Origin: Hydrogenophilales bacterium
GTDB lineage: Bacteria > Pseudomonadota > Gammaproteobacteria > Burkholderiales > Thiobacteraceae
Assembly: GCA_016235775.1 (NCBI GenBank)
Contig: JACRIU010000044.1
Coordinates: forward strand, 1-64,000
Reading direction: 5' to 3'
DNA: 64,000 bases
A program made the position numbers and the translations under genes. The number at the start of each line of letters is the position of its first letter. Position 1 is the stretch's first letter. Positions 1 to 64,000 of the stretch are shown one piece after another. The notes under the pieces were generated by a model. That model was not told the DNA's origin, made no database searches, and was given only the letters and a program-made list of their open reading frames with translations.

Positions 1-790
1 GAGCATTCTCAAGAACCTGTCCGAACTCTCTACCACGCATCATGCGGAAGACACCGACCACAAACCGCAAGAACAACTGCTCGATCATGTGAAGAATTGG
101 GAGGCTGGATCAAACACTGACAAAGACGGCGACAAGAGCAAAGGCGGGCAGCCCATCGTCGCGATCTCGGGGCAAGCCGGGATCGCCCTCTCCACCCCGC
201 AAAACATGACGATGGCCACCGGCACCAATCTGGACATGGTAGCCACGCAAGATGCGAGCATCAGCACCGGGCGCAGCTTCAAGGCGCGCGCGGCGGAATT
301 GATTTCGCTCTTTGCGCACAAGCTTGGGATCAAGCTCATCGCCGCAAGCGGCAAGATCGACATCCAGGCGCAAGCAGATAATGTTGAAGTGACTGCGGCT
401 AAGAAAGTGATCGTCACCGCGTTGGAAGAAATCATCTTGCAAGCGCCCAAGATCACCCACATTGCGCAAGGCGCGGGCACGGAGTGGGGCAACAACCAGA
501 TCGTCTCCAAGACCTTGGGCGTGAATACCGTGCATGCGGCGGATCACAAGCTCACTGGCCCGGCAGCGCCGAGTTTGAATCTACCGGGGATGCCAAGCTC
601 GCAGATGAAGACGGATGAGAAATTCGTCGCCAAATATCGCGGCAGCGGCAAGCCGGTAAAGCAACGCGGCTACACAATCACACTCGACAATGGTCAGACC
701 ATCGAGGCCAAGACCGACGACCAGGGCCATACCGAGTTGATTCAGTCTGATGCCTTGCGCGGCGCGCACATCATCTTGGAGCGGGAATAA
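1..790 (+). CDS. vgrG: T6SS spike protein VgrG, C-terminal part (5' end outside window)
   Basis: The frame is open from the window edge, so only the C-terminal ~262 residues are visible. They show the repetitive beta-structured pattern of the DUF2345 extension of VgrG: alternating short strands with 'ISGQAGIAL' and 'KIDIQAQADNVEVTA' type repeats, followed by a ~60-residue tail. VgrG trimers form the tip of the T6SS puncturing device and carry effectors. The next gene starts 3 nt after this stop and encodes a lipase-like effector, so this VgrG is probably its carrier and the tail may be the docking region. Family assignment rests on the DUF2345-like repeats and the T6SS neighbours. The gp27/gp5-like N-terminal part is not in the window. 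Confidence 0.88.
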   Translation, partial: SILKNLSELSTTHHAEDTDHKPQEQLLDHVKNWEAGSNTDKDGDKSKGGQPIVAISGQAGIALSTPQNMTMATGTNLDMVATQDASISTGRSFKARAAELISLFAHKLGIKLIAASGKIDIQAQADNVEVTAAKKVIVTALEEIILQAPKITHIAQGAGTEWGNNQIVSKTLGVNTVHAADHKLTGPAAPSLNLPGMPSSQMKTDEKFVAKYRGSGKPVKQRGYTITLDNGQTIEAKTDDQGHTELIQSDALRGAHIILERE

Positions 791-792
791 TC

Positions 793-2457
793 ATGGCCAG
801 TGAACCGCTACGCCCGATCCCCTCAACACGCGATAAGCACGGTCGTCTATGTGCCGACTCAGTCACTTCGCCTGAAAACTTTCCCCTGCGCGGAGAAATA
901 TGCGAGTGGCCAAAAGTGGTTATCCCCGTCGTGTTTCTGCCTGGCATCATGGGTAGCAACCTAAAAGTGAAGGATAAGGACGAAAGGGCTTGGCGCGTCC
1001 CCAATGGCGCGTTCGATGGCATTCCGGCGCTGCTCAAGTATTGGCGGCAAGATGCGGCGAAACGCCAGCAGATTCTCAACCCAGACAGCACCGAAGTCGA
1101 TCGTAACGGGCCCGCCGCCGTGCCTTGGGAAATCGCCCATTACTTAGTCGGCGAAGGCAAGACGCCCCAGGATGTGGCGCGCTGGCGCGGCTGGGGCGCG
1201 GTGCATCGGGAAAGCTATAACCCCGTGATGGCCGATCTGGAACAAAAACTCGCGGAGGTATTCCACAACGGCGAGACGTTAACCGAATACTGGCAACAAG
1301 AGATCGTCAATGACGCCAAGCAACAAACCTGGGGCGCACAGCGCGAACTCGACCCGTTAGACGAAGAGCAGCTCCAGAAAGTAGCCGGGGCCGCCTATCC
1401 GGTACATGCGGTGGGCTACAACTGGCTCAAGAGCAATCGCCAATCGGCACAGGATGTCATGGCCGAAGTGGATAAAATCCTCGACTATTACCGCAAGCTA
1501 GGATTTCACTGCGACCAAGTGATCCTTCTCACCCACTCTATGGGCGGCTTGGTGGGTCGCGCTTGCACGAGCTTGGTGGGCGGAGCGGCAAAAATTCTTG
1601 GCATCGTGCATGCGGTCATGCCCACCATCGGCGCGCCCGCCATCTACAAACGCATGCGCGCCGGTTTCGAGGGTGTAGAGCAAATCATCCTCGGACGCGA
1701 TGCAGCCGAGGCCACCTGCGTCCTCGCGCATGCGCCGGGCGCGCTCGAATTGCTGCCGACCGAGGAATACTTCGCCAAGATGGGGCAAAAGCGGCATTGG
1801 CTGCGTGCGACGCATCCAGGCAGTGGCATGCAGCGCAACTCACCAGACGTGGACACCTTGTTGGGCGAAGGCAATCCCTATGACACTATTTATCTCAGCA
1901 ACAATCCAACAGATTGGTGGCGCCTAGTAAAAGAAGATTTGATTGATCCGGCGGGGACGGATAAAAAGAAATTAGCAGCAAATCCAGATGACGTTCAGGG
2001 TGTGTTTGGCATTTATACGGATAACCTGGAAATTGCCCGCATATTCCACCAACAACTAAAAAACCAATACCACCCCAACACTTACGCCTTCTACGGCGCA
2101 GACAAAGACCAACCGGCCTGGAATGAGATTCAATGGCGCGCGAATTCAGAAGCCACGAATCTGCATCAAGGCGAGTTGGTAGAGGACAATCTGAACGGCA
2201 CGCTGCACGTCAAGATTGGCGACAAGATCGTGCGCCTGGAGATGGAAGAGAAACGCGCCGCAGGAGATGGCACCGTGCCGGAGGAATCGGGCGAAGCGGC
2301 CTTCGACTACTGCACTCAGATGTTCAAGCACGAGGGTGAAGCGAAAGGCCAGCCCAGCTACGGTCATCAGATGTGCTTCAACTCGATGACCTTGGCCGTC
2401 ACGCTGCATTCCATTGCTAAGATAGCTGCTACCTCACCGCTATTGGATGAAGCATGA
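793..2457 (+). CDS. Tle4-like T6SS lipase effector (alpha/beta hydrolase)
   Basis: This 554-residue protein has no signal peptide. An oxyanion-type segment 'VVFLPGIMGSN' lies near residues 46-56 and a serine-hydrolase elbow T-H-S-M-G-G has Ser249 as the likely nucleophile. A late 'DGTVP' and a His in 'YGHQMC' are candidate acid and base residues. This pattern resembles PGAP1/lecithin-acyltransferase-like lipases, which include the Tle4 (TplE) class of T6SS phospholipase effectors. The gene sits directly behind vgrG and overlaps the next gene by ATGA, which encodes a Tli4-like protein with a signal peptide. That arrangement is the classic effector-immunity cassette. Predicted role: membrane-lipid hydrolysis in rival cells. 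The exact Tle class is inferred mainly from the immunity partner. Confidence 0.82.
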   Translation: MASEPLRPIPSTRDKHGRLCADSVTSPENFPLRGEICEWPKVVIPVVFLPGIMGSNLKVKDKDERAWRVPNGAFDGIPALLKYWRQDAAKRQQILNPDSTEVDRNGPAAVPWEIAHYLVGEGKTPQDVARWRGWGAVHRESYNPVMADLEQKLAEVFHNGETLTEYWQQEIVNDAKQQTWGAQRELDPLDEEQLQKVAGAAYPVHAVGYNWLKSNRQSAQDVMAEVDKILDYYRKLGFHCDQVILLTHSMGGLVGRACTSLVGGAAKILGIVHAVMPTIGAPAIYKRMRAGFEGVEQIILGRDAAEATCVLAHAPGALELLPTEEYFAKMGQKRHWLRATHPGSGMQRNSPDVDTLLGEGNPYDTIYLSNNPTDWWRLVKEDLIDPAGTDKKKLAANPDDVQGVFGIYTDNLEIARIFHQQLKNQYHPNTYAFYGADKDQPAWNEIQWRANSEATNLHQGELVEDNLNGTLHVKIGDKIVRLEMEEKRAAGDGTVPEESGEAAFDYCTQMFKHEGEAKGQPSYGHQMCFNSMTLAVTLHSIAKIAATSPLLDEA

Positions 2458-3743
2458 AACTAAACCCAATTCAGTATTTGATATTTGCGGCAGCATTTGT
2501 ACTGTCCACCGTCACCTGGAGCCAGAGCATGACCGATACCTATACCAAACCCGAAGGCTGGAACACCTGGTGTATTGGGCGCTTTCTGATCGATCTGCCG
2601 CCTACCGCGAAGTATGCGGGGGGTAGATCAAAATACGATTTCTACGACATCGAGACCCCCAACGAGGCGTTTGCAGCATTCATACAGCGTATTGATGTCG
2701 TCGAACAGAAATTGCGCGCACAGCATCACCAGACCGAACCAAGCATGATTAAGGAGCTAATCAAGTTCAATGATAATGGCTCGCGGGGGTTTATCTACTT
2801 TACGTTCCCCCATCGCAGTGATCGTCTCAAATCCGAAGCTTACCTTTGGAAGCGCACAGGGTTCACGTTTGGAGGCACCGTGAGCATAGATCGCGTGTCG
2901 GTAGCTTCAAGCCGCATAAAAGCCCTAGCGCAAACCCTCACCCCACGCAACTCCAACGAAATCCCCGCAGGCCCCGGCTTCTGCATCAACCAGGGGTTTA
3001 TTCCAGATGACGGCGAGAAACATGAGAGCGCGGACGCAGGATTTAAGTTGAGCGACAAACCCGATGTGTTCATCAATCTCAGCACGATTACTAAAACGCC
3101 CGGCCCAACCTTGCTGGAACGCCAGGGCGGCGCGCTGGGTATGTTGGGCGCGCTGGTCTCGAAGGCGCGTAAATTGCGCGAGGGTGAGCGGATTGTGTCT
3201 GGCCTCGCAGGACAAGAGTCACTCATCAGAGCGCCAAACGAGGGCGGCCACATGGCGCACTTATTTGCCTGGGAAACCCAAGGGAAAGATCAATCCAGCT
3301 ATCCCTTTATAGAGCTTGAGCTACAAACGGGGCGTGCTGACAAGAACGGTAACGAGCAACCCGCCAGCCTCACCGACAAACAAGCACTCGCGCTGTGGGA
3401 CCAGATTCTTGCCTCGCTTCGCCTGCGCCCCACCACCCCCGGCAAAACCAGCAACGCGGGCGATAGCCCCAACGACGGCAACAGCCCTGCCACGCCCAAA
3501 CGCCTGCCCCTCAAATCCAAAATCACCAGCGCCTCCAATTGCCCGCAGACCGGCATCTGGGAATGCGCCGCCGACTCCCCCGGCATCACTGCGCATCGCC
3601 GCTTCATTGAAGCCGGCCGGCCCATGCCCTATGGCCTTACGCAACGGCCCGCGAAAGGGCTTGGCGGGTTCTTGGGCAAGCAAGAGGATGAGGCTGTGGA
3701 TATCACGTGGACGCTGGTTGCCTATGACAAGGACGCTTCGTAA
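2454..3743 (+). CDS. Tli4-like periplasmic immunity protein
   Basis: The 429-residue product begins with a signal peptide (hydrophobic 'IFAAAFVLSTVTWSQ'). It then has the segment 'WCIGRFLIDLPP', which is typical of the Tli4 family of T6SS lipase immunity proteins. Its start codon overlaps the stop of the lipase gene (ATGA), so the two are translationally coupled. Tli proteins bind their cognate Tle enzyme in the periplasm and protect the producer and its kin. The segment around residues 330-350 is rich in Pro/Asn/Gly and looks like a linker between two domains, which fits the N- and C-terminal Tli4 modules. No catalytic motif is apparent. Confidence 0.8.
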   Translation: MKLNPIQYLIFAAAFVLSTVTWSQSMTDTYTKPEGWNTWCIGRFLIDLPPTAKYAGGRSKYDFYDIETPNEAFAAFIQRIDVVEQKLRAQHHQTEPSMIKELIKFNDNGSRGFIYFTFPHRSDRLKSEAYLWKRTGFTFGGTVSIDRVSVASSRIKALAQTLTPRNSNEIPAGPGFCINQGFIPDDGEKHESADAGFKLSDKPDVFINLSTITKTPGPTLLERQGGALGMLGALVSKARKLREGERIVSGLAGQESLIRAPNEGGHMAHLFAWETQGKDQSSYPFIELELQTGRADKNGNEQPASLTDKQALALWDQILASLRLRPTTPGKTSNAGDSPNDGNSPATPKRLPLKSKITSASNCPQTGIWECAADSPGITAHRRFIEAGRPMPYGLTQRPAKGLGGFLGKQEDEAVDITWTLVAYDKDAS

Positions 3744-3799
3744 TGGCCGCCCCGCAACACATGGCAGCTTTCAACTTCTTGCCGAAGCGATAACCTGAC

Positions 3800-4291
3800 A
3801 TGCGCACCACAACCCACAGAGCAGTAACCACCCCCTCCATCCTGGATCGCCTCCTGGACGACAAACCGCGTGATGCCGTCGAAGGCCCGCACGCGGCGCT
3901 GTTCGATGTCTCGGCGTTCAAGGCGGCGGTGGCGCGCGATTTGGAGGCGCTGTTGAATACGCGCTGCGTCGATCCGGAAGAGTTGATCGAGTCTTATCCC
4001 GAGGCGCGCGAATCGGTGGTGGCGTATGGCATTCACGATCTCTCCAGCTTGAGCTTGCTCAACCCCGATGACCGCTCAACCCTGCGCGACCGCATCCGTG
4101 TCACCATCGAGCGCTTTGAGCCGCGCTTAGCCAAAGTGAAAGTCGCGTTGGAGTCACCGCGCGATTTCGACCGCATGCTGCGCTTTCGCGTCGATGCGGT
4201 GTTGCAGGGTCATCCGAGCCGGCCCGCGATTACCTTCGATGCCTGGCTGCAACTCTCGTCCAACGAATACGGTTTTCTAGAGAGAAAATAA
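3800..4291 (+). CDS. tssE: T6SS baseplate protein TssE (gp25-like)
   Basis: The 163-residue protein matches the gpW/gp25 fold family. It has the N-terminal 'SILDRLL' segment, 'VARDLEALLNTR' near residue 45, and 'YGIHDLSSL' before an 'RDRIRVTIERFEPRL' helix. TssE is a wedge subunit of the T6SS baseplate, where contractile sheath assembly starts. It lies 12 nt before tssF and is followed by tssG, the usual baseplate order. The gap of 56 nt from the immunity gene has no clear promoter, so the effector pair and the baseplate genes are probably co-transcribed. Confidence 0.93.
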   Translation: MRTTTHRAVTTPSILDRLLDDKPRDAVEGPHAALFDVSAFKAAVARDLEALLNTRCVDPEELIESYPEARESVVAYGIHDLSSLSLLNPDDRSTLRDRIRVTIERFEPRLAKVKVALESPRDFDRMLRFRVDAVLQGHPSRPAITFDAWLQLSSNEYGFLERK

Positions 4292-4303
4292 GCGAGGAAA
4301 TAA

Positions 4304-6148
4304 ATGCTCGACCAACTCCTGCCCTATTATGAAAAAGAACTGGCGCATTTGCGCCGCCTGTCGGGCGAATTCGCGCACCGTTATCCAAAAATCGCGCGCC
4401 GCCTGCTGCTGGAAGATGAGCAGTGCGAGGATCCGCATGTCGAGCGCTTGATCGAGGGTTTTGCTTTTCTCGCCGCGCGCATCCACAAGAAGCTCGACGA
4501 CGAATACCCCGAAATCTCCGAGGCGTTTTTGCAGACGCTTTATCCGCACTACACGCGGCCCTTTGCCTCGACCACGATTTTGCGTTTCGAATTGGACGAG
4601 GCGAAACCCGAGATCACCGGTCGCCACTCCATCAAGCGCGGCCAGACTGTGCTCACCCCGCCGGTCAACGGCGAGCCGTGCAAATTCCGCACCGCCTACG
4701 ATGTCGATCTGTGGCCCATCAAGCTCGCTTCAGCGAAGTTGGAGCTGACCCAATCATCGCCCTATCTGCGCCGCCTGAATGAGGCTTATGGCGTGCTGAT
4801 GCTGGAATTCGAAACCCTGGGCAATGTTCCTTTCGCGCAGCTTAATCTGGATCAGTTGCGCTTGTTCGTCGACGCCGAGCCGCCCCTGGCTTATTTCCTG
4901 TACGAAATCCTGTTCTCCAAAACCCGCCGCATCGATGTGTGCGATGGCAGCGACGACCCGCGCTGCATGGCGCGCTTGCCCGCTGATCGCTTGCGCCCGG
5001 TGGGATTCGCGCGCGACGAGGCTTTGCTCGATTACGACAGCCGCTCGTTCGAGGGCTATCGGCTGCTGACCGAATATTTTGCCTATCCCGAGAAGTTTTT
5101 GTTTTTCGATCTCGCGGGCTTGGATGCGACGGCGGCGCGCCATGCCGGCAATAAACTGCGCGTGCGCATTTGGCTGGATCGTTTCGCCGAATCAGACCGC
5201 ATCTCGCGCATGATCGAGACCATCAACGCGCAGCGCTTCCGTTTATTTTGCGCGCCGGCGATCAATCTGTTTACCCAGGCCGCCGATCCGATTCGCGTCA
5301 CCCACACCACCAGCCACTACCCCGTGGTGCCGAATGCGCGCAAACCGCTGGCGTTCGAGGTGATCTCGGTTGACTCGGTGCTGCGCGTGGACAAAACCAA
5401 CGGTGCGGAACAGACGCGCGAAGTCGCGCCCTTCTACGCCCTGGATCATCACAGCGCGAATGACGCCAATCCGCTTTACTGGTACAGCACGCGCAGCCGC
5501 TCCACGCGCGAATACGATCGCGGCACCCACTTGGCGTTGACGCTGTGCGATCTCGATTTCCACGTCGCGCGACCGGACAGCGAGACGCTGAGTCTGATCA
5601 CCACGTGCAGCAACCGCGATGGCCCGGAGCAATTGCCCTTCGGCGGCAACGCGCCGGATTATCAACTGCCCGGCGATTCCATCGTCAAGCGCGTGCGCCC
5701 CTTGCGCAAGCCCTCATCAAGCCTGCGCGCACCGGACAAACCCGGCCTGCAGTGGCGCTTGATCTCGCATCTGTCGCTCAATGTGCTGTCCTTGGTGGCC
5801 GAGGGCAAGGGCGCGCTGCAAGAGATGCTGGCGCTCTACAATTTCACCGACTCCCAAGCCATGGCGCGGCAGATTCGCGGCATCCATGCGCTTGAGAGCC
5901 GTGCCGCGACCGCGCGCTTGTCCGGCGCGCACGCCGGCGCATTCGTGCGCGGCACCGAGATTCGATTGACCTTGGATGAAGACGATTTCGTCGGCGGTGG
6001 CGCGTATTTATTCGCCAGCGTGCTGGAACGGTTCTTCGCGCTGTATACCGCGCCGAACAGCTTTACCCGGCTCAAAGTCCACACCAAACAACGCGAAGGA
6101 GAGGTGTTCGCATGGGCGCCCCGGAGCGGCCAAGCGCCGCTGATCTAA
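4304..6148 (+). CDS. tssF: T6SS baseplate protein TssF
   Basis: The 614-residue protein opens with 'LLPYYEKELAHLRRLSGEFAHRYPKIA', the conserved N-terminal signature of TssF (VasA/ImpG), and is of normal family length. TssF with TssE, TssG and TssK forms the baseplate wedge of the T6SS. A GAGGA ribosome-binding site precedes the ATG. The 3' end overlaps tssG by 37 nt, which fits obligate co-expression. No damage is seen. Confidence 0.95.
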   Translation: MLDQLLPYYEKELAHLRRLSGEFAHRYPKIARRLLLEDEQCEDPHVERLIEGFAFLAARIHKKLDDEYPEISEAFLQTLYPHYTRPFASTTILRFELDEAKPEITGRHSIKRGQTVLTPPVNGEPCKFRTAYDVDLWPIKLASAKLELTQSSPYLRRLNEAYGVLMLEFETLGNVPFAQLNLDQLRLFVDAEPPLAYFLYEILFSKTRRIDVCDGSDDPRCMARLPADRLRPVGFARDEALLDYDSRSFEGYRLLTEYFAYPEKFLFFDLAGLDATAARHAGNKLRVRIWLDRFAESDRISRMIETINAQRFRLFCAPAINLFTQAADPIRVTHTTSHYPVVPNARKPLAFEVISVDSVLRVDKTNGAEQTREVAPFYALDHHSANDANPLYWYSTRSRSTREYDRGTHLALTLCDLDFHVARPDSETLSLITTCSNRDGPEQLPFGGNAPDYQLPGDSIVKRVRPLRKPSSSLRAPDKPGLQWRLISHLSLNVLSLVAEGKGALQEMLALYNFTDSQAMARQIRGIHALESRAATARLSGAHAGAFVRGTEIRLTLDEDDFVGGGAYLFASVLERFFALYTAPNSFTRLKVHTKQREGEVFAWAPRSGQAPLI

Positions 6149-7164
6149 CAAGCCGGCTTCGCGCCGAGCCGTATCGCTTCCGCTTCACCCAAGCGGTGCG
6201 ATTGCTCGCGCTTGCGGCGCGCGAAGCCGGGGTGGATCTGCGCGATGATTTACCGCCGGGCTTGCGCTTTACCACGCCCGCAAGCTTAAGCTTTCCGCCG
6301 AGCGAGGTAATGGAACTGCTGCCGCGCGAACTGAGTGACGCCGATGCGGAAGCGCTGACCGATGACGCGCTCAGCATGCGCGTCGCTTTCTTGGGGCTGA
6401 CCGGGCCATCGGCCGCGCTGCCGGCGCCCTACACAGAGCTATTGATCGAGCGCCGCAATCACTACCGCGACGAATCGGCGCATGCCTTCTTCGATATCTT
6501 CTCGCACCGCGCCATCGCGCTGTTTTACGCCGCTTCGCAAAAGTACCGATTCCATGCGCCGATCGAGTTGGGCAAAGAAGATGGCTTCTCGCGCAACCTG
6601 CTCGACTTGGCCGGCGTCGGCTTGCAGTCGCTGCGCAATCGATTGGTGAAGCGCGGCTACGGCATCCCGGATCGCTTTCTCATGTATTACGCCGGTCTCT
6701 TGGCGCAAAAGCCGATCTCCGCCAACGCGCTGGTGAATTTGGTGCACGGTTTTTTTAAAGTGCCGGTCGAGTTGGAGCAATTCGTCGGCACATGGATCGT
6801 GCTGGGTGTGGAAGACCTATCGCGTATCGGTGGAAATGCTATGGTGCTGGGCCAAACCGCCGTATCCGGCGCGCGCCAATTCGACCGCCAAACCAAGCTC
6901 GCGCTGCGCCTCGGCCCGCTGCCGCGCGAGCGCTTCGCCGAATTTCTGCCCGGCCAGCCTGGCGCGCTGGCCTTATCGGAACTGGTCAAATTTTGCGTCG
7001 GCCATGCGCTGGCGGTGGATGTGGTGCTGGTATTGAAGCGCGAAGACATCCCCGTGCCGCAGCTCGCGCCCGATGCCGGCTTGCGCTTGGGCTACAACGC
7101 TTGGCTGCAAACGCAGGCGATGCCCAGCGATCGTAGCGATACCCGTTTCACTTTGCAGATCTAA
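6112..7164 (+). CDS. tssG: T6SS baseplate protein TssG
   Basis: The 350-residue protein belongs to the TssG (VasB/ImpH) family. Supporting segments are 'LRAEPYRFRFTQAVRLL' near the N terminus and 'FLGLTGPSAALPAPYTELL' around residue 90, a family hallmark. It overlaps tssF and has a GAGAGG motif upstream of its ATG inside tssF. It is the last gene of the forward T6SS run. The next T6SS gene (tssH) faces it from the opposite strand across a 180-nt spacer that contains an inverted repeat pair. Confidence 0.94.
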   Translation: MGAPERPSAADLTSRLRAEPYRFRFTQAVRLLALAAREAGVDLRDDLPPGLRFTTPASLSFPPSEVMELLPRELSDADAEALTDDALSMRVAFLGLTGPSAALPAPYTELLIERRNHYRDESAHAFFDIFSHRAIALFYAASQKYRFHAPIELGKEDGFSRNLLDLAGVGLQSLRNRLVKRGYGIPDRFLMYYAGLLAQKPISANALVNLVHGFFKVPVELEQFVGTWIVLGVEDLSRIGGNAMVLGQTAVSGARQFDRQTKLALRLGPLPRERFAEFLPGQPGALALSELVKFCVGHALAVDVVLVLKREDIPVPQLAPDAGLRLGYNAWLQTQAMPSDRSDTRFTLQI

Positions 7165-7215
7165 AGCGCTTATTTGCGCGATCACCAGCCAAGAAATTTT
7201 GCAACAATCACTGAA

Positions 7216-7305
7216 CCGTCGTCCCCGCGCAGGCGGGGACCTAGGCTCTAAATATCCACGTCAAATAAAGCGTTTACTGGTTCCCCGCCCGCGCGGGGAC
7301 GACGG
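7216..7305. repeat. Inverted pair of REP-like GC-rich repeats
   Basis: The spacer between the convergent tssG and tssH genes carries a ~25-bp unit beginning CCGTCGTCCCCGCGC at 7216-7240 and its near-perfect inverted copy at 7281-7305. Each unit is also internally palindromic (CCCCGC/GCGGGG). The arrangement resembles REP/BIME elements and could act as a bidirectional transcription block. Reading frames through it are regarded as spurious. Confidence 0.75.
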
Positions 7306-7343
7306 AAGCTTATGGATTTCTCAAAAATTCTTTTGTTGCCGTC

Positions 7344-10004
7344 CTATGCAATCTCGACTTTCATCTCGCCCTTTTTCACTTTCATCGCAATCGATTTCAC
7401 CGGTTTGCGCGCAGCCATGCGGGCGAGAATTTCGTTGGAGAGCGCCATTAGAACGCTGTCGGAGATAACGGCGTCGGCGTTGCGCGCGCCGCTGTCCACA
7501 TCCAGGCAGCGTTCGGTGATGAGGCGCACCAGCGCTTGGTCGTAGGCGAGCTCCGCGCCGTGGTTGGCTTGGATGCGGGCGCGGACTTTTTCCAGTTTCA
7601 GGCTCACGATTTTTTCCAGCACTTTGTCTTTGACGGGGTAGTAGGGCACGACCGTCAAGCGCCCGAGGAAAGCGGGCTTGAAGGCTTTTTGCAGGTCGTT
7701 GCGCAGCAGCGCTACCAAATCTTCCGGCGTGGCGGGGCGGGCTTTTCCTTCCACGGTCACGCCGTGTTCGGCGGCGCGCATGATGAGATTGGTGCCGACG
7801 TTGGAGGTGAGGATGATGACGGTATTTTTGAAATCGACTTCGCGGCCTTCGGCGTCTTCCAGCACGCCCTTGTCGAACACTTGGAAGAACAGCTCCAGCA
7901 CGTCGGGATGGGCTTTCTCCACTTCGTCCAGCAACAACACGCAGTAGGGTTTGCGTCGCACGGATTCGGTCAGGACGCCGCCTTCGCCGTAGCCGACGTA
8001 GCCGGGGGGCGAACCCTTGAGGCCGGAGACGCTGTGCGCTTCCTGGTATTCGGACATATTGATCGAGACCAGATTGCGCTCGCCGCCGTACAGCGTGTCG
8101 GCCAGCGCCAGCGCGGTTTCGGTCTTGCCCACGCCGGAGGGGCCGACCAGCAGGAACACGCCATTGGGCTTGTTCGGGTCTTCCAGATTGGCCTTGGCGA
8201 TTTGGATGCGGTGCGCGATCAGCGCCAGCGCGTGCGATTGGCCGACGACGCGCGCCTCCAGCAGCGCTTCGAGTTTGCGCACGGCTTCCAGCTCGTCTTC
8301 CACCATGCGTCCCAGCGGAATGCCGGTCCAGCTCGAAATGATTTCGGCGATGGCGCTGGCGTCCACGCATTCGTACACCATGGGTTGCACTTTGTGCAGC
8401 GCTTCGAGTTTGGCCATGGCTTTGCCCAACTGCTTATCTAGTTCGTTACTGGCTTTCGCGGATTTGCTTTTTGGTTTCGGGGCGGGTTGCGCAAGCTGTT
8501 CTCGCAGGCCGCGAATTTCTTCCACCAGCGCGCGCTGCTGCTCGGAGGCTTTTTGCAATTCCCGCAATTGCTGTTCCAGCGCGCTGCGTTGCACGGCAAT
8601 TTCTGCCAGGCGGGTGGCGATCTGCGCCGACGCGCCTTCGCGCACCAGCGCCTGTTGCTCACGGCCTAAATTTTCCATCAGGCGCGTCACATCTTCTATC
8701 GGCGCGGGGCGGCCGGCGAGGGACAGTGCGACTTGGGCGCAGGCGGTATCCAGCACCGAGACGCCTTTATCCGGCAGTTGGCGTCCGGAGATGTAGCGGG
8801 CGGAGAGCTTGACTGCCTCGACCACCGCCTCATCCAGGATGCGCACCTTATGGTGGCGCTCCATCACCCCCACGATGCCGCGCAGCATGTGAATGGCGGA
8901 TTCGATGCCCGGTTCCTCGATTTTCACCACTTGAAAGCGCCGCGCCAGCGCCGCGTCTTTTTCAAAATACTTTTTATACTCGGCCCAGGTGGTGGCGGCG
9001 ATGGTGCGCAACTCGCCGCGCGCCAAGGCGGGCTTGAGCAGATTGGCCGCGTCGTTCTGCCCGGCCTGGCCGCCCGCGCCGATCATGGTATGCGCCTCGT
9101 CGATGAACAATATAATTGGGGTCAGACTCGATTTAACTTCGTCGATCACGCCGCGCAGGCGGTTTTCGAATTCGCCTTTGACGCTGGCGCCGGCTTGCAG
9201 CAAACCCAGATCGAGCGTGCGTAGCGCCACATTCAGCAGCGGCTCGGGCACGTCATTCGCCGCGATGCGCAACGCCAGGCCTTCCACCACGGCGGTCTTG
9301 CCCACGCCCGGCTCGCCGGTGAGGATGGGATTGTTTTGTCGGCGGCGCAACAGGATGTCGATCATCTGCCGAATCTCGGCATCGCGCCCGAGCACGGCAT
9401 CGATTTTGCCGGCGCGCGCTTCTCCGGTGAGATCGATGGTGTATTTATCCAGCGCCGGGGTGCGCTGTGCGCCGGGTGCGGCGGCGGCTTCACTCGCCGT
9501 TTCACTCGGAGCGGTACCGATATCGCTGCTTTCTTTCGAGGCGCGCAAGATCGCCGGGAGTTGCGCGCGCAATTCCTCCACCGGCAATTTCCGCAGCAGG
9601 TCGGCGGCATCACCCATGCCGCGGCACAAGGTTTCATCCACCGCCAAGGCCAGCACCAAGTGGCCGGAGCGCAAATGCGTCGCGCCGTAATCCACGCTCG
9701 CGCCCAGCCAGGCGGATTCCAGCCATTTGGGCAACGTGGTCGCCAGCACGGGGTTGCGCGTGTTGCCGGTTTTGAAGCTGGAAAGCGAATGCAGCAGCGA
9801 TTTTTGCAGGCGCGCGGTATCGATGCTGTAGGCCTTGAAAATCGCCATCGCGTCCGAACTCGGCGCATCCATCAGCTCCAACAGCACATGCTCGATATCC
9901 ACCTCGAAGTGGCTGCGTGACAGCGCCGCATTGGCGGCGCGCTCCAGGGCGTGGCGCGGGGTGTCGTGGAGTTTTGAAATCAAGGATTTAAGGCTAGTTT
10001 GCAT
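7344..10004 (-). CDS. tssH: T6SS ATPase TssH (ClpV)
   Basis: This 886-residue Clp/Hsp100 protein has two AAA+ domains. The first has Walker A GEPGVGKT at 230-237 and Walker B FIDEAH at ~300-305. The second has Walker A GPSGVGKT at 621-628. A charged coiled-coil middle domain lies at ~445-535, and an N-terminal Clp-N domain spans the first ~150 residues. ClpV disassembles contracted TssB/TssC sheaths after firing. Its position beside tssEFG and its ClpV-like N domain support TssH rather than housekeeping ClpB. It is transcribed convergently to tssG, so it must have its own promoter in or beyond 10,005-10,218 or belong to a separate leftward unit. Confidence 0.93.
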   Translation of the reverse strand: MQTSLKSLISKLHDTPRHALERAANAALSRSHFEVDIEHVLLELMDAPSSDAMAIFKAYSIDTARLQKSLLHSLSSFKTGNTRNPVLATTLPKWLESAWLGASVDYGATHLRSGHLVLALAVDETLCRGMGDAADLLRKLPVEELRAQLPAILRASKESSDIGTAPSETASEAAAAPGAQRTPALDKYTIDLTGEARAGKIDAVLGRDAEIRQMIDILLRRRQNNPILTGEPGVGKTAVVEGLALRIAANDVPEPLLNVALRTLDLGLLQAGASVKGEFENRLRGVIDEVKSSLTPIILFIDEAHTMIGAGGQAGQNDAANLLKPALARGELRTIAATTWAEYKKYFEKDAALARRFQVVKIEEPGIESAIHMLRGIVGVMERHHKVRILDEAVVEAVKLSARYISGRQLPDKGVSVLDTACAQVALSLAGRPAPIEDVTRLMENLGREQQALVREGASAQIATRLAEIAVQRSALEQQLRELQKASEQQRALVEEIRGLREQLAQPAPKPKSKSAKASNELDKQLGKAMAKLEALHKVQPMVYECVDASAIAEIISSWTGIPLGRMVEDELEAVRKLEALLEARVVGQSHALALIAHRIQIAKANLEDPNKPNGVFLLVGPSGVGKTETALALADTLYGGERNLVSINMSEYQEAHSVSGLKGSPPGYVGYGEGGVLTESVRRKPYCVLLLDEVEKAHPDVLELFFQVFDKGVLEDAEGREVDFKNTVIILTSNVGTNLIMRAAEHGVTVEGKARPATPEDLVALLRNDLQKAFKPAFLGRLTVVPYYPVKDKVLEKIVSLKLEKVRARIQANHGAELAYDQALVRLITERCLDVDSGARNADAVISDSVLMALSNEILARMAARKPVKSIAMKVKKGEMKVEIA

Positions 10005-10156
10005 GATGGCTCAATGAGTTGGGAGGTTGAGTCGCGGCGCCTGGCGCATTCCGCTGTGCTGATGTTAATTGCCGCCAGCTAATACCAACATCATATATCA
10101 AGCAGGGTCTAAGCTCAATCGCCAACCAAGGTAAAATGGCTTCTTTTTCCGTAGCT

Positions 10157-10179
10157 GGGAACCGTTTCCGCCGGTTCCC
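10157..10179 (+). promoter_or_regulatory. Perfect hairpin in the leader of the sulfatase-fold gene
   Basis: GGGAACCG and CGGTTCCC form a perfect 8-bp stem around a 7-nt loop, about 40 nt upstream of the 10,219 start codon. No T-run follows directly, so this is not a normal terminator. It may be a leader structure or a protein site. The rest of 10,005-10,218 shows no gene. Confidence 0.45.
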
Positions 10180-10218
10180 CTCTTACCGTCCCCCACCTAA
10201 CGATAAGCAGCCACCCTC

Positions 10219-12150
10219 ATGATCTCTAGGCTCCGCGCCCGGCTCAGCCGCTGGCTGACCAACCCGGTGGTTTTATTTGCCGCGATTTTTCTGGCAATCG
10301 CGAGCCTGACCAGGCTCGGCCTTGCCCTCTTCAACGGAATGCAATCGGTGCCGCTTACCCTGTGGCCGGGCATTTTGCTGCGCGGTGTGTGGTTCGATCT
10401 TGCCGTCTTGGCTTGGTTAGTGGCGCCGCTGTTCTTGTATGAGATTTTGCTGCCTAAACGGGTGCGCGCCAGCCGCTTCCATCGCTATGCGCGCTACATT
10501 GGCTTTGTGTTCGCTGTCTTTATCTTGCTATTCGGCGTGGTTTCCGAATTTACTTTTTGGGAGGAGTTTTCATCGCGCTTCAACTTCATCGCGGTGGATT
10601 ATCTGATTTACACCAATGAAGTAATCGGCAATATTCGTGAGTCGTATCCGGTGGGCTGGTTACTCGCCGGCATTGTATTGATTGCTGCGCTGTTAACCTG
10701 GGCCTTGCGCCGATTTATCCATGCGGCGGATGTGACTCAGCCTACAGCGCGACACCGTGTAGTTTATGCGCTGCTTGCACTGGCTTTGCCGTGGCTGTCG
10801 TATCACTTCGCTGATATCGATCAAATGAGCTTTTCATCAAACGCCTACGCCAACGAGCTCGTGGGCAACGGGCTGATGACGCTGGCTGCCGCGTTTCGCC
10901 GTAACGAGCTGGATTTCGACCGCTTTTATCGCACCATGCCGGACGCGCAGGCCGCGAAGATTTTGGCCGAGCTGGGCGTCGAGCGCGAGCCGGTGCCGCA
11001 GGCCTTGCATCCGGAAGAAAATGAGGCATGGGATAGCACGCGCATGCCGCTTTCGAAACCGGCGCGCAATATCGTGCTGGTTTCGGTGGAAAGTTTGTCC
11101 GCGAATTATTTAGGCAGCTTCGGCAACACCAAAGGCATCACGCCTCGCCTCGACCAACTCGCCCAGGAAGGCTTGCTGTTCACTCGTCTCTACGCCACCG
11201 GCACCCGCACGGTGCGCGGGCTGGAGGCGTTAGCGCTCGGCACGCCGCCGATTCCGGGCCAGGCAATTGTGCGCCGTCCGGATAACGACCATCTCGCTAC
11301 GGTAGGGGAAATCTTGCGTCATCAAGGTTATGAAACACTGTTCTTGTACGGTGGGTATGGCTACTTCGATAACATGAATGTGTTTTTCACCGGAAACGAT
11401 TACCGCGTGGTTGACCGCACCGCTTTTCCTAAAGCCTCTATAGTGTTTTCGAACATTTGGGGCGTGGCGGATGAATCGCTGTTCGACAACGCGCTGAGCG
11501 AATTGGATCGTGTGCATGCGGCGCACAAACCTTTCTTAGCGCAGATCATGACCACCTCCAACCACCGGCCTTATACCTATCCACAAGGTCGCATCGATAT
11601 CCCCTCGCCCGGCGGACGCGACGGCGCGGTGAAATACACCGACTACGCCATCGGTCGCTTCATCGATCAGGCTAAAACAAAACCCTGGTTCAAGGACACG
11701 CTATTCGTCATCGTAGCCGACCATTGCGCCTCGGCTGCGGGTAAGACCCGCCTGCCGGTACCGGGCTATCACATCCCGATGATTTTCTACGCGCCGGATT
11801 TGCTCAAACCGGGCCGCATCGAGCGCGTGGTGAGCCAGCTGGATGTGCCGCCGACACTCTTGGATTCGATGGGCCTGCCGGGGGACGATCACTTCTTCGG
11901 CCAATCGGTATTCGAGAAAAATCAAATGGCGCCGCGCGCCTTCATCAGCAATTATCAAGAACTGGGTTACTACAAGAATGATAAGTTGATCGTACTCGGT
12001 CCCAAGAAGCGCGCTGATGCCTTCAACATCGACCCGCAAACCGGCGAGGCCAAACCCGCCACCATGGATAGTCTTTTGCTGGACGAAGCCATAGCGTATT
12101 ACCAAAGTGCATTCCATGCCTTCAAACGCGGCGAAATGAAATTGCGTTAG
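10219..12150 (+). CDS. LtaS/MdoB-like membrane phosphoglycerol transferase (sulfatase fold)
   Basis: The 643-residue protein has about five membrane helices in the first ~205 residues (for example 15-40, 52-75, 92-112, 145-165, 182-196). A periplasmic alkaline-phosphatase/sulfatase domain follows from ~280. It contains 'LVSVESLS' with Glu291 as a probable metal ligand, and 'GTRTVRGLEAL' with Thr331 as the likely nucleophile, comparable to the catalytic Thr of LtaS. 'FVIVADHC' supplies later metal ligands. Family members transfer phosphoglycerol or phosphoethanolamine groups to glycans or lipids; in Gram-negatives a role in decorating periplasmic glucans or LPS is plausible. The substrate cannot be read from sequence. 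Confidence 0.85.
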   Translation: MISRLRARLSRWLTNPVVLFAAIFLAIASLTRLGLALFNGMQSVPLTLWPGILLRGVWFDLAVLAWLVAPLFLYEILLPKRVRASRFHRYARYIGFVFAVFILLFGVVSEFTFWEEFSSRFNFIAVDYLIYTNEVIGNIRESYPVGWLLAGIVLIAALLTWALRRFIHAADVTQPTARHRVVYALLALALPWLSYHFADIDQMSFSSNAYANELVGNGLMTLAAAFRRNELDFDRFYRTMPDAQAAKILAELGVEREPVPQALHPEENEAWDSTRMPLSKPARNIVLVSVESLSANYLGSFGNTKGITPRLDQLAQEGLLFTRLYATGTRTVRGLEALALGTPPIPGQAIVRRPDNDHLATVGEILRHQGYETLFLYGGYGYFDNMNVFFTGNDYRVVDRTAFPKASIVFSNIWGVADESLFDNALSELDRVHAAHKPFLAQIMTTSNHRPYTYPQGRIDIPSPGGRDGAVKYTDYAIGRFIDQAKTKPWFKDTLFVIVADHCASAAGKTRLPVPGYHIPMIFYAPDLLKPGRIERVVSQLDVPPTLLDSMGLPGDDHFFGQSVFEKNQMAPRAFISNYQELGYYKNDKLIVLGPKKRADAFNIDPQTGEAKPATMDSLLLDEAIAYYQSAFHAFKRGEMKLR

Positions 12151-12199
12151 AACGCTTTTGTTGCCGCCGCGCAGACACATAATTCGGTACCATCCGATT

Positions 12200-13177
12200 A
12201 TGAATGCGCTTCTTCAACATCTCTCCCCGGAAACCGCAGGCGCCCACCTTGTCACGTCGATCATGCGGGCGACACCCGATCAGTCAGCCGGAATGGTGCG
12301 TACGACTTTAGTCGATCGCACCTTGCAAGATACGCATTTGATTTGTGTCGTGGATGCGCAAGATCGTTTGCTTGGTATTTTAACTTTCGCCAATCTGTTC
12401 CGCCTGCCCGCCGAGCGCCTGATGGGCGAGGCCATGCAGCCTCACCCGCCGGCCGTACGCCCCGAAGAAGATCAAGAAAAAGTCGCCTCTTTCGCCCTGC
12501 ATCATGGACTCGCTAGCGTGCCGGTGACGGATGCGGAGGGGCGGCTGCTGGGCGTGGTGCCGGCACAGGCGTTGTTGCACATTCTGCGCCACGAGCACGT
12601 GGAAGATTTGCATCGGCTCGCCGGTATCAAGCGCGAAACGATGGTCGCGCGGCATGCGATGGATGCGCCGCCGCTGCGCCGTGCGCGCGATCGGCTGCCG
12701 TGGCTGATTATCGGCTTGATCGGCAGTGCCCTCGCCACGTTTGTCATGAGCCGCTTCGAGGCGGCGCTGAACGAAAAATTGGCGCTGGCTTTTTTTATTC
12801 CGGCCCTGGTGTATCTGACCGACGCCATTGGCACCCAAACCGAAGCCGTCACGGTGCGCGGCCTGTCGCTGGCGCATGTCGGGATCGGCCGCTTATTGGG
12901 CGGGGAGTTGCGCACCGGTCTTCTCATCGGCCTGGTGCTGGGCGGTCTCACTTTTCCCGCCGTATGGTGGGCGTTCGGCGAGGTGCGATTAGCTTTCGCG
13001 GTCGCCGGCAGCTTGTTCGTCGCCGGCGGACTCGCCGCAAGCATCGGCTTGCTGCTGCCTTGGCTGTTGTCGCGCATGCACTTGGACCCCGCGTTTGGGA
13101 GCGGGCCGATCGCGACCGTGATGCAGGATGTGCTGACGCTGCTGACTTATTTCTTGTTCGTGAGCTTGCTGTACTGA
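12200..13177 (+). CDS. mgtE: MgtE-type magnesium transporter/channel with CBS pair
   Basis: From the ATG at 12,200 the product has ~325 residues. The first ~135 contain two CBS motifs ('LICVVDAQDRLLGILT' and 'SVPVTDAEGRLLGVV'). The C-terminal part has about five hydrophobic helices with 'IPALVYLTDAIGTQTEAV', the MgtE pore signature. MgtE proteins pass Mg2+ (sometimes Co2+) across the inner membrane and the CBS pair gates the pore by Mg2+ binding. It is shorter than classic ~450-residue MgtE because the N-terminal superhelical domain is missing, as in several proteobacterial forms. A TTG 42 nt upstream is possible but adds residues unlike the family. Confidence 0.86.
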   Translation: MNALLQHLSPETAGAHLVTSIMRATPDQSAGMVRTTLVDRTLQDTHLICVVDAQDRLLGILTFANLFRLPAERLMGEAMQPHPPAVRPEEDQEKVASFALHHGLASVPVTDAEGRLLGVVPAQALLHILRHEHVEDLHRLAGIKRETMVARHAMDAPPLRRARDRLPWLIIGLIGSALATFVMSRFEAALNEKLALAFFIPALVYLTDAIGTQTEAVTVRGLSLAHVGIGRLLGGELRTGLLIGLVLGGLTFPAVWWAFGEVRLAFAVAGSLFVAGGLAASIGLLLPWLLSRMHLDPAFGSGPIATVMQDVLTLLTYFLFVSLLY

Positions 13178-13216
13178 TTTCTCCCCCGAGCCATTTTTCC
13201 CTCAGCACTGAAGCGC

Positions 13217-13618
13217 TCAATATTCATCACACACCGTACTCAGGAAATCCTGCAAGGTTCTGCCAGGGAGAGATTGATAGGGCTCGCTCAGCAGCTCCAT
13301 GCGCTGAATCCTGTCTAGGCGGAAATGGCGGAACGCATCTCGCAACTCACACCAAGCCACCAGCGTCCACACTTTGCCCCAGTAGAACAATCCGAGGGGG
13401 TGGGCGATGCGGCTGGAGTGTTGGCCATCTTGGCGAATGTAGTCGTAACTGACTTTTTGCTGCTGCTTGATGGCGCCGTGCAGCAAGGCGAGATGGGCCG
13501 CCACTTCCGGACTGATGCTGAAGTCGGGGACGAGCATATCTTCGCGCGCAAGCTCGAGCTTGAGGTGCCCGGGGATGACGCTTTCGATTTTGCTAATCGC
13601 CTGGTGGGCGGCACATGC
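13217..13618 (-). pseudogene. Remnant of a YafY-like WYL-domain regulator (HTH missing)
   Basis: Only the C-terminal half of a YafY/DeoR-type regulator remains. The frame reads A-C-A-A-H-Q-A-I-S-K-I-E-S immediately after a stop, then a WYL domain ('VSYDYIRQDGQHSSRI', 'HPLGLFYWGKVWTLVAW', 'FRHFRLDRIQRM'). The N-terminal winged helix (about 60-90 residues) is absent. The stop directly before the remnant (13,619-13,621) is the stop of the DUF2461 gene, and both lie in the same frame. This suggests a deletion joined the two genes. An internal ATG at 13,537 could make a 106-residue WYL fragment, but there is no sign of DNA-binding capacity. Confidence 0.8.
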
Positions 13619-14305
13619 CTAAAAGCGCAAATCCAGCGCCTTGCATAGGTAGCGCATATAGGGCGAGGCCTCAGCAAAATGCTCGGCCACCTTGGGGCGA
13701 AAGTTTTTTGAGGCAACGGCTGCGTCGCTCAACTGGGCGATCGCGATAAAGTCTTTGCGCTTGAGGTCGTGCAGCAAGGGATGATCCTTGGCGTAGCCGC
13801 GTGGCGGATTGGCGAGCGAATCGCCCGCGAGTGAAAACTTCCGATTGAAATTTTTATCGTCCCGCGCCGCCAGCCAGGCATCACCCTTGTCGACGATGGC
13901 GTCGCGGATCTTGCCCAGGGCGGGCGCATCGGGGCGCCAGAGGCCCACGCCCACGAAATATTCATGCGGTTCGATGTGCAGGTAATAGCCCGGTGCATGC
14001 ACGTCCTTGCCCACTTCATGCCGGAACTGAATGCCGATATTGGTTTTATAAGGGCGCTTGTCTTTGCCGAAACGAATATCGCGGTTAACCCGCATCAAAG
14101 CGCCGCCCACCTTCTTGGGCAAGGCCAGAAAGTGCGGGGAGATCAGGGCGAGCTCCGCGGCAATGTCGCTAATAAAACTCAACGCCGGGGTGCGAACCGT
14201 TGCTTCATAGTCCGGCTTGTGTTCGTCGAACCATTCGCGCCGGTTGTTGGCCGCCAAGGCCGCGAGAAATTCAAACGTATCTTGTGTGAAGTAACGGTTC
14301 GCCAT
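13619..14305 (-). CDS. DUF2461 (TIGR02453) family protein
   Basis: The 228-residue protein matches the DUF2461 family: N-terminal 'YFTQDTFEFLAALAANNRREWFDEHK', then 'HFLALPKKVGGALMRVNRDIRFGKDKRPYKTNIGIQF'-type sequence and 'GYYLHIEPHEYFVGVGLWRP'. Length is normal for the family. No biochemical function is established that I can name. Its stop codon abuts, in frame, the remnant of a WYL regulator. It follows the VOC gene on the same strand by only 5 nt, so the two may be co-transcribed. Confidence 0.85.
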   Translation of the reverse strand: MANRYFTQDTFEFLAALAANNRREWFDEHKPDYEATVRTPALSFISDIAAELALISPHFLALPKKVGGALMRVNRDIRFGKDKRPYKTNIGIQFRHEVGKDVHAPGYYLHIEPHEYFVGVGLWRPDAPALGKIRDAIVDKGDAWLAARDDKNFNRKFSLAGDSLANPPRGYAKDHPLLHDLKRKDFIAIAQLSDAAVASKNFRPKVAEHFAEASPYMRYLCKALDLRF

Positions 14306-14310
14306 TTTAG

Positions 14311-14703
14311 CTACGCCTGCTGGGGATGACTGATCAGTGACAGCATAGCGCCTTGCGGGTCTTGAATCACGGCAAAACGCCCCACATCGGGGATGTCTTG
14401 CGGGGGCAGGCAGACTTTGCCACCGAGCGCTTCTACGCGGCCAAGCAGCGCATCCACATTGTTTACCGAGACATAAGCGCCCCAGGCCGGCGGCATGCCC
14501 GCCGCCTGATCTGGAATGGCCATGATGCCGCCGATCTCCTTCTCACCCAGCTTCAGCAGCGTGTAATCCATGCCGCCAGGCTTGATATGCTGCATGCCCC
14601 AGCCCAGCAGCTCGCCATAAAACGCCTTGGCGCCCTTCACGTCGGTGGTCATCAGCTCATTCCAGCTAAATGCGCCAGCTTGTTTCATTGCCGTGCCACT
14701 CAT
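14311..14703 (-). CDS. VOC (glyoxalase/bleomycin-resistance) family protein
   Basis: The product has 130 residues from the ATG at 14,703, which has an AGGAG ribosome-binding site 7-8 nt upstream; a longer upstream frame lacks such support. Two beta-alpha-beta-beta-beta repeats are recognisable, with 'FSWNELMTTDVKGAKAFY' at the start and 'VIQDPQGAMLSL' at the end. VOC proteins bind a divalent metal and include glyoxalases, dioxygenases and resistance proteins. Which reaction applies here cannot be told. It lies 5 nt upstream of the DUF2461 gene. Confidence 0.85.
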   Translation of the reverse strand: MSGTAMKQAGAFSWNELMTTDVKGAKAFYGELLGWGMQHIKPGGMDYTLLKLGEKEIGGIMAIPDQAAGMPPAWGAYVSVNNVDALLGRVEALGGKVCLPPQDIPDVGRFAVIQDPQGAMLSLISHPQQA

Positions 14704-14822
14704 TGCTATCTCCTTATTTTGCGGTGAGGGTGGAATACGCAAAACGAGATTAGCAAGACGCTCCTGACAGCATGGTGTCAGTAGGGAAAAGAGGGCTAGA
14801 AAGTAACATTGCGGGGCAGTAG

Positions 14823-16226
14823 CTAAGCGCCTTTGCCCAGATCTTTCCATGCCTCGAATTCCAGGGGGCGCAAGCCGAAACGGACTGCATTTCCGACATG
14901 CATGGTCTTGAACTCCTCCAGAACGAGTTTTGCGAAGCCGTCCTGGTCATCGGGCGAAACTGATCGTGGCATGCACTGGCGGATGCTGTCTTCGGTGAGC
15001 GACAGCTTGCCCCGGACAATGGCGCGAACCGCTTCGGCCAAAGCCGCCCGGTAACGCAGTCTGAAGATATCGGGCGGCACCAGCTGGCTGCGCACGGCAA
15101 CGTATTGCTGGCAAGATCGCTCGTAGGCCCAGACGAACACATCCCGCAACAGATCGACACGATTTATTTCGTAGACGCCAAGCAGAGCGTCAATATAGGC
15201 GCGCTCCGGCACGTCGATGAAAGACAGCGGGCTCAGGTTGCACTTGATCAGAGGGATGTTGGCTGCCAGGCGGGAAACCCGCTTGTTCACATCTTCGAAC
15301 GGTTGCAGGTAGGGCAGATGCACCATCAGGAAAAAAGCCTGCTCGAATGGGTCTTTGATCTCCGCCGCCATGCCGAGCACGATTCCGAACAGTTCCTCGA
15401 TGCGCTGCGGCAATGCGATGGGCAAAAAGACACTGCCCCCGATCTCAACGGCGCGATTACGCAGCTTGCCGCAGGCCAATGGGTCCGCAAGAAGGCCATC
15501 CGACAATAGCGCATGCAATGCGATGATGGTCTCAGCATTGACGGCCACGCGCCCGGCGTCGTGCACCAGATATTCGATGGCCGCCTTGTGGTTCAAGATC
15601 ATCTGGGTTTCGATCGCATCTTTACCCTCGGCGGCCTCGCCGAACTGAATCAGCCGCTCAGTGTCGAGCCGGTTGTAGGTGTTGCCCTCCAGGCGCGAAG
15701 ATGCCCATGACAGATCAATCAGCAAGCGGTTAAGAATGTCCCGGGCAAAAGTGCCCGCCGGCGCTCGATCGGCAGGGGATCGCCCCAGGGCGTGCAACTG
15801 TTCGAGCAGCTTCTCTGGCAGATATCCGGTTACATTCGGATGGTAGGCATTCAAGAATTCAATATTGTAGCCAACAGGGCGGCGACCCTGAATAGGCTGA
15901 CGCACGTAGGCCTTGATTTTCTCGCCCTCCGGTGAGATCGGCACATATACCTCTCCGGATACCCTGATCTCGTCGCCGGAAAGCGTCGCCTCAGTCGCCT
16001 CAAGCGTGCCCGTGATTGGCGCTAACCGGTATTTGACGGACCTCCACTCCCGCTGGTGGATTACACGCCCAAGGCCTACCAGATCGGCGAGTCGGCGCTG
16101 CAGCGTCCGCCGCGATACCGCGCCCCCGATCGCGGCCAATATTTCATCCAGACCGGCCCCTTCGTGGAAGCGTCCAATTAGCTCGGCCAGCTTATCCAAC
16201 TCCTCTGATGAAATGACTTTTGGCAT
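14823..16226 (-). CDS. Fic-fold protein with wHTH and without the catalytic His
   Basis: The 467-residue protein has an N-terminal winged-helix-like region (residues ~10-68), a central beta-rich linker and a Fic domain. An inhibitory-helix motif (S/T)xxxE(G/N) is present as S176-x3-E180-G181. The Fic core reads Q308-P-F-E-D-V-N-K-R-x-x-R319. The catalytic His of HPFx(D/E)GNGRxxR is Gln and the first Gly is Val, whereas Asn, Lys, Arg and Arg are kept. Canonical AMP transfer is therefore doubtful; it may act as a regulator or use another chemistry. The same 'LQPFEDVNKR' arrangement is, as I recall it, shared by a Fic subfamily, so this is probably not a recent mutation. Three repeated 15-bp motifs lie upstream and suggest autoregulation through the wHTH. 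Confidence 0.85.
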   Translation of the reverse strand: MPKVISSEELDKLAELIGRFHEGAGLDEILAAIGGAVSRRTLQRRLADLVGLGRVIHQREWRSVKYRLAPITGTLEATEATLSGDEIRVSGEVYVPISPEGEKIKAYVRQPIQGRRPVGYNIEFLNAYHPNVTGYLPEKLLEQLHALGRSPADRAPAGTFARDILNRLLIDLSWASSRLEGNTYNRLDTERLIQFGEAAEGKDAIETQMILNHKAAIEYLVHDAGRVAVNAETIIALHALLSDGLLADPLACGKLRNRAVEIGGSVFLPIALPQRIEELFGIVLGMAAEIKDPFEQAFFLMVHLPYLQPFEDVNKRVSRLAANIPLIKCNLSPLSFIDVPERAYIDALLGVYEINRVDLLRDVFVWAYERSCQQYVAVRSQLVPPDIFRLRYRAALAEAVRAIVRGKLSLTEDSIRQCMPRSVSPDDQDGFAKLVLEEFKTMHVGNAVRFGLRPLEFEAWKDLGKGA

Positions 16227-16241
16227 GGTTGAGGGTGCCCC

Positions 16242-16330
16242 TTATTTGTCGTGCGACAGAGTATCGCGCCATTTTATTTGGCGCGCAACAACATTATCGC
16301 GCCCCAAACTATGGCTTATTTGGCGCACGA
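16242..16330 (-). promoter_or_regulatory. Three-copy operator-like repeat upstream of the Fic-fold gene
   Basis: The motif TTATTTGKCGYRCRA occurs at 16,242-16,256, 16,274-16,288 and 16,316-16,330. Spacings of 32 and 42 bp are near three and four helical turns. Between copies, CGCGCC...GGCGCG inverted repeats add dyad symmetry. On the gene strand, TTGCGC-N17-GATACT is a possible promoter lying inside the array. This is a probable binding region for the N-terminal wHTH of the adjacent Fic-fold protein (inference). Confidence 0.6.
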
Positions 16331-16382
16331 TGGTGCATCGTGGCAATCTACCTTGCGGGGGTTCTTCCTGCGCCCGGAAATG

Positions 16383-16409
16383 AAAAAGGCCAGAATGGAA
16401 TCTAGCCTT
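16383..16409 (-). terminator. Intrinsic terminator of the tRNA-Ala gene
   Basis: On the minus strand AAGGC...GCCTT with four further pairs near the loop forms a stem, followed by a T-run. It begins 7 nt after the encoded CCA end of the tRNA, the expected place for its terminator. Confidence 0.7.
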
Positions 16410-16415
16410 GGATGA

Positions 16416-16491
<76 letters not shown>

Positions 16492-16543
16492 ACGAACGCG
16501 TGTATTTTACTCGGGATTGCGGCTGGGCGTAAATCTCCGCCGG

Positions 16544-17308
16544 TTACAAAGCCGCTTCAGGCAGGCGGTAGGCGCTGACCCTGGGTTGCCGGTGGTGAGC
16601 GTCGTGGTGGCAGGTGCCGAGCAGGGCGTCTTTTCCGAATAGCAGACCGAACACGGTTTGTTTCCCAGGCGAGAGCTTGATTGGGTAAACACCATACTCC
16701 TCGCCACACCGATGCAGGCAATAGAAGAATGAAAAATACGCCAAGCCATAGGCCAAACGCACCGGCAGCCAATACCACCAAAAACTTGCGCCGCCGATCC
16801 ACACTAAACTGGTAAATAGCGCTAGTCGCAGCAGCGTGCCGATGAGCAATTCCGCATCGATAGGGTTGCGCAGGACCCGGCGCACGAAGGCTTGTTCGGG
16901 CGCGGTCAGCGCGTTGATGAAACCGCTGACTTTGCCGCCGCGCAGTTGAAAATATTCCGGGTCGGCCTGTGTCGCCATGTGGCGATGATGGCCGTAGTGG
17001 ATGTTGAGATATTCCTGGTAGCCGAGGGATAAGGGCGTGAGCATGAGCGGCAGCAGGCGCGTGAGGGGATCGACTTCGCGTGCGGTGCGCAAATGGAACA
17101 ACTCGTGTTGTGCGAACATCCAGCGCACGACCAGCACCGGCGCGGTCAGGCAAAGTGTCCAGAACGGAATCGCGCCCGCCAGCCCGAGCGCGAATTGCCC
17201 ATAGAGCAGCGCATAACAAACCAGGGTAATCAGGGTGTAACGGCGCGCGTCTTGGTCGCCGTTAAACCAGGCGGCGTAATCGCGGGTGGCCGAATTATTT
17301 TCGGGCAT
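16544..17308 (-). CDS. Membrane fatty-acid-desaturase-like protein
   Basis: The 254-residue membrane protein carries three His clusters typical of the membrane desaturase/hydroxylase superfamily: QHELFH near residue 67, HYGHHRH near 104, and CHHDAHH near 235. Hydrophobic segments flank them. These clusters bind a di-iron centre that oxidises acyl or related lipids. The family is broad (desaturases, hydroxylases, carotenoid ketolases), so the substrate is unknown. Its start overlaps the 3' end of lgt by 14 nt, so the two genes form a unit with lgt first. Confidence 0.82.
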
Positions 17309-18074
17309 AGCTCCAGCGCAACAAGCCCACGCCGATCAGAATCATCGGCAAGCTGAGCCATTGTCCCATGGTCAAGCCCAGCGGCAGCGGCGCTAAAAAC
17401 GCATCCGGCTCGCGCACGAATTCAACGATGAATCGAAACAGGCCATAAGCAATGAGAAACAGCCCAGACACCGCGCCCGCCGGACGCGGCTTGCGTGAAA
17501 AAATCCAAAGCACTAGAAACAGCGCCACGCCTTCCAGTGCAAATTGATATAGCTGCGACGGATGCCGCGGCAGCATGTCGTGCTGTGGGAATACCACGGC
17601 CCACGGCACATCGGTGGCGCGGCCCCACAGCTCGCCGTTGATGAAATTGCCGAGCCGGCCCGCGCCGAGGCCAATGGGCGTCAATGGCGCGAGGAAATCC
17701 ATCACCGCCAGCCAGCGCATGCCGTGTTTCTTCACATACAGCCACATCGCCGCCATGACGCCGATAAAGCCGCCATGGAACGCCATGCCGCCTTCCCATA
17801 CATAAAAAATTTCCAGCGGGTGCAGCATGTAGTAATCCGGTTTGTAGAACAGCACATAGCCCAAACGCCCGCCCAGCACCACGCCGAGCACGCCGTAGAA
17901 CAGCAAATCATCCAATTGCTGGTTGCTGATCGGCGCATTCGCGGCATGTTTAATGCGATAGCGGCCCAACAACAGCACGGCAAGAAAGCCGGTCAGGTAC
18001 ATCAAGCCATACCAGCGGATGGCGAGCGGGCCGAGATGCAGGGCGATGGGGTCGAATTGGGGATGAACAAACAT
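17295..18074 (-). CDS. lgt: Phosphatidylglycerol-prolipoprotein diacylglyceryl transferase
   Basis: The 259-residue polytopic inner-membrane protein shows the Lgt signature '[14 protein letters not shown]' near residue 140, the conserved '[12 protein letters not shown]' segment, and an N-terminal '[17 protein letters not shown]'. Lgt transfers diacylglycerol from phosphatidylglycerol to the lipobox Cys of prolipoproteins, the first step of lipoprotein maturation. It is essential in most Gram-negatives. Length is normal. It is divergent from ilvD, 89 nt apart. Confidence 0.97.
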
Positions 18075-18127
18075 GGAAGCGCCTGGAATCAGGTAAAATT
18101 AATCGGAATTCTTGCGATTATACCCCG

Positions 18128-18147
18128 GCCGCGTGAGCGGCTTTTTT
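18128..18147 (+). terminator. Terminator-like hairpin in the ilvD leader
   Basis: GCCGC-GTGA-GCGGC is followed at once by six T's, on the ilvD strand and 16 nt before its ATG. Nothing upstream on this strand needs terminating because lgt runs the other way. The structure may therefore be an attenuator for ilvD, if transcription starts upstream near the TAAAAT at 18,094. Stem length is only 5-6 bp, so function is uncertain. Confidence 0.5.
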
Positions 18148-18163
18148 ATCTGAAGGTGATGCC

Positions 18164-20017
18164 ATGCCCCGCTACCGTTCCCACACCACCACTCACGGCC
18201 GCAACATGGCCGGCGCGCGCTCCTTGTGGCGCGCCACCGGCATGAGCAATTCCGATTTCGATAAACCGATTATCGCCATCGCGAATTCGTTCACGCAATT
18301 CGTGCCCGGCCACGTGCACTTGAAAGACATGGGCCAATTGGTCGCGCGCGAAATCGAACAAGCCGGCGGCGTGGCCAAAGAATTCAATACCATCGCGGTG
18401 GACGACGGCATCGCCATGGGCCACGGCGGCATGCTGTATTCGCTCCCCTCGCGCGAGCTGATCGCGGATAGCGTGGAGTACATGGTGAACGCGCATTGCG
18501 CCGATGCGCTGGTGTGCATTTCCAATTGCGACAAAATCACGCCGGGCATGCTGATGGCGGCGATGCGCCTCAACATCCCCACCGTGTTTGTCTCCGGCGG
18601 GCCGATGGAAGCGGGCAAGGCCGTGATCCAAGGCAAAGTCGTGCATCTGGATTTGGTGGATGCGATGGTTTCCGCCGCCGACTCGAAAGTATCCGATGCC
18701 GATGTGACGGAAATGGAACGCTCGGCGTGCCCGACCTGCGGTTCGTGCTCCGGCATGTTTACCGCCAATTCCATGAACTGCCTGACCGAGGCGCTGGGCC
18801 TCTCGCTGCCGGGTAATGGCTCGACGCTGGCGACGCACGCCGACCGCAAACGTTTATTTTTGGAGGCCGGGCGTTTGATCGTGGCGCTGGCGCGATCGCA
18901 CTACGAGCGCGACGATCACTCGGTGCTGCCGCGCAGCATCGCGAGCTTCGAAGCATTCGAGAATGCGATTGCTTTGGACATCGCCATGGGCGGCTCCACC
19001 AACACCGTGCTGCATTTGCTCGCGGCGGCGCACGAAGGCGGCGTGGATTTCACCATGAAAGACATCGACCGCATGAGCCGCCGCGTGCCGAACCTGTCCA
19101 AGGTCGCGCCCGCCACGCAGGAATACCACATGGAAGACGTGCACCGCGCCGGGGGCGTGATGGCGATTTTGGGCGAGCTGGATCGCGCCGGCATCTTGCA
19201 TCGCGATGTGCCCACCATCCACAGCCCGAGCATGGGCGATGCGCTGGAACACTGGGACATCATGCGCACCAAAGATCCGAAAGTGCTGGAATTTTTCCGC
19301 GCCGCGCCCGGCAATGTGCCGACGCAAATCGCGTTCTCGCAGAGCAAGCGCTACGACACGCTCGACACCGATCGCGCCCATGGTTGCTTGCGCGACAAGG
19401 CCCACGCCTATTCGCAAGACGGCGGCTTGGCCGTGCTCTACGGCAATCTGGCGCAAGACGGTTGCATCGTGAAAACCGCTGGTGTAGATGCGAGCAATCT
19501 CAAATTCACGGGCCCAGCGCGTATTTTCGAAAGCCAAGACGATGCAGTCGAAGCAATTCTCGGCGATAAAGTGCTAGCGGGCGACGTGGTCATCATCCGC
19601 TACGAAGGCCCCAAGGGCGGCCCCGGCATGCAGGAGATGTTGTATCCCACCAGCTATTTGAAATCGAAGGGGCTGGGCAAGGCCTGCGCGCTCATTACCG
19701 ATGGCCGCTTCTCCGGCGGCACCTCGGGTCTTTCCATCGGCCACGTCTCGCCCGAAGCGGCAGAAGGCGGCGCGATTGGCCTGGTGCAAGCGGGCGACAC
19801 GATCGAGATCGACATCCCGAATCGCACCATCCACCTCAAAGTGTCTGATGAAGCGCTTGCGCATCGTCACGCCGCAATGTCGGCGAAAGGCAAACACGCG
19901 TGGGAACCCGAGGCGCGCAACCGGATTGTGTCGCACGCCTTGCGCGCCTATGCCGCGCTCACCACCAGCGCCGCCACGGGAGCGGTGCGCGACGTGAGCC
20001 AGGTGGAGCGCAAGTGA
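18164..20017 (+). CDS. ilvD: Dihydroxy-acid dehydratase
   Basis: The 617-residue protein is a full-length IlvD. Supporting features are '[19 protein letters not shown]' at the N terminus and iron-sulfur cysteines in '[10 protein letters not shown]' and '[19 protein letters not shown]'. Near the C terminus are '[12 protein letters not shown]' and '[13 protein letters not shown]'. It converts 2,3-dihydroxy-3-methylbutanoate and -pentanoate into the 2-keto acids of valine/leucine and isoleucine synthesis, in the cytoplasm. A GAAGGTGA ribosome-binding site precedes the ATG. A terminator-like hairpin lies in the leader. Its stop overlaps the next start (GTGA). Confidence 0.98.
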
Positions 20018-20568
20018 GATGGGGCGCGGTTCTGCTGGTACTGCTGTCTGCGCTGAGCGCGCAGGCGGCGGAGACCATCGTGACGGAAAACCCAGAGACC
20101 ACGCTCAAAACCTGGAAAAAATCCGAGCACGGATTCAGCCTGGAATTGGTGCAACTCTTGCCGGAATTCGTACAAGCCACCTACTCCTCGCGCGACCTGC
20201 CGCCCGCGATCTTCGACAGCATGCGCGGCTATTGCATCTTCGGCACCGTCGCGCGCAATGAAAGCGACGCGCCGCTCTCCTACCGCGTCGCAAGCTGGCG
20301 CTTTGTCACCGCCGATGGCAAAAAGCATCGGCTGCGCACCAAGTCGCAATGGGTCAAGGTGTGGAGCAAACTCGGCGCGGATTTCAGTTTTTCGATTTTG
20401 CCGGACGATCTGACTTTCGAAGCCGGCGATTGGGCGCAAGGCTTCACCACCCCCAAGATCGCGCCGGGCACGCGCTTCGACCTGATTTACACCTGGAGGC
20501 AGCATGGCAAGACTTACACCGGCAAGCTGGAAAAGCTGGCTTGCCCGAGCGGCTCGGGTATTCAGTAG
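20014..20568 (+). CDS. Exported protein of unknown function
   Basis: From the GTG at 20,014, which overlaps the ilvD stop, the product has 184 residues. Residues ~1-17 form a Sec signal peptide ending 'ALSAQA'. A GGAG motif lies 9 nt upstream. The mature part is predicted beta-rich, with '[35 protein letters not shown]' resembling proteins that modify or package envelope components, but I recognise no family. The next gene also encodes an exported protein (TlpA-like), so an envelope or redox-linked role is possible. Confidence 0.7.
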
Positions 20569-20691
20569 GATGAAACTCGCGCAGCGAGCCCACATCCCTC
20601 TCTCCCGCTTGCGGGACTGCGGAGGGGTCGCTGCGGAGCAGCGGGGCACCCACCGGCGTACCCCTTGCGGGTGTAGAGCTAGGAGAGAGGG
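20569..20691. repeat. Dispersed intergenic repeat, copy with a 58-bp insertion
   Basis: The sequence matches, in opposite orientation, the repeat at 57,882-57,950. It starts GATGAAACTCGCGCAGCGAG, continues with CCCTCTCTCCCGCTTGCGGGA, and resumes with AGAGCTAGGAGAGAGGG at 20,675. Between 20,617 and 20,674 it carries a 58-bp insert with its own hairpins (CGCTGC/CAGCG; CACCC/GGGTG). The element fills most of the gap between two exported-protein genes. Confidence 0.7.
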
Positions 20692-20710
20692 TGGCAGGCA
20701 TCGCAAAGTA

Positions 20711-21241
20711 ATGCTTGTGCAGAGCCTCCTCAGCCTTCTCCTGTTTCTGCCCTTTCAAGCACAGGCACAAACCGACCTGCCCGAACTCACGCACAAGCTC
20801 ACGGCGCTCTCGCCGCGCCCGCCCGCACCCAATTTCACACTCAAGGATTTGGACGGCAAAACGCAGCGCCTATCCGATTACAAAGGCAAAGTCATGCTGG
20901 TGAATTTCTGGGCCACCTGGTGCCCGCCCTGCCGGCGCGAAATGCCCTCGATGGAGCGCCTGTATCAAAAGCTCAAAGGCGAACCGTTCATGGTGCTCGC
21001 GCTGGATCAGTATGAAAATTTCGATTTAGTCTTTTCCTTCACCGGACAACTCGACCCCGCCCCCACTTTTCCCATCATGCTCGATGAAAAAAGCACCACG
21101 TCAAAAGCATGGAAAGTAAAAGGCCTGCCCACCAGCTTCATCGTCGACAAGCAGGGACGCATTGCATATCGCGCGGTGGGTGGACGTGAATTCGATCATC
21201 CGGAAATCGAAAAGTTGATTCGGGCGTTGATCGCGGAGTAG
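20711..21241 (+). CDS. TlpA/ResA-like periplasmic thiol-disulfide oxidoreductase
   Basis: The 176-residue product starts at the ATG at 20,711. A signal peptide ('SLLSLLLFLPFQAQAQ') leads into a thioredoxin fold of the AhpC/TSA-Redoxin type with 'VNFWATWCPPCRREMP', so the active site is C-P-P-C, and a cis-Pro loop 'GLPTSFIVDKQGRI'. Such proteins reduce disulfides in the periplasm, often for cytochrome c maturation. A cytochrome c gene lies 2.2 kb downstream. Upstream in-frame sequence is repeat DNA, so the longer frame is rejected. Confidence 0.88.
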   Translation: MLVQSLLSLLLFLPFQAQAQTDLPELTHKLTALSPRPPAPNFTLKDLDGKTQRLSDYKGKVMLVNFWATWCPPCRREMPSMERLYQKLKGEPFMVLALDQYENFDLVFSFTGQLDPAPTFPIMLDEKSTTSKAWKVKGLPTSFIVDKQGRIAYRAVGGREFDHPEIEKLIRALIAE

Positions 21242-21333
21242 TCCGAACGGTTTTACCTTTCGCTATACCTGAGTAAATTGCTATGGCATTCCCCCAATCC
21301 TGCTAAAATTAGCGTTTGTTTACGGATGCCACC

Positions 21334-23379
21334 ATGCCCAACCGCCTCGCCCAGGAAACCAGCCCCTATCTTCTACAACACGCAGACAACCCGGTAGATT
21401 GGTTACCGTGGGGTGAGGAGGCGCTCACTTTAGCGCGTCAACAAGACAAGCCTATTCTGCTTTCCATCGGTTATTCGGCCTGCCATTGGTGCCATGTCAT
21501 GGCGCATGAGTCGTTCGAGGATGCGGAAGTGGCAAAGGTTATGAACGCGAATTTCATGAACATCAAAGTCGATCGCGAAGAGCGGCCGGATCTGGATCAT
21601 ATCTACCAGCACGCGCACCAGCTCATTGCGCGCCGGGGCGGTGGCTGGCCGCTGACGATGTTTCTCACGCCGGAACAGGCGCCGTTTTTTAGCGGCACCT
21701 ACTTCCCCAAAGAGCCGCGCTACCAGATGCCGGGCTTGCTGGAGTTGCTGCCGAAAATTGCCGAGTTTTACCACAAGAACAAAGCCGAGATTGCCGGCCA
21801 AAACGCCAAGCTGGTCGAAGCGCTCGAAGCAGCCTCAACCATGGCTGACACTAACGCCAAGTTAGCACTTGCTCCCTTGGATGATGCCGCGCGCGATCTG
21901 GCTGAAAATTTTGACCGGGTATGGGGTGGATTCGGGCGCGAGCCGAAGTTTCCGCGCCCCACCGAGCTGGAATTTTGCATGCGCTATGCAGCCGCCAATG
22001 ACCGGGACGACGTGGGCGAGATGGCGGTGTTCACCCTGCACAAGATGGAGCAGGGCGGCATTTACGACCAGATCGGCGGGGGCTTTTGCCGCTATTCGGT
22101 GGACGCGCATTGGTCCATCCCGCATTTCGAAAAAATGCTTTACGACAACGGCCCGCTGCTGGGCTTATACGCCGACGCTTATGCGCTGACCGGGCACGGG
22201 CGCTTTCGCCAGGTGGCGCAGGAAACCGTGGGCTGGCTCACGCGTGAGATGCGCGATGCGGCAGGCGGCTTCTACTCGGCGCTGGACGCCGACTCGGAGC
22301 ACGAAGAGGGCAAGTTCTACGTGTGGGCGCCGGAGGAAGTGCGCGCCCTGCTCACGCCGGATGAATTTGCGCTGATCGCCCCGCACTACGGCTTGGATTT
22401 GCCGCCCAACTTTGAAATCAAGCTCTGGCATTTCATTATCGCCAAGCCGCTGGAAGAAGTTGCGGCTAGCCTTGATCTGTCTATCGAATCGGCCCAGCAA
22501 GCGCTCGCTTCGGCACGGCAGAAGCTCGCTGCGGCGCGCGCCAAACGCGTGCGCCCAGGGCGCGACGACAAGGTGTTGGCCAGTTGGAACGCGCTCATGA
22601 TCAAGGGTCTCGCTCACGCCGCGCGCGCGTTCGGCCAGCCGTCTTGGGCGTTGCTGGCCCAACAGGCGGTGGATTTTATACGGCGCGAGATGTGGGTTGA
22701 TGGACGCTTGCTTGCTACCTACAAGGATGGCCAAGCCCGGCTCAACGCCTATCTCGATGACTATGCGTTTTTGCTCGATGCCTTGCTGGAGCTGATGCAA
22801 ACCGAATTCCGCCCGGAAGATTTGCGCTTCGCCCAAGATTTGGCCGAGCGCTTGCTGGCGCAATTCGAGGATACCGAACACGGCGGCTTCTTCTTCACCA
22901 GCCACGACCACGAAACGCTGTTGCACCGCCCCAAGCCCGGTCCGGACCAGGCCACGCCTTCCGGCAACGGCATCGCGGCGCACGCCTTGCAGCGCCTGGG
23001 ACATGTGCTGGGCGAGGCGCGCTACCTCGCCGCAGCGGAGCGGGTGCTCACATCGCTCTATCCAGACATCGCGGCTCAGCCTTCCGGCTACACCACCCTG
23101 CTCATGACATTAAAGGAAAACCTGGCCCCGCCCGATATCGTTGCGGTGCGCGGCCCTGCGGCGGAATTGGGCGTTTGGCGCGAAACCATCGCAACCCATT
23201 ACTTGCCGAACGCGCTGGTCTTTTTTGTGCCGAATGGCGCTCAAGACCTGCCCGCCGCCCTAGCCAAACCCGAAACACCCACGGTCAACGCCTGGGTATG
23301 CAAGGGCGTTAATTGCCTACCAGCCGTTGCCACGCCCGAAGCGCTGATCACCCTTTGCAAAGGCGCCGCAGACGTTTAA
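21334..23379 (+). CDS. DUF255 / YyaL-type thioredoxin-domain protein
   Basis: The 681-residue protein starts '[23 protein letters not shown]', the signature of the DUF255 family (YyaL; eukaryotic SPATA20). An N-terminal thioredoxin-like domain contains 'SACHWCHVM' (C-H-W-C) around residue 50. The remainder is an alpha/alpha-toroid like that of N-acylglucosamine 2-epimerases. The biochemical role is not firmly known to me. The ATG at 21,334 is preferred to a TTG 18 nt upstream because the family begins exactly there. Confidence 0.92.
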
Positions 23380-23427
23380 CATAGCGCGATTCAATTTTTT
23401 TAACTGATGTTCTTTTAAGGAGATGAC

Positions 23428-23739
23428 ATGAAACTCGCAGCATTCGGTTTTGTAGTAGCCGGCCTCTTGCTCGGCACCCCAGTCCTAGCGGACGGCCAAG
23501 CCCTCGCCACCAAACACGCTTGCATGGCTTGCCATCAAGTGGACAAAAAAGTAGTTGGCCCGGCATTTAAAGATATCGCCGCCAAGTACAAGGCCGACAA
23601 AACCGCAGAAGCCAAGCTGATCGACAAAGTGAAAAAGGGTGGTACCGGCGTGTGGGGTCAAGTCCCGATGCCGCCTAACGCGCAAGTGCCGGACGCAGAT
23701 ATCAAAGCCATCGTGCAATGGGTGCTTACGACTAAGTAA
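23428..23739 (+). CDS. Class I c-type cytochrome (c551/c552-like)
   Basis: The 103-residue precursor has a signal peptide cleaved after about residue 21. The mature part is ~82 residues with haem-binding C32-M-A-C35-H36 and the distal ligand Met81 in 'VPMPPN'. 'VGPAFKDIAAKY' is typical of cytochromes c551/c552, which carry electrons in the periplasm to terminal oxidases or nitrite reductase. A strong AAGGAG ribosome-binding site precedes the ATG, and a strong terminator follows. Confidence 0.95.
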   Translation: MKLAAFGFVVAGLLLGTPVLADGQALATKHACMACHQVDKKVVGPAFKDIAAKYKADKTAEAKLIDKVKKGGTGVWGQVPMPPNAQVPDADIKAIVQWVLTTK

Positions 23740-23754
23740 GCGATCCCCATTCAC

Positions 23755-23784
23755 CAAAAAAACCGGCGCAAGCCGGTTTTTTTG
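23755..23784 (+). terminator. Intrinsic terminator after cytochrome c
   Basis: AACCGGC-GCAA-GCCGGTT forms a perfect 7-bp stem with a GNRA-type loop. An A-run precedes and a run of T's follows, so it is a strong terminator, possibly bidirectional. It starts about 15 nt after the stop codon. Confidence 0.92.
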
Positions 23785-23831
23785 TTTTTGGGATATACTT
23801 TTCTAAATCTATCCCAGAAACGACAATTCTA

Positions 23832-23960
23832 GCCACAGAGGTCACAGAGTACACAGAGAAAAGCACGGCAGACTCATGATCCTTGACTCATCCCATGGGT
23901 GAGGGTGGCGTCCAGCAAAATAATTGTTTCTTCTCTGTGACCTCTGTGTTCTCTGTGGCA
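23832..23960. repeat. CAGAG-type paired inverted repeat, copy A
   Basis: The left arm GCCACAGAGGTCACAGAG... (23,832-23,861) is mirrored by a right arm ending CTCTGTGTTCTCTGTGGCA (to 23,960). The ~9-bp period CACAGAG(N)2 repeats three times in each arm. It lies in the leader of the transporter operon, between the cytochrome terminator and the start at 24,000. Related copies are at 26,851, 30,821, 42,281 and 58,914. Confidence 0.85.
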
Positions 23961-23999
23961 AATCGCTTTTTTGAGTTTTTTAAAACATCCGGAGGCCCC

Positions 24000-25166
24000 G
24001 TGAAATCCCGTCTGCTTAACCATCTCGCCATTGCCGTGATCAGCGTCACGCTCGCCGCATGCGGCAAGCAAAGCGCCGAAAACGCGAATGAAGTCATCGT
24101 GAAGATCGGCTCGGTCGCACCCGTCACCGGCCCGCAAACCCATATCGGCAAAGACAACGAGAACGGCGCGCTCATGGCGGTGGACGAAGCCAATGCGCAA
24201 GGCATCATGCTCGACGGCAAGAAAGCCAAATTCGTATTGCTGTCCGAGGACGATGCGGCCGACCCCAAAACCGCCACCAACGTGGCACAAAAGCTGGTGG
24301 ATCAAAAAGTGAAAGGCGTGATCGGCCATCTCAACTCCGGCACCTCAATTCCGGCCTCCAAGATTTATCATGACGCGGGCGTGCCGCAGATTTCGCCTTC
24401 CGCCACCGCCATCGCTTATACCGCGCAAGGCTTCAAAAGTGCGTTCCGCCTGATGACCAATGACGAGCAGCAAGGCCGCGTGCTGGGCGAATTCGCCGCA
24501 TCAAAATTGGGCGCCAAGAAAATCGTTCTCATCGACGACCGCACCGCCTACGGCCAGGGCTTGGCGGACCAATTCGAGAAAGCGGCCAAGGCCGGTGGCG
24601 CCGAAATTGCCGGGCGCGAATACACCACCGACAAATCCACCGACTTCACCGCCATCCTCACCTCGATCAAGGGCAAGAATCCGGACCTGATCTTTTTCGG
24701 CGGCATGGACCCGCAAGGCGGCCCGATGGCGAAGCAGATGAAACAACTGGGCCTCAACGCGAAACTGCTCGGCGGCGATGGCTTGCAAACCGCGCAATTC
24801 ATCACGCTCGCCGCAGAAGCGGCAGACGGCGTGATCGCCTCCTCCCCCGGCGTGCCGCTCGAATCCATGCCCGGCGGCAAGGCGTTCAGTGATAAATTCA
24901 CCGCTAAATACGGCAAGATCCAACTCTATGCGCCCTATGCCTACGATGCCGCCACCGCGATGCTGAAGGCCATGCAAGCGGCGAATTCGGCCGAACCCGC
25001 CAAATACCTGCCCGAGTTGGCCAAGATCAATTTCACCGGCGTCACCGGGCAAGTCGCGTTCGACGCCAAGGGCGACATCAAAGGCGGTGCAGTAACGCTG
25101 TATCAAGTCAAAGGCGGCAAGTGGGAAGTGCTGGAAACCGTTTCCGGCGCGACGCCTAACAAATAA
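24000..25166 (+). CDS. Branched-chain amino-acid-type ABC transporter, substrate-binding lipoprotein
   Basis: The product has 388 residues from the GTG at 24,000, which has GGAGG six nt upstream; the longer frame runs through repeat DNA. A lipoprotein signal ends in L-A-A-C21. The mature protein is a Periplas_BP_6/LivJ-type fold ('VKIGSVAPVTGPQTHIGKDNENGA', 'GVIGHLNSGTSIPASKIY', 'GADGLQ'-like late region). It would capture Leu/Ile/Val or a similar ligand in the periplasm for the permease encoded downstream. Ligand specificity cannot be read; family members also bind urea, amides or aromatic acids. Confidence 0.93.
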   Translation: MKSRLLNHLAIAVISVTLAACGKQSAENANEVIVKIGSVAPVTGPQTHIGKDNENGALMAVDEANAQGIMLDGKKAKFVLLSEDDAADPKTATNVAQKLVDQKVKGVIGHLNSGTSIPASKIYHDAGVPQISPSATAIAYTAQGFKSAFRLMTNDEQQGRVLGEFAASKLGAKKIVLIDDRTAYGQGLADQFEKAAKAGGAEIAGREYTTDKSTDFTAILTSIKGKNPDLIFFGGMDPQGGPMAKQMKQLGLNAKLLGGDGLQTAQFITLAAEAADGVIASSPGVPLESMPGGKAFSDKFTAKYGKIQLYAPYAYDAATAMLKAMQAANSAEPAKYLPELAKINFTGVTGQVAFDAKGDIKGGAVTLYQVKGGKWEVLETVSGATPNK

Positions 25167-25177
25167 TGCCGACCGGC

Positions 25178-25204
25178 ATGGCGGAGTAACCCCCGCCATT
25201 TTTT
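25178..25204 (+). terminator. Terminator between the binding-protein and permease genes
   Basis: ATGGCGG...CCGCCAT forms a 7-bp stem with an 8-nt loop followed by a T-run that ends 1 nt before the GTG of the permease gene. A partial terminator here would make more binding protein than permease, a common design in ABC operons. Confidence 0.75.
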
Positions 25205-25205
25205 C

Positions 25206-26135
25206 GTGGATATCTTCCTACAACAACTCATCAATGGCCTGGTCCTCGGCAGCGTGTATGCCTTGGTCGCGCTAGGCTATACCATGGTGTACGGCATTCT
25301 GGAGCTGATCAATTTCGCCCACGGCGAAGTGACCATGATCGGCGCGATGATCGCGCTCGCCGTGATCGGCGCGCTGGCGGGCGGCCAGGTCGATCTGCCC
25401 GGCGTGATGATCGTATTGCTGGGCGTGCTGGCGGCGATTCCGGCTTGCATGATCCTGGGTTACACCATCGAGCGCGTGGCTTACCGGCCGCTGCGCAACG
25501 CGCCGCGACTGGCGCCGCTCATCACCGCCATCGGCGTATCAATCCTGCTGCAAAATATCGCGATGATTATTTGGGGGCGGCAATATATTTCCTTCCCCTC
25601 CATCTTGCCCGCCAGCACGTTCCATATCGGCGGCGCCACGATCAGCGGCCTTCAAATTTTCATACTGGCGCTGTCGGTGCTGCTCATGGCGGCGCTGGTG
25701 CTGCTGGTGCAGAAAACCAAGCTCGGCCGCGCCATGCGCGCCACCGCGCAAGCACCGCACATCGCCGGGCTGATGGGCGTGAACATCAACAACGTCATCT
25801 CGCTCACCTTCATCATCGGCTCCGCACTCGCCGCCGTGGCCGGGGTGATGGTGAGCGCTTATTACGGCATCGCGCATTACTACCTGGGCTTCCTGCTCGG
25901 GCTGAAAGCCTTCACCGCCGCCGTGCTGGGCGGCATCGGCAACATCGCCGGGGCGATGCTCGGCGGTCTGTTGCTGGGCGTGATCGAGAGCATGGGTGCC
26001 GGGTATATCGGCGATCTCACCGGCGGTTTTATGGGTAGTCACTACCAAGACGTGTTCGCGTTCTTTGTGTTGATTCTGGTGCTGGTGTTCAGGCCATCTG
26101 GATTGTTGGGCGAACGGGTTGGAGAACGGGCTTAA
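25206..26135 (+). CDS. livH: ABC transporter permease LivH
   Basis: The 309-residue inner-membrane protein matches LivH. The N-terminal segment 'QQLINGLVLGSVYALVALGYTMVYGILELINFAHGE' and the late 'AVLGGIGNIAGAMLGGLLLGVIE' motif are diagnostic. It pairs with LivM as the membrane channel. The start is GTG directly after the terminator hairpin. Downstream the operon is interrupted by a TA remnant and a repeat before livM. Confidence 0.95.
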   Translation: MDIFLQQLINGLVLGSVYALVALGYTMVYGILELINFAHGEVTMIGAMIALAVIGALAGGQVDLPGVMIVLLGVLAAIPACMILGYTIERVAYRPLRNAPRLAPLITAIGVSILLQNIAMIIWGRQYISFPSILPASTFHIGGATISGLQIFILALSVLLMAALVLLVQKTKLGRAMRATAQAPHIAGLMGVNINNVISLTFIIGSALAAVAGVMVSAYYGIAHYYLGFLLGLKAFTAAVLGGIGNIAGAMLGGLLLGVIESMGAGYIGDLTGGFMGSHYQDVFAFFVLILVLVFRPSGLLGERVGERA

Positions 26136-26163
26136 GATGCACCAAGCCAACCAAGTATGGACG

Positions 26164-26192
26164 TTGACAAAACGTAGCCGTGTGGCCACAGT
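26164..26192 (+). promoter_or_regulatory. Possible decayed TA promoter
   Basis: TTGACA at 26,164 and CACAGT at 26,187 are separated by 17 nt and followed after 6 nt by the toxin-remnant ATG. The layout mirrors the promoters at 41,691-41,729 and 62,095-62,124. The -10 match is poor, so this is tentative. Confidence 0.35.
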
Positions 26193-26198
26193 AAGTTC

Positions 26199-26490
26199 AT
26201 GATCGAAATTCGTAAGACTGATATTTTCGCTCAATGACTCGACAATCTGCGCAACATTCAGGCAAGGGCAAGAATCCAAGCCCGAATCGAGCGCTTAGCG
26301 GCGGGGGAATCCCGGGGATGTCGAGCCGGTCGGTGAAGGCGTGTCGGAATTGCGAATCGACTACGGGCCGGGTTACCGGGTGTATTTCAAGAAACGCGGA
26401 CGGGAGCTGATCATTCTCCTGGCCGGTGGCGACAAGCGCACACAAGCCAAAGACATTAAAGCGGCCTTGCGCCTCGCACGTAACCTTTAG
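26199..26490 (+). pseudogene. Decayed HigB/RelE-type toxin gene
   Basis: Conceptual translation gives M-I-E-I-R-K-T-D-I-F-A-Q, a TGA stop where the family has Trp, then L-D-N-L-R-N-I-Q-A-R-A-R-I. A frameshift occurs near 26,303, within a GC-rich stretch. After it the frame resumes with 'GDVEPVGEGVSELRIDYG' and 'GYRVYFKKRGRELIILL' to a TAG at 26,488. This is the addiction-module killer family related to RelE/HigB. With a nonsense mutation and a frameshift it cannot make toxin. The antitoxin gene 11 nt downstream is intact. Confidence 0.85.
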
Positions 26491-26501
26491 GAGCACACTG
26501 C

Positions 26502-26801
26502 ATGGGTAAAACTGCGACAACGCGTTATGACGTAGCCGAGCATCTCAGAACCCCGGAGGAAATGGCGGCTTATCTGGAGGCGTGCCTTGCAGAGGCGGAC
26601 GGTGATGCGGCATTCATTGCCAAGGCGCTGGGCGATATTGCGCGCGCCAAAGGCATGACGCAGGTAGCACGGGATGCCGGGCTGTCGCGCGAAAGCCTTT
26701 ATAAAGCGCTTTCCGGCGAACGTAGCCCCGACTTCGACACCATCCTCAGAGTCGTTGCGGCGCTAGGGCTGACGTTACATGCCGAAGCCAGTCATGGCTG
26801 A
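26502..26801 (+). CDS. HigA-like HTH antitoxin (orphan)
   Basis: The 99-residue protein matches the XRE-type addiction-module antidote family. 'YDVAEHLRTPEEMAAYLEACL' is followed by a helix-turn-helix around 'MTQVARDAGLSRESLYKALSGERSPDF'. Such antitoxins bind the toxin and repress their own operon. Here the toxin frame upstream is broken by a stop and a frameshift, so the antitoxin survives alone. It might still protect against related toxins or act as a local repressor in the liv operon. Confidence 0.88.
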   Translation: MGKTATTRYDVAEHLRTPEEMAAYLEACLAEADGDAAFIAKALGDIARAKGMTQVARDAGLSRESLYKALSGERSPDFDTILRVVAALGLTLHAEASHG

Positions 26802-26850
26802 TCCGCGCAACACTCTACGACAGCATAAATTGTGGAATTAAAAAACGCTT

Positions 26851-26975
26851 CACCACGGAGGTCGCAGAGTACACGGAGGAAAAACGTTATAGGGAACCGA
26901 GGTTACTTAGCGATGCTTAGCGATAAAAATGCTGTTTGCCTTTCCTCCGTGTACTCAGCGTCCTCTGCGGTTCAA
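26851..26975. repeat. CAGAG-type paired inverted repeat, copy B
   Basis: The left arm CACCACGGAGGTCGCAGAG... and the right arm ...GTCCTCTGCGGTTCAAGG are inverted imperfect copies ~55 nt apart. The element ends 15 nt before the livM start. It lies inside the liv operon and separates the antitoxin gene from livM, so transcripts would contain a long hairpin here. Confidence 0.85.
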
Positions 26976-26989
26976 GGTTTTTCACACGC

Positions 26990-28075
26990 ATGACCACCCC
27001 ACTCACCCGTAAACCCTGGCTCGGCCTGCTGCTCATCGCTGCGGCGCTGATCGCAGCACCCTTCCTGGTGCAGGCAAGCCTCGGCACCTATTGGGTGCGC
27101 ATCCTCGATCTGACCTTGCTCTACATCATGCTCGCGCTCGGGCTCAATATCGTGGTGGGTTATGCGGGTCTGCTCGATCTTGGTTATGTCGCGTTTTATG
27201 CCGTGGGCGCGTATCTGTATGCGCTGCTCGCTTCGCCGCACTTCGGTTTGCATTTGCCGTTCTGGCTGCTGCTGCCATTGGGTGCATTGGTGGCCGGTTT
27301 ATTTGGGGTACTACTCGGTGCACCCACGCTACGGCTGCGCGGCGATTATCTCGCCATCGTGACGCTCGGTTTCGGTGAGATCATTCGCATTTTCATTACC
27401 AATCTCGATCGGCCGCTGAATATCACCAACGGGCCGCAGGGCATCAACCTGATCGATCCGATTGCTATCGGCAGCTTTTCTTTTGCGCGGCCGCAGGCGC
27501 TGTTCGACATCAACAGCGTGCAAGCTTATTACTATCTGTTTCTCGCGCTGACCTTGCTCATCATGCTTGTCTGCCTGCGTTTACAAGATTCGCGTATCGG
27601 CCGCGCTTGGGTGGCGATCCGCGAGGATGAAACCGCGGCCGAGGCGATGGGGATTAATACCCGCAATATGAAGTTACTCGCCTTCGCCATGGGCGCGAGT
27701 TTCGGCGGCGTGTCGGGGGGCTTATTCGCCAGCTTTCAGGGCTTCATCAGCCCGGAGAGTTTCAATCTGATGGAGTCGATCATGATTCTGTGCATGATCG
27801 TGTTGGGCGGCATGGGCAATATCCCCGGCGTGATTCTCGGCGCGTTTTTGCTCACCATCTTGCCCGAGGCGCTGCGCTATGCCGGCGACTTGCAGCGTCT
27901 CCTGTTCGACCGCGTGCTAGTCGATCCCGCCGATTTGCGCATGCTGTTATTCGGCTTGGCGCTAGTGCTGATGATGATTTTCCGCCCGGCTGGCTTGTGG
28001 CCTTCCACCCAACGCCAGCGCGAGTTGGTCAAAGACGACGAGTTGCATCCGGAGCTGTATGACGAGCAAAAGTGA
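26990..28075 (+). CDS. livM: ABC transporter permease LivM
   Basis: The 361-residue membrane protein has the LivM signature 'LNIVVGYAGLLDLGYVAFYAVGAY' and 'LGFGEIIRIFITNLDRPLNITNGPQG'-like sequence. It forms the channel with LivH. The ATG at 26,990 is chosen because the longer frame translates the repeat at 26,939-26,975. It overlaps livG by 17 nt. No strong ribosome-binding site is visible. Confidence 0.95.
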   Translation: MTTPLTRKPWLGLLLIAAALIAAPFLVQASLGTYWVRILDLTLLYIMLALGLNIVVGYAGLLDLGYVAFYAVGAYLYALLASPHFGLHLPFWLLLPLGALVAGLFGVLLGAPTLRLRGDYLAIVTLGFGEIIRIFITNLDRPLNITNGPQGINLIDPIAIGSFSFARPQALFDINSVQAYYYLFLALTLLIMLVCLRLQDSRIGRAWVAIREDETAAEAMGINTRNMKLLAFAMGASFGGVSGGLFASFQGFISPESFNLMESIMILCMIVLGGMGNIPGVILGAFLLTILPEALRYAGDLQRLLFDRVLVDPADLRMLLFGLALVLMMIFRPAGLWPSTQRQRELVKDDELHPELYDEQK

Positions 28076-28853
28076 GCACCCGGCGTTGCTGGAAACACGC
28101 GGCTTAAGCAAACGCTTCGGCGGCTTGGTTGCGTTGAACGAGGTCAGCTTCAACATCCGGCACAGTGAAATCTTCGGCCTGATCGGCCCCAATGGCGCGG
28201 GCAAGACTACGCTGTTCAATTGCCTGAACGGACTGTACACGCCGACGGCGGGCGAGGTGCGCTTAGACGGCCACCTGCTCAATGGTTTAAAGCCGCACAC
28301 GGTCGCCGGTCTAGGCTTGGCGCGCACTTTCCAAAATATTCGCCTGTTCGCTCACATGACGGCGCTGGAAAATATCCTGGTCGGCTGCCATGTGCGCACG
28401 CGCGCCGGCGTCGTGGGCGCGATTCTGCGCAATGCGGCCACGCGCGAGGAAGAGAGCGCCATGCGCGACAAGGCGCACGGTCTGCTCAAACTGGTCGGCA
28501 TCGACCGCCATGCACGCGCACAAGCCAAGCACCTGCCCTATGGCGACCAACGCCGCTTGGAAATCGCCCGCGCGCTCGCCACCGAACCAAAATTGTTAGC
28601 CCTGGACGAACCGGCGGCGGGCATGAATCCGGCCGAGCGTGTCGCGCTCGGCAAGCTGATCGAACAATTGCGCGCATCGGGCGTCACCGTGCTGCTGATC
28701 GAGCACGATGTGAAATGGGTCATGGGCCTGTGCGATCGCGTCGCGGTGCTGGACTACGGCGAGAAGATTGCCGAGGGGATGCCGAGCGAAGTGCAGCGCG
28801 ATCCAAAAGTGATTGAGGCGTATCTCGGAGGCAGCCTTGCCGAGCCTGCTTGA
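28059..28853 (+). CDS. livG: ABC transporter ATPase LivG
   Basis: The 264-residue nucleotide-binding subunit has Walker A GPNGAGKTT, the LivG-type signature 'LPYGDQRRLEIARAL' and Walker B 'LLALDEPAAGMN'. It powers uptake with LivF at the cytoplasmic face. It overlaps livM upstream and livF downstream, so expression is tightly coupled. Confidence 0.96.
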   Translation: MTSKSEHPALLETRGLSKRFGGLVALNEVSFNIRHSEIFGLIGPNGAGKTTLFNCLNGLYTPTAGEVRLDGHLLNGLKPHTVAGLGLARTFQNIRLFAHMTALENILVGCHVRTRAGVVGAILRNAATREEESAMRDKAHGLLKLVGIDRHARAQAKHLPYGDQRRLEIARALATEPKLLALDEPAAGMNPAERVALGKLIEQLRASGVTVLLIEHDVKWVMGLCDRVAVLDYGEKIAEGMPSEVQRDPKVIEAYLGGSLAEPA

Positions 28854-29547
28854 AGCGCGCAATTTAACCGTCGCTTATGGCGGCATCAAAGCGGTGAAAG
28901 ACGCCTCCTTTGAAATCAACGAAGGAGAGTTGGTGTGTTTTATCGGCGCGAATGGCGCGGGTAAATCATCGCTCTTGAAAGCGCTATGCGGCATGGCGCC
29001 CGCCACGCACGGCGCTGTGCATTTTCAAAACCAATCCATCACGCACTTGCCTGCTCACGAAATCGTGCGCCGGGGCATCGCATTGGTCCCCGAGGGCCGC
29101 GGCATCTTCAGCCGCATGACGGTGAAAGAAAACCTGGAAATGGGCGCTTATGCCCGCAACGATCCATCGATCAACGAGGACATGGGAAAATCCTTTGCGC
29201 TGTTCCCGCGCCTGAAGGAACGTTTGCGGCAACAAGCGGGCACCCTCTCCGGCGGCGAACAGCAAATGCTCGCCATCGCCCGCGCATTGATGGGCCGGCC
29301 CAAATTATTGTTGCTGGATGAACCCAGCATGGGGCTCGCACCGCTCATGGTGCAAAAAATATTCGAGACGATCCGCGATGTGTCCAAAGCGGGCATGACG
29401 ATTTTGCTGGTGGAGCAAAACGCCAAGCTCGCGCTGGAAGTCAGCCAGCGCGGCTATGTGATGGAGAGTGGGGAAATCACCCTGACCGATTATGCCGTAG
29501 CACTCGCGGCCAACCCCGAGGTGCGGCGTGCTTACTTGGGCGAATAG
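28837..29547 (+). CDS. livF: ABC transporter ATPase LivF
   Basis: The 236-residue subunit has Walker A GANGAGKSS, signature 'LSGGEQQMLAIARAL' and Walker B 'LLLLDEPSMGL'. The TTG at 28,837 is preferred: a GGAGG lies 5-6 nt upstream, and LivF proteins start just before 'LLEARNLTVAYGG'. The start overlaps the livG stop by 17 nt. It is the last gene of the liv operon, which converges on the efflux operon. Confidence 0.95.
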   Translation: MPSLLEARNLTVAYGGIKAVKDASFEINEGELVCFIGANGAGKSSLLKALCGMAPATHGAVHFQNQSITHLPAHEIVRRGIALVPEGRGIFSRMTVKENLEMGAYARNDPSINEDMGKSFALFPRLKERLRQQAGTLSGGEQQMLAIARALMGRPKLLLLDEPSMGLAPLMVQKIFETIRDVSKAGMTILLVEQNAKLALEVSQRGYVMESGEITLTDYAVALAANPEVRRAYLGE

Positions 29548-29573
29548 CGTTAAAAAACGCAACTCTCTCAACA

Positions 29574-30806
29574 CTATTCATGATCCAAATCCCACACCAA
29601 ATGCGCGTCGATGAGTAACAGGTAGTAATTTTTTGCGGCCCCGGCCCGGGCTGCCAGCGCGCTTTGCGCCGCCGCCGTCGCTTGCCTTCTCGCCAAGAGC
29701 AAGGCCTGCAAATCCGCTTCGCCGAGCGCATACGCGCGCTGCATGAGGCGGGCGTTGTCTTGCATGGCGGCGGCACCCGCTTCAGCCAGTTGCAGGCTGG
29801 TATATGCGCCTTGCGTGCTCGCAATCGCGTTGGCGATCTCCGCTTCTAATTCACGTTTTTTGCTTTCCACTTGCTGGCGCATGACTTCGACGAGTTGCAG
29901 CGATTTTGCCGCGCGCGGGCCGCGCTGCCCGCCTGGAATCGGCATGCTGACACTGAGCCCGGTTATGCGCTCGCGCCCGCCGACTTCCGACGCGGTGTAA
30001 ATGCCGACGGTGGGGTCCGGCAGTTTGTCGGCGCGGGCGCGTTCTGCTTCGGCTTGCGCCTTTTGCAACTGCGCTTGCGCCGTTTTAAGTTCGTCGTTCT
30101 CGGCCAGAATGCGCTCGCGCCAGAATGCGGTGTTTTGCGTGAGCGGCACGGGGGTGGGCCAAGTCTTCACTTCCTGGCCGAGTCCGGGGAAGCGCGCATG
30201 TAAACGCCCCCAAGCCACGGCCGCCTGGGTCTTGGCGTCATTTTCCATGCGCTGCTGTTCGGCCAACTCGGCTTGCGCCAGACGCGCATCCAATTGGGAG
30301 GCGTCGCCGGCGCGCAGGCGTTTTTCCACGGCGCTTAAACTTTCTTGTGCTGACTGGCGGTTGACCCCCGCCAGTTCGCGCCCGCGCTCGGCGGCGAGCC
30401 AGTCCAGCCACAAACTCAGTAAATCCCGCGCCGCTTCGTGTAGCGCTTCGCCGTAGCGCGCCTGCGCTTCTTCTATCGTGGCTTTGCCGATGTCGCGGTC
30501 GGCGCTGGCCTTGCCAGGCAGGCGCAAGGGGCGCTCGATGCCCGCGTTCCATTCCTGGTAAGCCGGGCCTTCCTGCAGAGTACGGCGCTGACTCGATAAT
30601 CTGGCGGTCCACTCATAAGGCGAGCTTTCAAGTATGCCCGCCTCCTGTCGCGCCGCTTCGAGACCCGCACGCGCCGCCGCGACACTCGGGTCTTGTTCCA
30701 GCAAAGGTCGCACCATCTGCGTCGGCAGCAAGCCCGGCATCTCTGGCGCGGCATGAACAGAAAACGCAAGGCCGGATAGTGTAAGGAAGAATAAGCAAGC
30801 GCTCAT
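29574..30806 (-). CDS. TolC-family outer-membrane efflux protein (CusC/CzcC-like)
   Basis: The 410-residue precursor starts at the ATG at 30,806; the longer frame translates a repeat element. A signal peptide 'FFLTLSGLAFSVHA' leads into two OEP-type repeats with long coiled-coil helices ('AARAGLEAARQEAG', 'AQAQLQKAQAEAERARADK'). TolC-like trimers form the outer-membrane exit duct of an RND pump. It lies downstream of the pump and DUF3240 genes, separated by repeat copy C, so its expression relative to the pump may be lowered. Confidence 0.9.
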   Translation of the reverse strand: MSACLFFLTLSGLAFSVHAAPEMPGLLPTQMVRPLLEQDPSVAAARAGLEAARQEAGILESSPYEWTARLSSQRRTLQEGPAYQEWNAGIERPLRLPGKASADRDIGKATIEEAQARYGEALHEAARDLLSLWLDWLAAERGRELAGVNRQSAQESLSAVEKRLRAGDASQLDARLAQAELAEQQRMENDAKTQAAVAWGRLHARFPGLGQEVKTWPTPVPLTQNTAFWRERILAENDELKTAQAQLQKAQAEAERARADKLPDPTVGIYTASEVGGRERITGLSVSMPIPGGQRGPRAAKSLQLVEVMRQQVESKKRELEAEIANAIASTQGAYTSLQLAEAGAAAMQDNARLMQRAYALGEADLQALLLARRQATAAAQSALAARAGAAKNYYLLLIDAHLVWDLDHE

Positions 30807-30820
30807 CCTAAAAACGGCAG

Positions 30821-30953
30821 TTAACCGCAGAGGACGCAGAGGGCGCTGAGGAAAAACAAAGTCATGGCAAGTCATATGGAGCCCCCAGTTGAGTCTGTTT
30901 ATTTTGATTAGCATTTGAATACCTCTGCGTCCTCCGCGTCCTCTGCGGTTCAA
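30821..30953. repeat. CAGAG-type paired inverted repeat, copy C
   Basis: The left arm TTAACCGCAGAGGACGCAGA... (30,821-30,857) is mirrored by ...CCTCTGCGTCCTCCGCGTC... and CTCTGCGGTTCAA (to 30,953). It has the ~9-bp GACGCAGAG period. It occupies nearly all of the gap between the DUF3240 gene and the TolC-type gene. Confidence 0.88.
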
Positions 30954-30968
30954 TCGCCTTTTTTAGGT

Positions 30969-31271
30969 TCACGTGATCGCTCCCGCTTCACTCACCGGCG
31001 TGAGCCAATAGCGCAGCCCCGTTCCGGAAAATTGCGTTCGCACAGCGGCGAGCAATGCGTCTTTGTGCGCGAGGTCTAGCAACACTTGGACTTGTGTCGC
31101 CACAGCGCGGCCCAACACCTGTTCGCCTGCGCTTAGGCGGCCAAAGGCCAAGCCATGCGCGGCGACGGGGGCGCTGGTAAATACCGCCGCCTCGGGCGAC
31201 ATGAGCAACAGATCGAGCAATTTTTCTTCGAGCGCTGGCGGACACAACAGCGTCAAACATAGTTCAGCCAT
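30969..31271 (-). CDS. DUF3240 family protein linked to metal RND efflux
   Basis: The 100-residue soluble protein matches DUF3240, a small family that recurs beside CusA/CzcA pumps. It begins 'MAELCLTLLCPPALEEKLLDLLL'. It overlaps the pump gene by 8 nt and so is translationally coupled to it. No catalytic residues are recognisable. A regulatory or metal-sensing role for the pump is a reasonable guess from the invariant linkage, but unproven. Confidence 0.82.
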   Translation of the reverse strand: MAELCLTLLCPPALEEKLLDLLLMSPEAAVFTSAPVAAHGLAFGRLSAGEQVLGRAVATQVQVLLDLAHKDALLAAVRTQFSGTGLRYWLTPVSEAGAIT

Positions 31272-34200
31272 GGGAATTCTCCTGTTTCGGAAAAGCGAAG
31301 CGCAAATACAGAATCGGCAGCAGCATCAGGGTCAGCGCCGTTGCGGTGATCAGGCCGCCGATGACGACGATGGCGAGCGGGCGCTGGATTTCCGAGCCTG
31401 GCCCGCTGGCGAATAGCAGCGGAATCAGCCCGAACGCGGTGATCGTCGCCGTCATCAGCACCGGCCGCAAGCGCCGCTTGGCGCCGTGGATCACGGCCTC
31501 GCGCAAAGCCATGCCTTCACTGCGCAGTTGGTTGAAATAGCTGACCAGCACCACGCCATTCAGCACCGTGATGCCGAGCAGCGCGATGAAGCCGACCGAT
31601 GCGGGCACCGACAGATATTCTCCGGTGAGCCACAAGGCGACGATGCCGCCGACCAGCGCGAACGGAATATTGCTGAGGATCAGCAAGGCTTGGCGCACCG
31701 AGCCAAAAGTCGAGAACAAAAGAATGAAAATCAACCCCAGCGCGACCGGAATCACAATGCTCAAACGGCTCGCCGCACGCTGCTGATTCTCGAATTGACC
31801 GCCCCAGTTGATGCGATAGCCGGTGGGCAATGGCAGCTTTTGCGCCACGGCGGCCTTGGCCTCATTCACGAAACCGACCAGGTCGCGCCCGCCGACATTG
31901 GCGATCACCACGCTGTAGCGGCTGCCCATTTCGCGGTCGATTTTCACCGGGCCCGCAGCGCGCTCCAAGGTCGCCACACTGGCCAGCGGAATCGTACTGC
32001 CGTCCTTGGTGGTGATGCGCACGGCGGCGAAATCGGCGGGCGAGGCGCGCACCCCTTCGGCCCCGCGCAACACGATCGGCGTGCGGCGGTTGCCTTCGAT
32101 CACCGTGCCCGCGCGCTGGCCCTCGATCTGCATGCGCAGCGCTTCCTGGATTTCTTCCACGCTGAGACCCAGCCGCCCCGCTTGCAAGCGATCCACCACC
32201 ACGCGCAAATACTGCACGCCGTCGTTTTGCACGGTGTACACGTCCTGATTGCCGCGAATGGTTTTAACGATGGTCTCGACCTGGCTGGCGTATTGATTCA
32301 ACTGACCGAGATCAGGCCCGAAAATTTTGATCGCGACATCGCCGCGCACGCCGATGATCATTTCCGACACGCGCATTTCAATCGGCTGGGTGAAGCTGTA
32401 TTCGATACCGGGCAAGCCATCGAGCACTTTGCGTATCTCGTCCATCAGCGCTTCCTTGCTCTGCATGCGCCATTTGCTTTTGGGCTTGAGTTGCAGGTAG
32501 GTGTCGGTCTGATTCAGCCCCATCGGGTCCAAGCCGATTTCATCCGAACCGGCGCGGGCGACGATGCCGGTGATTTCGGGGATCGCTTGCATCAGTGCTT
32601 GATGAATTTTCAAATCGAGCGCGGCGCTTTGTTCCAGGCTGATCGACGGCAGTTTTTCGATGCCGACGATCAGATCGCCTTCGTCCATGGTCGGCATGAA
32701 AGTCTTGCCGACTTGGGTATAGACCCCGCCCGCCACCAGCAACATCACTAGCGCACCAACGCCCACCGCACGCTGGCGGCGCATGGCCCAATCGAGCAAG
32801 GGGCCGTATAAGACCAAGAGCTTGCGCGGCAGCCACGGATCTTCATGCTTGACGTCGCGCAACAGATACGAGGCCAGCACCGGGATCACCGTCAGCGACA
32901 AAATCAACGAACCGGCCAAGGCGAACACAATGGCGAGCGCGACCGGCACGAAGAATTTTCCTTCCAGGTCTTGCAGGGTCAGCAGTGGCAGGAAAACCGT
33001 GATGATGATGAGAATGCCTGCGGTGACCGGCAAGGCGACTTCGCGCACCGCGCGATATACCAGATGCAAGCGCGGCAATTTTCCCGCGCTTGGGTCGTGC
33101 GCCAAGCGCTGCACAATATTTTCCACCACTACCACGGCGGCATCGACCAGCATGCCGATGGCGATGGCGAGCCCGCCCAGGCTCATCAAATTCGCCGACA
33201 TGCCGAAACCGCGCATCAAGATAAAGGTAATCAGCGCGGCCAGCGGCAGCACCAAGGCCACTGTCAACGCCGCGCGCACGTTGCCGAGAAACAGGCCGAG
33301 CAAGATCACTACCAGGATCGTGGCTTCGAGCAGCGCGGTGGAGACCGCTCCCACGGCTTTATCAACCAGTGCGGCCCGGTCGTAAAAAACATTGATCGCA
33401 ACACCTTTGGGCAGCGTCGGTTTGATCTCGCTCAACTTCTTCTGTACGCCTTCCACCACTTTTTGCGCATTGGCGCCTGCCAGCCCCAGCACCAAACCTT
33501 GCACGGCTTCTTCTTTGCCGCTTTGCGTCACCACGCCGTAGCGCGTCAGCGTGCCGATTTTGACTTCGGCCAGATTGCCGAGCCGGATCGGCGTACCGTC
33601 TTTCACCATCACCACCACGGCGCGCAAATCATCGAGATTGCCGATGCTGCCTTCGCTGCGCACCAGCAGCACCTCGTCGCCTTCGCCCAGCCGCCCTGCG
33701 CCATCGTTGAGATTGTTGGCGCGAATGGCTTCCTTGAGCTGATCCATATTGACGCCGCTGGCGGCCATTTTCAGCGCATCGGGCGCCACTTCAAACGCGC
33801 GCACCACGCCGCCGAGCGAATTCACATCGGCGACGCCGGGCACGGTGCGCAGCGCGGGCCGAATCACCCAGTCCAGCAGGCTGCGCCGCTCGGCCAGCGA
33901 CAGACCGCCGCCATCGACGGTGAACATAAACATCTCACCCAAAGGCGTGGTGATCGGCGCCATGCCGCCGCTAATGCCGGCGGGCAAGTCATCCATGATG
34001 CCGCCGAGGCGTTCGCTCACCTGCTGGCGCGCCCAATAAATATCCACCCCATCGTCAAAGTCGATGGTCACATCCACCAAGCCATACTTGGTCACCGAGC
34101 GCAGGATGCGCGTCTTCGGAATGCCGAGCATTTCCACTTCGATCGGCACCGCGATGCGGCTTTCCACTTCTTCCGGCGTCATGCCGGGGGCTTTCATGAT

Positions 34201-34347
34201 GATTTTGACTTGCGTGCTCGATACGTCGGGAAAAGCGTCGATGGGCAATTGCGTGAACGCATACCAGCCGGCCCCGGCGACGAGCAGCGTCGCCAGCAGC
34301 ACGAACAGCCGCTGCGACAGCGAGAATTGAATCAGGCGGGCAAGCAT
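31264..34347 (-). CDS. Heavy-metal efflux RND pump (CusA/CzcA family)
   Basis: The 1027-residue inner-membrane transporter has the HME-RND layout of twelve membrane helices and two large periplasmic loops. The N terminus is 'LIQFSLSQRLFVLLATLLVAGAG'. The TM4 proton-relay motif reads A-I-G-x3-D-A-A-x3-V-E-N. This is closer to the monovalent-cation (Cu/Ag, CusA) pattern than to the DFGx3DGA form of CzcA. The ATG at 34,347 overlaps the adaptor stop (TGATG) and has AGGAGG upstream. It pumps metal ions from periplasm or cytoplasm out through the TolC-type duct. The metal itself cannot be fixed from sequence. Confidence 0.94.
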   Translation of the reverse strand: MLARLIQFSLSQRLFVLLATLLVAGAGWYAFTQLPIDAFPDVSSTQVKIIMKAPGMTPEEVESRIAVPIEVEMLGIPKTRILRSVTKYGLVDVTIDFDDGVDIYWARQQVSERLGGIMDDLPAGISGGMAPITTPLGEMFMFTVDGGGLSLAERRSLLDWVIRPALRTVPGVADVNSLGGVVRAFEVAPDALKMAASGVNMDQLKEAIRANNLNDGAGRLGEGDEVLLVRSEGSIGNLDDLRAVVVMVKDGTPIRLGNLAEVKIGTLTRYGVVTQSGKEEAVQGLVLGLAGANAQKVVEGVQKKLSEIKPTLPKGVAINVFYDRAALVDKAVGAVSTALLEATILVVILLGLFLGNVRAALTVALVLPLAALITFILMRGFGMSANLMSLGGLAIAIGMLVDAAVVVVENIVQRLAHDPSAGKLPRLHLVYRAVREVALPVTAGILIIITVFLPLLTLQDLEGKFFVPVALAIVFALAGSLILSLTVIPVLASYLLRDVKHEDPWLPRKLLVLYGPLLDWAMRRQRAVGVGALVMLLVAGGVYTQVGKTFMPTMDEGDLIVGIEKLPSISLEQSAALDLKIHQALMQAIPEITGIVARAGSDEIGLDPMGLNQTDTYLQLKPKSKWRMQSKEALMDEIRKVLDGLPGIEYSFTQPIEMRVSEMIIGVRGDVAIKIFGPDLGQLNQYASQVETIVKTIRGNQDVYTVQNDGVQYLRVVVDRLQAGRLGLSVEEIQEALRMQIEGQRAGTVIEGNRRTPIVLRGAEGVRASPADFAAVRITTKDGSTIPLASVATLERAAGPVKIDREMGSRYSVVIANVGGRDLVGFVNEAKAAVAQKLPLPTGYRINWGGQFENQQRAASRLSIVIPVALGLIFILLFSTFGSVRQALLILSNIPFALVGGIVALWLTGEYLSVPASVGFIALLGITVLNGVVLVSYFNQLRSEGMALREAVIHGAKRRLRPVLMTATITAFGLIPLLFASGPGSEIQRPLAIVVIGGLITATALTLMLLPILYLRFAFPKQENSHG

Positions 34348-35492
34348 CAGCCGCCTCCTTTTTCTTTTTCCGCGAGCCACGCGCCTTTGAGCGCGACGAT
34401 GCTGCTGATGGCGATTTGCTCTCCATCCTTGAGCGCACCTTGCACGCGCACGCGCTGACCGGCGCTAGCCAGCACCGAGACTGGCCGCGCCTCGAAGCCG
34501 TCCGCGCTGCGAATGAACACATAGGCTTGCTTGCCGTCATGCGCGACGGCGGCCAGCGGCACGCTCCACCCGCCCGCACTGCCCGCTGCGGGCAATTCCA
34601 CCGCGACGATTTCTCCGGGGCGCAGCCCATGCGCGCCGGATTCGATCACCGCGCGCAGCGCCAGCGTTTGGCTACCAGCGGAGACCGAAGGGCTGAGGCT
34701 GACAATACGCGCCGTGATGTCGCGCCCCTGCAATTTGAATTTTGTTCCCGGCTGCCAATTCGCAGCCTCGGCAGCGGGAACTTGAATCTCCAGCCACAGT
34801 TGAGCGGTCTGCGCCACATGCAATAGCGCACTGGCTGCTTCCACGCGTTGTCCGGGCTTGACCGCGATGCTGGTCACTACCCCGGCTTGCGTCGCATGCA
34901 GCACCAGGCTGTCTTCCAGCTTGCCCGAGGTCTCAACCCGCTTAATCGCCGCCTCGGGCATGCCGGAAAAACGCAGCGCCGCGCGCGCCTGATTCAAGGC
35001 CGCCGTACTTTCCTGCATTGCAGCCTGCGCTTCCTGCGCCCGCCGCTGCGGAATGATGCCTTCGTCGAACAAGCTTTGTTCGCGCTGCGCGGCAAGGCGT
35101 GCCAGCGTGGCGCGCGTCGCCGTTTGCAATAGCTGTAACTGCAATGCGCCCCAATCAGGGCCGGCCAGGCGCAGCAGCGGCGCGCCACGGCGCACCGCCT
35201 GATTGGGCTGCACCAGCACTTGCAACACCAGGCCGGCTACCGGCGAGCTGATGATTTGCTCACTGTTCGGCGGCGCCATCACTTGCGCCGGAAAACTCGC
35301 CAACACCGCATCGGTTTGACGCTGCAATACGGAAACCTGTATCCCCAGTGCCTGCATTTGCTTGGCGTCGATTTTGACGTTTACCGGCTTCATCGGCGCT
35401 GGCTGCGCCATTTCCGTCTCTGCCGCAAAAACAGCAGCACTCGTTACGCCTAAGCCCGCAACAAGCAGGCAGACCGTAGTCATACGCTTCAT
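34347..35492 (-). CDS. RND periplasmic adaptor (CusB/CzcB family)
   Basis: The 381-residue precursor starts at the ATG at 35,492 with GGGAG 8 nt upstream. A signal peptide ends near 'AAVFAAE'. The mature part has barrel-sandwich segments ('SSPVAGLVLQVLVQPNQAVRRGAPLLRL', 'GVVTSIAVKPGQRV'), an alpha-hairpin and a C-terminal membrane-proximal domain. It bridges the pump and the outer-membrane duct. Met residues near the N terminus (M-A-Q-P-A-P-M) may bind Cu/Ag, as in CusB. Confidence 0.92.
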   Translation of the reverse strand: MKRMTTVCLLVAGLGVTSAAVFAAETEMAQPAPMKPVNVKIDAKQMQALGIQVSVLQRQTDAVLASFPAQVMAPPNSEQIISSPVAGLVLQVLVQPNQAVRRGAPLLRLAGPDWGALQLQLLQTATRATLARLAAQREQSLFDEGIIPQRRAQEAQAAMQESTAALNQARAALRFSGMPEAAIKRVETSGKLEDSLVLHATQAGVVTSIAVKPGQRVEAASALLHVAQTAQLWLEIQVPAAEAANWQPGTKFKLQGRDITARIVSLSPSVSAGSQTLALRAVIESGAHGLRPGEIVAVELPAAGSAGGWSVPLAAVAHDGKQAYVFIRSADGFEARPVSVLASAGQRVRVQGALKDGEQIAISSIVALKGAWLAEKEKGGG

Positions 35493-35602
35493 GAAATTAC
35501 TCCCGTGCCACGACCGGCATGACGCCAGCCGCATGGGTTATTTATCGGGGAAATAGGGTAGGCAAACGCAGCACCGGGCCGCGGGTTTGCCGGGAAGAAA
35601 GA

Positions 35603-35959
35603 CTAGGGGGCTTGCGCTGAGGGACGAGTAAAGCGGGTATGGCGCGTTGCGAACGAACGCAGCAAATCGGGGGCAAGCGAAACAGGCTGGGGCAGGGAAA
35701 TCTTGTGAGATAAAACGGCTGCTTCAAAAGACAGCAAGGTGTAATCGCGTTTGTACTCCTTGGCGACGCCTATGGATTGGCCGTGATGGTGATCCGCATC
35801 GAGCGCTTGGACCTGAGCCACAACGTCCATTTCCGCTTCGATCATGTGGGCATCGTGATGGCCCGGCACGTCATTCGTGTGTGCGTGAATGAGCGGGGAG
35901 ACGCACTGCAGGCTCGCCACCAGCAGAACAAGCAGGAATTTAGGCCAGGAATTAAGCAT
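35603..35959 (-). CDS. Small His-rich periplasmic protein of the efflux operon
   Basis: The 118-residue precursor starts at the ATG at 35,959. A signal peptide (~26 residues, ending 'SPLIHA') precedes a His/Asp-rich stretch with 'HAH', 'PGHHDAH' and 'DADHHHGQ'. Such clusters bind Zn, Cu, Ni or Co. The position ahead of the adaptor gene matches CzcI/CnrX-like sensors or metal chaperones in efflux operons, but I see no clear sequence match. It could buffer or sense metal. Confidence 0.72.
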   Translation of the reverse strand: MLNSWPKFLLVLLVASLQCVSPLIHAHTNDVPGHHDAHMIEAEMDVVAQVQALDADHHHGQSIGVAKEYKRDYTLLSFEAAVLSHKISLPQPVSLAPDLLRSFATRHTRFTRPSAQAP

Positions 35960-36017
35960 GGGCGCACATGCTACGAAATCCGCACGCACAATGCAAGGGA
36001 GGGCTTTACAAAAACCA

Positions 36018-37220
36018 CTAGAAGGAAAAATCCAAGCGCACGCCCACCAATAAGGCATCGCTATTCGGCGACTGGTTTCCATGATTACGCACCCACTGCA
36101 CATCAGGCTGTACGCTCAGCCAATCATTGACGAGTGCGCGATAGCTTAGCTCATAAGCGACTTCCGCCGCCGGGTCGGCTTCGCCTGCCGCGCGCCGGGC
36201 TTCGCGCCACTTGTGGCTGTTGTGTTCGGCCGCGACGCCAATAGTCAGTTTGTCCTTGGGTCGTGACGCAAAGGGGCCGCGCCACATCACGCCCGCGCCG
36301 AGCGCCTTGTCCATTTGATTGACTGAACCCGCCGCCCAGCCCAGGCGTAAAAACGCATCGACGCCACGCGAGCCGTCTTCGTTGGCGTTCCAGAGGGTGC
36401 GCTCGCCCAAGACATAAGCGCCGTGATTCTTGCGTTTGAGCGGGTCGCCTGCACTGCCGGTGTCCACATGATCGTTAAAGCGGCTGCTATAACGCCACGC
36501 GCCGAAAGCCAGTTTGTTGACGTCGTTTTCACCGGCTTTATGCGCGTAGCCGAGTTCGCTGATCAGCAGCGTGCCATCGCCCTGCCCGAGCTTGATGTGC
36601 GTGCCGTGCGGCTGCGCGGGATCGCCCGGCACCGCGTCGAAAAGCGCTGTGCGCCAAGTGATCTGATCATTGACTTTCCATGCGCCACGCACGGCAAGCG
36701 AAGTCACCGGAAAAATAGAAGGGCCGTTGCGCCCGGTCTGTCCTATTTCCGAGCTGATGCCGAAGCTGGGGTGGATCAAGGTGGCCGACGATTCGGTGAT
36801 ATCGAATTCGCTGTTTAAATCGAACAGTCCAAACAGGATGCTCACCCGGTCATCGAGCAGCGACTGCTCGACCCAGGCTTGAAAAATACGCGCGGCGTTG
36901 ACAGCCACCTCCGCGTTGTCGATGCCCTGCACGGCGCTTTGCCTGCGGTTCGGATGATTGCCATGGGTCGCCTGCGCCTGCACAAAAATCCGTCCACCCG
37001 CCCAAGCCCAGGCTTTTTCGCCGTCCACGCTCAAGCGCACATCCAGCAAACCTGAATGGCCCAAGCGGCTTTTCAATGGCCCGGACAAGCCGGTCCAATA
37101 ATCCAAACGATACTGACCTTCGAAGCTGTAGGGGCTGGCGCCATCATCCGCCGCATGGGAGAGCGAGGCGCAAAGAAGCGCGATGGTGCTGACGGCGACT
37201 CGATAAGATTTTGAAAGCAT
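36018..37220 (-). CDS. OprB-like outer-membrane porin
   Basis: The 400-residue precursor has a signal peptide ('STIALLCASLSHA'). It then has beta-barrel sequence typical of the OprB family: 'GLFDLNSEFDITESSATLIHPSFGI', repeated amphipathic strands and a C-terminal aromatic 'VRLDFSF' ending in Phe, the outer-membrane insertion signal. OprB porins pass sugars; related proteins occur beside metal efflux genes. The ATG at 37,220 is preferred to an upstream TTG. It lies 58 nt ahead of the His-rich gene and probably belongs to the same operon. Confidence 0.8.
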   Translation of the reverse strand: MLSKSYRVAVSTIALLCASLSHAADDGASPYSFEGQYRLDYWTGLSGPLKSRLGHSGLLDVRLSVDGEKAWAWAGGRIFVQAQATHGNHPNRRQSAVQGIDNAEVAVNAARIFQAWVEQSLLDDRVSILFGLFDLNSEFDITESSATLIHPSFGISSEIGQTGRNGPSIFPVTSLAVRGAWKVNDQITWRTALFDAVPGDPAQPHGTHIKLGQGDGTLLISELGYAHKAGENDVNKLAFGAWRYSSRFNDHVDTGSAGDPLKRKNHGAYVLGERTLWNANEDGSRGVDAFLRLGWAAGSVNQMDKALGAGVMWRGPFASRPKDKLTIGVAAEHNSHKWREARRAAGEADPAAEVAYELSYRALVNDWLSVQPDVQWVRNHGNQSPNSDALLVGVRLDFSF

Positions 37221-37252
37221 TTTCTTCAACGATAGCGCGAACAAGCATTGCG

Positions 37253-38899
37253 TTATGCGCGCCGCGCCTCTACCTGGAACTGCGACACCAATTGCTGCAA
37301 TTCGGCCGAGGCACTGGAGAGCGCCTGCGCGGCATCATCAAACTCTGCCACGGCGGTATTGTTTTCCTCGCTCAACACACTGACTTGCTCCATACCCCTG
37401 GCGGACTCTTCCACCGCCGTCGATTGCTCGCGTGAAGCGGAAGCGATGTGACCCGCCATGCGCGACACTTCATCGGCGGCGCTCACAATTTGCCCCAACG
37501 TGTTTTCCTCACCGCGCATGTATTCCGCCGACTCTAATACTTCCGTTTCAACCTCTTGCATCGCGTGCACGGTGGTCTCGGTCGCACCCTGAATCTGTTG
37601 AATGGTGCTCGTGATATCGGCGGTGCTGGCGGTGGTGCGCTCCGCCAGTTTGCGCACTTCGTCCGCCACCACGGCGAAGCCGCGCCCCTGCTCGCCGGCG
37701 CGCGCCGCTTCGATTGCCGCATTGAGCGCCAGCAGATTGGTTTGATCGGCGATTTCCTTGATCGAATTGGCGATCGCCCCGATTTTTTGCACCGAGTCAC
37801 TCAGATCGCGAATGCCCGAGGCGGAGCTTTGCACCTTCTCCACCATGCGCTGGGTCAGCGCCACGCCATGGGCCACGCCCTTTTTGCCTTCAGCGGCTAC
37901 CGCACGCGCCTGATCGGCCGCGCTGGAGGTGACGCCGACGCTGCTCGCCACCTCTGACACGGAGACGCTCATTTCCTCGGTTGCGGCGCTGATTTGCATA
38001 ACCCGATCCGCGAGTTGATCGGCGCGCCGCTTGATGTCGCCGGAACGGCTGGAGAGCGTGTCCGACGCGACGGTTACGGTGGCGGCGGAATGTTTAATAC
38101 TCACTACCATGTCGTGCAGCTGGCCGATGAATTCGTTGAACGCGCGGGTGATGCGGCCCATTTCGTCCGCGCCTTGTTGCGGCAGACGGCGCGTTAGATC
38201 GCCGCGCCCCTGGCTCAACTCGTGCATATAAGATTCCATGCGCTGGAGCGGCTGGGTGATAGAGCGGATGATGATGAGCGAAACAAACGAGAGCGCGATC
38301 AGCGCGCACAGCGTCAACCCTATCAGCCAGGCCCGCGAGGATTTCCCCGCTGCATTCGCATGCTCCTTGGCGGCGGTATCGCTGGCCTCGATCAAGCCGC
38401 TCAGCGCTTCCATCTCTTTTTCCAGCGCCTCAAAGCTCGCTTTGAAAGCGGGGAAATCATTCTGCGCGACTTGAATGTCCGACGCCGCGCGGCCGATGAT
38501 CGCGGTGGCTTTGCCAATATAGCTTTCCAATGCCGGATTCACCGTCTGCATCTGCTTTTGCACAGCCGCGTCGAGAATCAGCTTCTGATTATCCGCTATG
38601 CTTTTGCGCATGATTTCGGAGTGCCGCGTAAATTCTTTGGAGATCGCGGCCAATTCATCCTGGCGCCGGTTGGGCGAAGCGCCTTCCCGCAAAGCCCCCA
38701 GCACATCGGCCAGAATGCCCTCATGCCGCATGTCGGCTTCCATGTGATTGCGCAGGGCAATGGAATTCGCCACGACATTATCCAGGGCGTCCGACTGAAC
38801 CGTTTCCCCCCAATACCCGTCGGCGCCCACCAGCATGGTAAACATCACGCCCAATAATGCGAACAGGGTTAATTTTGCTTTGATTGTCAGGCTACGCAT
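37253..38899 (-). CDS. Methyl-accepting chemotaxis protein
   Basis: The 548-residue receptor starts at the ATG at 38,899 with GGAG 8 nt upstream. TM1 lies near residues 8-28 and a ~165-residue helical periplasmic sensor follows. TM2 is near 190-215, then a HAMP domain and a cytoplasmic signalling coiled coil whose hairpin tip has '[18 protein letters not shown]'. It would signal to CheA/CheW. No CheB/CheR docking pentapeptide is visible at the C terminus. The ligand is unknown. It lies 32 nt upstream of the porin gene on the same strand. Confidence 0.94.
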
Positions 38900-39014
38900 T
38901 GTGCAGGCTCCGCTGATCCAAAAAGTAAGCACCCGCTCCGGCCGTATTTTTAGCTCGGCCTGGATGGCTGGGCAGGGATAAAAGCCCTGTGCTGGAGTAG
39001 GGATTTACGGAGAT

Positions 39015-39587
39015 TCAGCGCGAAACTTTAGCCCGGCGCGCCGCTTCCAGCGCGGCTTTGCGCCCCCATAACACGACATACTGCGCCACGCTGGCGAGCG
39101 TGGTGGCAAGCACCGCCACGAAACTGGCCGTCAGCCAGTCCGATGCGTCGATCAGCCGCGCGGCATGGGTCAGCAGCACGATGAACAAGGCAAAGGCGGC
39201 GAAGGTGTGGAATTTGCCCAACCAAGTAGGGTGGATATCCACTTCGCCGAATAAGTGATGATAGGAAAAAGCGCCGGCGACAATCACCGTATCGCGCACC
39301 ACGATGGCCAAGGTCAGCCACAGCGGCGCCCAGCCTTGAAAAGTGAGGATCACCAGACAGGTGAGGGTGATGAGCTTATCCGCCAGCGGATCCAGCGCGG
39401 CGCCGAATTCGGTATAGAGATCGAAATGCCTCGCGATAAACCCGTCGAGCGCATCGGTGAGAGCGGCAAGGATGAAGGTGTAAAGCGCGTAGTCGTAATG
39501 GCCGCGCATGAGGAAATACGCGAGCAAGGGCGCGGCGATGACGCGCAGCAGGGTGAGAACATTGGGGATATTCCACACTACTTTCAT
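39015..39587 (-). CDS. CDP-alcohol phosphatidyltransferase (PgsA-like)
   Basis: The 190-residue inner-membrane enzyme has the CDP-OH motif D-x2-D-G-x2-A-R-x8-G-x3-D-x3-D, read as 'DALDGFIAR' followed by 'GAALDPLAD' around residues 50-76. Membrane helices follow. The family condenses CDP-diacylglycerol with glycerol-3-phosphate or another alcohol. PgsA is the commonest role, but a housekeeping pgsA elsewhere cannot be excluded. The ATG at 39,587 is chosen because the family begins at 'WNIPNVLTLLRV'. Confidence 0.88.
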   Translation of the reverse strand: MKVVWNIPNVLTLLRVIAAPLLAYFLMRGHYDYALYTFILAALTDALDGFIARHFDLYTEFGAALDPLADKLITLTCLVILTFQGWAPLWLTLAIVVRDTVIVAGAFSYHHLFGEVDIHPTWLGKFHTFAAFALFIVLLTHAARLIDASDWLTASFVAVLATTLASVAQYVVLWGRKAALEAARRAKVSR

Positions 39588-39646
39588 TTCTGGCGCCCTC
39601 ACAACAAAGCTGGTTCTCTTTGTTCAAAGCCGGCAGGATGCCGGCG

Positions 39647-40543
39647 CTACAGCCAATCTTTCCCGGTCAGAAAATCCGTATAAAGTTTGGCTTCCGGCGA
39701 TCCCGCTTCGGGATGCCAATCGTAGCGCCATTTCACGATCGGCGGCAGCGACATGAGAATGGATTCGGTGCGTCCGCCGCTTTGCAGGCCGAAGATCGTG
39801 CCCCGATCGTACACGAGATTAAATTCCACATAGCGTCCGCGGCGATACGCTTGGAAATCCCGCTCGCGTTCACCATACGGGGTATCCAAACGCCTTTCCA
39901 GAATGGGAACATATGCCGGCAAGAAATGATCGCCCACGCTCTCGGTCAGATTGAATGCCGCTTCGAACCCGCCCTCGGAAAAATCATCGAAGAAAATTCC
40001 GCCCACGCCGCGCGGCTCTTGACGGTGCTTGAGATAAAAGTATTCGTCGCACCATTTTTTGAAGCGTGGATGATATTGCTCGCCAAACGGATTTAATGCG
40101 TTTTGGCACATTTGATGGAAATGCACGGCGTCTTCTTCATAGCCGTAATACGGCGTGAGATCCATGCCGCCGCCGAACCACCAGACCGGATCGGCCCCTG
40201 CTTTCTGCGCTACAAAAAATCGCACATTCATATGCACCGTCGGCGCGTAGGGGTTGCGCGGATGCAGCACCAGAGACACCCCCATCGCTTCGAAGCCGCG
40301 CCCCGCCAGTTCCGGTCGGTTGGCCGAGGCCGAGGGCGGCAGCTTGTCGCCGAATACGTGCGAGAAATTAACGCCGCCACGCTCGAACACATTGCCTTCT
40401 TCCATCACGCAGCTCATGCCGCCGCCGCCCTCGGGGCGCTGCCAGGCATCGCGCTTGAAGGCCTTGCCGTCCACTTGCTCCAAGCGTTCGACGATCAGTT
40501 CTTGCAGTTCAGTGAGAAAGGTTTTGACGCGAGCTGTATCTAT
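39647..40543 (-). CDS. hemF: Oxygen-dependent coproporphyrinogen III oxidase
   Basis: The full-length HemF sequence is clear: '[14 protein letters not shown]', '[14 protein letters not shown]', '[20 protein letters not shown]', '[22 protein letters not shown]', '[19 protein letters not shown]' and '[21 protein letters not shown]'. It decarboxylates two propionates of coproporphyrinogen III in haem synthesis, using O2. No ATG, GTG or TTG lies at the family's usual start. The best candidate is ATA at 40,543-40,541, giving 298 residues (E. coli HemF has 299), right after the tsaC stop. A GTG ~50 codons upstream would translate tsaC sequence out of frame. See findings. Confidence 0.93.
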
Positions 40544-40545
40544 GA

Positions 40546-41094
40546 TTATCCACGCAGTTTCTTGCCGGATTGAAGATCGATTATAACGGACGGCGCGCGG
40601 CGCTTGCCGATTCGCCCCGGCAGCACCCACACCTGATGGCCGAATGCGCGCTGCGCCTCGGCACAAGTTTTGATCGGCTTGGCGCCGGAGACATTGGCGC
40701 TGGTAGAAACCAGCGGCCCCAGCGCCCGCGTGAGCCGGGCCACCTCGGGGTGCGCGGAAATGCGCACGGCGAGGCTCTTGTGTTTTCCGGTCAGCAACTT
40801 CGGTGCGCGAGATGAGGCAGGCAGTAAGAACGTGTACGGCCCCGGCCAATATTGATCGAGCGTCGCGCGCTCAGCGGCGCTTACAGGCAGGATAAAACGC
40901 GCTATTTGTTGCAGGTTAGCCGCAGCCAGGATCAAACCCTTAGACCAAGGCCGGTGTTTCAACCGCAGGATTTTTTGCACGGCTGCGCGATTGCGCGGAT
41001 CGCAACCCAAGCCATAGCAAGACTCGGTGGGATAAGCGATCACGCCACCGTGTTTGAGGTGCGCGCGTAGGGCAGCATGGTTTGCGAGGTGCAT
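40546..41094 (-). CDS. tsaC: tRNA threonylcarbamoyladenosine synthesis protein TsaC/YrdC
   Basis: The 182-residue protein starts at the ATG at 41,094. '[20 protein letters not shown]', '[11 protein letters not shown]' and '[13 protein letters not shown]' define the Sua5/YciO/YrdC fold. It makes threonylcarbamoyl-AMP from Thr, bicarbonate and ATP for t6A at position 37 of ANN-decoding tRNAs. Length fits TsaC, without the extra Sua5 domain. It abuts hemF, as in many beta/gammaproteobacteria. Confidence 0.94.
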
Positions 41095-41147
41095 AGTGCC
41101 AGGGGATGCGGCAAGCGCAGTTTGACGGTCGTCCGGTTGACCGCAGC

Positions 41148-41408
41148 TTAGGCTGCGCGCTCTTGCGAAACTTCCCAGCCGGGAAACACGAGTACGGCGG
41201 GATGACACTTAAGTGCGCGGGCAAGCACCTTCGCGCGCTCGACACCCAAATTCACTCGACCATTCTCGATGGCTGAGATAGTAGCTTGGGGGATCTCCGT
41301 CAGTTTGGAGAGTTGGCTTTGGCTAAGTTCCTGGAGTTCGCGCAGGATGCGGACCGACTCTCCCACCGAGACCTCAACGCGTTTTTTTGCCGGGCGGAAT
41401 TCTTTCAT
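41148..41408 (-). CDS. HTH antitoxin of a RelE-type TA pair
   Basis: The 86-residue XRE-family protein starts at the ATG at 41,408. The helix-turn-helix is 'LSQSQLSKLTEIPQATISAIENGRV', followed by a short helical tail. It is encoded 1 nt after the toxin stop, so the order is toxin first, as in higBA. It should bind the toxin and repress the palindromic operator at 41,691-41,726. Confidence 0.87.
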   Translation of the reverse strand: MKEFRPAKKRVEVSVGESVRILRELQELSQSQLSKLTEIPQATISAIENGRVNLGVERAKVLARALKCHPAVLVFPGWEVSQERAA

Positions 41409-41409
41409 T

Positions 41410-41694
41410 TCATGGCCTCCTGTAATCATGGGCGGTAACTTGAACCACTTGGATCAGCAATACATTGGCAACAACTCGGTAAATCAATCGCCACTGGAGC
41501 CCGGGCCGGGAAGAACGATGGCCCTTCCATTCACCAGACAGCGCTTCGTCGTGAAACCCCTTGATGGCGCGCAAACCAGGCGGTCCCGAGAGTCTGGCAA
41601 TGTCCTTCCACTTCTCATAGCGCTTCAAAACTTCGATTGGGACAGCGCCCGAAAGTTGTTTATCCACGCGACGATGTTCTTCGATCTGCCACAT
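41410..41694 (-). CDS. RelE/HigB-family toxin
   Basis: The 94-residue basic protein has the RelE/ParE-fold layout, with helices at the N terminus and 'GFHDEALSGEWKGHRSSRPGLQWRLIYRV' leading into C-terminal strands. This pattern fits ribosome-dependent mRNA interferases of the YafQ/HigB type. The start codon lies inside the operator palindrome and about where transcription should begin, so the mRNA may be leaderless. It is followed directly by an HTH antitoxin. Confidence 0.86.
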   Translation of the reverse strand: MWQIEEHRRVDKQLSGAVPIEVLKRYEKWKDIARLSGPPGLRAIKGFHDEALSGEWKGHRSSRPGLQWRLIYRVVANVLLIQVVQVTAHDYRRP

Positions 41695-41729
41695 ACCACA
41701 TTATGTATATACTAATAATGGTATGTCAA
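41691..41729 (-). promoter_or_regulatory. Palindromic operator and promoter of the RelE/HTH module
   Basis: On the minus strand TTGACA (41,729-41,724), an 18-nt spacer and CATAAT (41,705-41,700) make a good sigma70 promoter. An imperfect palindrome spans 41,691-41,726, with outer arms ACATACC/GGTATGT and inner ATTAT/ATAAT pairs. It covers the -10 and the toxin ATG at 41,694, only 5 nt beyond the -10. Repressor bound here would block RNA polymerase. Confidence 0.8.
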
Positions 41730-41748
41730 GCGAGCAGGGTGCGTTGCG

Positions 41749-42255
41749 CTAGCCCTTGAGCTTCGCCTGCAACGCCGCATCCTTCTGCATGATCTGTGCG
41801 GCGTTCGCGGCGCGTTCGTCGATCAGGCGCTTGTGCAGCGCGCCATCTGCGCAGGCGAGTATCTGCGCTGCGAGATAAGCGGCGTTTTTTGCGCCGGCAC
41901 GGCCCACAGCCACGCTCGCGACGGGGATGCCGCCCGGCATCATCACGGTGGAAAGCAGCGAATCCCAGCCCGACAACGGGCCGCCCTCCATCGGCACGCC
42001 GATCACGGGGCGCAGGGTATGCGCCGCCACATTGCCGGCGAGATGCGCGGCGAGCCCTGCGGCGCAAATGAATACCTGGCAGCCGCGCTGATCGGCATCG
42101 AGCACATAAGCGCGCGTGGCGTCCGGCGTGCGGTGCGCGGAAGAGATTTTCACTTCCCAGGCAATGCCCAGGCTGGTGAGCGTATCCAGGGTGGATTGCA
42201 TGGTGGGCAGATCGGAATCGGAACCCATCAAGATGGCGACGAAAGGTTTGGTCAT
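41749..42255 (-). CDS. purE: N5-carboxyaminoimidazole ribonucleotide mutase
   Basis: The 168-residue protein is a class I PurE: '[14 protein letters not shown]', '[10 protein letters not shown]' and '[41 protein letters not shown]' type sequence. It converts N5-CAIR to CAIR in purine synthesis. AGGAG lies 7 nt before the ATG. It is downstream of purD, separated by repeat copy D. Confidence 0.97.
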
Positions 42256-42280
42256 TTTTAACTCCTAAAATCAAAATCCT

Positions 42281-42360
42281 GCCACGGAGAACACAGAGGG
42301 CACAGAGAAATTCGACACCAGGTCTTTGTTTTTGATTTTCTCTGTGCCCTCTGTGGCAAA
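42281..42360. repeat. CAGAG-type paired inverted repeat, copy D
   Basis: GCCACGGAGAACACAGAGGG... (42,281-42,310) is mirrored by ...TTCTCTGTGCCCTCTGTGGCA (42,337-42,357), with a short ~26-nt loop. It fills the purD-purE gap and would fold into a long hairpin in a purD-purE transcript. Confidence 0.87.
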
Positions 42361-42367
42361 AAAGGTT

Positions 42368-43645
42368 TTACTTGGCGCGCGCCCCGATGGCGCGATAGCC
42401 AATATCGCGGCGCATTTGCGCGCCTTCGAATTTGATTTGATCGGCGATTTCATAGGCGCGGCGCTGCGCCATTTTCACCGTATCGCCCAGCGCGGTCACG
42501 CACAGCACGCGCCCGCCGGCGGTGATGATATTTTTATCCACCAACTGGGTGCCGGCATGGAACACCATGTAGTCGCCGCCCTTTGGCGGCAGGCCGCTGA
42601 TCACATCGCCTTTGCGCGGGGTGTCGGGATAATTGGCTGCGGCCATCACCACGCCCAGCGCGGTGCGGCGATCCCATTCGGCTTCGACTTTATCCAGCGT
42701 GCCGCCCACCGCGTGCTCGAGCAGCGTCACCAGATCGCTTTTCAAGCGCAGCATGATGGGCTGCGTCTCCGGATCGCCCATGCGGCAATTGAACTCCAAT
42801 ACTTTCGGCACGCCTTGGCCGTCGATCATCACCCCCGCGTATAAAAATCCGGTGTAGGGGATGCCGTCTTTCGCCATGCCTTGCACGGTGGGGTAAATCA
42901 CCTCGCGCATGATGCGCGCGTGCAACTCGGGCGTGACCACCGGCGCGGGTGAATACGCACCCATGCCGCCGGTGTTGGGGCCTTGATCATTATCCAGCAA
43001 GCGCTTGTGGTCTTGGCTGGTGGCCAGGGCCAGCACGTGCTCGCCATCCACCAGCACGATGAAGCTCGCTTCCTCGCCCAGCAGGCATTCTTCGATCACC
43101 ACGCGCGCCCCGGCTTCGCCCAGCTTCTGGCCGCCGAGCATCATGTCCACCGCGGCGTGCGCCTCAATTTTGCTTTGCGCCACCACTACGCCCTTGCCGG
43201 CGGCCAGGCCATCGGCCTTGACTACGATGGGCGCGCCGTGCGTCTCGATATACGCATGCGCATCTTGTGCTTGGGTAAACGTGCCATATGCCGCCGTGGG
43301 AATGCCGTGGCGCACCATAAAGTCTTTGGCGAAATCTTTGGAAGATTCCAGCTGCGCCGCCGCTTGGGTCGGGCCGAAAATTTTGAGCCCCGCCGCGCGG
43401 AAGGCATCCACCACGCCAGCCGCTAACGGCGCTTCGGGGCCGACCACGGTGAGGTAGATATTTTCCTGCTGCGCGAATGCCAGCAGCTCCGGAATGCCGG
43501 TCAGCGGCACATTGACCAAATCCGGGTCGAGCGCGGTGCCGCCGTTGCCGGGCGCAACGTAGATGCACTGGATGCGCTTGGATTGCGCCAGCTTCCAGGC
43601 CAGGGCATGTTCGCGGCCGCCGTTACCGATGACGAGTAGTTTCAT
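42368..43645 (-). CDS. purD: Phosphoribosylamine-glycine ligase
   Basis: The 425-residue ATP-grasp enzyme is a typical PurD: 'MKLLVIGNGGREHALAWKL', 'GPEAPLAAGVVDAFRAAG', 'KADGLAAGKGVVVA' and 'GGMGAYSPAPVV', with 'EFNCRMGDPETQ' late. It makes glycinamide ribonucleotide. It lies in the purH-purD-purE run on the minus strand, with repeat elements in both gaps. Confidence 0.98.
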   Translation of the reverse strand: MKLLVIGNGGREHALAWKLAQSKRIQCIYVAPGNGGTALDPDLVNVPLTGIPELLAFAQQENIYLTVVGPEAPLAAGVVDAFRAAGLKIFGPTQAAAQLESSKDFAKDFMVRHGIPTAAYGTFTQAQDAHAYIETHGAPIVVKADGLAAGKGVVVAQSKIEAHAAVDMMLGGQKLGEAGARVVIEECLLGEEASFIVLVDGEHVLALATSQDHKRLLDNDQGPNTGGMGAYSPAPVVTPELHARIMREVIYPTVQGMAKDGIPYTGFLYAGVMIDGQGVPKVLEFNCRMGDPETQPIMLRLKSDLVTLLEHAVGGTLDKVEAEWDRRTALGVVMAAANYPDTPRKGDVISGLPPKGGDYMVFHAGTQLVDKNIITAGGRVLCVTALGDTVKMAQRRAYEIADQIKFEGAQMRRDIGYRAIGARAK

Positions 43646-43651
43646 TTGCGC

Positions 43652-43785
43652 GTGAGGTGTGAGGCGTAAGGAGTTAGGGGTGAAAAAAATCCGCGCTGCG
43701 TAGCTAGCCGCTTTACGCTATTCAGTTCACACCTCTTTGAACCTAAGTGGTTTTCACGCCTCACCCCTAACACCTTTCCCCTCAC
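43652..43785. repeat. GTGAGG-type paired inverted repeat
   Basis: The left arm GTGAGGTGTGAGGCGTAAGG... (43,652-43,685) is mirrored by a right arm TTTCACGCCTCACCCC... ending ...CCCCTCAC (43,752-43,785). It fills the purH-purD gap. Its unit (GTGAGG) differs from the CAGAG family, but the paired design is the same. Confidence 0.75.
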
Positions 43786-43788
43786 TAC

Positions 43789-45357
43789 CTAGTGTCTGAA
43801 ATGCCGCATGCCCGTAAACACCATCGCCATGCCATGTTCGTCCGCCGCCGCGATCACGTCTTCGTCGCGCAGGCTGCCGCCGGGTTGAATCACGGCTTTG
43901 ACACCCGCCGCGGCGGCTTGGTCGATGCCGTCGCGAAAGGGGAAGAAGGCGTCCGAGGCCATGACCGAGCCGGCGACGGTAAGACCCGCGTGCTCGGCTT
44001 TGATGCCGGCAATGCGCGCGGAATTGATGCGGCTCATTTGGCCGGCGCCGACGCCGATGGTCATTTTGTCCTTGGCGTAGATGATGGCGTTCGATTTAAC
44101 GAACTTGGCCACGCGCCAGGCGAACAGCAGATCCGACATTTCTGCGTCGGTCGGCGCGCGCTTCGACACCACCTTCAATTCGTCGTACAACGCCAAGTCG
44201 GCCTCTTGCACCAGCAAGCCGCCGTTGACCTTTTTGAAATCCAGGCGTGGCGCCGGCTCTGCGGGCCAGGCGCCGCACTCCAGCAAGCGCACATTCTTTT
44301 TCGCCGCCGCCACTTCCACCGCCGCTGCGCTTACTTTTGGCGCGATGATCACTTCCACGAATTGCTTCTCGACAATGGCTTGCGCGGTATCGGCATCCAA
44401 TTCGCGGTTAAACGCGATGATGCCGCCGAAAGCGGATTCGGGATCGGTCTGGTAGGCGCGGCTATACGCCTCCAACAGGGTCTCGCCATGCGCCACGCCG
44501 CAGGGGTTGGCGTGCTTGACGATGACACAGGCGGGGCGATCATTGAATTGCTTGATGCATTCCAAGGCGGCGTCCGCATCGGCGATGTTGTTGTAGGAGA
44601 GTTCTTTGCCTTGCAACTGGCGCGCGGTGGCGATGGAGGCTTCCCGCTCCGCCGAGGTGGTGTAGAACACCGCGTTTTGATGCGGGTTCTCGCCGTAGCG
44701 CAATTCTTGCGCTTGGGTGAAATTGAGATTGAGCTTTTTCGGAAAGCCCTCTTGCCGCCCGCGCGAATCGATCGAGGTCAGATAATTGCTGATGGTGGAA
44801 TCGTATTCGGCGGTATGCGAGAACGCCTTCTGCGCCAGGCTGAAACAGGTATCGCCGCCGATCAGGCCGCCGGTCATGTCCATTTCCGACAGCAGTGGTT
44901 TGTAATCCGCCGGGTCGGTGACCACGGCGACATGCGCGTAATTCTTCGCTGCTGCGCGCACCATGGTCGGGCCGCCGATGTCGATATTTTCAATCGCATC
45001 GTTGAGCGTGAAATTGGGGCGGGCGATGGTCGCCGCGAATGGGTACAGATTCACCACCACCATATCGATCGGGGGGATGTTCGCGTTTTGCATGGCTTGC
45101 ACATGACTGGGGTCATCGCGCCGGCCGAGAATGCCGCCATGCACTTTTGGATGCAGGGTCTTCACGCGGCCGTCGAGCATTTCGGGAAAGCCGGTGTAAT
45201 CGCCGACTTCGGTCACCGCGATGCCGTTATCGGCCAGCAGTTTGGCGGTGCCGCCGGTGGAGAGAATTTCCACATTGTATTTTTTCAACCCCCGGGCGAA
45301 GTCGAGGATGCCTTGCTTGTCGGAAACACTGAGTAGCGCGCGCTTAATGATGGCCAT
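43789..45357 (-). CDS. purH: Bifunctional AICAR transformylase / IMP cyclohydrolase
   Basis: The 522-residue enzyme starts at the ATG at 45,357. The N-terminal cyclohydrolase domain has '[18 protein letters not shown]', '[14 protein letters not shown]' and '[16 protein letters not shown]'. The transformylase domain has '[14 protein letters not shown]', '[10 protein letters not shown]' and a late '[13 protein letters not shown]'. It performs the last two steps of IMP synthesis. It follows fis by 14 nt, a conserved betaproteobacterial order. Confidence 0.98.
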
Positions 45358-45371
45358 GATGATTTCGTTGT

Positions 45372-45611
45372 TTATTTGATTTTGTATTGCTGCATTTTCT
45401 TGCGCAGCGTGTTGCGGTTGATGCCGAGCAATTCCGAGGCGCGGGTTTGGTTGCCTTCGGTGTGGTAGAGCACGGTTTCGATCAGCGGCCGCTCCACGCA
45501 CGCCAGCACCATGTCGTACACGGTGCCCGGCTTTTCCCCATCGAGATGCTTGAAATAGTCCTGCACGGCTTTGCGCACGCAAGCCGAGAGTTCATTGTCT
45601 TTCTGTGCCAT
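45372..45611 (-). CDS. fis: Fis-family nucleoid/transcription regulator
   Basis: The 79-residue protein matches Fis, with a C-terminal helix-turn-helix '[36 protein letters not shown]'. The N-terminal beta-hairpin arm is shortened compared with E. coli Fis (98 residues), as usual in betaproteobacteria. The dusB-fis pair upstream of purH is conserved. Confidence 0.96.
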
Positions 45612-45671
45612 CCTGCCGTCCCTGTTCTGCTGTGATGATGCGCCGCGCCCGCTCCCTGCCGGGTCTTGTTT

Positions 45672-46688
45672 TTATGCGGCGAGTTCTGTTGCCTGCGATT
45701 CGTATGTCAAGCGCGGCGCGTGATCCAAAAGCTGTGCGAAAAAAACATTCACCGCGTCGAGTTGCTGCTGCGTCGATTCCAGTTGATTCATGCGGTGGCG
45801 AAAGCTGGCCGAGCCGGTGAGCCCCTTGGTGTACCAGGAAATGTGTTTGCGCGCCATGCGCACGCCGCTGTATTCGCCGTAGAAGGCATGCAAATCGGCC
45901 AAGTGGTCCACCAGCACGCGATGGATTTCGGCGACTTCCGGCTCCGGTAATTTCTCGCCCGTGGCCAGATAGTGCGCGATCTCGCGGAAAATCCACGGCC
46001 GGCCTTGTGCCGCGCGGCCGATCATCACCGCATCGGCGCGGGTGTGTTCCAACACGAATTTCGCCTTCTCCGGCGTGGTGATATCGCCGTTGGCGATAAT
46101 CGGGATGCGCGCGCTCGCTTTGATCGCGGCGATGGTGTCGTATTCCGCCTCGCCCGAGTAACCGCACGCACGGGTGCGGCCATGAATCGCCAGCGCCTGG
46201 ATGCCGGCATCCTGCGCCAGCTTGAGAATGGTCAGCGCGTTTTTGTGTTCGCGGTCCCAGCCGGTGCGAATCTTCAGCGTCACCGGCACCTTCACCGCTT
46301 TGACGACGCTCGCCAGGATTTGCGCCACCAGCGGCTCGTTCTGCAACAGCGCGGAACCGGCCATCACATTGCAAATCTTCTTCGCCGGGCAGCCCATATT
46401 GATGTCGATGATCTGCGCGCCGTTGTCAGCGTTGTACTTGGTCGCCTCGGCCATCATCTGCGGGTCGGCGCCGGCGATCTGCACGGAAATCGGATCGGCT
46501 TCGCCCGCATGATTGGCGCGGCGCTGCGTCTTGGCCGAACCCCACAGCAAGGAATTGCTCGCCACCATCTCCGACACCGCCATGCCCGCGCCCATTCGCT
46601 TGCACAATTGGCGGAATGGCCGGTCGGTCACGCCCGCCATGGGCGCGACGATCAGATTGTTCTTCAGGGTGTAGGGGCCGATTTGCAC
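45672..46688 (-). CDS. dusB: tRNA-dihydrouridine synthase B
   Basis: The 338-residue FMN-dependent TIM-barrel enzyme starts at GTG 46,688. 'LKNNLIVAPMAGVTDRPFR', 'GAQIIDINMGCPAKKICN' with the active-site Cys, 'HGRTRACGYSG' and 'IIANGDITTPEKA' identify DusB. It reduces uridine in the tRNA D-loop. It is the first gene of the dusB-fis-purH run and is divergent from the CnoX-like gene. Confidence 0.97.
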   Translation of the reverse strand: MQIGPYTLKNNLIVAPMAGVTDRPFRQLCKRMGAGMAVSEMVASNSLLWGSAKTQRRANHAGEADPISVQIAGADPQMMAEATKYNADNGAQIIDINMGCPAKKICNVMAGSALLQNEPLVAQILASVVKAVKVPVTLKIRTGWDREHKNALTILKLAQDAGIQALAIHGRTRACGYSGEAEYDTIAAIKASARIPIIANGDITTPEKAKFVLEHTRADAVMIGRAAQGRPWIFREIAHYLATGEKLPEPEVAEIHRVLVDHLADLHAFYGEYSGVRMARKHISWYTKGLTGSASFRHRMNQLESTQQQLDAVNVFFAQLLDHAPRLTYESQATELAA

Positions 46689-46866
46689 TTGGATTACGGA
46701 TGCCGGAGAAAAGGCTGCTTATTTTATACGCAATTGGGCGCGCGGCAAAATACTACGGAAAAATATTCCTGATGCGCTGTAATGCGCGTTGGGGGGACGG
46801 CCTCCCTCTTGTTAGTGGTAGGCTTGCATCTCCCGAACGCTCTCGCTATTTCCGATTGAACCGAAC

Positions 46867-47730
46867 ATGCCCTCCTCCCCCTTCGTATTAGAAGCCAGCC
46901 GCGAAAACTTCAACCAACTGGTTTTGGGCAACTCGGACAAAGGCCCGGTCATGGTGCATTTCTGGACGCCCAAGGCCGGCCCGTGCATGCTGCTCAATCC
47001 GCGCCTGATCAAGCTCGTCACCGAATACGGCGGCAAATGCCTGTTTGTGCTGGCCAATACCGGCGAGCTGGGCCAAGTCGCGCACCAGTACGGCGTCACC
47101 AGCGTGCCCACGGTGAAGTTTTTTCGCCATGGCAAGGTGGTGCATACCATCCACGGCGCTGAGCCGGATGCCGTATTCCATAAAGTGTTGGAACGTTTTA
47201 TTGCGCGCGATGTGGATGTGGCGCATGTGCGCGCGCTGGAGGCACAACGGCGCGGCGATTTCCAAGCGGCGCGCATGCAGCTGGTGGATGCGGCGCTAGC
47301 CGACCCCGCCAACCCGCGCATCCCCGCCGACCTCGCCAAGCTGCTGATGAGCCAAGGCGAGTATCGCCCCGCCCACGACCTGCTTAAGGCGCTGCCCATC
47401 GCCCTGCGCGATGATGCCGAAATCAGCCGCCTGCTCACCCATCTTGACTTCATCCTCGCCGCGCAAGATGCCCCGCCCAGCGCCGAACTGACGCAGCGCA
47501 TCGAAGCCTGCCCGGATGACTTGGAGGCGCGCTACCAGCTTGCCGCCGTGCAACTGGTATCGGATGAATTGGAGCAAGCCATGACGCAACTACTGGAAAT
47601 CGCCCAACGCGAACGCGGATTCCGCAATGACATCGGACGGCGCGGGCTGGTGGCTTTATTCGATATGCTGGGCACGGAACATCCTCTCACCAAGCACTAT
47701 CGTCCCCTGCTGGTTAGTGCGCTGAATTAG
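46867..47730 (+). CDS. CnoX/YbbN-like thioredoxin-TPR chaperone
   Basis: The 287-residue cytosolic protein has an N-terminal thioredoxin fold (residues ~1-110) and a C-terminal TPR-like helical region. The active-site position reads 'WTPKAGPCM', so only one Cys remains (A-G-P-C). This resembles E. coli CnoX (YbbN), which has S-x-x-C and acts as a holdase in bleach stress rather than as a redox thioredoxin. Length (E. coli 284) and layout agree. Confidence 0.88.
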   Translation: MPSSPFVLEASRENFNQLVLGNSDKGPVMVHFWTPKAGPCMLLNPRLIKLVTEYGGKCLFVLANTGELGQVAHQYGVTSVPTVKFFRHGKVVHTIHGAEPDAVFHKVLERFIARDVDVAHVRALEAQRRGDFQAARMQLVDAALADPANPRIPADLAKLLMSQGEYRPAHDLLKALPIALRDDAEISRLLTHLDFILAAQDAPPSAELTQRIEACPDDLEARYQLAAVQLVSDELEQAMTQLLEIAQRERGFRNDIGRRGLVALFDMLGTEHPLTKHYRPLLVSALN

Positions 47731-47760
47731 GGTGGGCGCTTGAGGAAAGAATATCGCCGC

Positions 47761-49005
47761 TCAGTCCGGCAGCGCGATCTGGTTGCCGGTGCTGAACTGG
47801 TAGTCGCGGAAGATGTGTTCAGCGCTGAGCAATTGGTAGCTGCCGTCCGGCGCGCGGCGCGTGGTGTCCTTGAGGCGGTAGGCGTAGTGGCCGCAGGTCC
47901 AGATGTCGTAGTTGCGCATGTGGGTGCACAGACAGGTCTTGTCCTTGACCGAGATTTTCTTCGCCTTCGGGTGCCGCGCGACCTCGCGGTTGTAGGACTC
48001 GATGTAGGCGCAATTGCCGGTGGCGTCGAGCAGGTAGCCGTAGGCCTCGCAGTTCGGGCGGATGCCGGCGCCGATGCCGGGGCTGCCCTTGAGCATGCGC
48101 ATCGGATAGCCGGTGGGCGAGATGGTGTTGACCTCGATCTCGTCCTCGCTCGCCTTGAAGTATTCCTGCTTCACCTTGTCCGGCAGGCCGCACTCGCGCG
48201 CGACGGTGAAGCGCGTCGCCACCTGCACGGCGGCGGCGCCATGTTCGAGGAACCAGGCGGCGTCGCCGCCGGTGAAGATGCCGCCGGCCGGGATGACCGG
48301 GATATCCAGTTGCTCGGTCTTCAGGTACTGCTGAATTTCGGCGACGATCACGCGCAGGTCGTACTGCGCCCAGTCCAGGCCGAAGCCAAGGTGGCCGCCG
48401 GCGAGCGGCCCTTCCACCACGATGAAATCCGGCAGCCGTTTGAGTTTGGCGTTCTTGCGCAGGAACAGCGCCAGAGCGCGCTGTGACGAGACGATGATGC
48501 CGAGCTTGGCGTCGCGAAAGCGCGGGTGATCCTCGATCAGCGCGAACGAGCCGAGGTGCAGGCCGGCGCTGAGGGTGATGCCGTCGATGCCAGCGTCGAG
48601 CGCGGCGGACAGGCGCATGCGCAGCGTCTCGCGCGGCGCATTCATGGTGAGCTTTTCCATGACGTTGATGAAGATCATGCCCTCGCCGCGCTTGGCCTGC
48701 ATGGCGCGGCCCACATGGTTGCGCGTCGCCTCCTCCAGCGCCGCGAGGTTGAAGTGCACGGACGACTTGTCGCTGCTCGCGACGTTGGCCTTGTACTGCT
48801 TGAGCTTCGCGCTGACAAACTTCGTGTCGAAACGCCGGTCCGAGACCGCCTGCACCATGGCGTCGGAAATGTGGCCGATGCCGCCGAGGCGCGCAGCCTC
48901 AAGCGCCAGTTCAGCCGTCGAAATGTCCACCCCCATGCCGCCAACAATGATCGGCACCAGCTCCTGTTTGCCGAATCGCAAGCGGAAATCGTCAACGCGT
49001 TTCAT
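47761..49005 (-). CDS. Nitronate monooxygenase/2-nitropropane dioxygenase-like flavoprotein
   Basis: The 414-residue protein starts at the ATG at 49,005 with an AAGGA ribosome-binding site. It is an NPD-type TIM barrel: 'VPIIVGGMGVDISTAELALEAARLGGIGHIS' at the N terminus, 'VVEGPLAGGHLGFG' and 'IPVIPAGGIFTGGDAAWFLEHGAAAVQVATRF' binding FMN. A ~90-residue C-terminal extension contains several Cys ('NCAYIESY', 'TCLCTHM', 'WTCGHY') and may bind a metal or cluster. The physiological substrate is unknown; family members oxidise nitronates or reduce enoyl groups. Confidence 0.85.
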   Translation of the reverse strand: MKRVDDFRLRFGKQELVPIIVGGMGVDISTAELALEAARLGGIGHISDAMVQAVSDRRFDTKFVSAKLKQYKANVASSDKSSVHFNLAALEEATRNHVGRAMQAKRGEGMIFINVMEKLTMNAPRETLRMRLSAALDAGIDGITLSAGLHLGSFALIEDHPRFRDAKLGIIVSSQRALALFLRKNAKLKRLPDFIVVEGPLAGGHLGFGLDWAQYDLRVIVAEIQQYLKTEQLDIPVIPAGGIFTGGDAAWFLEHGAAAVQVATRFTVARECGLPDKVKQEYFKASEDEIEVNTISPTGYPMRMLKGSPGIGAGIRPNCEAYGYLLDATGNCAYIESYNREVARHPKAKKISVKDKTCLCTHMRNYDIWTCGHYAYRLKDTTRRAPDGSYQLLSAEHIFRDYQFSTGNQIALPD

Positions 49006-49136
49006 GTGAATCCTTCTAGATTTGCGGATGGCGCAACATTTTGCCGCGCCGATGCGAATTGTACCCATATCGCGCGCGGATGGCTCTCGGGGGGACGCCG
49101 AAGACATGGGGACACACTCGATTTATCCAGGAAGCA

Positions 49137-49227
49137 TTAATGCGCCCGCTCCCAATTCGGCCCCACGCCCCCACTCACTTCCAGCGGCGCCACGCCGGTC
49201 ATGAGGCGCGGCAACTCGGCGTTGATG
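49137..49227 (-). pseudogene. Duplicated polA 3'-end fragment (left boundary of the accessory island)
   Basis: These 91 bp align with the true polA 3' end (53,950-54,052) with nine mismatches and one in-frame 12-nt gap. The minus strand translates to A-E-L-P-R-L-M-T-G-V-A-P-L-E-V and ends G-V-G-P-N-W-E-R-A-H-stop, as polA does. The two copies are direct repeats bracketing ~4.7 kb. No other polA sequence is seen here. The rest of 49,006-49,546 is AT-rich leader DNA with the Fic operators and no other gene. Confidence 0.88.
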
Positions 49228-49340
49228 GCACCGGAAACCGAATTTCTCCGATTGGTGATGGGGAAATAGCGGTGATGCATGAATGCCGTTTAAAAACCAT
49301 CAAGACTTGATTAGCCGATAACAAAGCTGGGGGCCCGTAC

Positions 49341-49543
49341 TATCAATCAAGCGATTTTCTGATAGCCCTGGCACAAAATCAACGCATTAAAATCCAAGAA
49401 CAAAGTTTATATTATTTATTTACAAACAGTTACATACATCCATGGCCGGGTCGCCAAGCAGCGAAGTATCAATATTTAAGTTTTTGATAGATAAAAACGG
49501 GGCGGTAGTCTAAAATGAAATATCAATTTTACGTAAGTTGATA
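49341..49543 (+). promoter_or_regulatory. Three palindromic operator sites upstream of the Fic gene
   Basis: TATCAA-N11-TTGATA occurs exactly at 49,467-49,489 and 49,521-49,543, and a variant TATCAA-N12-CTGATA at 49,341-49,364. The last site ends 3 nt before the Fic ATG at 49,547 and would cover its ribosome-binding region. The repeated spacing indicates a dimeric regulator. The C-terminal winged helix of the Fic protein itself is a candidate (inference). Confidence 0.75.
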
Positions 49544-49546
49544 GTT

Positions 49547-50920
49547 ATGAAAATACCAGAATCCCCGCCATCTCTCCCCGCCTTGCTCTCAAACATTAAG
49601 CCCGAGCGTTTCGCCACGCTTGTGCAGGAGCGGGGGCGATATGAGGCGGATTTGCGCTATCTACATTGGGATGAGTTACGCCATCGCCCCACGCCTGCGC
49701 CTGGCGTTAGCCACGAAGAGTGGTGGCTCATGCTGAAGCTTGGCCGGCAAAACCAGGCTCGCTTGCTCCCGCTACGCGACAAACTCGGCCGAGCCTTCAG
49801 TTATGTGCTGGCCGAGCCCATCCTGAAGTCCTTGCGCCATATCGATCGCTACGCGGGAGGAACAGACACCCCGGGCAACCCAAGCATCGACACTAGTATC
49901 GACATGGGTGAGCGCGACCGCTATCTATTCAATCAGATCATGGAAGAAGCCATTACTTCCAGCCAACTGGAGGGCGCTTCCACCACCCGCCGGGTCGCCG
50001 AGGAAATGTTGCGTAGTGGGCGCGACCCACGGGATATTTCCGAGCGCATGATCCACAACAATTTCGCCGCCATGCGCCACGTCCGCACCATCACCGGCAC
50101 GCCCCTAACACCGGAGGCGTTATGCGCCGTTCACAAAATCGCCACCCAAGGCACGCTGAACAATCCAGCGGAGGAAGGCGCGTTCCGCCTCGATGACGAA
50201 GTGCGCGTGGCGGATGATCGCGGCACGCTATTGCACGTGCCGCCCAAGGCCTCGGAGCTGACTGATCGCATGCAAACTCTTTGCGATTTCGCCAACCAGA
50301 CCGAAGACGACGAACCCTATTGCCACCCGGTGATTCGCGCCACGCTGCTGCACTTCATGCTCGGCTACAACCACCCTTTTTCCGACGGCAACGGCCGCAC
50401 GGCGCGCGCATTGTTTTATTGGTCCATGGTGCGCCAGGGCTATCACCTGATGGAGTATGTATCGATCTCTGAAATTTTGCGCAAAGCCCCAAGTCAATAT
50501 ATGCGGGCGTATCTGCATACCGAAACCGATGCCGGCGACGCTACCTATTTCATTCTCTTCCACCTGCGGGTCATCGAAGATGCGCTGAAGTCACTGCGCG
50601 TTTATCTGGCCCACAAAAACACCGAGTTGCAGCAAATCAAATCGCTCCTCGGTACTTTCAGGGATCGGGAAAAAATCAATCTGCGCCAGCTCGCCCTGCT
50701 GAACGGTGCGCTGAAAGGCCGCAGCGAGCCGTACACCATCGAGAGCCATCAACGCTCGCACAATGTGGCCTACGCCACCGCGCGTCAGGATTTGATGCAC
50801 CTGACCCGCTTGGGTCTGTTAACTGAGCAAAGAAAAGGACGGGCGTTCGAGTATTTCGCGCCGCAGGATTTGAAAAACATCATTGGTGAATTGGCAAAGA
50901 ATAGTGCAGACAATGCGTGA
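49547..50920 (+). CDS. Canonical Fic family AMP-transferase with C-terminal wHTH
   Basis: The 457-residue protein has the complete Fic motif H276-P-F-S-D-G-N-G-R-T-A-R287. The inhibitory-helix motif is S138-x3-E142-G143, so it is an intramolecularly inhibited class. A C-terminal winged-helix segment ('YTIESHQRSHNVAYATARQDLMHLTRLGLL') follows. Fic enzymes transfer AMP (sometimes other groups) onto Ser/Thr/Tyr of target proteins. The gene is on the plus strand within the accessory island, opposite to the cassette genes. Start ATG 49,547 is chosen over a TTG 9 nt upstream because the operator ends between them. Confidence 0.93.
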   Translation: MKIPESPPSLPALLSNIKPERFATLVQERGRYEADLRYLHWDELRHRPTPAPGVSHEEWWLMLKLGRQNQARLLPLRDKLGRAFSYVLAEPILKSLRHIDRYAGGTDTPGNPSIDTSIDMGERDRYLFNQIMEEAITSSQLEGASTTRRVAEEMLRSGRDPRDISERMIHNNFAAMRHVRTITGTPLTPEALCAVHKIATQGTLNNPAEEGAFRLDDEVRVADDRGTLLHVPPKASELTDRMQTLCDFANQTEDDEPYCHPVIRATLLHFMLGYNHPFSDGNGRTARALFYWSMVRQGYHLMEYVSISEILRKAPSQYMRAYLHTETDAGDATYFILFHLRVIEDALKSLRVYLAHKNTELQQIKSLLGTFRDREKINLRQLALLNGALKGRSEPYTIESHQRSHNVAYATARQDLMHLTRLGLLTEQRKGRAFEYFAPQDLKNIIGELAKNSADNA

Positions 50921-51046
50921 GCCGGCAGAACAAGAAGTGGCATAAAAGGCGCGGGGACAGTTCCTGCCCCTTTCAACACGCCACGCCAGAACAGGGCATG
51001 CGCGTTTTAAAGGAGATCAAGGCAATAAATCTAAGAAAATTGTAAA

Positions 51047-51060
51047 TTGTATTAATACAA
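51047..51060. repeat. Perfect 14-bp palindrome beyond the last cassette
   Basis: TTGTATTAATACAA is fully self-complementary and is followed by GATGTGACCC. The surrounding 50,921-51,106 has no convincing gene; a 26-codon minus-strand frame from ATG 51,097 may be a truncated fourth cassette gene. Confidence 0.45.
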
Positions 51061-51106
51061 GATGTGACCCTGGCATCATGTGCTCAGGAATCACCATGGT
51101 ATAGCC

Positions 51107-51196
51107 GCCCAACGCCGCGTTGAGCCGCGCGGGGCACGAACATGACAGGAAACGGTGCGCTGTCTCACCGCGTCGGCCTCGAACGCGAAGTTATAC
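51107..51196 (-). other. attC site of cassette 3
   Basis: On the minus strand the site opens with R'' GTATAAC and closes with R' GTTGGGC, a perfect GTTRRRY core. The 90-bp interior is GC-rich and largely self-complementary (for example CGCGGC/GCCGCG). The TAA stop of the cassette gene lies within R'', as is common in gene cassettes. Confidence 0.82.
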
Positions 51197-51538
51197 GTTA
51201 CGCTTGTCTTCAAAAAACTTTATTCCCTTTGACATTAAATAGCGCGTAAGAAAGATAAACACCAAAATTACAATTCCGAAATACGTATACCGAGCCTCGC
51301 GAGTTGATAAGAGCCGACCCAGAGTCGTAGAGGGGGCAAAGATACGGATGGCGAGTCCACCGAGGGCGACAACAAAAAAGACTGCCGAGTACAAATAACC
51401 AAACATCGTAGGCCGATACCTCCCCTGATTGTTGGGTTGCCCCGAAGCTTGATTCCTACGCCAGGGCCTAAGCAAAACAAAGAACAGAAGCGCTAAGGCC
51501 ACTACTAGAATGGGGGAAACTGAGTTCTCTGTGTTCAT
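51191..51538 (-). CDS. Integron cassette 3: small membrane protein
   Basis: The 115-residue protein has three hydrophobic helices (about residues 7-24, 47-66 and 86-104) and a charged cytoplasmic loop 'RPWRRNQASGQPNNQGRYRP'. I recognise no family. It is bounded by core sites GTTATAC upstream (51,554-51,548) and its own attC downstream, so it is a complete cassette. It has little leader and no ribosome-binding site. AT content is higher than in core genes. Confidence 0.75.
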   Translation of the reverse strand: MNTENSVSPILVVALALLFFVLLRPWRRNQASGQPNNQGRYRPTMFGYLYSAVFFVVALGGLAIRIFAPSTTLGRLLSTREARYTYFGIVILVFIFLTRYLMSKGIKFFEDKRNV

Positions 51539-51547
51539 TTTTGTAAC

Positions 51548-51613
51548 GTATAACGTGGAAGTGAGCGGCCTGCGCGGCTTTTCGCGCAGGTCCGCTCGAC
51601 TGAAGGGTTATGC
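51548..51613 (-). other. attC site of cassette 2
   Basis: The 66-bp site has R'' GCATAAC and R' GTTATAC. Internal arms GAGCGG-C-CTGCGCG and CGCGCAG-GT-CCGCTC pair around a short loop, with the bulges typical of the folded attC bottom strand. Confidence 0.88.
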
Positions 51614-51623
51614 GTCAGGTGGC

Positions 51624-51968
51624 TCATTGCTGAGAGTCTTTTGGCGGGTAGACGGTCCATGTGGCTAGAAAATCGGGATTCACTACTACCTCACCAGAAC
51701 CTTTCAGTTTGTAGTTTCCAGGAGCAGCGGGCTCAAGATGGGAGAGGTCTGGTGGCACCCAGCGCTCCTCACCAGAGCCACTCAAGCGAAGGATAATGCC
51801 TTCCTCACGGCTGGCGCGAATGATTTCACCGTGAAACTGCTCGACGCCGGTGACTTCCTCATTGTAATTTCGGTGCGTAACACCGACCAGAAGATGTTTG
51901 CCAATAATGGCTTTTGCCTCTTCTTCGTCAAAGCTCGGCTCCCAGTGCTCAGCGGTGTCTTCAGTCAT
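51624..51968 (-). CDS. Integron cassette 2: hypothetical soluble protein
   Basis: The 114-residue acidic protein is predicted mostly beta, with 'KHLLVGVTHRNYNEEVTGVEQFHGEIIRASREEGIILRL', resembling small SH3-like or Sm-like barrels, but no family can be named. The ATG sits 3 nt after the attC1 core site, leaving no room for a ribosome-binding site. Translation must rely on coupling, a leaderless form or attC-linked initiation. Confidence 0.75.
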   Translation of the reverse strand: MTEDTAEHWEPSFDEEEAKAIIGKHLLVGVTHRNYNEEVTGVEQFHGEIIRASREEGIILRLSGSGEERWVPPDLSHLEPAAPGNYKLKGSGEVVVNPDFLATWTVYPPKDSQQ

Positions 51969-51971
51969 GAC

Positions 51972-52034
51972 GCATAACGTAAAATTGAGGGGCGCGCCGC
52001 TTTTGGCGAGTCCCTCTCGAATGCAAGGTTAGGC
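51972..52034 (-). other. attC site of cassette 1
   Basis: The 63-bp site has perfect R'' GCCTAAC and R' GTTATGC. The interior pairs GAGAGGGAC/GGGGCGCGCC-type arms around AAAAGC. It separates cassette genes 1 and 2. Confidence 0.9.
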
Positions 52035-52092
52035 TGGATGCGTGATTGCAATACATGACCTCGTGATTTTCTGTAAACACTTGTGTGTACCG

Positions 52093-52740
52093 TTACCTCA
52101 ACTTTACGCAGAGCGCGCCTGCCCCTGTGACTAGCTTCGTATCAGGATGGTTCTTGAGGCGCTCTACCACCATCTGCGATTCGGCATGCAGTTTGCCGAG
52201 GTCGATTGACCACTTCATGTTGTAGAACTTTCTCTCGCTGGCGATGTAGACCCGAATCGGAAATATCTTCTCACCGGCCAAATGCTCCCAATGTGACACG
52301 ACCATGTTGCTCATTGCGAGCGTGGCCGTCGGATGACCCTTTACCGTGAGTAGTTCGTCCGCCTCGTCCAGGTATTCGTCGAAGTGCTCGAGTGTGTTTC
52401 TGATCTTGATGTTCAGAAGTTCGTCGAGAGCGATGCCACTCAACAATTCGCTTAACACCCTCGCGCGACGTTGACGCATCTGAAAACGGGTCTTGGTCTC
52501 ACCCTTCAGTTGAGATGATTGTGTGCGTACTAGCTTTTTGATGTTCGCGGCATTGGATAGGAGAGCAGCAATCAAGCCGTGAACCTCTTTCGACACTCGC
52601 AGAAAAGTCTCATTGGGCAATAATACAGTGGCGGCGAAGACGTTCTCGCATTGGTCTCTGACGTTATCAGCCAGCGACCAAAGTTCGAGAGCATACATAG
52701 GTGCGAGCAACGAGTGTCGCGGGTTTGCGGGAGCGGTCAT
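52093..52740 (-). CDS. Integron cassette 1: hypothetical protein with HEPN-like motif
   Basis: The 215-residue, mainly helical protein contains R114-N-x3-H119 ('RNTLEH') within a helix. This matches the R-x4-H pattern of HEPN-domain RNases. A C-terminal region is mixed alpha/beta. No close family is recognised. It is the first cassette: the core site GTTAGGC (52,770-52,764) lies 23 nt upstream of its ATG and an attC follows. HEPN proteins are common in toxin and defence systems, so a defence role is possible but rests on one motif. Confidence 0.72.
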   Translation of the reverse strand: MTAPANPRHSLLAPMYALELWSLADNVRDQCENVFAATVLLPNETFLRVSKEVHGLIAALLSNAANIKKLVRTQSSQLKGETKTRFQMRQRRARVLSELLSGIALDELLNIKIRNTLEHFDEYLDEADELLTVKGHPTATLAMSNMVVSHWEHLAGEKIFPIRVYIASERKFYNMKWSIDLGKLHAESQMVVERLKNHPDTKLVTGAGALCVKLR

Positions 52741-52763
52741 TTCATGTCGTAAGGTTGGATGTT

Positions 52764-52860
52764 GCCTAACGTAATATAGACGGCGCCAACATTAGTGCGT
52801 GACGCCGTCTAAATCTTTAGTGAATTTATATCCAATTAATTTCATTTGAAATAAATCTTG
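52764..52860. other. attI-like region between cassette 1 and the integrase
   Basis: The core GTTAGGC on the minus strand marks the cassette junction. Next to it TAGACGGCG...CGCCGTCTA (52,776-52,813) forms a strong inverted repeat, as expected of integrase-binding sites in attI. It lies directly upstream of the integrase start at 52,894. Confidence 0.72.
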
Positions 52861-52893
52861 CCGTTTAATTTAGTCAGGCCTAAAATTTTGCGG

Positions 52894-53040
52894 ATGGAAG
52901 CTAAAGTCATTTCTCAAGATTCCCCCAAGCTACTTGACCAATTGCGTGCTGAAATTCGGGTGCGTCATTACAGTTTACGCACCGAGCAGGCGTATGTCGA
53001 TTGGGTGCGCCGCTTCATTTTATTCCACAAGAAACGGAAC
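52894..53040 (+). pseudogene. intI: Truncated integron integrase (IntI), N-terminal fragment
   Basis: The first ~49 residues match the SAM-like N-terminal domain of integron tyrosine recombinases: '[38 protein letters not shown]'. The match stops at 53,035-53,040 where a 13-bp tandem repeat begins, and the remaining ~280 residues with the catalytic R-H-R-Y are gone. The frame continues as unrelated sequence to 53,205. It diverges from the cassettes, the standard integron geometry. Confidence 0.88.
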
Positions 53041-53062
53041 ATAGGGTCAGAACATAGGGTCA
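53036..53062. repeat. Tandem repeat at the integrase break point
   Basis: GAACATAGGGTCA occurs twice back to back exactly where intI similarity ends. It may be the scar of an insertion or deletion that removed the rest of the integrase. Confidence 0.7.
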
Positions 53063-53108
53063 AATTTTGTATTGCCACATATATAGCCCACGGGGCGGAT
53101 TCCTATCC

Positions 53109-53417
53109 TCAGGTAACATCCCACGGCTTGCTGGCCCGGCCCACCAAATCCCGGCTGCCATGGATCACAGCCAAGATCGAGACGCGTTCCGGCTCCAATC
53201 GATAGATGATTCGGTAAGCTTGGAACAGGGGTTCCCGGATGGATTCCGTTCCAGCTTCCGGCACCATTCGGCCTAGACCGGGGAAATCGGCAAGCTTTTC
53301 TGCGGCAAGGATTAAACGTTCGACGAATTGCTCTGCGTAGAAGCGGGAATCTTGGCCGATATATTCATGAATGCCGCGCAGGTCGTTGACTGCCGGCTCG
53401 GTCCAAACAAGCTTCAT
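53109..53417 (-). CDS. ParE/RelE-family toxin
   Basis: The 102-residue protein has the ParE layout: '[33 protein letters not shown]', then '[10 protein letters not shown]' and '[31 protein letters not shown]'. Family members poison gyrase or cleave mRNA. It overlaps its antitoxin gene by ATGA. It lies between the integrase remnant and polA, within the accessory island. Confidence 0.9.
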
Positions 53418-53593
53418 TGCTTGATGAACTGCCGCTTTACCTCTTCATGAGAAACCATCCGGCCTTCCGCTGCCGCTTGAAGTCCGGCTTCGATTTTCTG
53501 TTTGACGTACAGCTCGTACATCAGATCGTTCCAGGTTGCCTCTTCCGGCAAACGGTCGATGATTTCCTTCGCGGCATCTTTGACTGTACTCAT
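53414..53593 (-). CDS. Antitoxin of the ParE-type pair
   Basis: The 59-residue protein starts at the ATG at 53,593, with a GGAGG ribosome-binding site. It is helical and charged ('MSTVKDAAKEIIDRLPEEATWNDLMYELYVKQKIEAGLQ...') and ends 'HEEVKRQF'. It resembles small antitoxins that accompany ParE/RelE toxins and wrap the toxin with a C-terminal helix. The 53,594-53,949 stretch downstream has no gene and holds only two GC-rich hairpin repeats. Confidence 0.85.
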   Translation of the reverse strand: MSTVKDAAKEIIDRLPEEATWNDLMYELYVKQKIEAGLQAAAEGRMVSHEEVKRQFIKQ

Positions 53594-53717
53594 TCTTGCG
53601 CCTCCGGTATGTCTTGGCATTAGCTTAGCATAGTGCGTTTGGCGTCATGGTTGTAGGGGCCAAAGGGTCATGGCACACGTTTAAGCACGAGATGCTGTCT
53701 TTTGCACCACAAATACA

Positions 53718-53752
53718 CTCCCCCTCCCTTCAGGGAGGGCCGGGGGGAGGGT
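53718..53752. repeat. GC-rich hairpin repeat (CTCCCCCTCCC / GGGAGGG)
   Basis: CTCCCCCTCCC-TTCA-GGGAGGG with a second GGGGGGAGGG forms a stable hairpin in the gap before polA. It is of a common low-complexity intergenic type. Confidence 0.6.
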
Positions 53753-53772
53753 GAAAGCGCCGCGGATAGCAG

Positions 53773-53819
53773 TTCTCCCCCTCTCCCCAACCCCTCTCCC
53801 CGTTGGGGCGAGGGGGAAA
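53773..53819. repeat. GC-rich hairpin repeat (TCTCCCCCTC... / ...GAGGGGGA)
   Basis: CCCCCTC and CCCCAAC are mirrored by GTTGGGG and GAGGGGG. This is a second hairpin, ~20 bp after the first, between the TA pair and the polA 3' end. Confidence 0.6.
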
Positions 53820-53949
53820 TGCTTAACCGAGTACATGAGGGTCAAGGGGGTTCAATTTATTCTACATATCCTGGCTGAAGACCCCATAAAGGTCGCTGCG
53901 ATGTTGATGATGGCTCCAGAAAAATTCGAGCCTCGCCCCTTTGATCTTC

Positions 53950-56688
53950 TTAATGCGCCCGCTCCCAATTCGGCCCCACACCGACACTCACTTCCAGCGG
54001 CACTTCGAGTTGCGCCACGCCAGCCATCAGGCGCGGCAGTTCGGCTTTGATGATATCGAGTTCGGCGTCCGGCACTTCCAACACCAGCTCGTCATGCACT
54101 TGCATGATGATGAAGCTGCGCATTTTTTCCTGGCGCAGATAATCGTGCACGGCGATCATGGCGAGCTTGATCAGATCCGCCGCGGTGCCTTGCATCGGGG
54201 CGTTTATGGCGGCGCGCTCCGCACCTTGGCGGCGCATGCCGTTGCTGGAGTTGATTTCGGGTAGCCAGAGCCTTCTGCCGAAGACGGTTTCGACATAGCC
54301 TTGTTCGTGCGCGGCGTTGCGGGTGCGGGTCATGTAGTCGGCCACGCCGGGGTAGCGCGCGAAGTAACGGTCGATGTAGGCGGAGGCGGCGCTGCGTTCG
54401 ATGCCCAATTGGCTCGCCAGGCCGAAGGCGGACATGCCGTAGATGAGGCCGAAGTTGATCACCTTGGCGTAGCGGCGCTGCTCGCTGCTGACTTCATCCA
54501 CGCCCACGCCGAATACTTCCGCTGCGGTGGCGCGATGCACATCAAGACCCGCCGCGAAGGCTTTAAGCAGACCCTCGTCGTGCGACAGATGCGCCATGAT
54601 GCGCAGCTCGATTTGCGAGTAGTCGGCCGACACCAGCACGCTGCCGGGCGGGGCGATGAAGGCTTCGCGGATGCGGCGGCCTTCTGCCGTGCGCACCGGG
54701 ATGTTTTGCAGATTGGGGTCGCTGCTCGCCAGCCGCCCGGTGACAGCGACCGCCTGGTGATCGCTGGTGTGCACGCGCCCGGTAAGTGAGTCCACCATGC
54801 GCGGTAATTTGTCGGTGTAGGTGGATTTGAGCTTGGCCATCCCGCGATAATCGAGTAATAACTTTGGCAGGGGATAATCCAACGCCAATTCCGCCAGCAC
54901 TTCTTCATCGGTGGAGGGCGCGCCGCTCGGGGTTTTTTTCTTCACCGGCAATTGCAGTTGGTCGAATAAAATCTCTTGAATCTGCTTGGGCGAATTGAGG
55001 TTGAAGGGCTGCCCGGCGAGTGCGTGAGCATGGCTTTCCAAATCGACCAATTTTTTACCGATCTCGTGGCTCTGCGCGCTCAATAGATTGACGTCGATCA
55101 ACACGCCGACGCGCTCCATCTCCCACAGCACCGCCATGGCCGGCAACTCGATTGTTTTGTACACCGCATCCAACCGCGGCTCGCGCGCAATTTGCGGATA
55201 CAGCGCCTGATGCAAGCGCAGGGTGATGTCGGCGTCTTCCGCCGCATAGCGGGTGGCGGTTTCCACATCAACTTGGTCGAAGCCGATTTGCTTGGCGCCT
55301 TTGCCCGCGACTTCTTCGTAAGTGATGGTCTTGTAACCCAGATGGCGCTGGGCGAGCGAATCCATATCGTGCGGCTTGTGCGCTTCAAGCACATAGGATT
55401 CGAGCAGGGTGTCATGCACGATGCCGTTTAGCGTAATGCCGTGATTCGCAAAAATATGTTTGTCGTATTTCAAATGCTGGCCCAACTTGGGCTTGCTCGC
55501 ATCCTCCAGCCAGGGTTTCAGCCGTTGCAGGGCGTGCGCTAAATCGAGTTGCTGCGGCGCACCGGGGCCGGCGTGCGCCAGCGGCAGGTAAGCGCCCGCC
55601 AAGGCCGAGACCGCGAACGAGATGCCGACCAAGCGCGCCTGCATCGGGTCAAGGCTGGTGGTCTCGGTATCGACCGCGGTGAGCGGCGCATGGTTGATCT
55701 TGTCGAGCCAAGCATCCAGTTGGGCTTCGGTCAAAATCATTTCGTAAATTCCAGCCTGCGCCAAAGCCGGATCAAGTTCGGGTTCCGCTCCTGACGCGGG
55801 CACACCTGAATCCTGCTCCCCGCTTCCCGCTTCCTGCTTACCGGCGGTCTGCAATTCCCTCAACCAGGTTTTAAATTCGAATCGCCCAAACAACTCGCGC
55901 AGCTTGTCCACATCCGGCGCGGCGGGCGTGAGATTGGAGACATGCACCGGCAAGGGCACATCGCATTTGATGGTGAGCAGCGCGCGCGCCTGCGGCAGCC
56001 AGTCCAATGTTTTTCTCAAATTCTCGCCCACCACGCCGCCGATCTCGCTCGCATGGGCGATGATGTTATCCAGCGAGCCGTATTGGGTGAGCCATTTCAC
56101 GGCGGTTTTCGGCCCGACTTTTGCCACACCCGGCACGTTGTCCACCGCATCGCCGATCAGGGTGAGGTAGTCGATGATGCGCGCGGCGGGTACGCCGAAT
56201 TTGGCTGCTACGCCGGCTTCATCCAGCGTCTCGTTGCTCATGGTGTTGACGAGCTGCACCTGCGGATTCACCAATTGTGTGATGTCTTTATCGCCGGTGG
56301 AAATCACCGTGCGCAGGCCGTGCTTTTCGGCCTCGAACGCCAAGGTGCCGATCACGTCATCGGCCTCGACGCCGTCGATCATCAGCAGCGGCCAGCCCAT
56401 GGCGGACACGGCCTCATGCAGCGGCGGGATCTGCGTTGCGAGATCGTCCGGCATGGGCGGGCGGTCCGGATTATTCTCGGGATAGAGTTCGTCGCGGAAG
56501 GTCTTGCCTTTTGCGTCGAACACGCAAGCGATATAATCGGCGGGCACATCTTTGCGCAGCCGCCGCAGCATATTCAACACACCGTAGATTGCGCCCGTGG
56601 GTTCGTTCTGGGCGTTGCGCAAATCAGGCAGCGCATGAAACGCGCGATACAGGTAGGATGATCCATCGACTAACAGCAGGGTTTTCAT
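53950..56688 (-). CDS. polA: DNA polymerase I
   Basis: The 912-residue protein starts at the ATG at 56,688 ('MKTLLLVDGSSYLYRAFHAL'). It has the 5' nuclease domain, a 3'-5' exonuclease domain with 'AVDTETTSLDPM', and a family A polymerase domain ('SADYSQIELRIMAHLSHDEGL', 'RRYAKVINFGLIYGMSAFGLA', 'QVHDELVLEVP'). It fills gaps in replication and repair. Length is close to E. coli PolI (928). Its last ~33 codons are duplicated at 49,137-49,227. Confidence 0.98.
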   Translation of the reverse strand: MKTLLLVDGSSYLYRAFHALPDLRNAQNEPTGAIYGVLNMLRRLRKDVPADYIACVFDAKGKTFRDELYPENNPDRPPMPDDLATQIPPLHEAVSAMGWPLLMIDGVEADDVIGTLAFEAEKHGLRTVISTGDKDITQLVNPQVQLVNTMSNETLDEAGVAAKFGVPAARIIDYLTLIGDAVDNVPGVAKVGPKTAVKWLTQYGSLDNIIAHASEIGGVVGENLRKTLDWLPQARALLTIKCDVPLPVHVSNLTPAAPDVDKLRELFGRFEFKTWLRELQTAGKQEAGSGEQDSGVPASGAEPELDPALAQAGIYEMILTEAQLDAWLDKINHAPLTAVDTETTSLDPMQARLVGISFAVSALAGAYLPLAHAGPGAPQQLDLAHALQRLKPWLEDASKPKLGQHLKYDKHIFANHGITLNGIVHDTLLESYVLEAHKPHDMDSLAQRHLGYKTITYEEVAGKGAKQIGFDQVDVETATRYAAEDADITLRLHQALYPQIAREPRLDAVYKTIELPAMAVLWEMERVGVLIDVNLLSAQSHEIGKKLVDLESHAHALAGQPFNLNSPKQIQEILFDQLQLPVKKKTPSGAPSTDEEVLAELALDYPLPKLLLDYRGMAKLKSTYTDKLPRMVDSLTGRVHTSDHQAVAVTGRLASSDPNLQNIPVRTAEGRRIREAFIAPPGSVLVSADYSQIELRIMAHLSHDEGLLKAFAAGLDVHRATAAEVFGVGVDEVSSEQRRYAKVINFGLIYGMSAFGLASQLGIERSAASAYIDRYFARYPGVADYMTRTRNAAHEQGYVETVFGRRLWLPEINSSNGMRRQGAERAAINAPMQGTAADLIKLAMIAVHDYLRQEKMRSFIIMQVHDELVLEVPDAELDIIKAELPRLMAGVAQLEVPLEVSVGVGPNWERAH

Positions 56689-56701
56689 TGGGAGCGGGCT
56701 C

Positions 56702-57424
56702 TTGAAAGCAAAACTACCTAAGATGATTGGCGCCGAAGCGGCGTCGCAAGCCTTCTCGGCGCGTGAATCATGGCGCGTGTTCGAGATTATGGCAGAATTC
56801 GTGGAGGCCACCGAGCGCTTGGCGCCGATCAGCCCCGCGGTGTCGATTTTCGGCAGCGCGCGCACCGCCCCCGACGACAAATACTATTTACTCACCGAAC
56901 AAATCGCGCGTCAGCTCTCCGACGCCGGCTTCTCGGTCATCTCCGGCGGCGGGCCGGGCATTATGGAAGCGGCGAACAAGGGCGCGTATTTCGGCGCCTC
57001 GCCCAGCGTCGGCCTCAATATCCAGTTGCCGCACGAGCAGAACAACAATCCTTTCCAAGACATCTCGCAGACCTTCAGCCACTTCTTCGCACGCAAGGTA
57101 ATGTTCGTCAAATTCGCCTCGGCCTATGTGGTGATGCCCGGTGGCTTCGGCACCATGGACGAATTGATGGAAGCGCTCACCCTGGTGCAAACCGGCAAAA
57201 CGCGCAAAATCCCCATCATCCTGGTGCATGAACCCTTCTGGGGCGGGCTGGTGACTTGGTTTAAGAGCACCCTGGTGAATGAGGGCATGGTCGATCCCGA
57301 CGACATGGATTTGATCCAAGTCATCAACGAGCCCAAAGACGTGGTGAATGCGATCTTCAAACACTACGAGACGCGCGGCTTCGAGCCGACCGCGGCAGAG
57401 CGCGAGATTCAGTTGAATTTGTAA
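56702..57424 (+). CDS. LOG-family (TIGR00730) Rossmann-fold protein
   Basis: The 240-residue protein has the lysine-decarboxylase-like 'SGGGPGIMEAANKGA' and 'PGGFGTMDE' motifs. In the LOG family these belong to cytokinin-riboside-monophosphate phosphoribohydrolases and related nucleotide 5'-monophosphate nucleosidases. The TTG at 56,702 has GGGAG upstream; an ATG at 56,723 is an alternative. It is divergent from polA with only 13 bp between start codons. Confidence 0.9.
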   Translation: MKAKLPKMIGAEAASQAFSARESWRVFEIMAEFVEATERLAPISPAVSIFGSARTAPDDKYYLLTEQIARQLSDAGFSVISGGGPGIMEAANKGAYFGASPSVGLNIQLPHEQNNNPFQDISQTFSHFFARKVMFVKFASAYVVMPGGFGTMDELMEALTLVQTGKTRKIPIILVHEPFWGGLVTWFKSTLVNEGMVDPDDMDLIQVINEPKDVVNAIFKHYETRGFEPTAAEREIQLNL

Positions 57425-57456
57425 TCTTTGTTGTCAGCAGCAAATATCTGCCGCTG

Positions 57457-57462
57457 TATAAT
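57457..57462 (+). promoter_or_regulatory. Candidate -10 element upstream of the DUF2782 gene
   Basis: A perfect TATAAT lies 27 nt before the ATG, preceded by TG. The nearest -35-like TTGTCA (57,431) is 20 nt away, longer than ideal. Confidence 0.4.
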
Positions 57463-57489
57463 TGCGCTACCCCAAATTAAGGACTCGCC

Positions 57490-57846
57490 ATGCGCCGCGC
57501 TCTTTACTTGTTTTTACTGCTCGCTCTCCCCCTGCTGACTCAGCCCGTCTTGGCGCAAGACGGGGCCAAGCTGCCGTCCGGTCTGCAGCCGGTGCCCGAG
57601 CCGCCGCCCCCGCCGCCCGGCTATGAGCCCAGCCCAGGGCTGGAGCCGCAGGTGACCATCACCGCGCGCGGCGAAGACAAGGCGGAAGAATTTCGCGTCG
57701 GCGGCAAACTTTATATGATCAAGGTCACCCCCAAATACGGTGCGCCCTATTACCTGGTTGACGACAAGGGCAACGGTAGCTTCACGCGCATGGACAATCC
57801 CGATGTCGGCTTGCGTGTGCCGCAGTGGGTATTGTTTCAATTTTAG
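57490..57846 (+). CDS. DUF2782 periplasmic protein
   Basis: The 118-residue precursor has a signal peptide ending 'QPVLAQ', a Pro-rich stretch ('[14 protein letters not shown]') and a conserved C-terminal domain '[28 protein letters not shown]' of DUF2782. Function unknown. The polA-LOG-DUF2782-thrB neighbourhood is typical of betaproteobacteria. Confidence 0.9.
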
Positions 57847-57881
57847 GCTGCCCTCTCTCCGATAGTGCTGATTTATTTTTT

Positions 57882-57950
57882 GAGCCCTCTCTCCTAGCTC
57901 TCTCCCGCAAGCGGGAGAGAGGGAGTTGGGCTCGCTACGCGAGTTTCATC
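57882..57950. repeat. Dispersed intergenic repeat, uninterrupted copy
   Basis: GAGCCCTCTCTCCTAGCTCTC..., a CCGC/GCGG hairpin core and ...CTCGCTACGCGAGTTTCATC match, inverted, the repeat at 20,569-20,691 without its 58-bp insert. It ends 7 nt before the thrB ATG, so it forms part of the thrB leader. Confidence 0.72.
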
Positions 57951-57956
57951 AATCGA

Positions 57957-58907
57957 ATGTCCGTTTACACCACCGTCACCGAAGCGGAGCTCAAGCAGTG
58001 GCTCAAGGGCTACTCCTTGGGCGCCCTGATCGAGCTCAAGGGCATCGCCTCCGGCATCGAAAATACCAACTACTTCGTCACCACCAGCCACGGCCGTTAT
58101 GTGCTGACCTTGTTCGAGAAGCTCAGGGCCGAGGACCTGCCCTATTACATCAATCTCATGGCGCATTTGGCGCGGCACGGCATCCCCTGCCCGAGCCCGA
58201 TCGCCAATCTGGAAAACGGCTACCTCAATCAGCTCAATGACAAACCGGCGTGCATGGTGAGCTGCCTGAAAGGCGCATCGCTCACCGCGCCTAATGCCGA
58301 TCATTGCGCGCAGGTCGGCGAAATGCTGGCCAATATGCATCTGGCCGGCAAGAGTTATTCGGTACAAATGCCTAATCCGCGCGGCCCAGCTTGGTGGCGC
58401 GCCACCGCGCCGGAAGTCATGCCGAAGCTATCCGCAGATGACGCCGCGATGCTAAAAGAGGAGCTGCGCTTTCAGGGCCTGTACCGACACCAGGATTTGC
58501 CGCGCGGCGTGATTCACGCCGACTTGTTCCGAGACAATGTGCTATTCGATGACGATACCTTGTCCGGCGCGATCGATTTTTACTACGCCTGCAACGACGC
58601 CTGGCTGTACGACTTGGCGATCACCGTCAACGACTGGTGTGTGACCGGGCAAGGCGAGATCGATGGCGCGCGCATGCAAGCCATGATCAAGGCCTATCAC
58701 GCGGTGCGCCCGTTAAGCGCACTGGAGCGCGGCGCTTGGCCGGTGATGCTGCGCGCCGGCGCACTGCGCTTTTGGCTTTCGCGCTTGTACGACTTCCACT
58801 ACCCGCGTCCGGGTGAGCTCACGCACGCCAAGGACCCGGATCACTTCAAGCGCATTCTGCAACACCATATCGCACAGCAGGATGCGTTGCAGCGGTGGTG
58901 GGTTTGA
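57957..58907 (+). CDS. thrB: Homoserine kinase (ThrB, aminoglycoside-phosphotransferase fold)
   Basis: The 316-residue protein starts at the ATG at 57,957 and has the APH-fold catalytic motif '[14 protein letters not shown]' (H-x-D-x4-N) and 'GAIDFYYA'. This is the non-GHMP homoserine kinase type found in Pseudomonas and betaproteobacteria. It phosphorylates homoserine in threonine synthesis. The N terminus '[22 protein letters not shown]' is typical. Upstream in-frame sequence is repeat DNA. Confidence 0.94.
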
Positions 58908-58913
58908 TAACTT

Positions 58914-58992
58914 TCACCTCAAAGTACGCAAAGTTTCGCCAAAGAATGCCTTTTTGATTTACTTTGCGCTCCTTGGCGCCCTTCGCGGTTAA
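58914..58992. repeat. Paired inverted repeat, variant copy E
   Basis: The left arm CACCTCAAAGTACGCAAAG... and right arm ...CTTTGCGCTCCTTGGCGCCC... then CGCGGTTAA are inverted imperfect copies. The unit is CGCAAAG/CGCGAAG rather than CGCAGAG, so it is a diverged member of the family at 23,832, 26,851, 30,821 and 42,281. Confidence 0.68.
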
Positions 58993-59808
58993 ATGGTTTT
59001 TCTTATGATGGTCAATTTCCGAAAATGTAATCCCCTCTACGGCTATCGCTGGTTCAGCGAGGGCATCAAGCTATTCATCCGCCAGCCTTGGCCGTGGCTG
59101 GCGCTGGTGGGCATGACCACCCTGTTGTTGCTGGTGCTGAGCTTGTTGCCGGTGCTGGGACTGATCGGGGTGTTTCTGATTTTCCCCGGCATCGCCGCCG
59201 GCTTCATGTTGGCCAGCCGCGATGCGCTGGCGGGCCAGCCGATCGCGTTCAGTCATTTAATGGCGGGCTTTAAAATCGCGCCGCAGCCGCTGTTGGCCGT
59301 GGGCGGCCTGGCGTTCGCCGGGGTTTTCTTGGGCATGCTGGTGTTTACCTTGGGCTGGCGTGAAGAATTCATGCGGCTCTTGGAGCTTGCGCGCAGCCAG
59401 ACTTCGGATCAAGCGGCCTTGCTGCTCGCCATGCGCGAACTGCTGATCCCCTCGCTGCTCACGCTTTCGGTTTTGCTGTTGATGGCGATGGCCACTTGGT
59501 TCGCGCCCGCGCTGGTGATATTCAAGCAGGCCGCGCCGCGCACTGCGCTGCGGCTGTCGTTCCAGGCCCAACTGAAAAATTTCTGGCCGTTCTTGGTGTA
59601 TGGCGTGTTGATGCTGCTGCTGGATGCGGTTTCGTCCTTTGCCCTGCGCATGATCGTGCAAGCGCTGCAAGCCATCGCCGGCGAGCAGGTCGCGGGCTTT
59701 GTTGCGATGCTGATCAGCTTTCCGCTGCTGTGCGTGTTTCTCTCCATCACCTTCGCGTCGGCGTATGTGAGTTATGCGGATGTGTTCGAGGCGGAATTAA
59801 AGTCTTAA
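58993..59808 (+). CDS. BPSS1780-type membrane protein
   Basis: The 271-residue protein has about five to six membrane helices ('WPWLALVGMTTLLLLVLSLL', 'LLAVGGLAFAGVFLGMLVF', 'LLTLSVLLLMAMATW', and a C-terminal pair). It resembles the BPSS1780 family found beside thrB in betaproteobacteria. Function unknown. The start is uncertain: ATG 58,993, 59,005 or 59,008 are all possible, none with a clear ribosome-binding site. Confidence 0.82.
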   Translation: MVFLMMVNFRKCNPLYGYRWFSEGIKLFIRQPWPWLALVGMTTLLLLVLSLLPVLGLIGVFLIFPGIAAGFMLASRDALAGQPIAFSHLMAGFKIAPQPLLAVGGLAFAGVFLGMLVFTLGWREEFMRLLELARSQTSDQAALLLAMRELLIPSLLTLSVLLLMAMATWFAPALVIFKQAAPRTALRLSFQAQLKNFWPFLVYGVLMLLLDAVSSFALRMIVQALQAIAGEQVAGFVAMLISFPLLCVFLSITFASAYVSYADVFEAELKS

Positions 59809-59847
59809 ACCAGCGCGCAGCCTACCCTCCGTGGTGAAAAGATTTTT

Positions 59848-62025
59848 CTAAACCGGGCTCAACTTCGCATATTGCAAAGCCAGGCGCTTCGTTCCGCTCT
59901 GTCTGAAATTCACTTCCACTTCCGCATCCGGGCCGCGTCCGCGGCATTGGATGATCACGCCCGGGCCGAATTTGGGATGCGTGACATTTTGGCCGATGCG
60001 CCAAGCTTGGCCTGATTCGGATTCGACGCGCAGGGTGCGCGGCGCTTCCCACTCGGCGGGGGCTTCCGCCTGCTTCAGCGGCGCGTTGATCGGCTTTAAC
60101 AATTTCTCGGGGATTTCATTCAGAAAGCGCGAGGGGACGCCGTAGCGCACTTGCCCGTGCAGCATGCGGCTCTGGGCGTAGGAGAGATACAAGCGTTTGC
60201 GCGCGCGGGTGATGGCCACGTACATCAGCCGCCGCTCTTCTTCCAAGCCGTCCTGCTCGAACATGCTTTGCTCGTGCGGGCACAAGCCCTCTTCCATGCC
60301 GCTGATGAAGACGGTGTGGAATTCCAAACCCTTGGCCGCGTGCACCGTCATGAGCTGCACGGCCTCCTGCCCCTCGCCCGCCTGGCGCTCGCCCGCTTCC
60401 AGCGCGGCGTGGGTGAGGAATGCAGTGAGCGTGTCGGGCATTTCTTCGGTGCGCTCGCCGTCGTATTCGTTCAGGAAGGTGCGCGCGGCGTTCACCAATT
60501 CTTCCAGATTTTCCACCCGGTCGGCTTCGGTCTTGGAGGCTTGATAGTGCGCCACCAAGCCGCTGGCGTAGAGCAGGTGCTCGACTTGCTCGGCCAAATC
60601 CAGGCCCGCGGTATCGCGCCGCAGCGCCTCGATCAGCAGCACGAAGGCGGGCACGCCCTTGCCGGAACCTATATTTTTCCCTGGGGCGTTCCCGCCTTTT
60701 TGACACGCCGCCTGCCATAGCGTGATGCCTTGTTCGCGCGCCGCTTCCTGCACTTGCTCGATGGTGCGGCTGCCTACGCCGCGCGTGGGAAAGTTGATCA
60801 CGCGCAGCAATGCGTTGTCGTCGGCCGGGTTGGCGATCAGGCGGAGGTAGGCGAGCGCATGCTTCACCTCTTGCCGCTCGAAAAAGCGCAAGCCGCCATA
60901 CACCCGATAGGGAATCGCGGCGCTAAACAGGGCGTGCTCCAATACCCGCGACTGCGCGTTGGAGCGGTATAGCAATGCAATCTGCGATTGCGCCACTCCC
61001 TCGTTGGCCAGCGCGCGGATTTCATCCACGATGAACTGCGCCTCGTCATGGTCGGAGCCGGCGCAATACACGCGGATCGGCTCGCCCGTGCCTTCGGCTG
61101 TCCACAGATTTTTGCCCAGGCGCTCGCGGTTATGGCTGATCAGCACGTTGGCCGCATCCAGGATATTGCTCTGCGAGCGGTAATTCTGTTCCAGCTTGAT
61201 TACCTTGGACACGGCGAATTCGCTGAGGAAGGTCTGCATATTTCCGGCGTGCGCGCCGCGAAAGGCGTAGATCGACTGATCGTCGTCGCCCACCGCGAAC
61301 ACCGCGTTGTCTTTGCCCGCGATGCATTTCAGCCAGGCGTATTGAAAGCGGCTGGTGTCCTGAAACTCATCCACCAAAATGTATTTGAAGCGCGCCTGAT
61401 AATGCGCGCGCAGCGGCTCGTTGCGCGACAGCAATTCGTAAGAGCGCAGCAATAGCTCGGCAAAATCCACCACGCCCTCGCGCTGGCATTGCTGCTCATA
61501 GGCGGCATAAATATCCCGGTATTGCAGGGAAATATCGTCCAGCACCTCGACATCGTTGGCGCGCAGGCCCTGCTCTTTGGCGTTGTTGATGAAGTACGAC
61601 ACCTGCTTGGGCGGGAAGCGCTCGTCGTCGATATTCAGCGATTTCATCAGGCGCTTGATCACCGAGAGCTGGTCTTGGCTATCCAGGATTTGAAACAGTT
61701 GCGGCAGATTCGCCTCACGGTGATGCGTGCGCAACAGCCGGTTGCACAGGCCGTGAAATGTGCCGACCCACATGCCGCGCGGATTGATCGGCAGCATGCT
61801 GGTAATGCGCGTGAGCATTTCCTTCGCCGCCTTGTTGGTGAAGGTCACCGCCAGCACCCCGGCCGGGCTCACCTGGCCGGTCTGAATCAGATAGGCGATG
61901 CGCGTGGTGAGCACGCGCGTCTTGCCGCTGCCCGCGCCGGCGAGAATCAATGCCGATTGGTGCGGCAGGGTGACGGCGGCGAGTTGTTCGGGGTTGAGGT
62001 GTTCGAGGAATGCGTTAGGGGTCAC
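59848..62025 (-). CDS. uvrD: ATP-dependent DNA helicase UvrD/PcrA
   Basis: The 725-residue SF1A helicase starts at GTG 62,025. 'LNPEQLAAVTLPHQSALILAGAGSGKT' contains Walker A. 'LVDEFQDTSRFQ', 'GDDDQSIYAFRGAH' and 'RLMYVAITRARKRLYL' are helicase motifs. A Tudor-like C-terminal segment ('THPKFGPGVI...') is characteristic of UvrD/PcrA. It works in mismatch and nucleotide excision repair. Length matches E. coli UvrD (720). Confidence 0.96.
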   Translation of the reverse strand: MTPNAFLEHLNPEQLAAVTLPHQSALILAGAGSGKTRVLTTRIAYLIQTGQVSPAGVLAVTFTNKAAKEMLTRITSMLPINPRGMWVGTFHGLCNRLLRTHHREANLPQLFQILDSQDQLSVIKRLMKSLNIDDERFPPKQVSYFINNAKEQGLRANDVEVLDDISLQYRDIYAAYEQQCQREGVVDFAELLLRSYELLSRNEPLRAHYQARFKYILVDEFQDTSRFQYAWLKCIAGKDNAVFAVGDDDQSIYAFRGAHAGNMQTFLSEFAVSKVIKLEQNYRSQSNILDAANVLISHNRERLGKNLWTAEGTGEPIRVYCAGSDHDEAQFIVDEIRALANEGVAQSQIALLYRSNAQSRVLEHALFSAAIPYRVYGGLRFFERQEVKHALAYLRLIANPADDNALLRVINFPTRGVGSRTIEQVQEAAREQGITLWQAACQKGGNAPGKNIGSGKGVPAFVLLIEALRRDTAGLDLAEQVEHLLYASGLVAHYQASKTEADRVENLEELVNAARTFLNEYDGERTEEMPDTLTAFLTHAALEAGERQAGEGQEAVQLMTVHAAKGLEFHTVFISGMEEGLCPHEQSMFEQDGLEEERRLMYVAITRARKRLYLSYAQSRMLHGQVRYGVPSRFLNEIPEKLLKPINAPLKQAEAPAEWEAPRTLRVESESGQAWRIGQNVTHPKFGPGVIIQCRGRGPDAEVEVNFRQSGTKRLALQYAKLSPV

Positions 62026-62094
62026 GGGCTGAACTCTTTGAGAAGAGATGAGGAATTATACGGGAGCGGGTAACGTCTATATGCCTTATGGCCC

Positions 62095-62124
62095 TTGACA
62101 CCATACATTTGCAGCAACCATAAT
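62095..62124 (+). promoter_or_regulatory. Promoter of the TumE/TumA-like module
   Basis: TTGACA (62,095-62,100), an 18-nt spacer and CATAAT (62,119-62,124) lie 6 nt before the toxin ATG, so transcription should start at about the ATG. The layout equals that of the promoter at 41,691-41,729. Confidence 0.75.
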
Positions 62125-62130
62125 CCTCCA

Positions 62131-62412
62131 ATGAGTCGCGCCAAACTGCTGTATCGGGAAAAACGCTCTTATGCCGGGGGCGTTATCGAAATGGTTGTCT
62201 GGCAAGTGCCTGCGCCCGTCCCGCCATCCGAGCACCCTTTCAAATACCGGTTGGCATATGTGTATGGCGGCAAGCGGGTAGTCGGCTACGACAACGAACG
62301 CGGCAAGGGCGATCACAAGCATATCGGCAAAAAGGAAATGCCTTACCAGTTTGTAGATGAAGCGCAACTATTGGCGGATTTTTGGCAAGACGTGAAGGAG
62401 GCAACAAAATGA
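62131..62412 (+). CDS. TumE-like (DUF6516) toxin
   Basis: The 93-residue protein starts at the ATG at 62,131. 'EMVVWQVP', 'FKYRLAYVYGGKRVVGYDNERGKGDHKH' and a final 'FWQDVKEAT' match the DUF6516/TumE-type toxin family. Its stop overlaps the downstream HTH antitoxin by ATGA. A YDNE-x-GKGDHKH stretch is the most conserved part and probably holds the active residues. The target is not known to me. Confidence 0.82.
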   Translation: MSRAKLLYREKRSYAGGVIEMVVWQVPAPVPPSEHPFKYRLAYVYGGKRVVGYDNERGKGDHKHIGKKEMPYQFVDEAQLLADFWQDVKEATK

Positions 62413-62792
62413 AAACCCATAACGCAGTACTACATCTGACCGTTGGTGAACCGATGGAAGCCAGCCTCGCACGTGCCGCGGCCGCCATGAAAGCCGCCAA
62501 ACAAGGCAAGCGGGTCAAGCCCTATTTCGGCGTGGGCTTCGGTGAGGTCGGCGAAATGTTTTCGGTGTTCACCCCCAAGCGCTGGGAGTTAATCGGCGTA
62601 TTGCGCAAAAGTGGCGCGATTACCGTTGCGGAACTGGCCCGCCGACTCAAACGTGACTACAAAAATGTGCACAACGATTGTGAACGCCTGATCGAATGGA
62701 TGGCGATCGAGAAGGACGAAAACGGTTTGGTTTTCGCGCCCTATTCCGAGATTGTGGTGGACATGAAACTGCCGGACAGCCGTGCGGCGTGA
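62409..62792 (+). CDS. TumA-like HTH antitoxin
   Basis: The 127-residue protein starts at the ATG at 62,409. The N-terminal part ('LHLTVGEPMEASLARAAAAMKAAKQG') is followed by a winged helix-turn-helix 'WELIGVLRKSGAITVAELARRLKRDYKNVHNDCERLI' of the HVO_A0114 type. It should neutralise the TumE-like toxin and autoregulate. A GGAGG ribosome-binding site lies inside the toxin gene. Confidence 0.85.
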   Translation: MKTHNAVLHLTVGEPMEASLARAAAAMKAAKQGKRVKPYFGVGFGEVGEMFSVFTPKRWELIGVLRKSGAITVAELARRLKRDYKNVHNDCERLIEWMAIEKDENGLVFAPYSEIVVDMKLPDSRAA

Positions 62793-62852
62793 TAAGCAAG
62801 GACAGGGCGCTCGATCCCGATGTTGGCGCCTAAAACAAAACGGGGGGTTAAA

Positions 62853-64000
62853 TCAGTTCCCCGCTTTTGAATTTGCCGGCTGCGCAGGCAATCGCGCGCC
62901 GGGGGCATCCAGCATTTCCAGCGGCTGGGGATGCTGGATGGCGTAGCCCTGGGCATGGTCCACGCCCAGCTCCTTGAGGATATCCAAAATATGCTGGCTT
63001 TCCGCGCATTCCGCCACGGTCTGGATCGCCATGACGTGCGCGACACGGTTGATCGCTTCCGCGATGGCGCGATGAATGTGATCTTCGGCGATGCGCTGGA
63101 TGAAGCCGCCGTCGATTTTGAGGAAATCCAACGGCAGCTCTTTGATTTGCTCGAACGAGGAAAGCGCGGCGCCGAAATGATCCAGGGCAAACAAGCAGCC
63201 GAGATTTTTGAGTTCCCGGATCATGCTCGCGGCGCGCAGAAGATTGGCATAGGCGGTGGTTTCCGTGATTTCAAAACACAGCATGTGCGCCGGCACGCGG
63301 TATTCTCCGAGCCATTGCCGGATCGCATCGACCAGGCCGGCATCCTCCAGCGCGGCGGCCGACAGATTGATGGCGTAGAGCGGGGGCGCCTCGCCGTAGT
63401 CCGGGCCATGCCGCGCGGCGCAACTGGCGATCACGTGGCGCACCACCCAGCGATCGATCGCCCCCTGCATATGGTAACGTTCGGCCGCCGGCATGAATGC
63501 GCCCGGCGCGATCAACTGGCCGTCCTCTTCCCGCATGCGCAACAGGATTTCGTAATGCATGCGCCCGGTTGCATTGGCGGCAAGCGGGGTGATGGGCTGG
63601 TAGCAGAGATGGAACCGGTCTTCATTCAAGGCTTGGTTGATGCGCGCCACCCACTGCAATTGCGCGCGGCGCTCGACCGACTCGGCTTCGGTGGGCTCGT
63701 AAACATGCACGCGGTTGCGGCCCTTTTCCTTGGCCAGGTAACACGCGGCATCCGCAGCGCTGAGCGCCGCCGCCGCGCTCTCGGTGGCTTCCGTCAGCAG
63801 CGCCACGCCGATACTGACCCCGATGGAAAAGGTCTTGTCGCGCCAATGGAAATGAAAATCCCGCACGGCTTCCAGCAGCTCGCTGGCGATGCGCCAGGCT
63901 TGATCCAAGGGGCAATGCTCCAGCAGCGCGCCGAATTCGTCGCCGCCCAATCGCGCCAGCGTATCCCGGTGCCGCAGCTTTTTTTGCAGCACGCCGCTCA
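62853..64000 (-). CDS. GGDEF-EAL protein (5' end outside window)
   Basis: The frame is open to the window edge. The visible ~382 residues contain the second part of a GGDEF domain with an intact 'RLGGDEFG', so diguanylate cyclase activity is possible, and a complete EAL domain. The EAL domain reads Y-E-I-L-L-R, 'INLSA', 'EITET', 'LDHFGAALSSF', 'LKIDGGFI', 'VAECAES' and 'QGYAIQHP'. The second Asp of the usual DDFG metal motif is His, which may weaken phosphodiesterase activity. It controls cyclic di-GMP, probably with an N-terminal sensor not seen here. Confidence 0.9.
   Translation of the reverse strand, partial: SGVLQKKLRHRDTLARLGGDEFGALLEHCPLDQAWRIASELLEAVRDFHFHWRDKTFSIGVSIGVALLTEATESAAAALSAADAACYLAKEKGRNRVHVYEPTEAESVERRAQLQWVARINQALNEDRFHLCYQPITPLAANATGRMHYEILLRMREEDGQLIAPGAFMPAAERYHMQGAIDRWVVRHVIASCAARHGPDYGEAPPLYAINLSAAALEDAGLVDAIRQWLGEYRVPAHMLCFEITETTAYANLLRAASMIRELKNLGCLFALDHFGAALSSFEQIKELPLDFLKIDGGFIQRIAEDHIHRAIAEAINRVAHVMAIQTVAECAESQHILDILKELGVDHAQGYAIQHPQPLEMLDAPGARLPAQPANSKAGN

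What the first reader, a model, noticed from the sequence alone, without database searches (positions are those of the whole stretch)
49341..49547. Fic gene under three TATCAA-N11/12-TTGATA-type palindromes
Seen: two exact and one near-exact copies of one palindrome in the ~200 bp before the Fic ATG, the last ending 3 nt from it. The Fic protein has a C-terminal winged helix. Inference: the protein represses its own gene, giving a self-limiting AMPylator switch similar to TA autoregulation. No separate antitoxin gene is present, and the inhibitory helix is built into the protein.
Basis: partly seen in the sequence, partly recalled or inferred. Interest (0 to 1): 0.6.

Follow-up and report, generated by a model that had tools for sequence, protein, structure and literature searches.

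The report
Self-repressing Fic gene with matching operators
A bacterial AMP-transferring (Fic) enzyme appears to switch off its own gene: the DNA palindromes in front of the gene change in step with one amino acid in the enzyme's DNA-reading helix across about 60 related genes, which makes the self-control testable with a single amino-acid swap.

Summary
Two exact TATCAA-N11-TTGATA palindromes (49467-49489, 49521-49543) and one near-exact N12 copy (49342-49365) precede a class II-type Fic gene (ATG 49547). The exact motif occurs nowhere else in the 3.0 Mb genome. Homologues from about 1,700 searched genomes, plus plasmids and viral contigs, carry palindromes of the same geometry in the same place, but the half-site differs between clades: TATCAA, TACTAA, TGCTAA, TACCAA, TACTTG, (A/T)CTCAA. 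The half-site is predicted by residue 410, at the start of the Fic protein's own recognition helix (Ala, Gln/Glu, Asp, Asn). The rule fits 38 of 38 homologues used to derive it and 21 of 22 held-out ones. Of about 441 protein columns, 410 covaries best with the operator by a wide margin. This argues strongly against an unrelated regulator and makes binding by the Fic protein very likely. Autorepression is inferred: two sites bracket a promoter-like sequence, 54 bp apart, as in close relatives. Fic-HTH autorepression is already proven for Yersinia CccR (PMC9755527), so the principle is known. The N11 operator, multi-operator layout and recognition code appear new. A self-limiting toxin switch remains untested.

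The parts
49342..49365 (.). Operator 1 (distal, near-exact): TATCAA-N12-CTGATA, centre -194.5 from the ATG
   Evidence: N12 sites at -183.5 (L001, L006, L073) and -192.5 (L002) in close relatives
49467..49489 (.). Operator 2: TATCAA-N11-TTGATA, centre -69; overlaps the putative -35
   Evidence: centre -69 also in L001, L002, L006, L073 and L074
49488..49516 (+). Promoter-like sequence TAGATA-N17-TAAAAT between operators 2 and 3 (consensus match only, 9 of 12)
49521..49543 (.). Operator 3: TATCAA-N11-TTGATA, centre -15, over the expected transcription start, 3 nt from the ATG
49547..50920 (+). Fic protein, 457 aa: class II-type inhibitory motif SSQLEG (138-143), Fic motif HPFSDGNGRTAR (from His276), C-terminal winged HTH
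50738..50809 (+). Helix-turn-helix (residues 398-421); recognition helix 409-421 begins Y409-A410-T411-A412-R413; residue 410 tracks the operator half-site

Best explanation
The Fic protein is a one-component autoregulator. Its C-terminal winged helix, presumably as a dimer, binds each TATCAA-N11/12-TTGATA palindrome, with residue 410 at the start of the recognition helix reading the middle of the half-site. Two operators bracket the core promoter, one overlapping the -35 and one over the expected start site, and a third lies about 125 bp further upstream, so bound protein would block transcription of its own gene and keep a potentially harmful AMPylator scarce. Supported by comparison: operator conservation, geometry and covariation with the protein's own recognition helix. 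Inferred: dimer binding, the sign (repression), AMPylation activity and any coupling between the two.
For: Exact sites only at this gene in the genome. Inverted repeats upstream of homologues: 23 of 45 loci have perfect 7-bp arms at N11, expected 1.5, largest of 100 shuffles 5. Residue 410 predicts the half-site: 38/38 in the set that gave the rule, 21/22 held out (permutation 0 of 20,000; mean 7.4); own-class site of at least 11/12 in 2 of 350 shuffled upstream regions. Column 410 ranks first of about 441, nMI 0.80-0.83 against 0.26-0.44 for the next; 414 and 411, second and third in the narrow set, lie in the same helix. On a tree built without the winged helix, the independent pairs that differ in half-site nearly always differ in residue 410 in the same direction and never in the opposite one. 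Two operators bracket a promoter-like sequence, 54 bp apart in the closest relatives. CccR, a class II Fic-HTH protein, represses its own promoter through an inverted repeat (PMC9755527).
Against: No expression or binding data. The independent-pair sign test cannot reach 0.05 (only 1-4 supported pairs by class). L008 has exact sites but at -316 and -372. L067 and several distant homologues (T or P at 410) show no clear site of a known class. L086 disagrees with the rule. Ten of 70 loci with a prediction have no strong site. The promoter is only a weak consensus match.
Confidence: 0.86

Rival explanations
1. The palindromes are bound by an unrelated host transcription factor that controls fic.
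For: Palindromes before a gene often serve other regulators; 50 places with up to 2 mismatches exist in the genome (29 in the control).
Against: Half-site identity tracks residue 410 of the Fic protein itself across several switches and in held-out loci; the exact motif is confined to fic; a matching pair also appears in a distant Fusobacteriota plasmid homologue, L087, with an 11/12 site.
Confidence: 0.03
2. The Fic protein binds the sites but activates, or switches between activation and repression, rather than simply repressing.
For: Distal sites exist (-183 to -228 in relatives); winged-helix proteins can activate.
Against: The proximal site lies over the expected start site and the next overlaps the -35; the proven relative CccR is a repressor.
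Confidence: 0.08
3. The repeats act in RNA (5' leader stem-loops) or are simple sequence artefacts, not DNA operators.
For: Site 3 may lie in the leader.
Against: Sites 1 and 2 lie upstream of or at the edge of the promoter-like sequence; the spacers vary in sequence and length; covariation is with a DNA-reading helix.
Confidence: 0.02

Closest known systems
CccR (YPK_0951), Yersinia pseudotuberculosis, PMC9755527
   Same: Class II Fic domain with N-terminal inhibitory motif and C-terminal HTH; binds inverted repeats before its own gene; proven autorepressor (read).
   Different: 380 aa, T6SS effector beside effector-immunity genes; one footprinted operator with 10-bp arms and N26 (AGATAATCAT-N26-ATGATAATCT); here 457 aa, hexamer half-sites with N11/12, several operators, no secretion link seen.
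SoFic family (SO_4266, PDB 3EQX/3ZCN; PADLOC SoFic)
   Same: Fic domain plus C-terminal winged helix, overall fold (Z 24.5, 3.8 A over 331 residues, 17% identity); PADLOC SoFic profile E 2e-41.
   Different: NCBIfam SoFic score 40 against cut-off 550; the first ~70 residues of the model lie outside the SoFic alignment (aligned from residue 74). An antitoxin AS1 is reported for E. coli Sofic (PMC12249575).
CbFic2, Coxiella burnetii, PMC10628234
   Same: Class II Fic with C-terminal winged HTH that binds DNA; DNA binding promotes dimerisation and stimulates (de)AMPylation.
   Different: Tested with random DNA; no own-promoter operator reported in the passages read; host-directed.
Type II toxin-antitoxin autoregulation (phd-doc and others)
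   Same: The product represses its own promoter through inverted repeats.
   Different: Here no separate antitoxin gene was found; DNA binding and the predicted catalytic and inhibitory parts are in one chain.

Membership tests
Fic/Fido AMP-transferase family (PF02661) | Fic domain above the Pfam cut-off with HPFx[D/E]GN[G/K]R motif | tested here: met
   PF02661 69.2 bits, cut-off 24; HPFSDGNGR
Fic/Fido AMP-transferase family (PF02661) | AMPylation activity | not testable with these tools
   needs biochemistry
Class II Fic proteins | Inhibitory motif [S/T]xxxE[G/N] on a helix N-terminal to the Fic motif in the same chain | tested here: met
   SSQLEG 138-143, E142 and G143 invariant in A1; model confidence there is low
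SoFic equivalog (NCBIfam NF046030) | Score above the curated cut-off (550 bits) | tested here: not met
   40.4 bits
Autorepressing Fic-HTH regulators (CccR-like behaviour) | C-terminal HTH in a Fic protein | tested here: met
   model secondary structure 379-437; alignment reaching the winged helix in 3EQX/3ZCN
Autorepressing Fic-HTH regulators (CccR-like behaviour) | Inverted repeats in the own promoter that the protein recognises | tested here: inconclusive
   repeats present and covarying with residue 410, which is strong but indirect; no binding assay
Autorepressing Fic-HTH regulators (CccR-like behaviour) | Repression of the own gene | not testable with these tools
   site placement only
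Type II toxin-antitoxin system | Separate antitoxin gene next to the toxin gene | tested here: not met
   no credible ORF between operators and fic; the downstream genes lie on the other strand

The most novel reading that the evidence does not exclude
A single-chain toxin-antitoxin-like switch: operator binding and AMPylation are coupled, for example enzyme activation or self-AMPylation near the recognition helix releases the operators and derepresses the gene, with DNA specificity evolving through single changes at residue 410.
Probability: 0.15. Interest if true: 0.7.

Novelty: new variant of a known kind. Interest (0 to 1): 0.48.

Why it matters
Many solitary Fic genes have unknown regulation and function. 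The comparison gives a simple, falsifiable DNA-recognition code for one Fic-winged-helix subfamily, indicates that its members carry their own operators in cis, and extends the single CccR case to a broad group. In 78 more distant Fic loci inverted repeats with spacers of about 5-19 are also far above shuffles, so self-control by the winged helix may be a general role of this domain in Fic proteins.

Tried and rejected
Two viral-contig scans: the single-protein query found nothing, the alignment query gave distant relatives used as held-out data. Order- and class-level searches around other homologues held 1-13 genomes and added one locus. A second class-level draw returned the same genomes as the first. 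Upstream 89-aa ORF 49041-49310 rejected as an antitoxin: no Pfam match, and it overlaps a fragment of the polA 3' end read on the other strand. Requirement for Tyr409 (as a self-AMPylation site) not supported: it is replaced by T, E, D, S or R in homologues, and Y to T goes with TACTAA to TGCTAA in L037/L038, which fits DNA reading better. The printed repeat lists were empty because of a script fault; only its counts are used, and these used mononucleotide shuffles. The protein with the single-mismatch site before it (PPK2) was not pursued further.

Full report
Observation. The two exact palindromes TATCAA-N11-TTGATA are at 49467-49489 and 49521-49543, and a third with one changed base and N12 is at 49342-49365. 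The pattern with N9-14 is expected 0.00 times in the window and occurs only at these two places in the 3.0 Mb genome. The gene that follows, ATG 49547, encodes 457 aa with a Fic domain (PF02661), the Fic motif HPFSDGNGRTAR and the class II inhibitory motif SSQLEG. The AlphaFold2 model (mean pLDDT 78) ends in a helix-turn-helix plus two-stranded wing, with the recognition helix at 409-421. The closest solved folds are Fic proteins with a similar C-terminal domain, such as 3EQX and 3ZCN (Z about 24).

Are the sites conserved? Homologues were collected from genomes of the same order, class and phylum. Their upstream regions show inverted repeats next to the start codon. Perfect 7-bp arms with an 11-nt spacer occur in 23 of 45 loci against 1.5 expected (largest of 100 dinucleotide shuffles 5); neighbouring odd spacers are enriched too, as longer palindromes with the same centre would give. 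Of 60 loci with a strong site, 40 have two or more. A promoter-like TAGATA-N17-TAAAAT lies between sites 2 and 3 (consensus match only).

The recognition code. The half-site is not the same everywhere: TATCAA, TACTAA, TGCTAA, TACCAA, TACTTG and (A/T)CTCAA were found. When the recognition helices are aligned, the residue equivalent to Ala410 follows the half-site: Ala with TATCAA, Gln with TACTAA (TGCTAA where Tyr409 is Thr), Asp with TACCAA, Asp-Val/Ile with TACTTG, Asn with CTCAA. This rule was written in the notebook before further homologues were fetched. The Glu class was added, and the Asn class was generalised to any N-T-A helix, only after seeing held-out loci; so the 3 Glu matches are not a blind test and the 10 Asn matches only partly so. 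The remaining Ala, Gln and Asp-Val cases are blind. Scored mechanically, the first set agrees in 38 of 38 and the held-out set in 21 of 22 with a site of at least 11 of 12 matches; label permutations never reach this (0 of 20,000, mean 7.4). Shuffled upstream regions reach such a site of the predicted class in 2 of 350. Ten further loci with a prediction had no site this strong and were not counted. Some held-out loci are near-copies of first-set ones (L072 of L001, L074 of L002).

Is it phylogeny? Among about 441 aligned columns, 410 has by far the highest normalised mutual information with the half-site (0.80-0.83; next 0.26-0.44), and in the narrower set the next two columns, 414 and 411, are in the same helix. 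A shared history would raise many columns alike. On a tree made without the winged helix, the half-site switches several times and the residue goes the same way in nearly all independent pairs and never the other way, but the number of supported independent pairs (1-4 by class) is too small for a significant sign test.

Mechanism. The simplest reading is that the Fic protein's winged helix binds these operators and represses its own promoter. Binding is strongly supported by comparison. Repression is inferred from the placement of the operators and from CccR, a Yersinia class II Fic-HTH protein for which reporter, gel-shift, footprint and mutant data show autorepression through an inverted repeat (PMC9755527). 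The operators differ (10-bp arms, N26 in CccR). In Coxiella CbFic2, DNA binding promotes dimerisation and stimulates enzyme activity (PMC10628234), so coupling between operator binding and enzyme activity is possible here but untested. The exact site is confined to fic, although four single-mismatch places exist, one directly before a polyphosphate kinase 2 gene.

Context. The gene lies between a fragment of the 3' end of polA (49137-49227, 80% identical to the real end at 53950-54052; in-frame last 29 codons) and polA itself, with three uncharacterised genes, a truncated tyrosine recombinase and a ParE-type toxin gene in between. The nearest relatives' fic loci do not share these neighbours in the flanks held. 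This suggests a small mobile patch at the polA end, which fits a gene that brings its own operators.

Novelty. Autorepression by a Fic-HTH protein is known. No paper found in seven searches describes this subfamily's operators or a residue-to-half-site code; the library holds only open-licence papers. I rate it a new variant of a known kind.

Noticed in passing
49137-49227 and 53950-54052: Direct repeat: an in-frame copy of the last 29 codons of polA (80% DNA identity) flanks fic on the far side, so the ~4.8 kb between (fic, three hypothetical genes, recombinase fragment, ParE) may be an insertion at the polA 3' end.
   Followed up: partly
52858-53205 (+) and 53109-53417 (-): Truncated tyrosine recombinase (Phage_int_SAM_4 N-terminal domain only) overlapping a ParE-family toxin gene; the antitoxin partner was not sought.
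   Followed up: no
L176:1501-1523 (G000 contig C7:70135-70157, beyond the window): TATCAATTTTTTGGGAGTTGATC, one mismatch to the operator, ends directly before the ATG of a polyphosphate kinase 2 gene; possible second target or chance.
   Followed up: partly
L008 upstream, -316 and -372: Two exact TATCAA-N11-TTGATA sites 56 bp apart but about 300 bp before fic, with no clear gene between; long leader or start misplacement.
   Followed up: partly
L091 and L092 upstream: Homologues with MTAIKDL/GTAIADL helices carry AATAGG...CCTATT palindromes (-72.5 and -66), a likely further specificity class outside the tested code.
   Followed up: no
78 distant Fic loci (from L013-L034 and L113-L175): Upstream inverted repeats with spacers of about 5-19 are roughly 5-15 times above mononucleotide shuffles, so palindromic operators may be common before other Fic genes.
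   Followed up: partly
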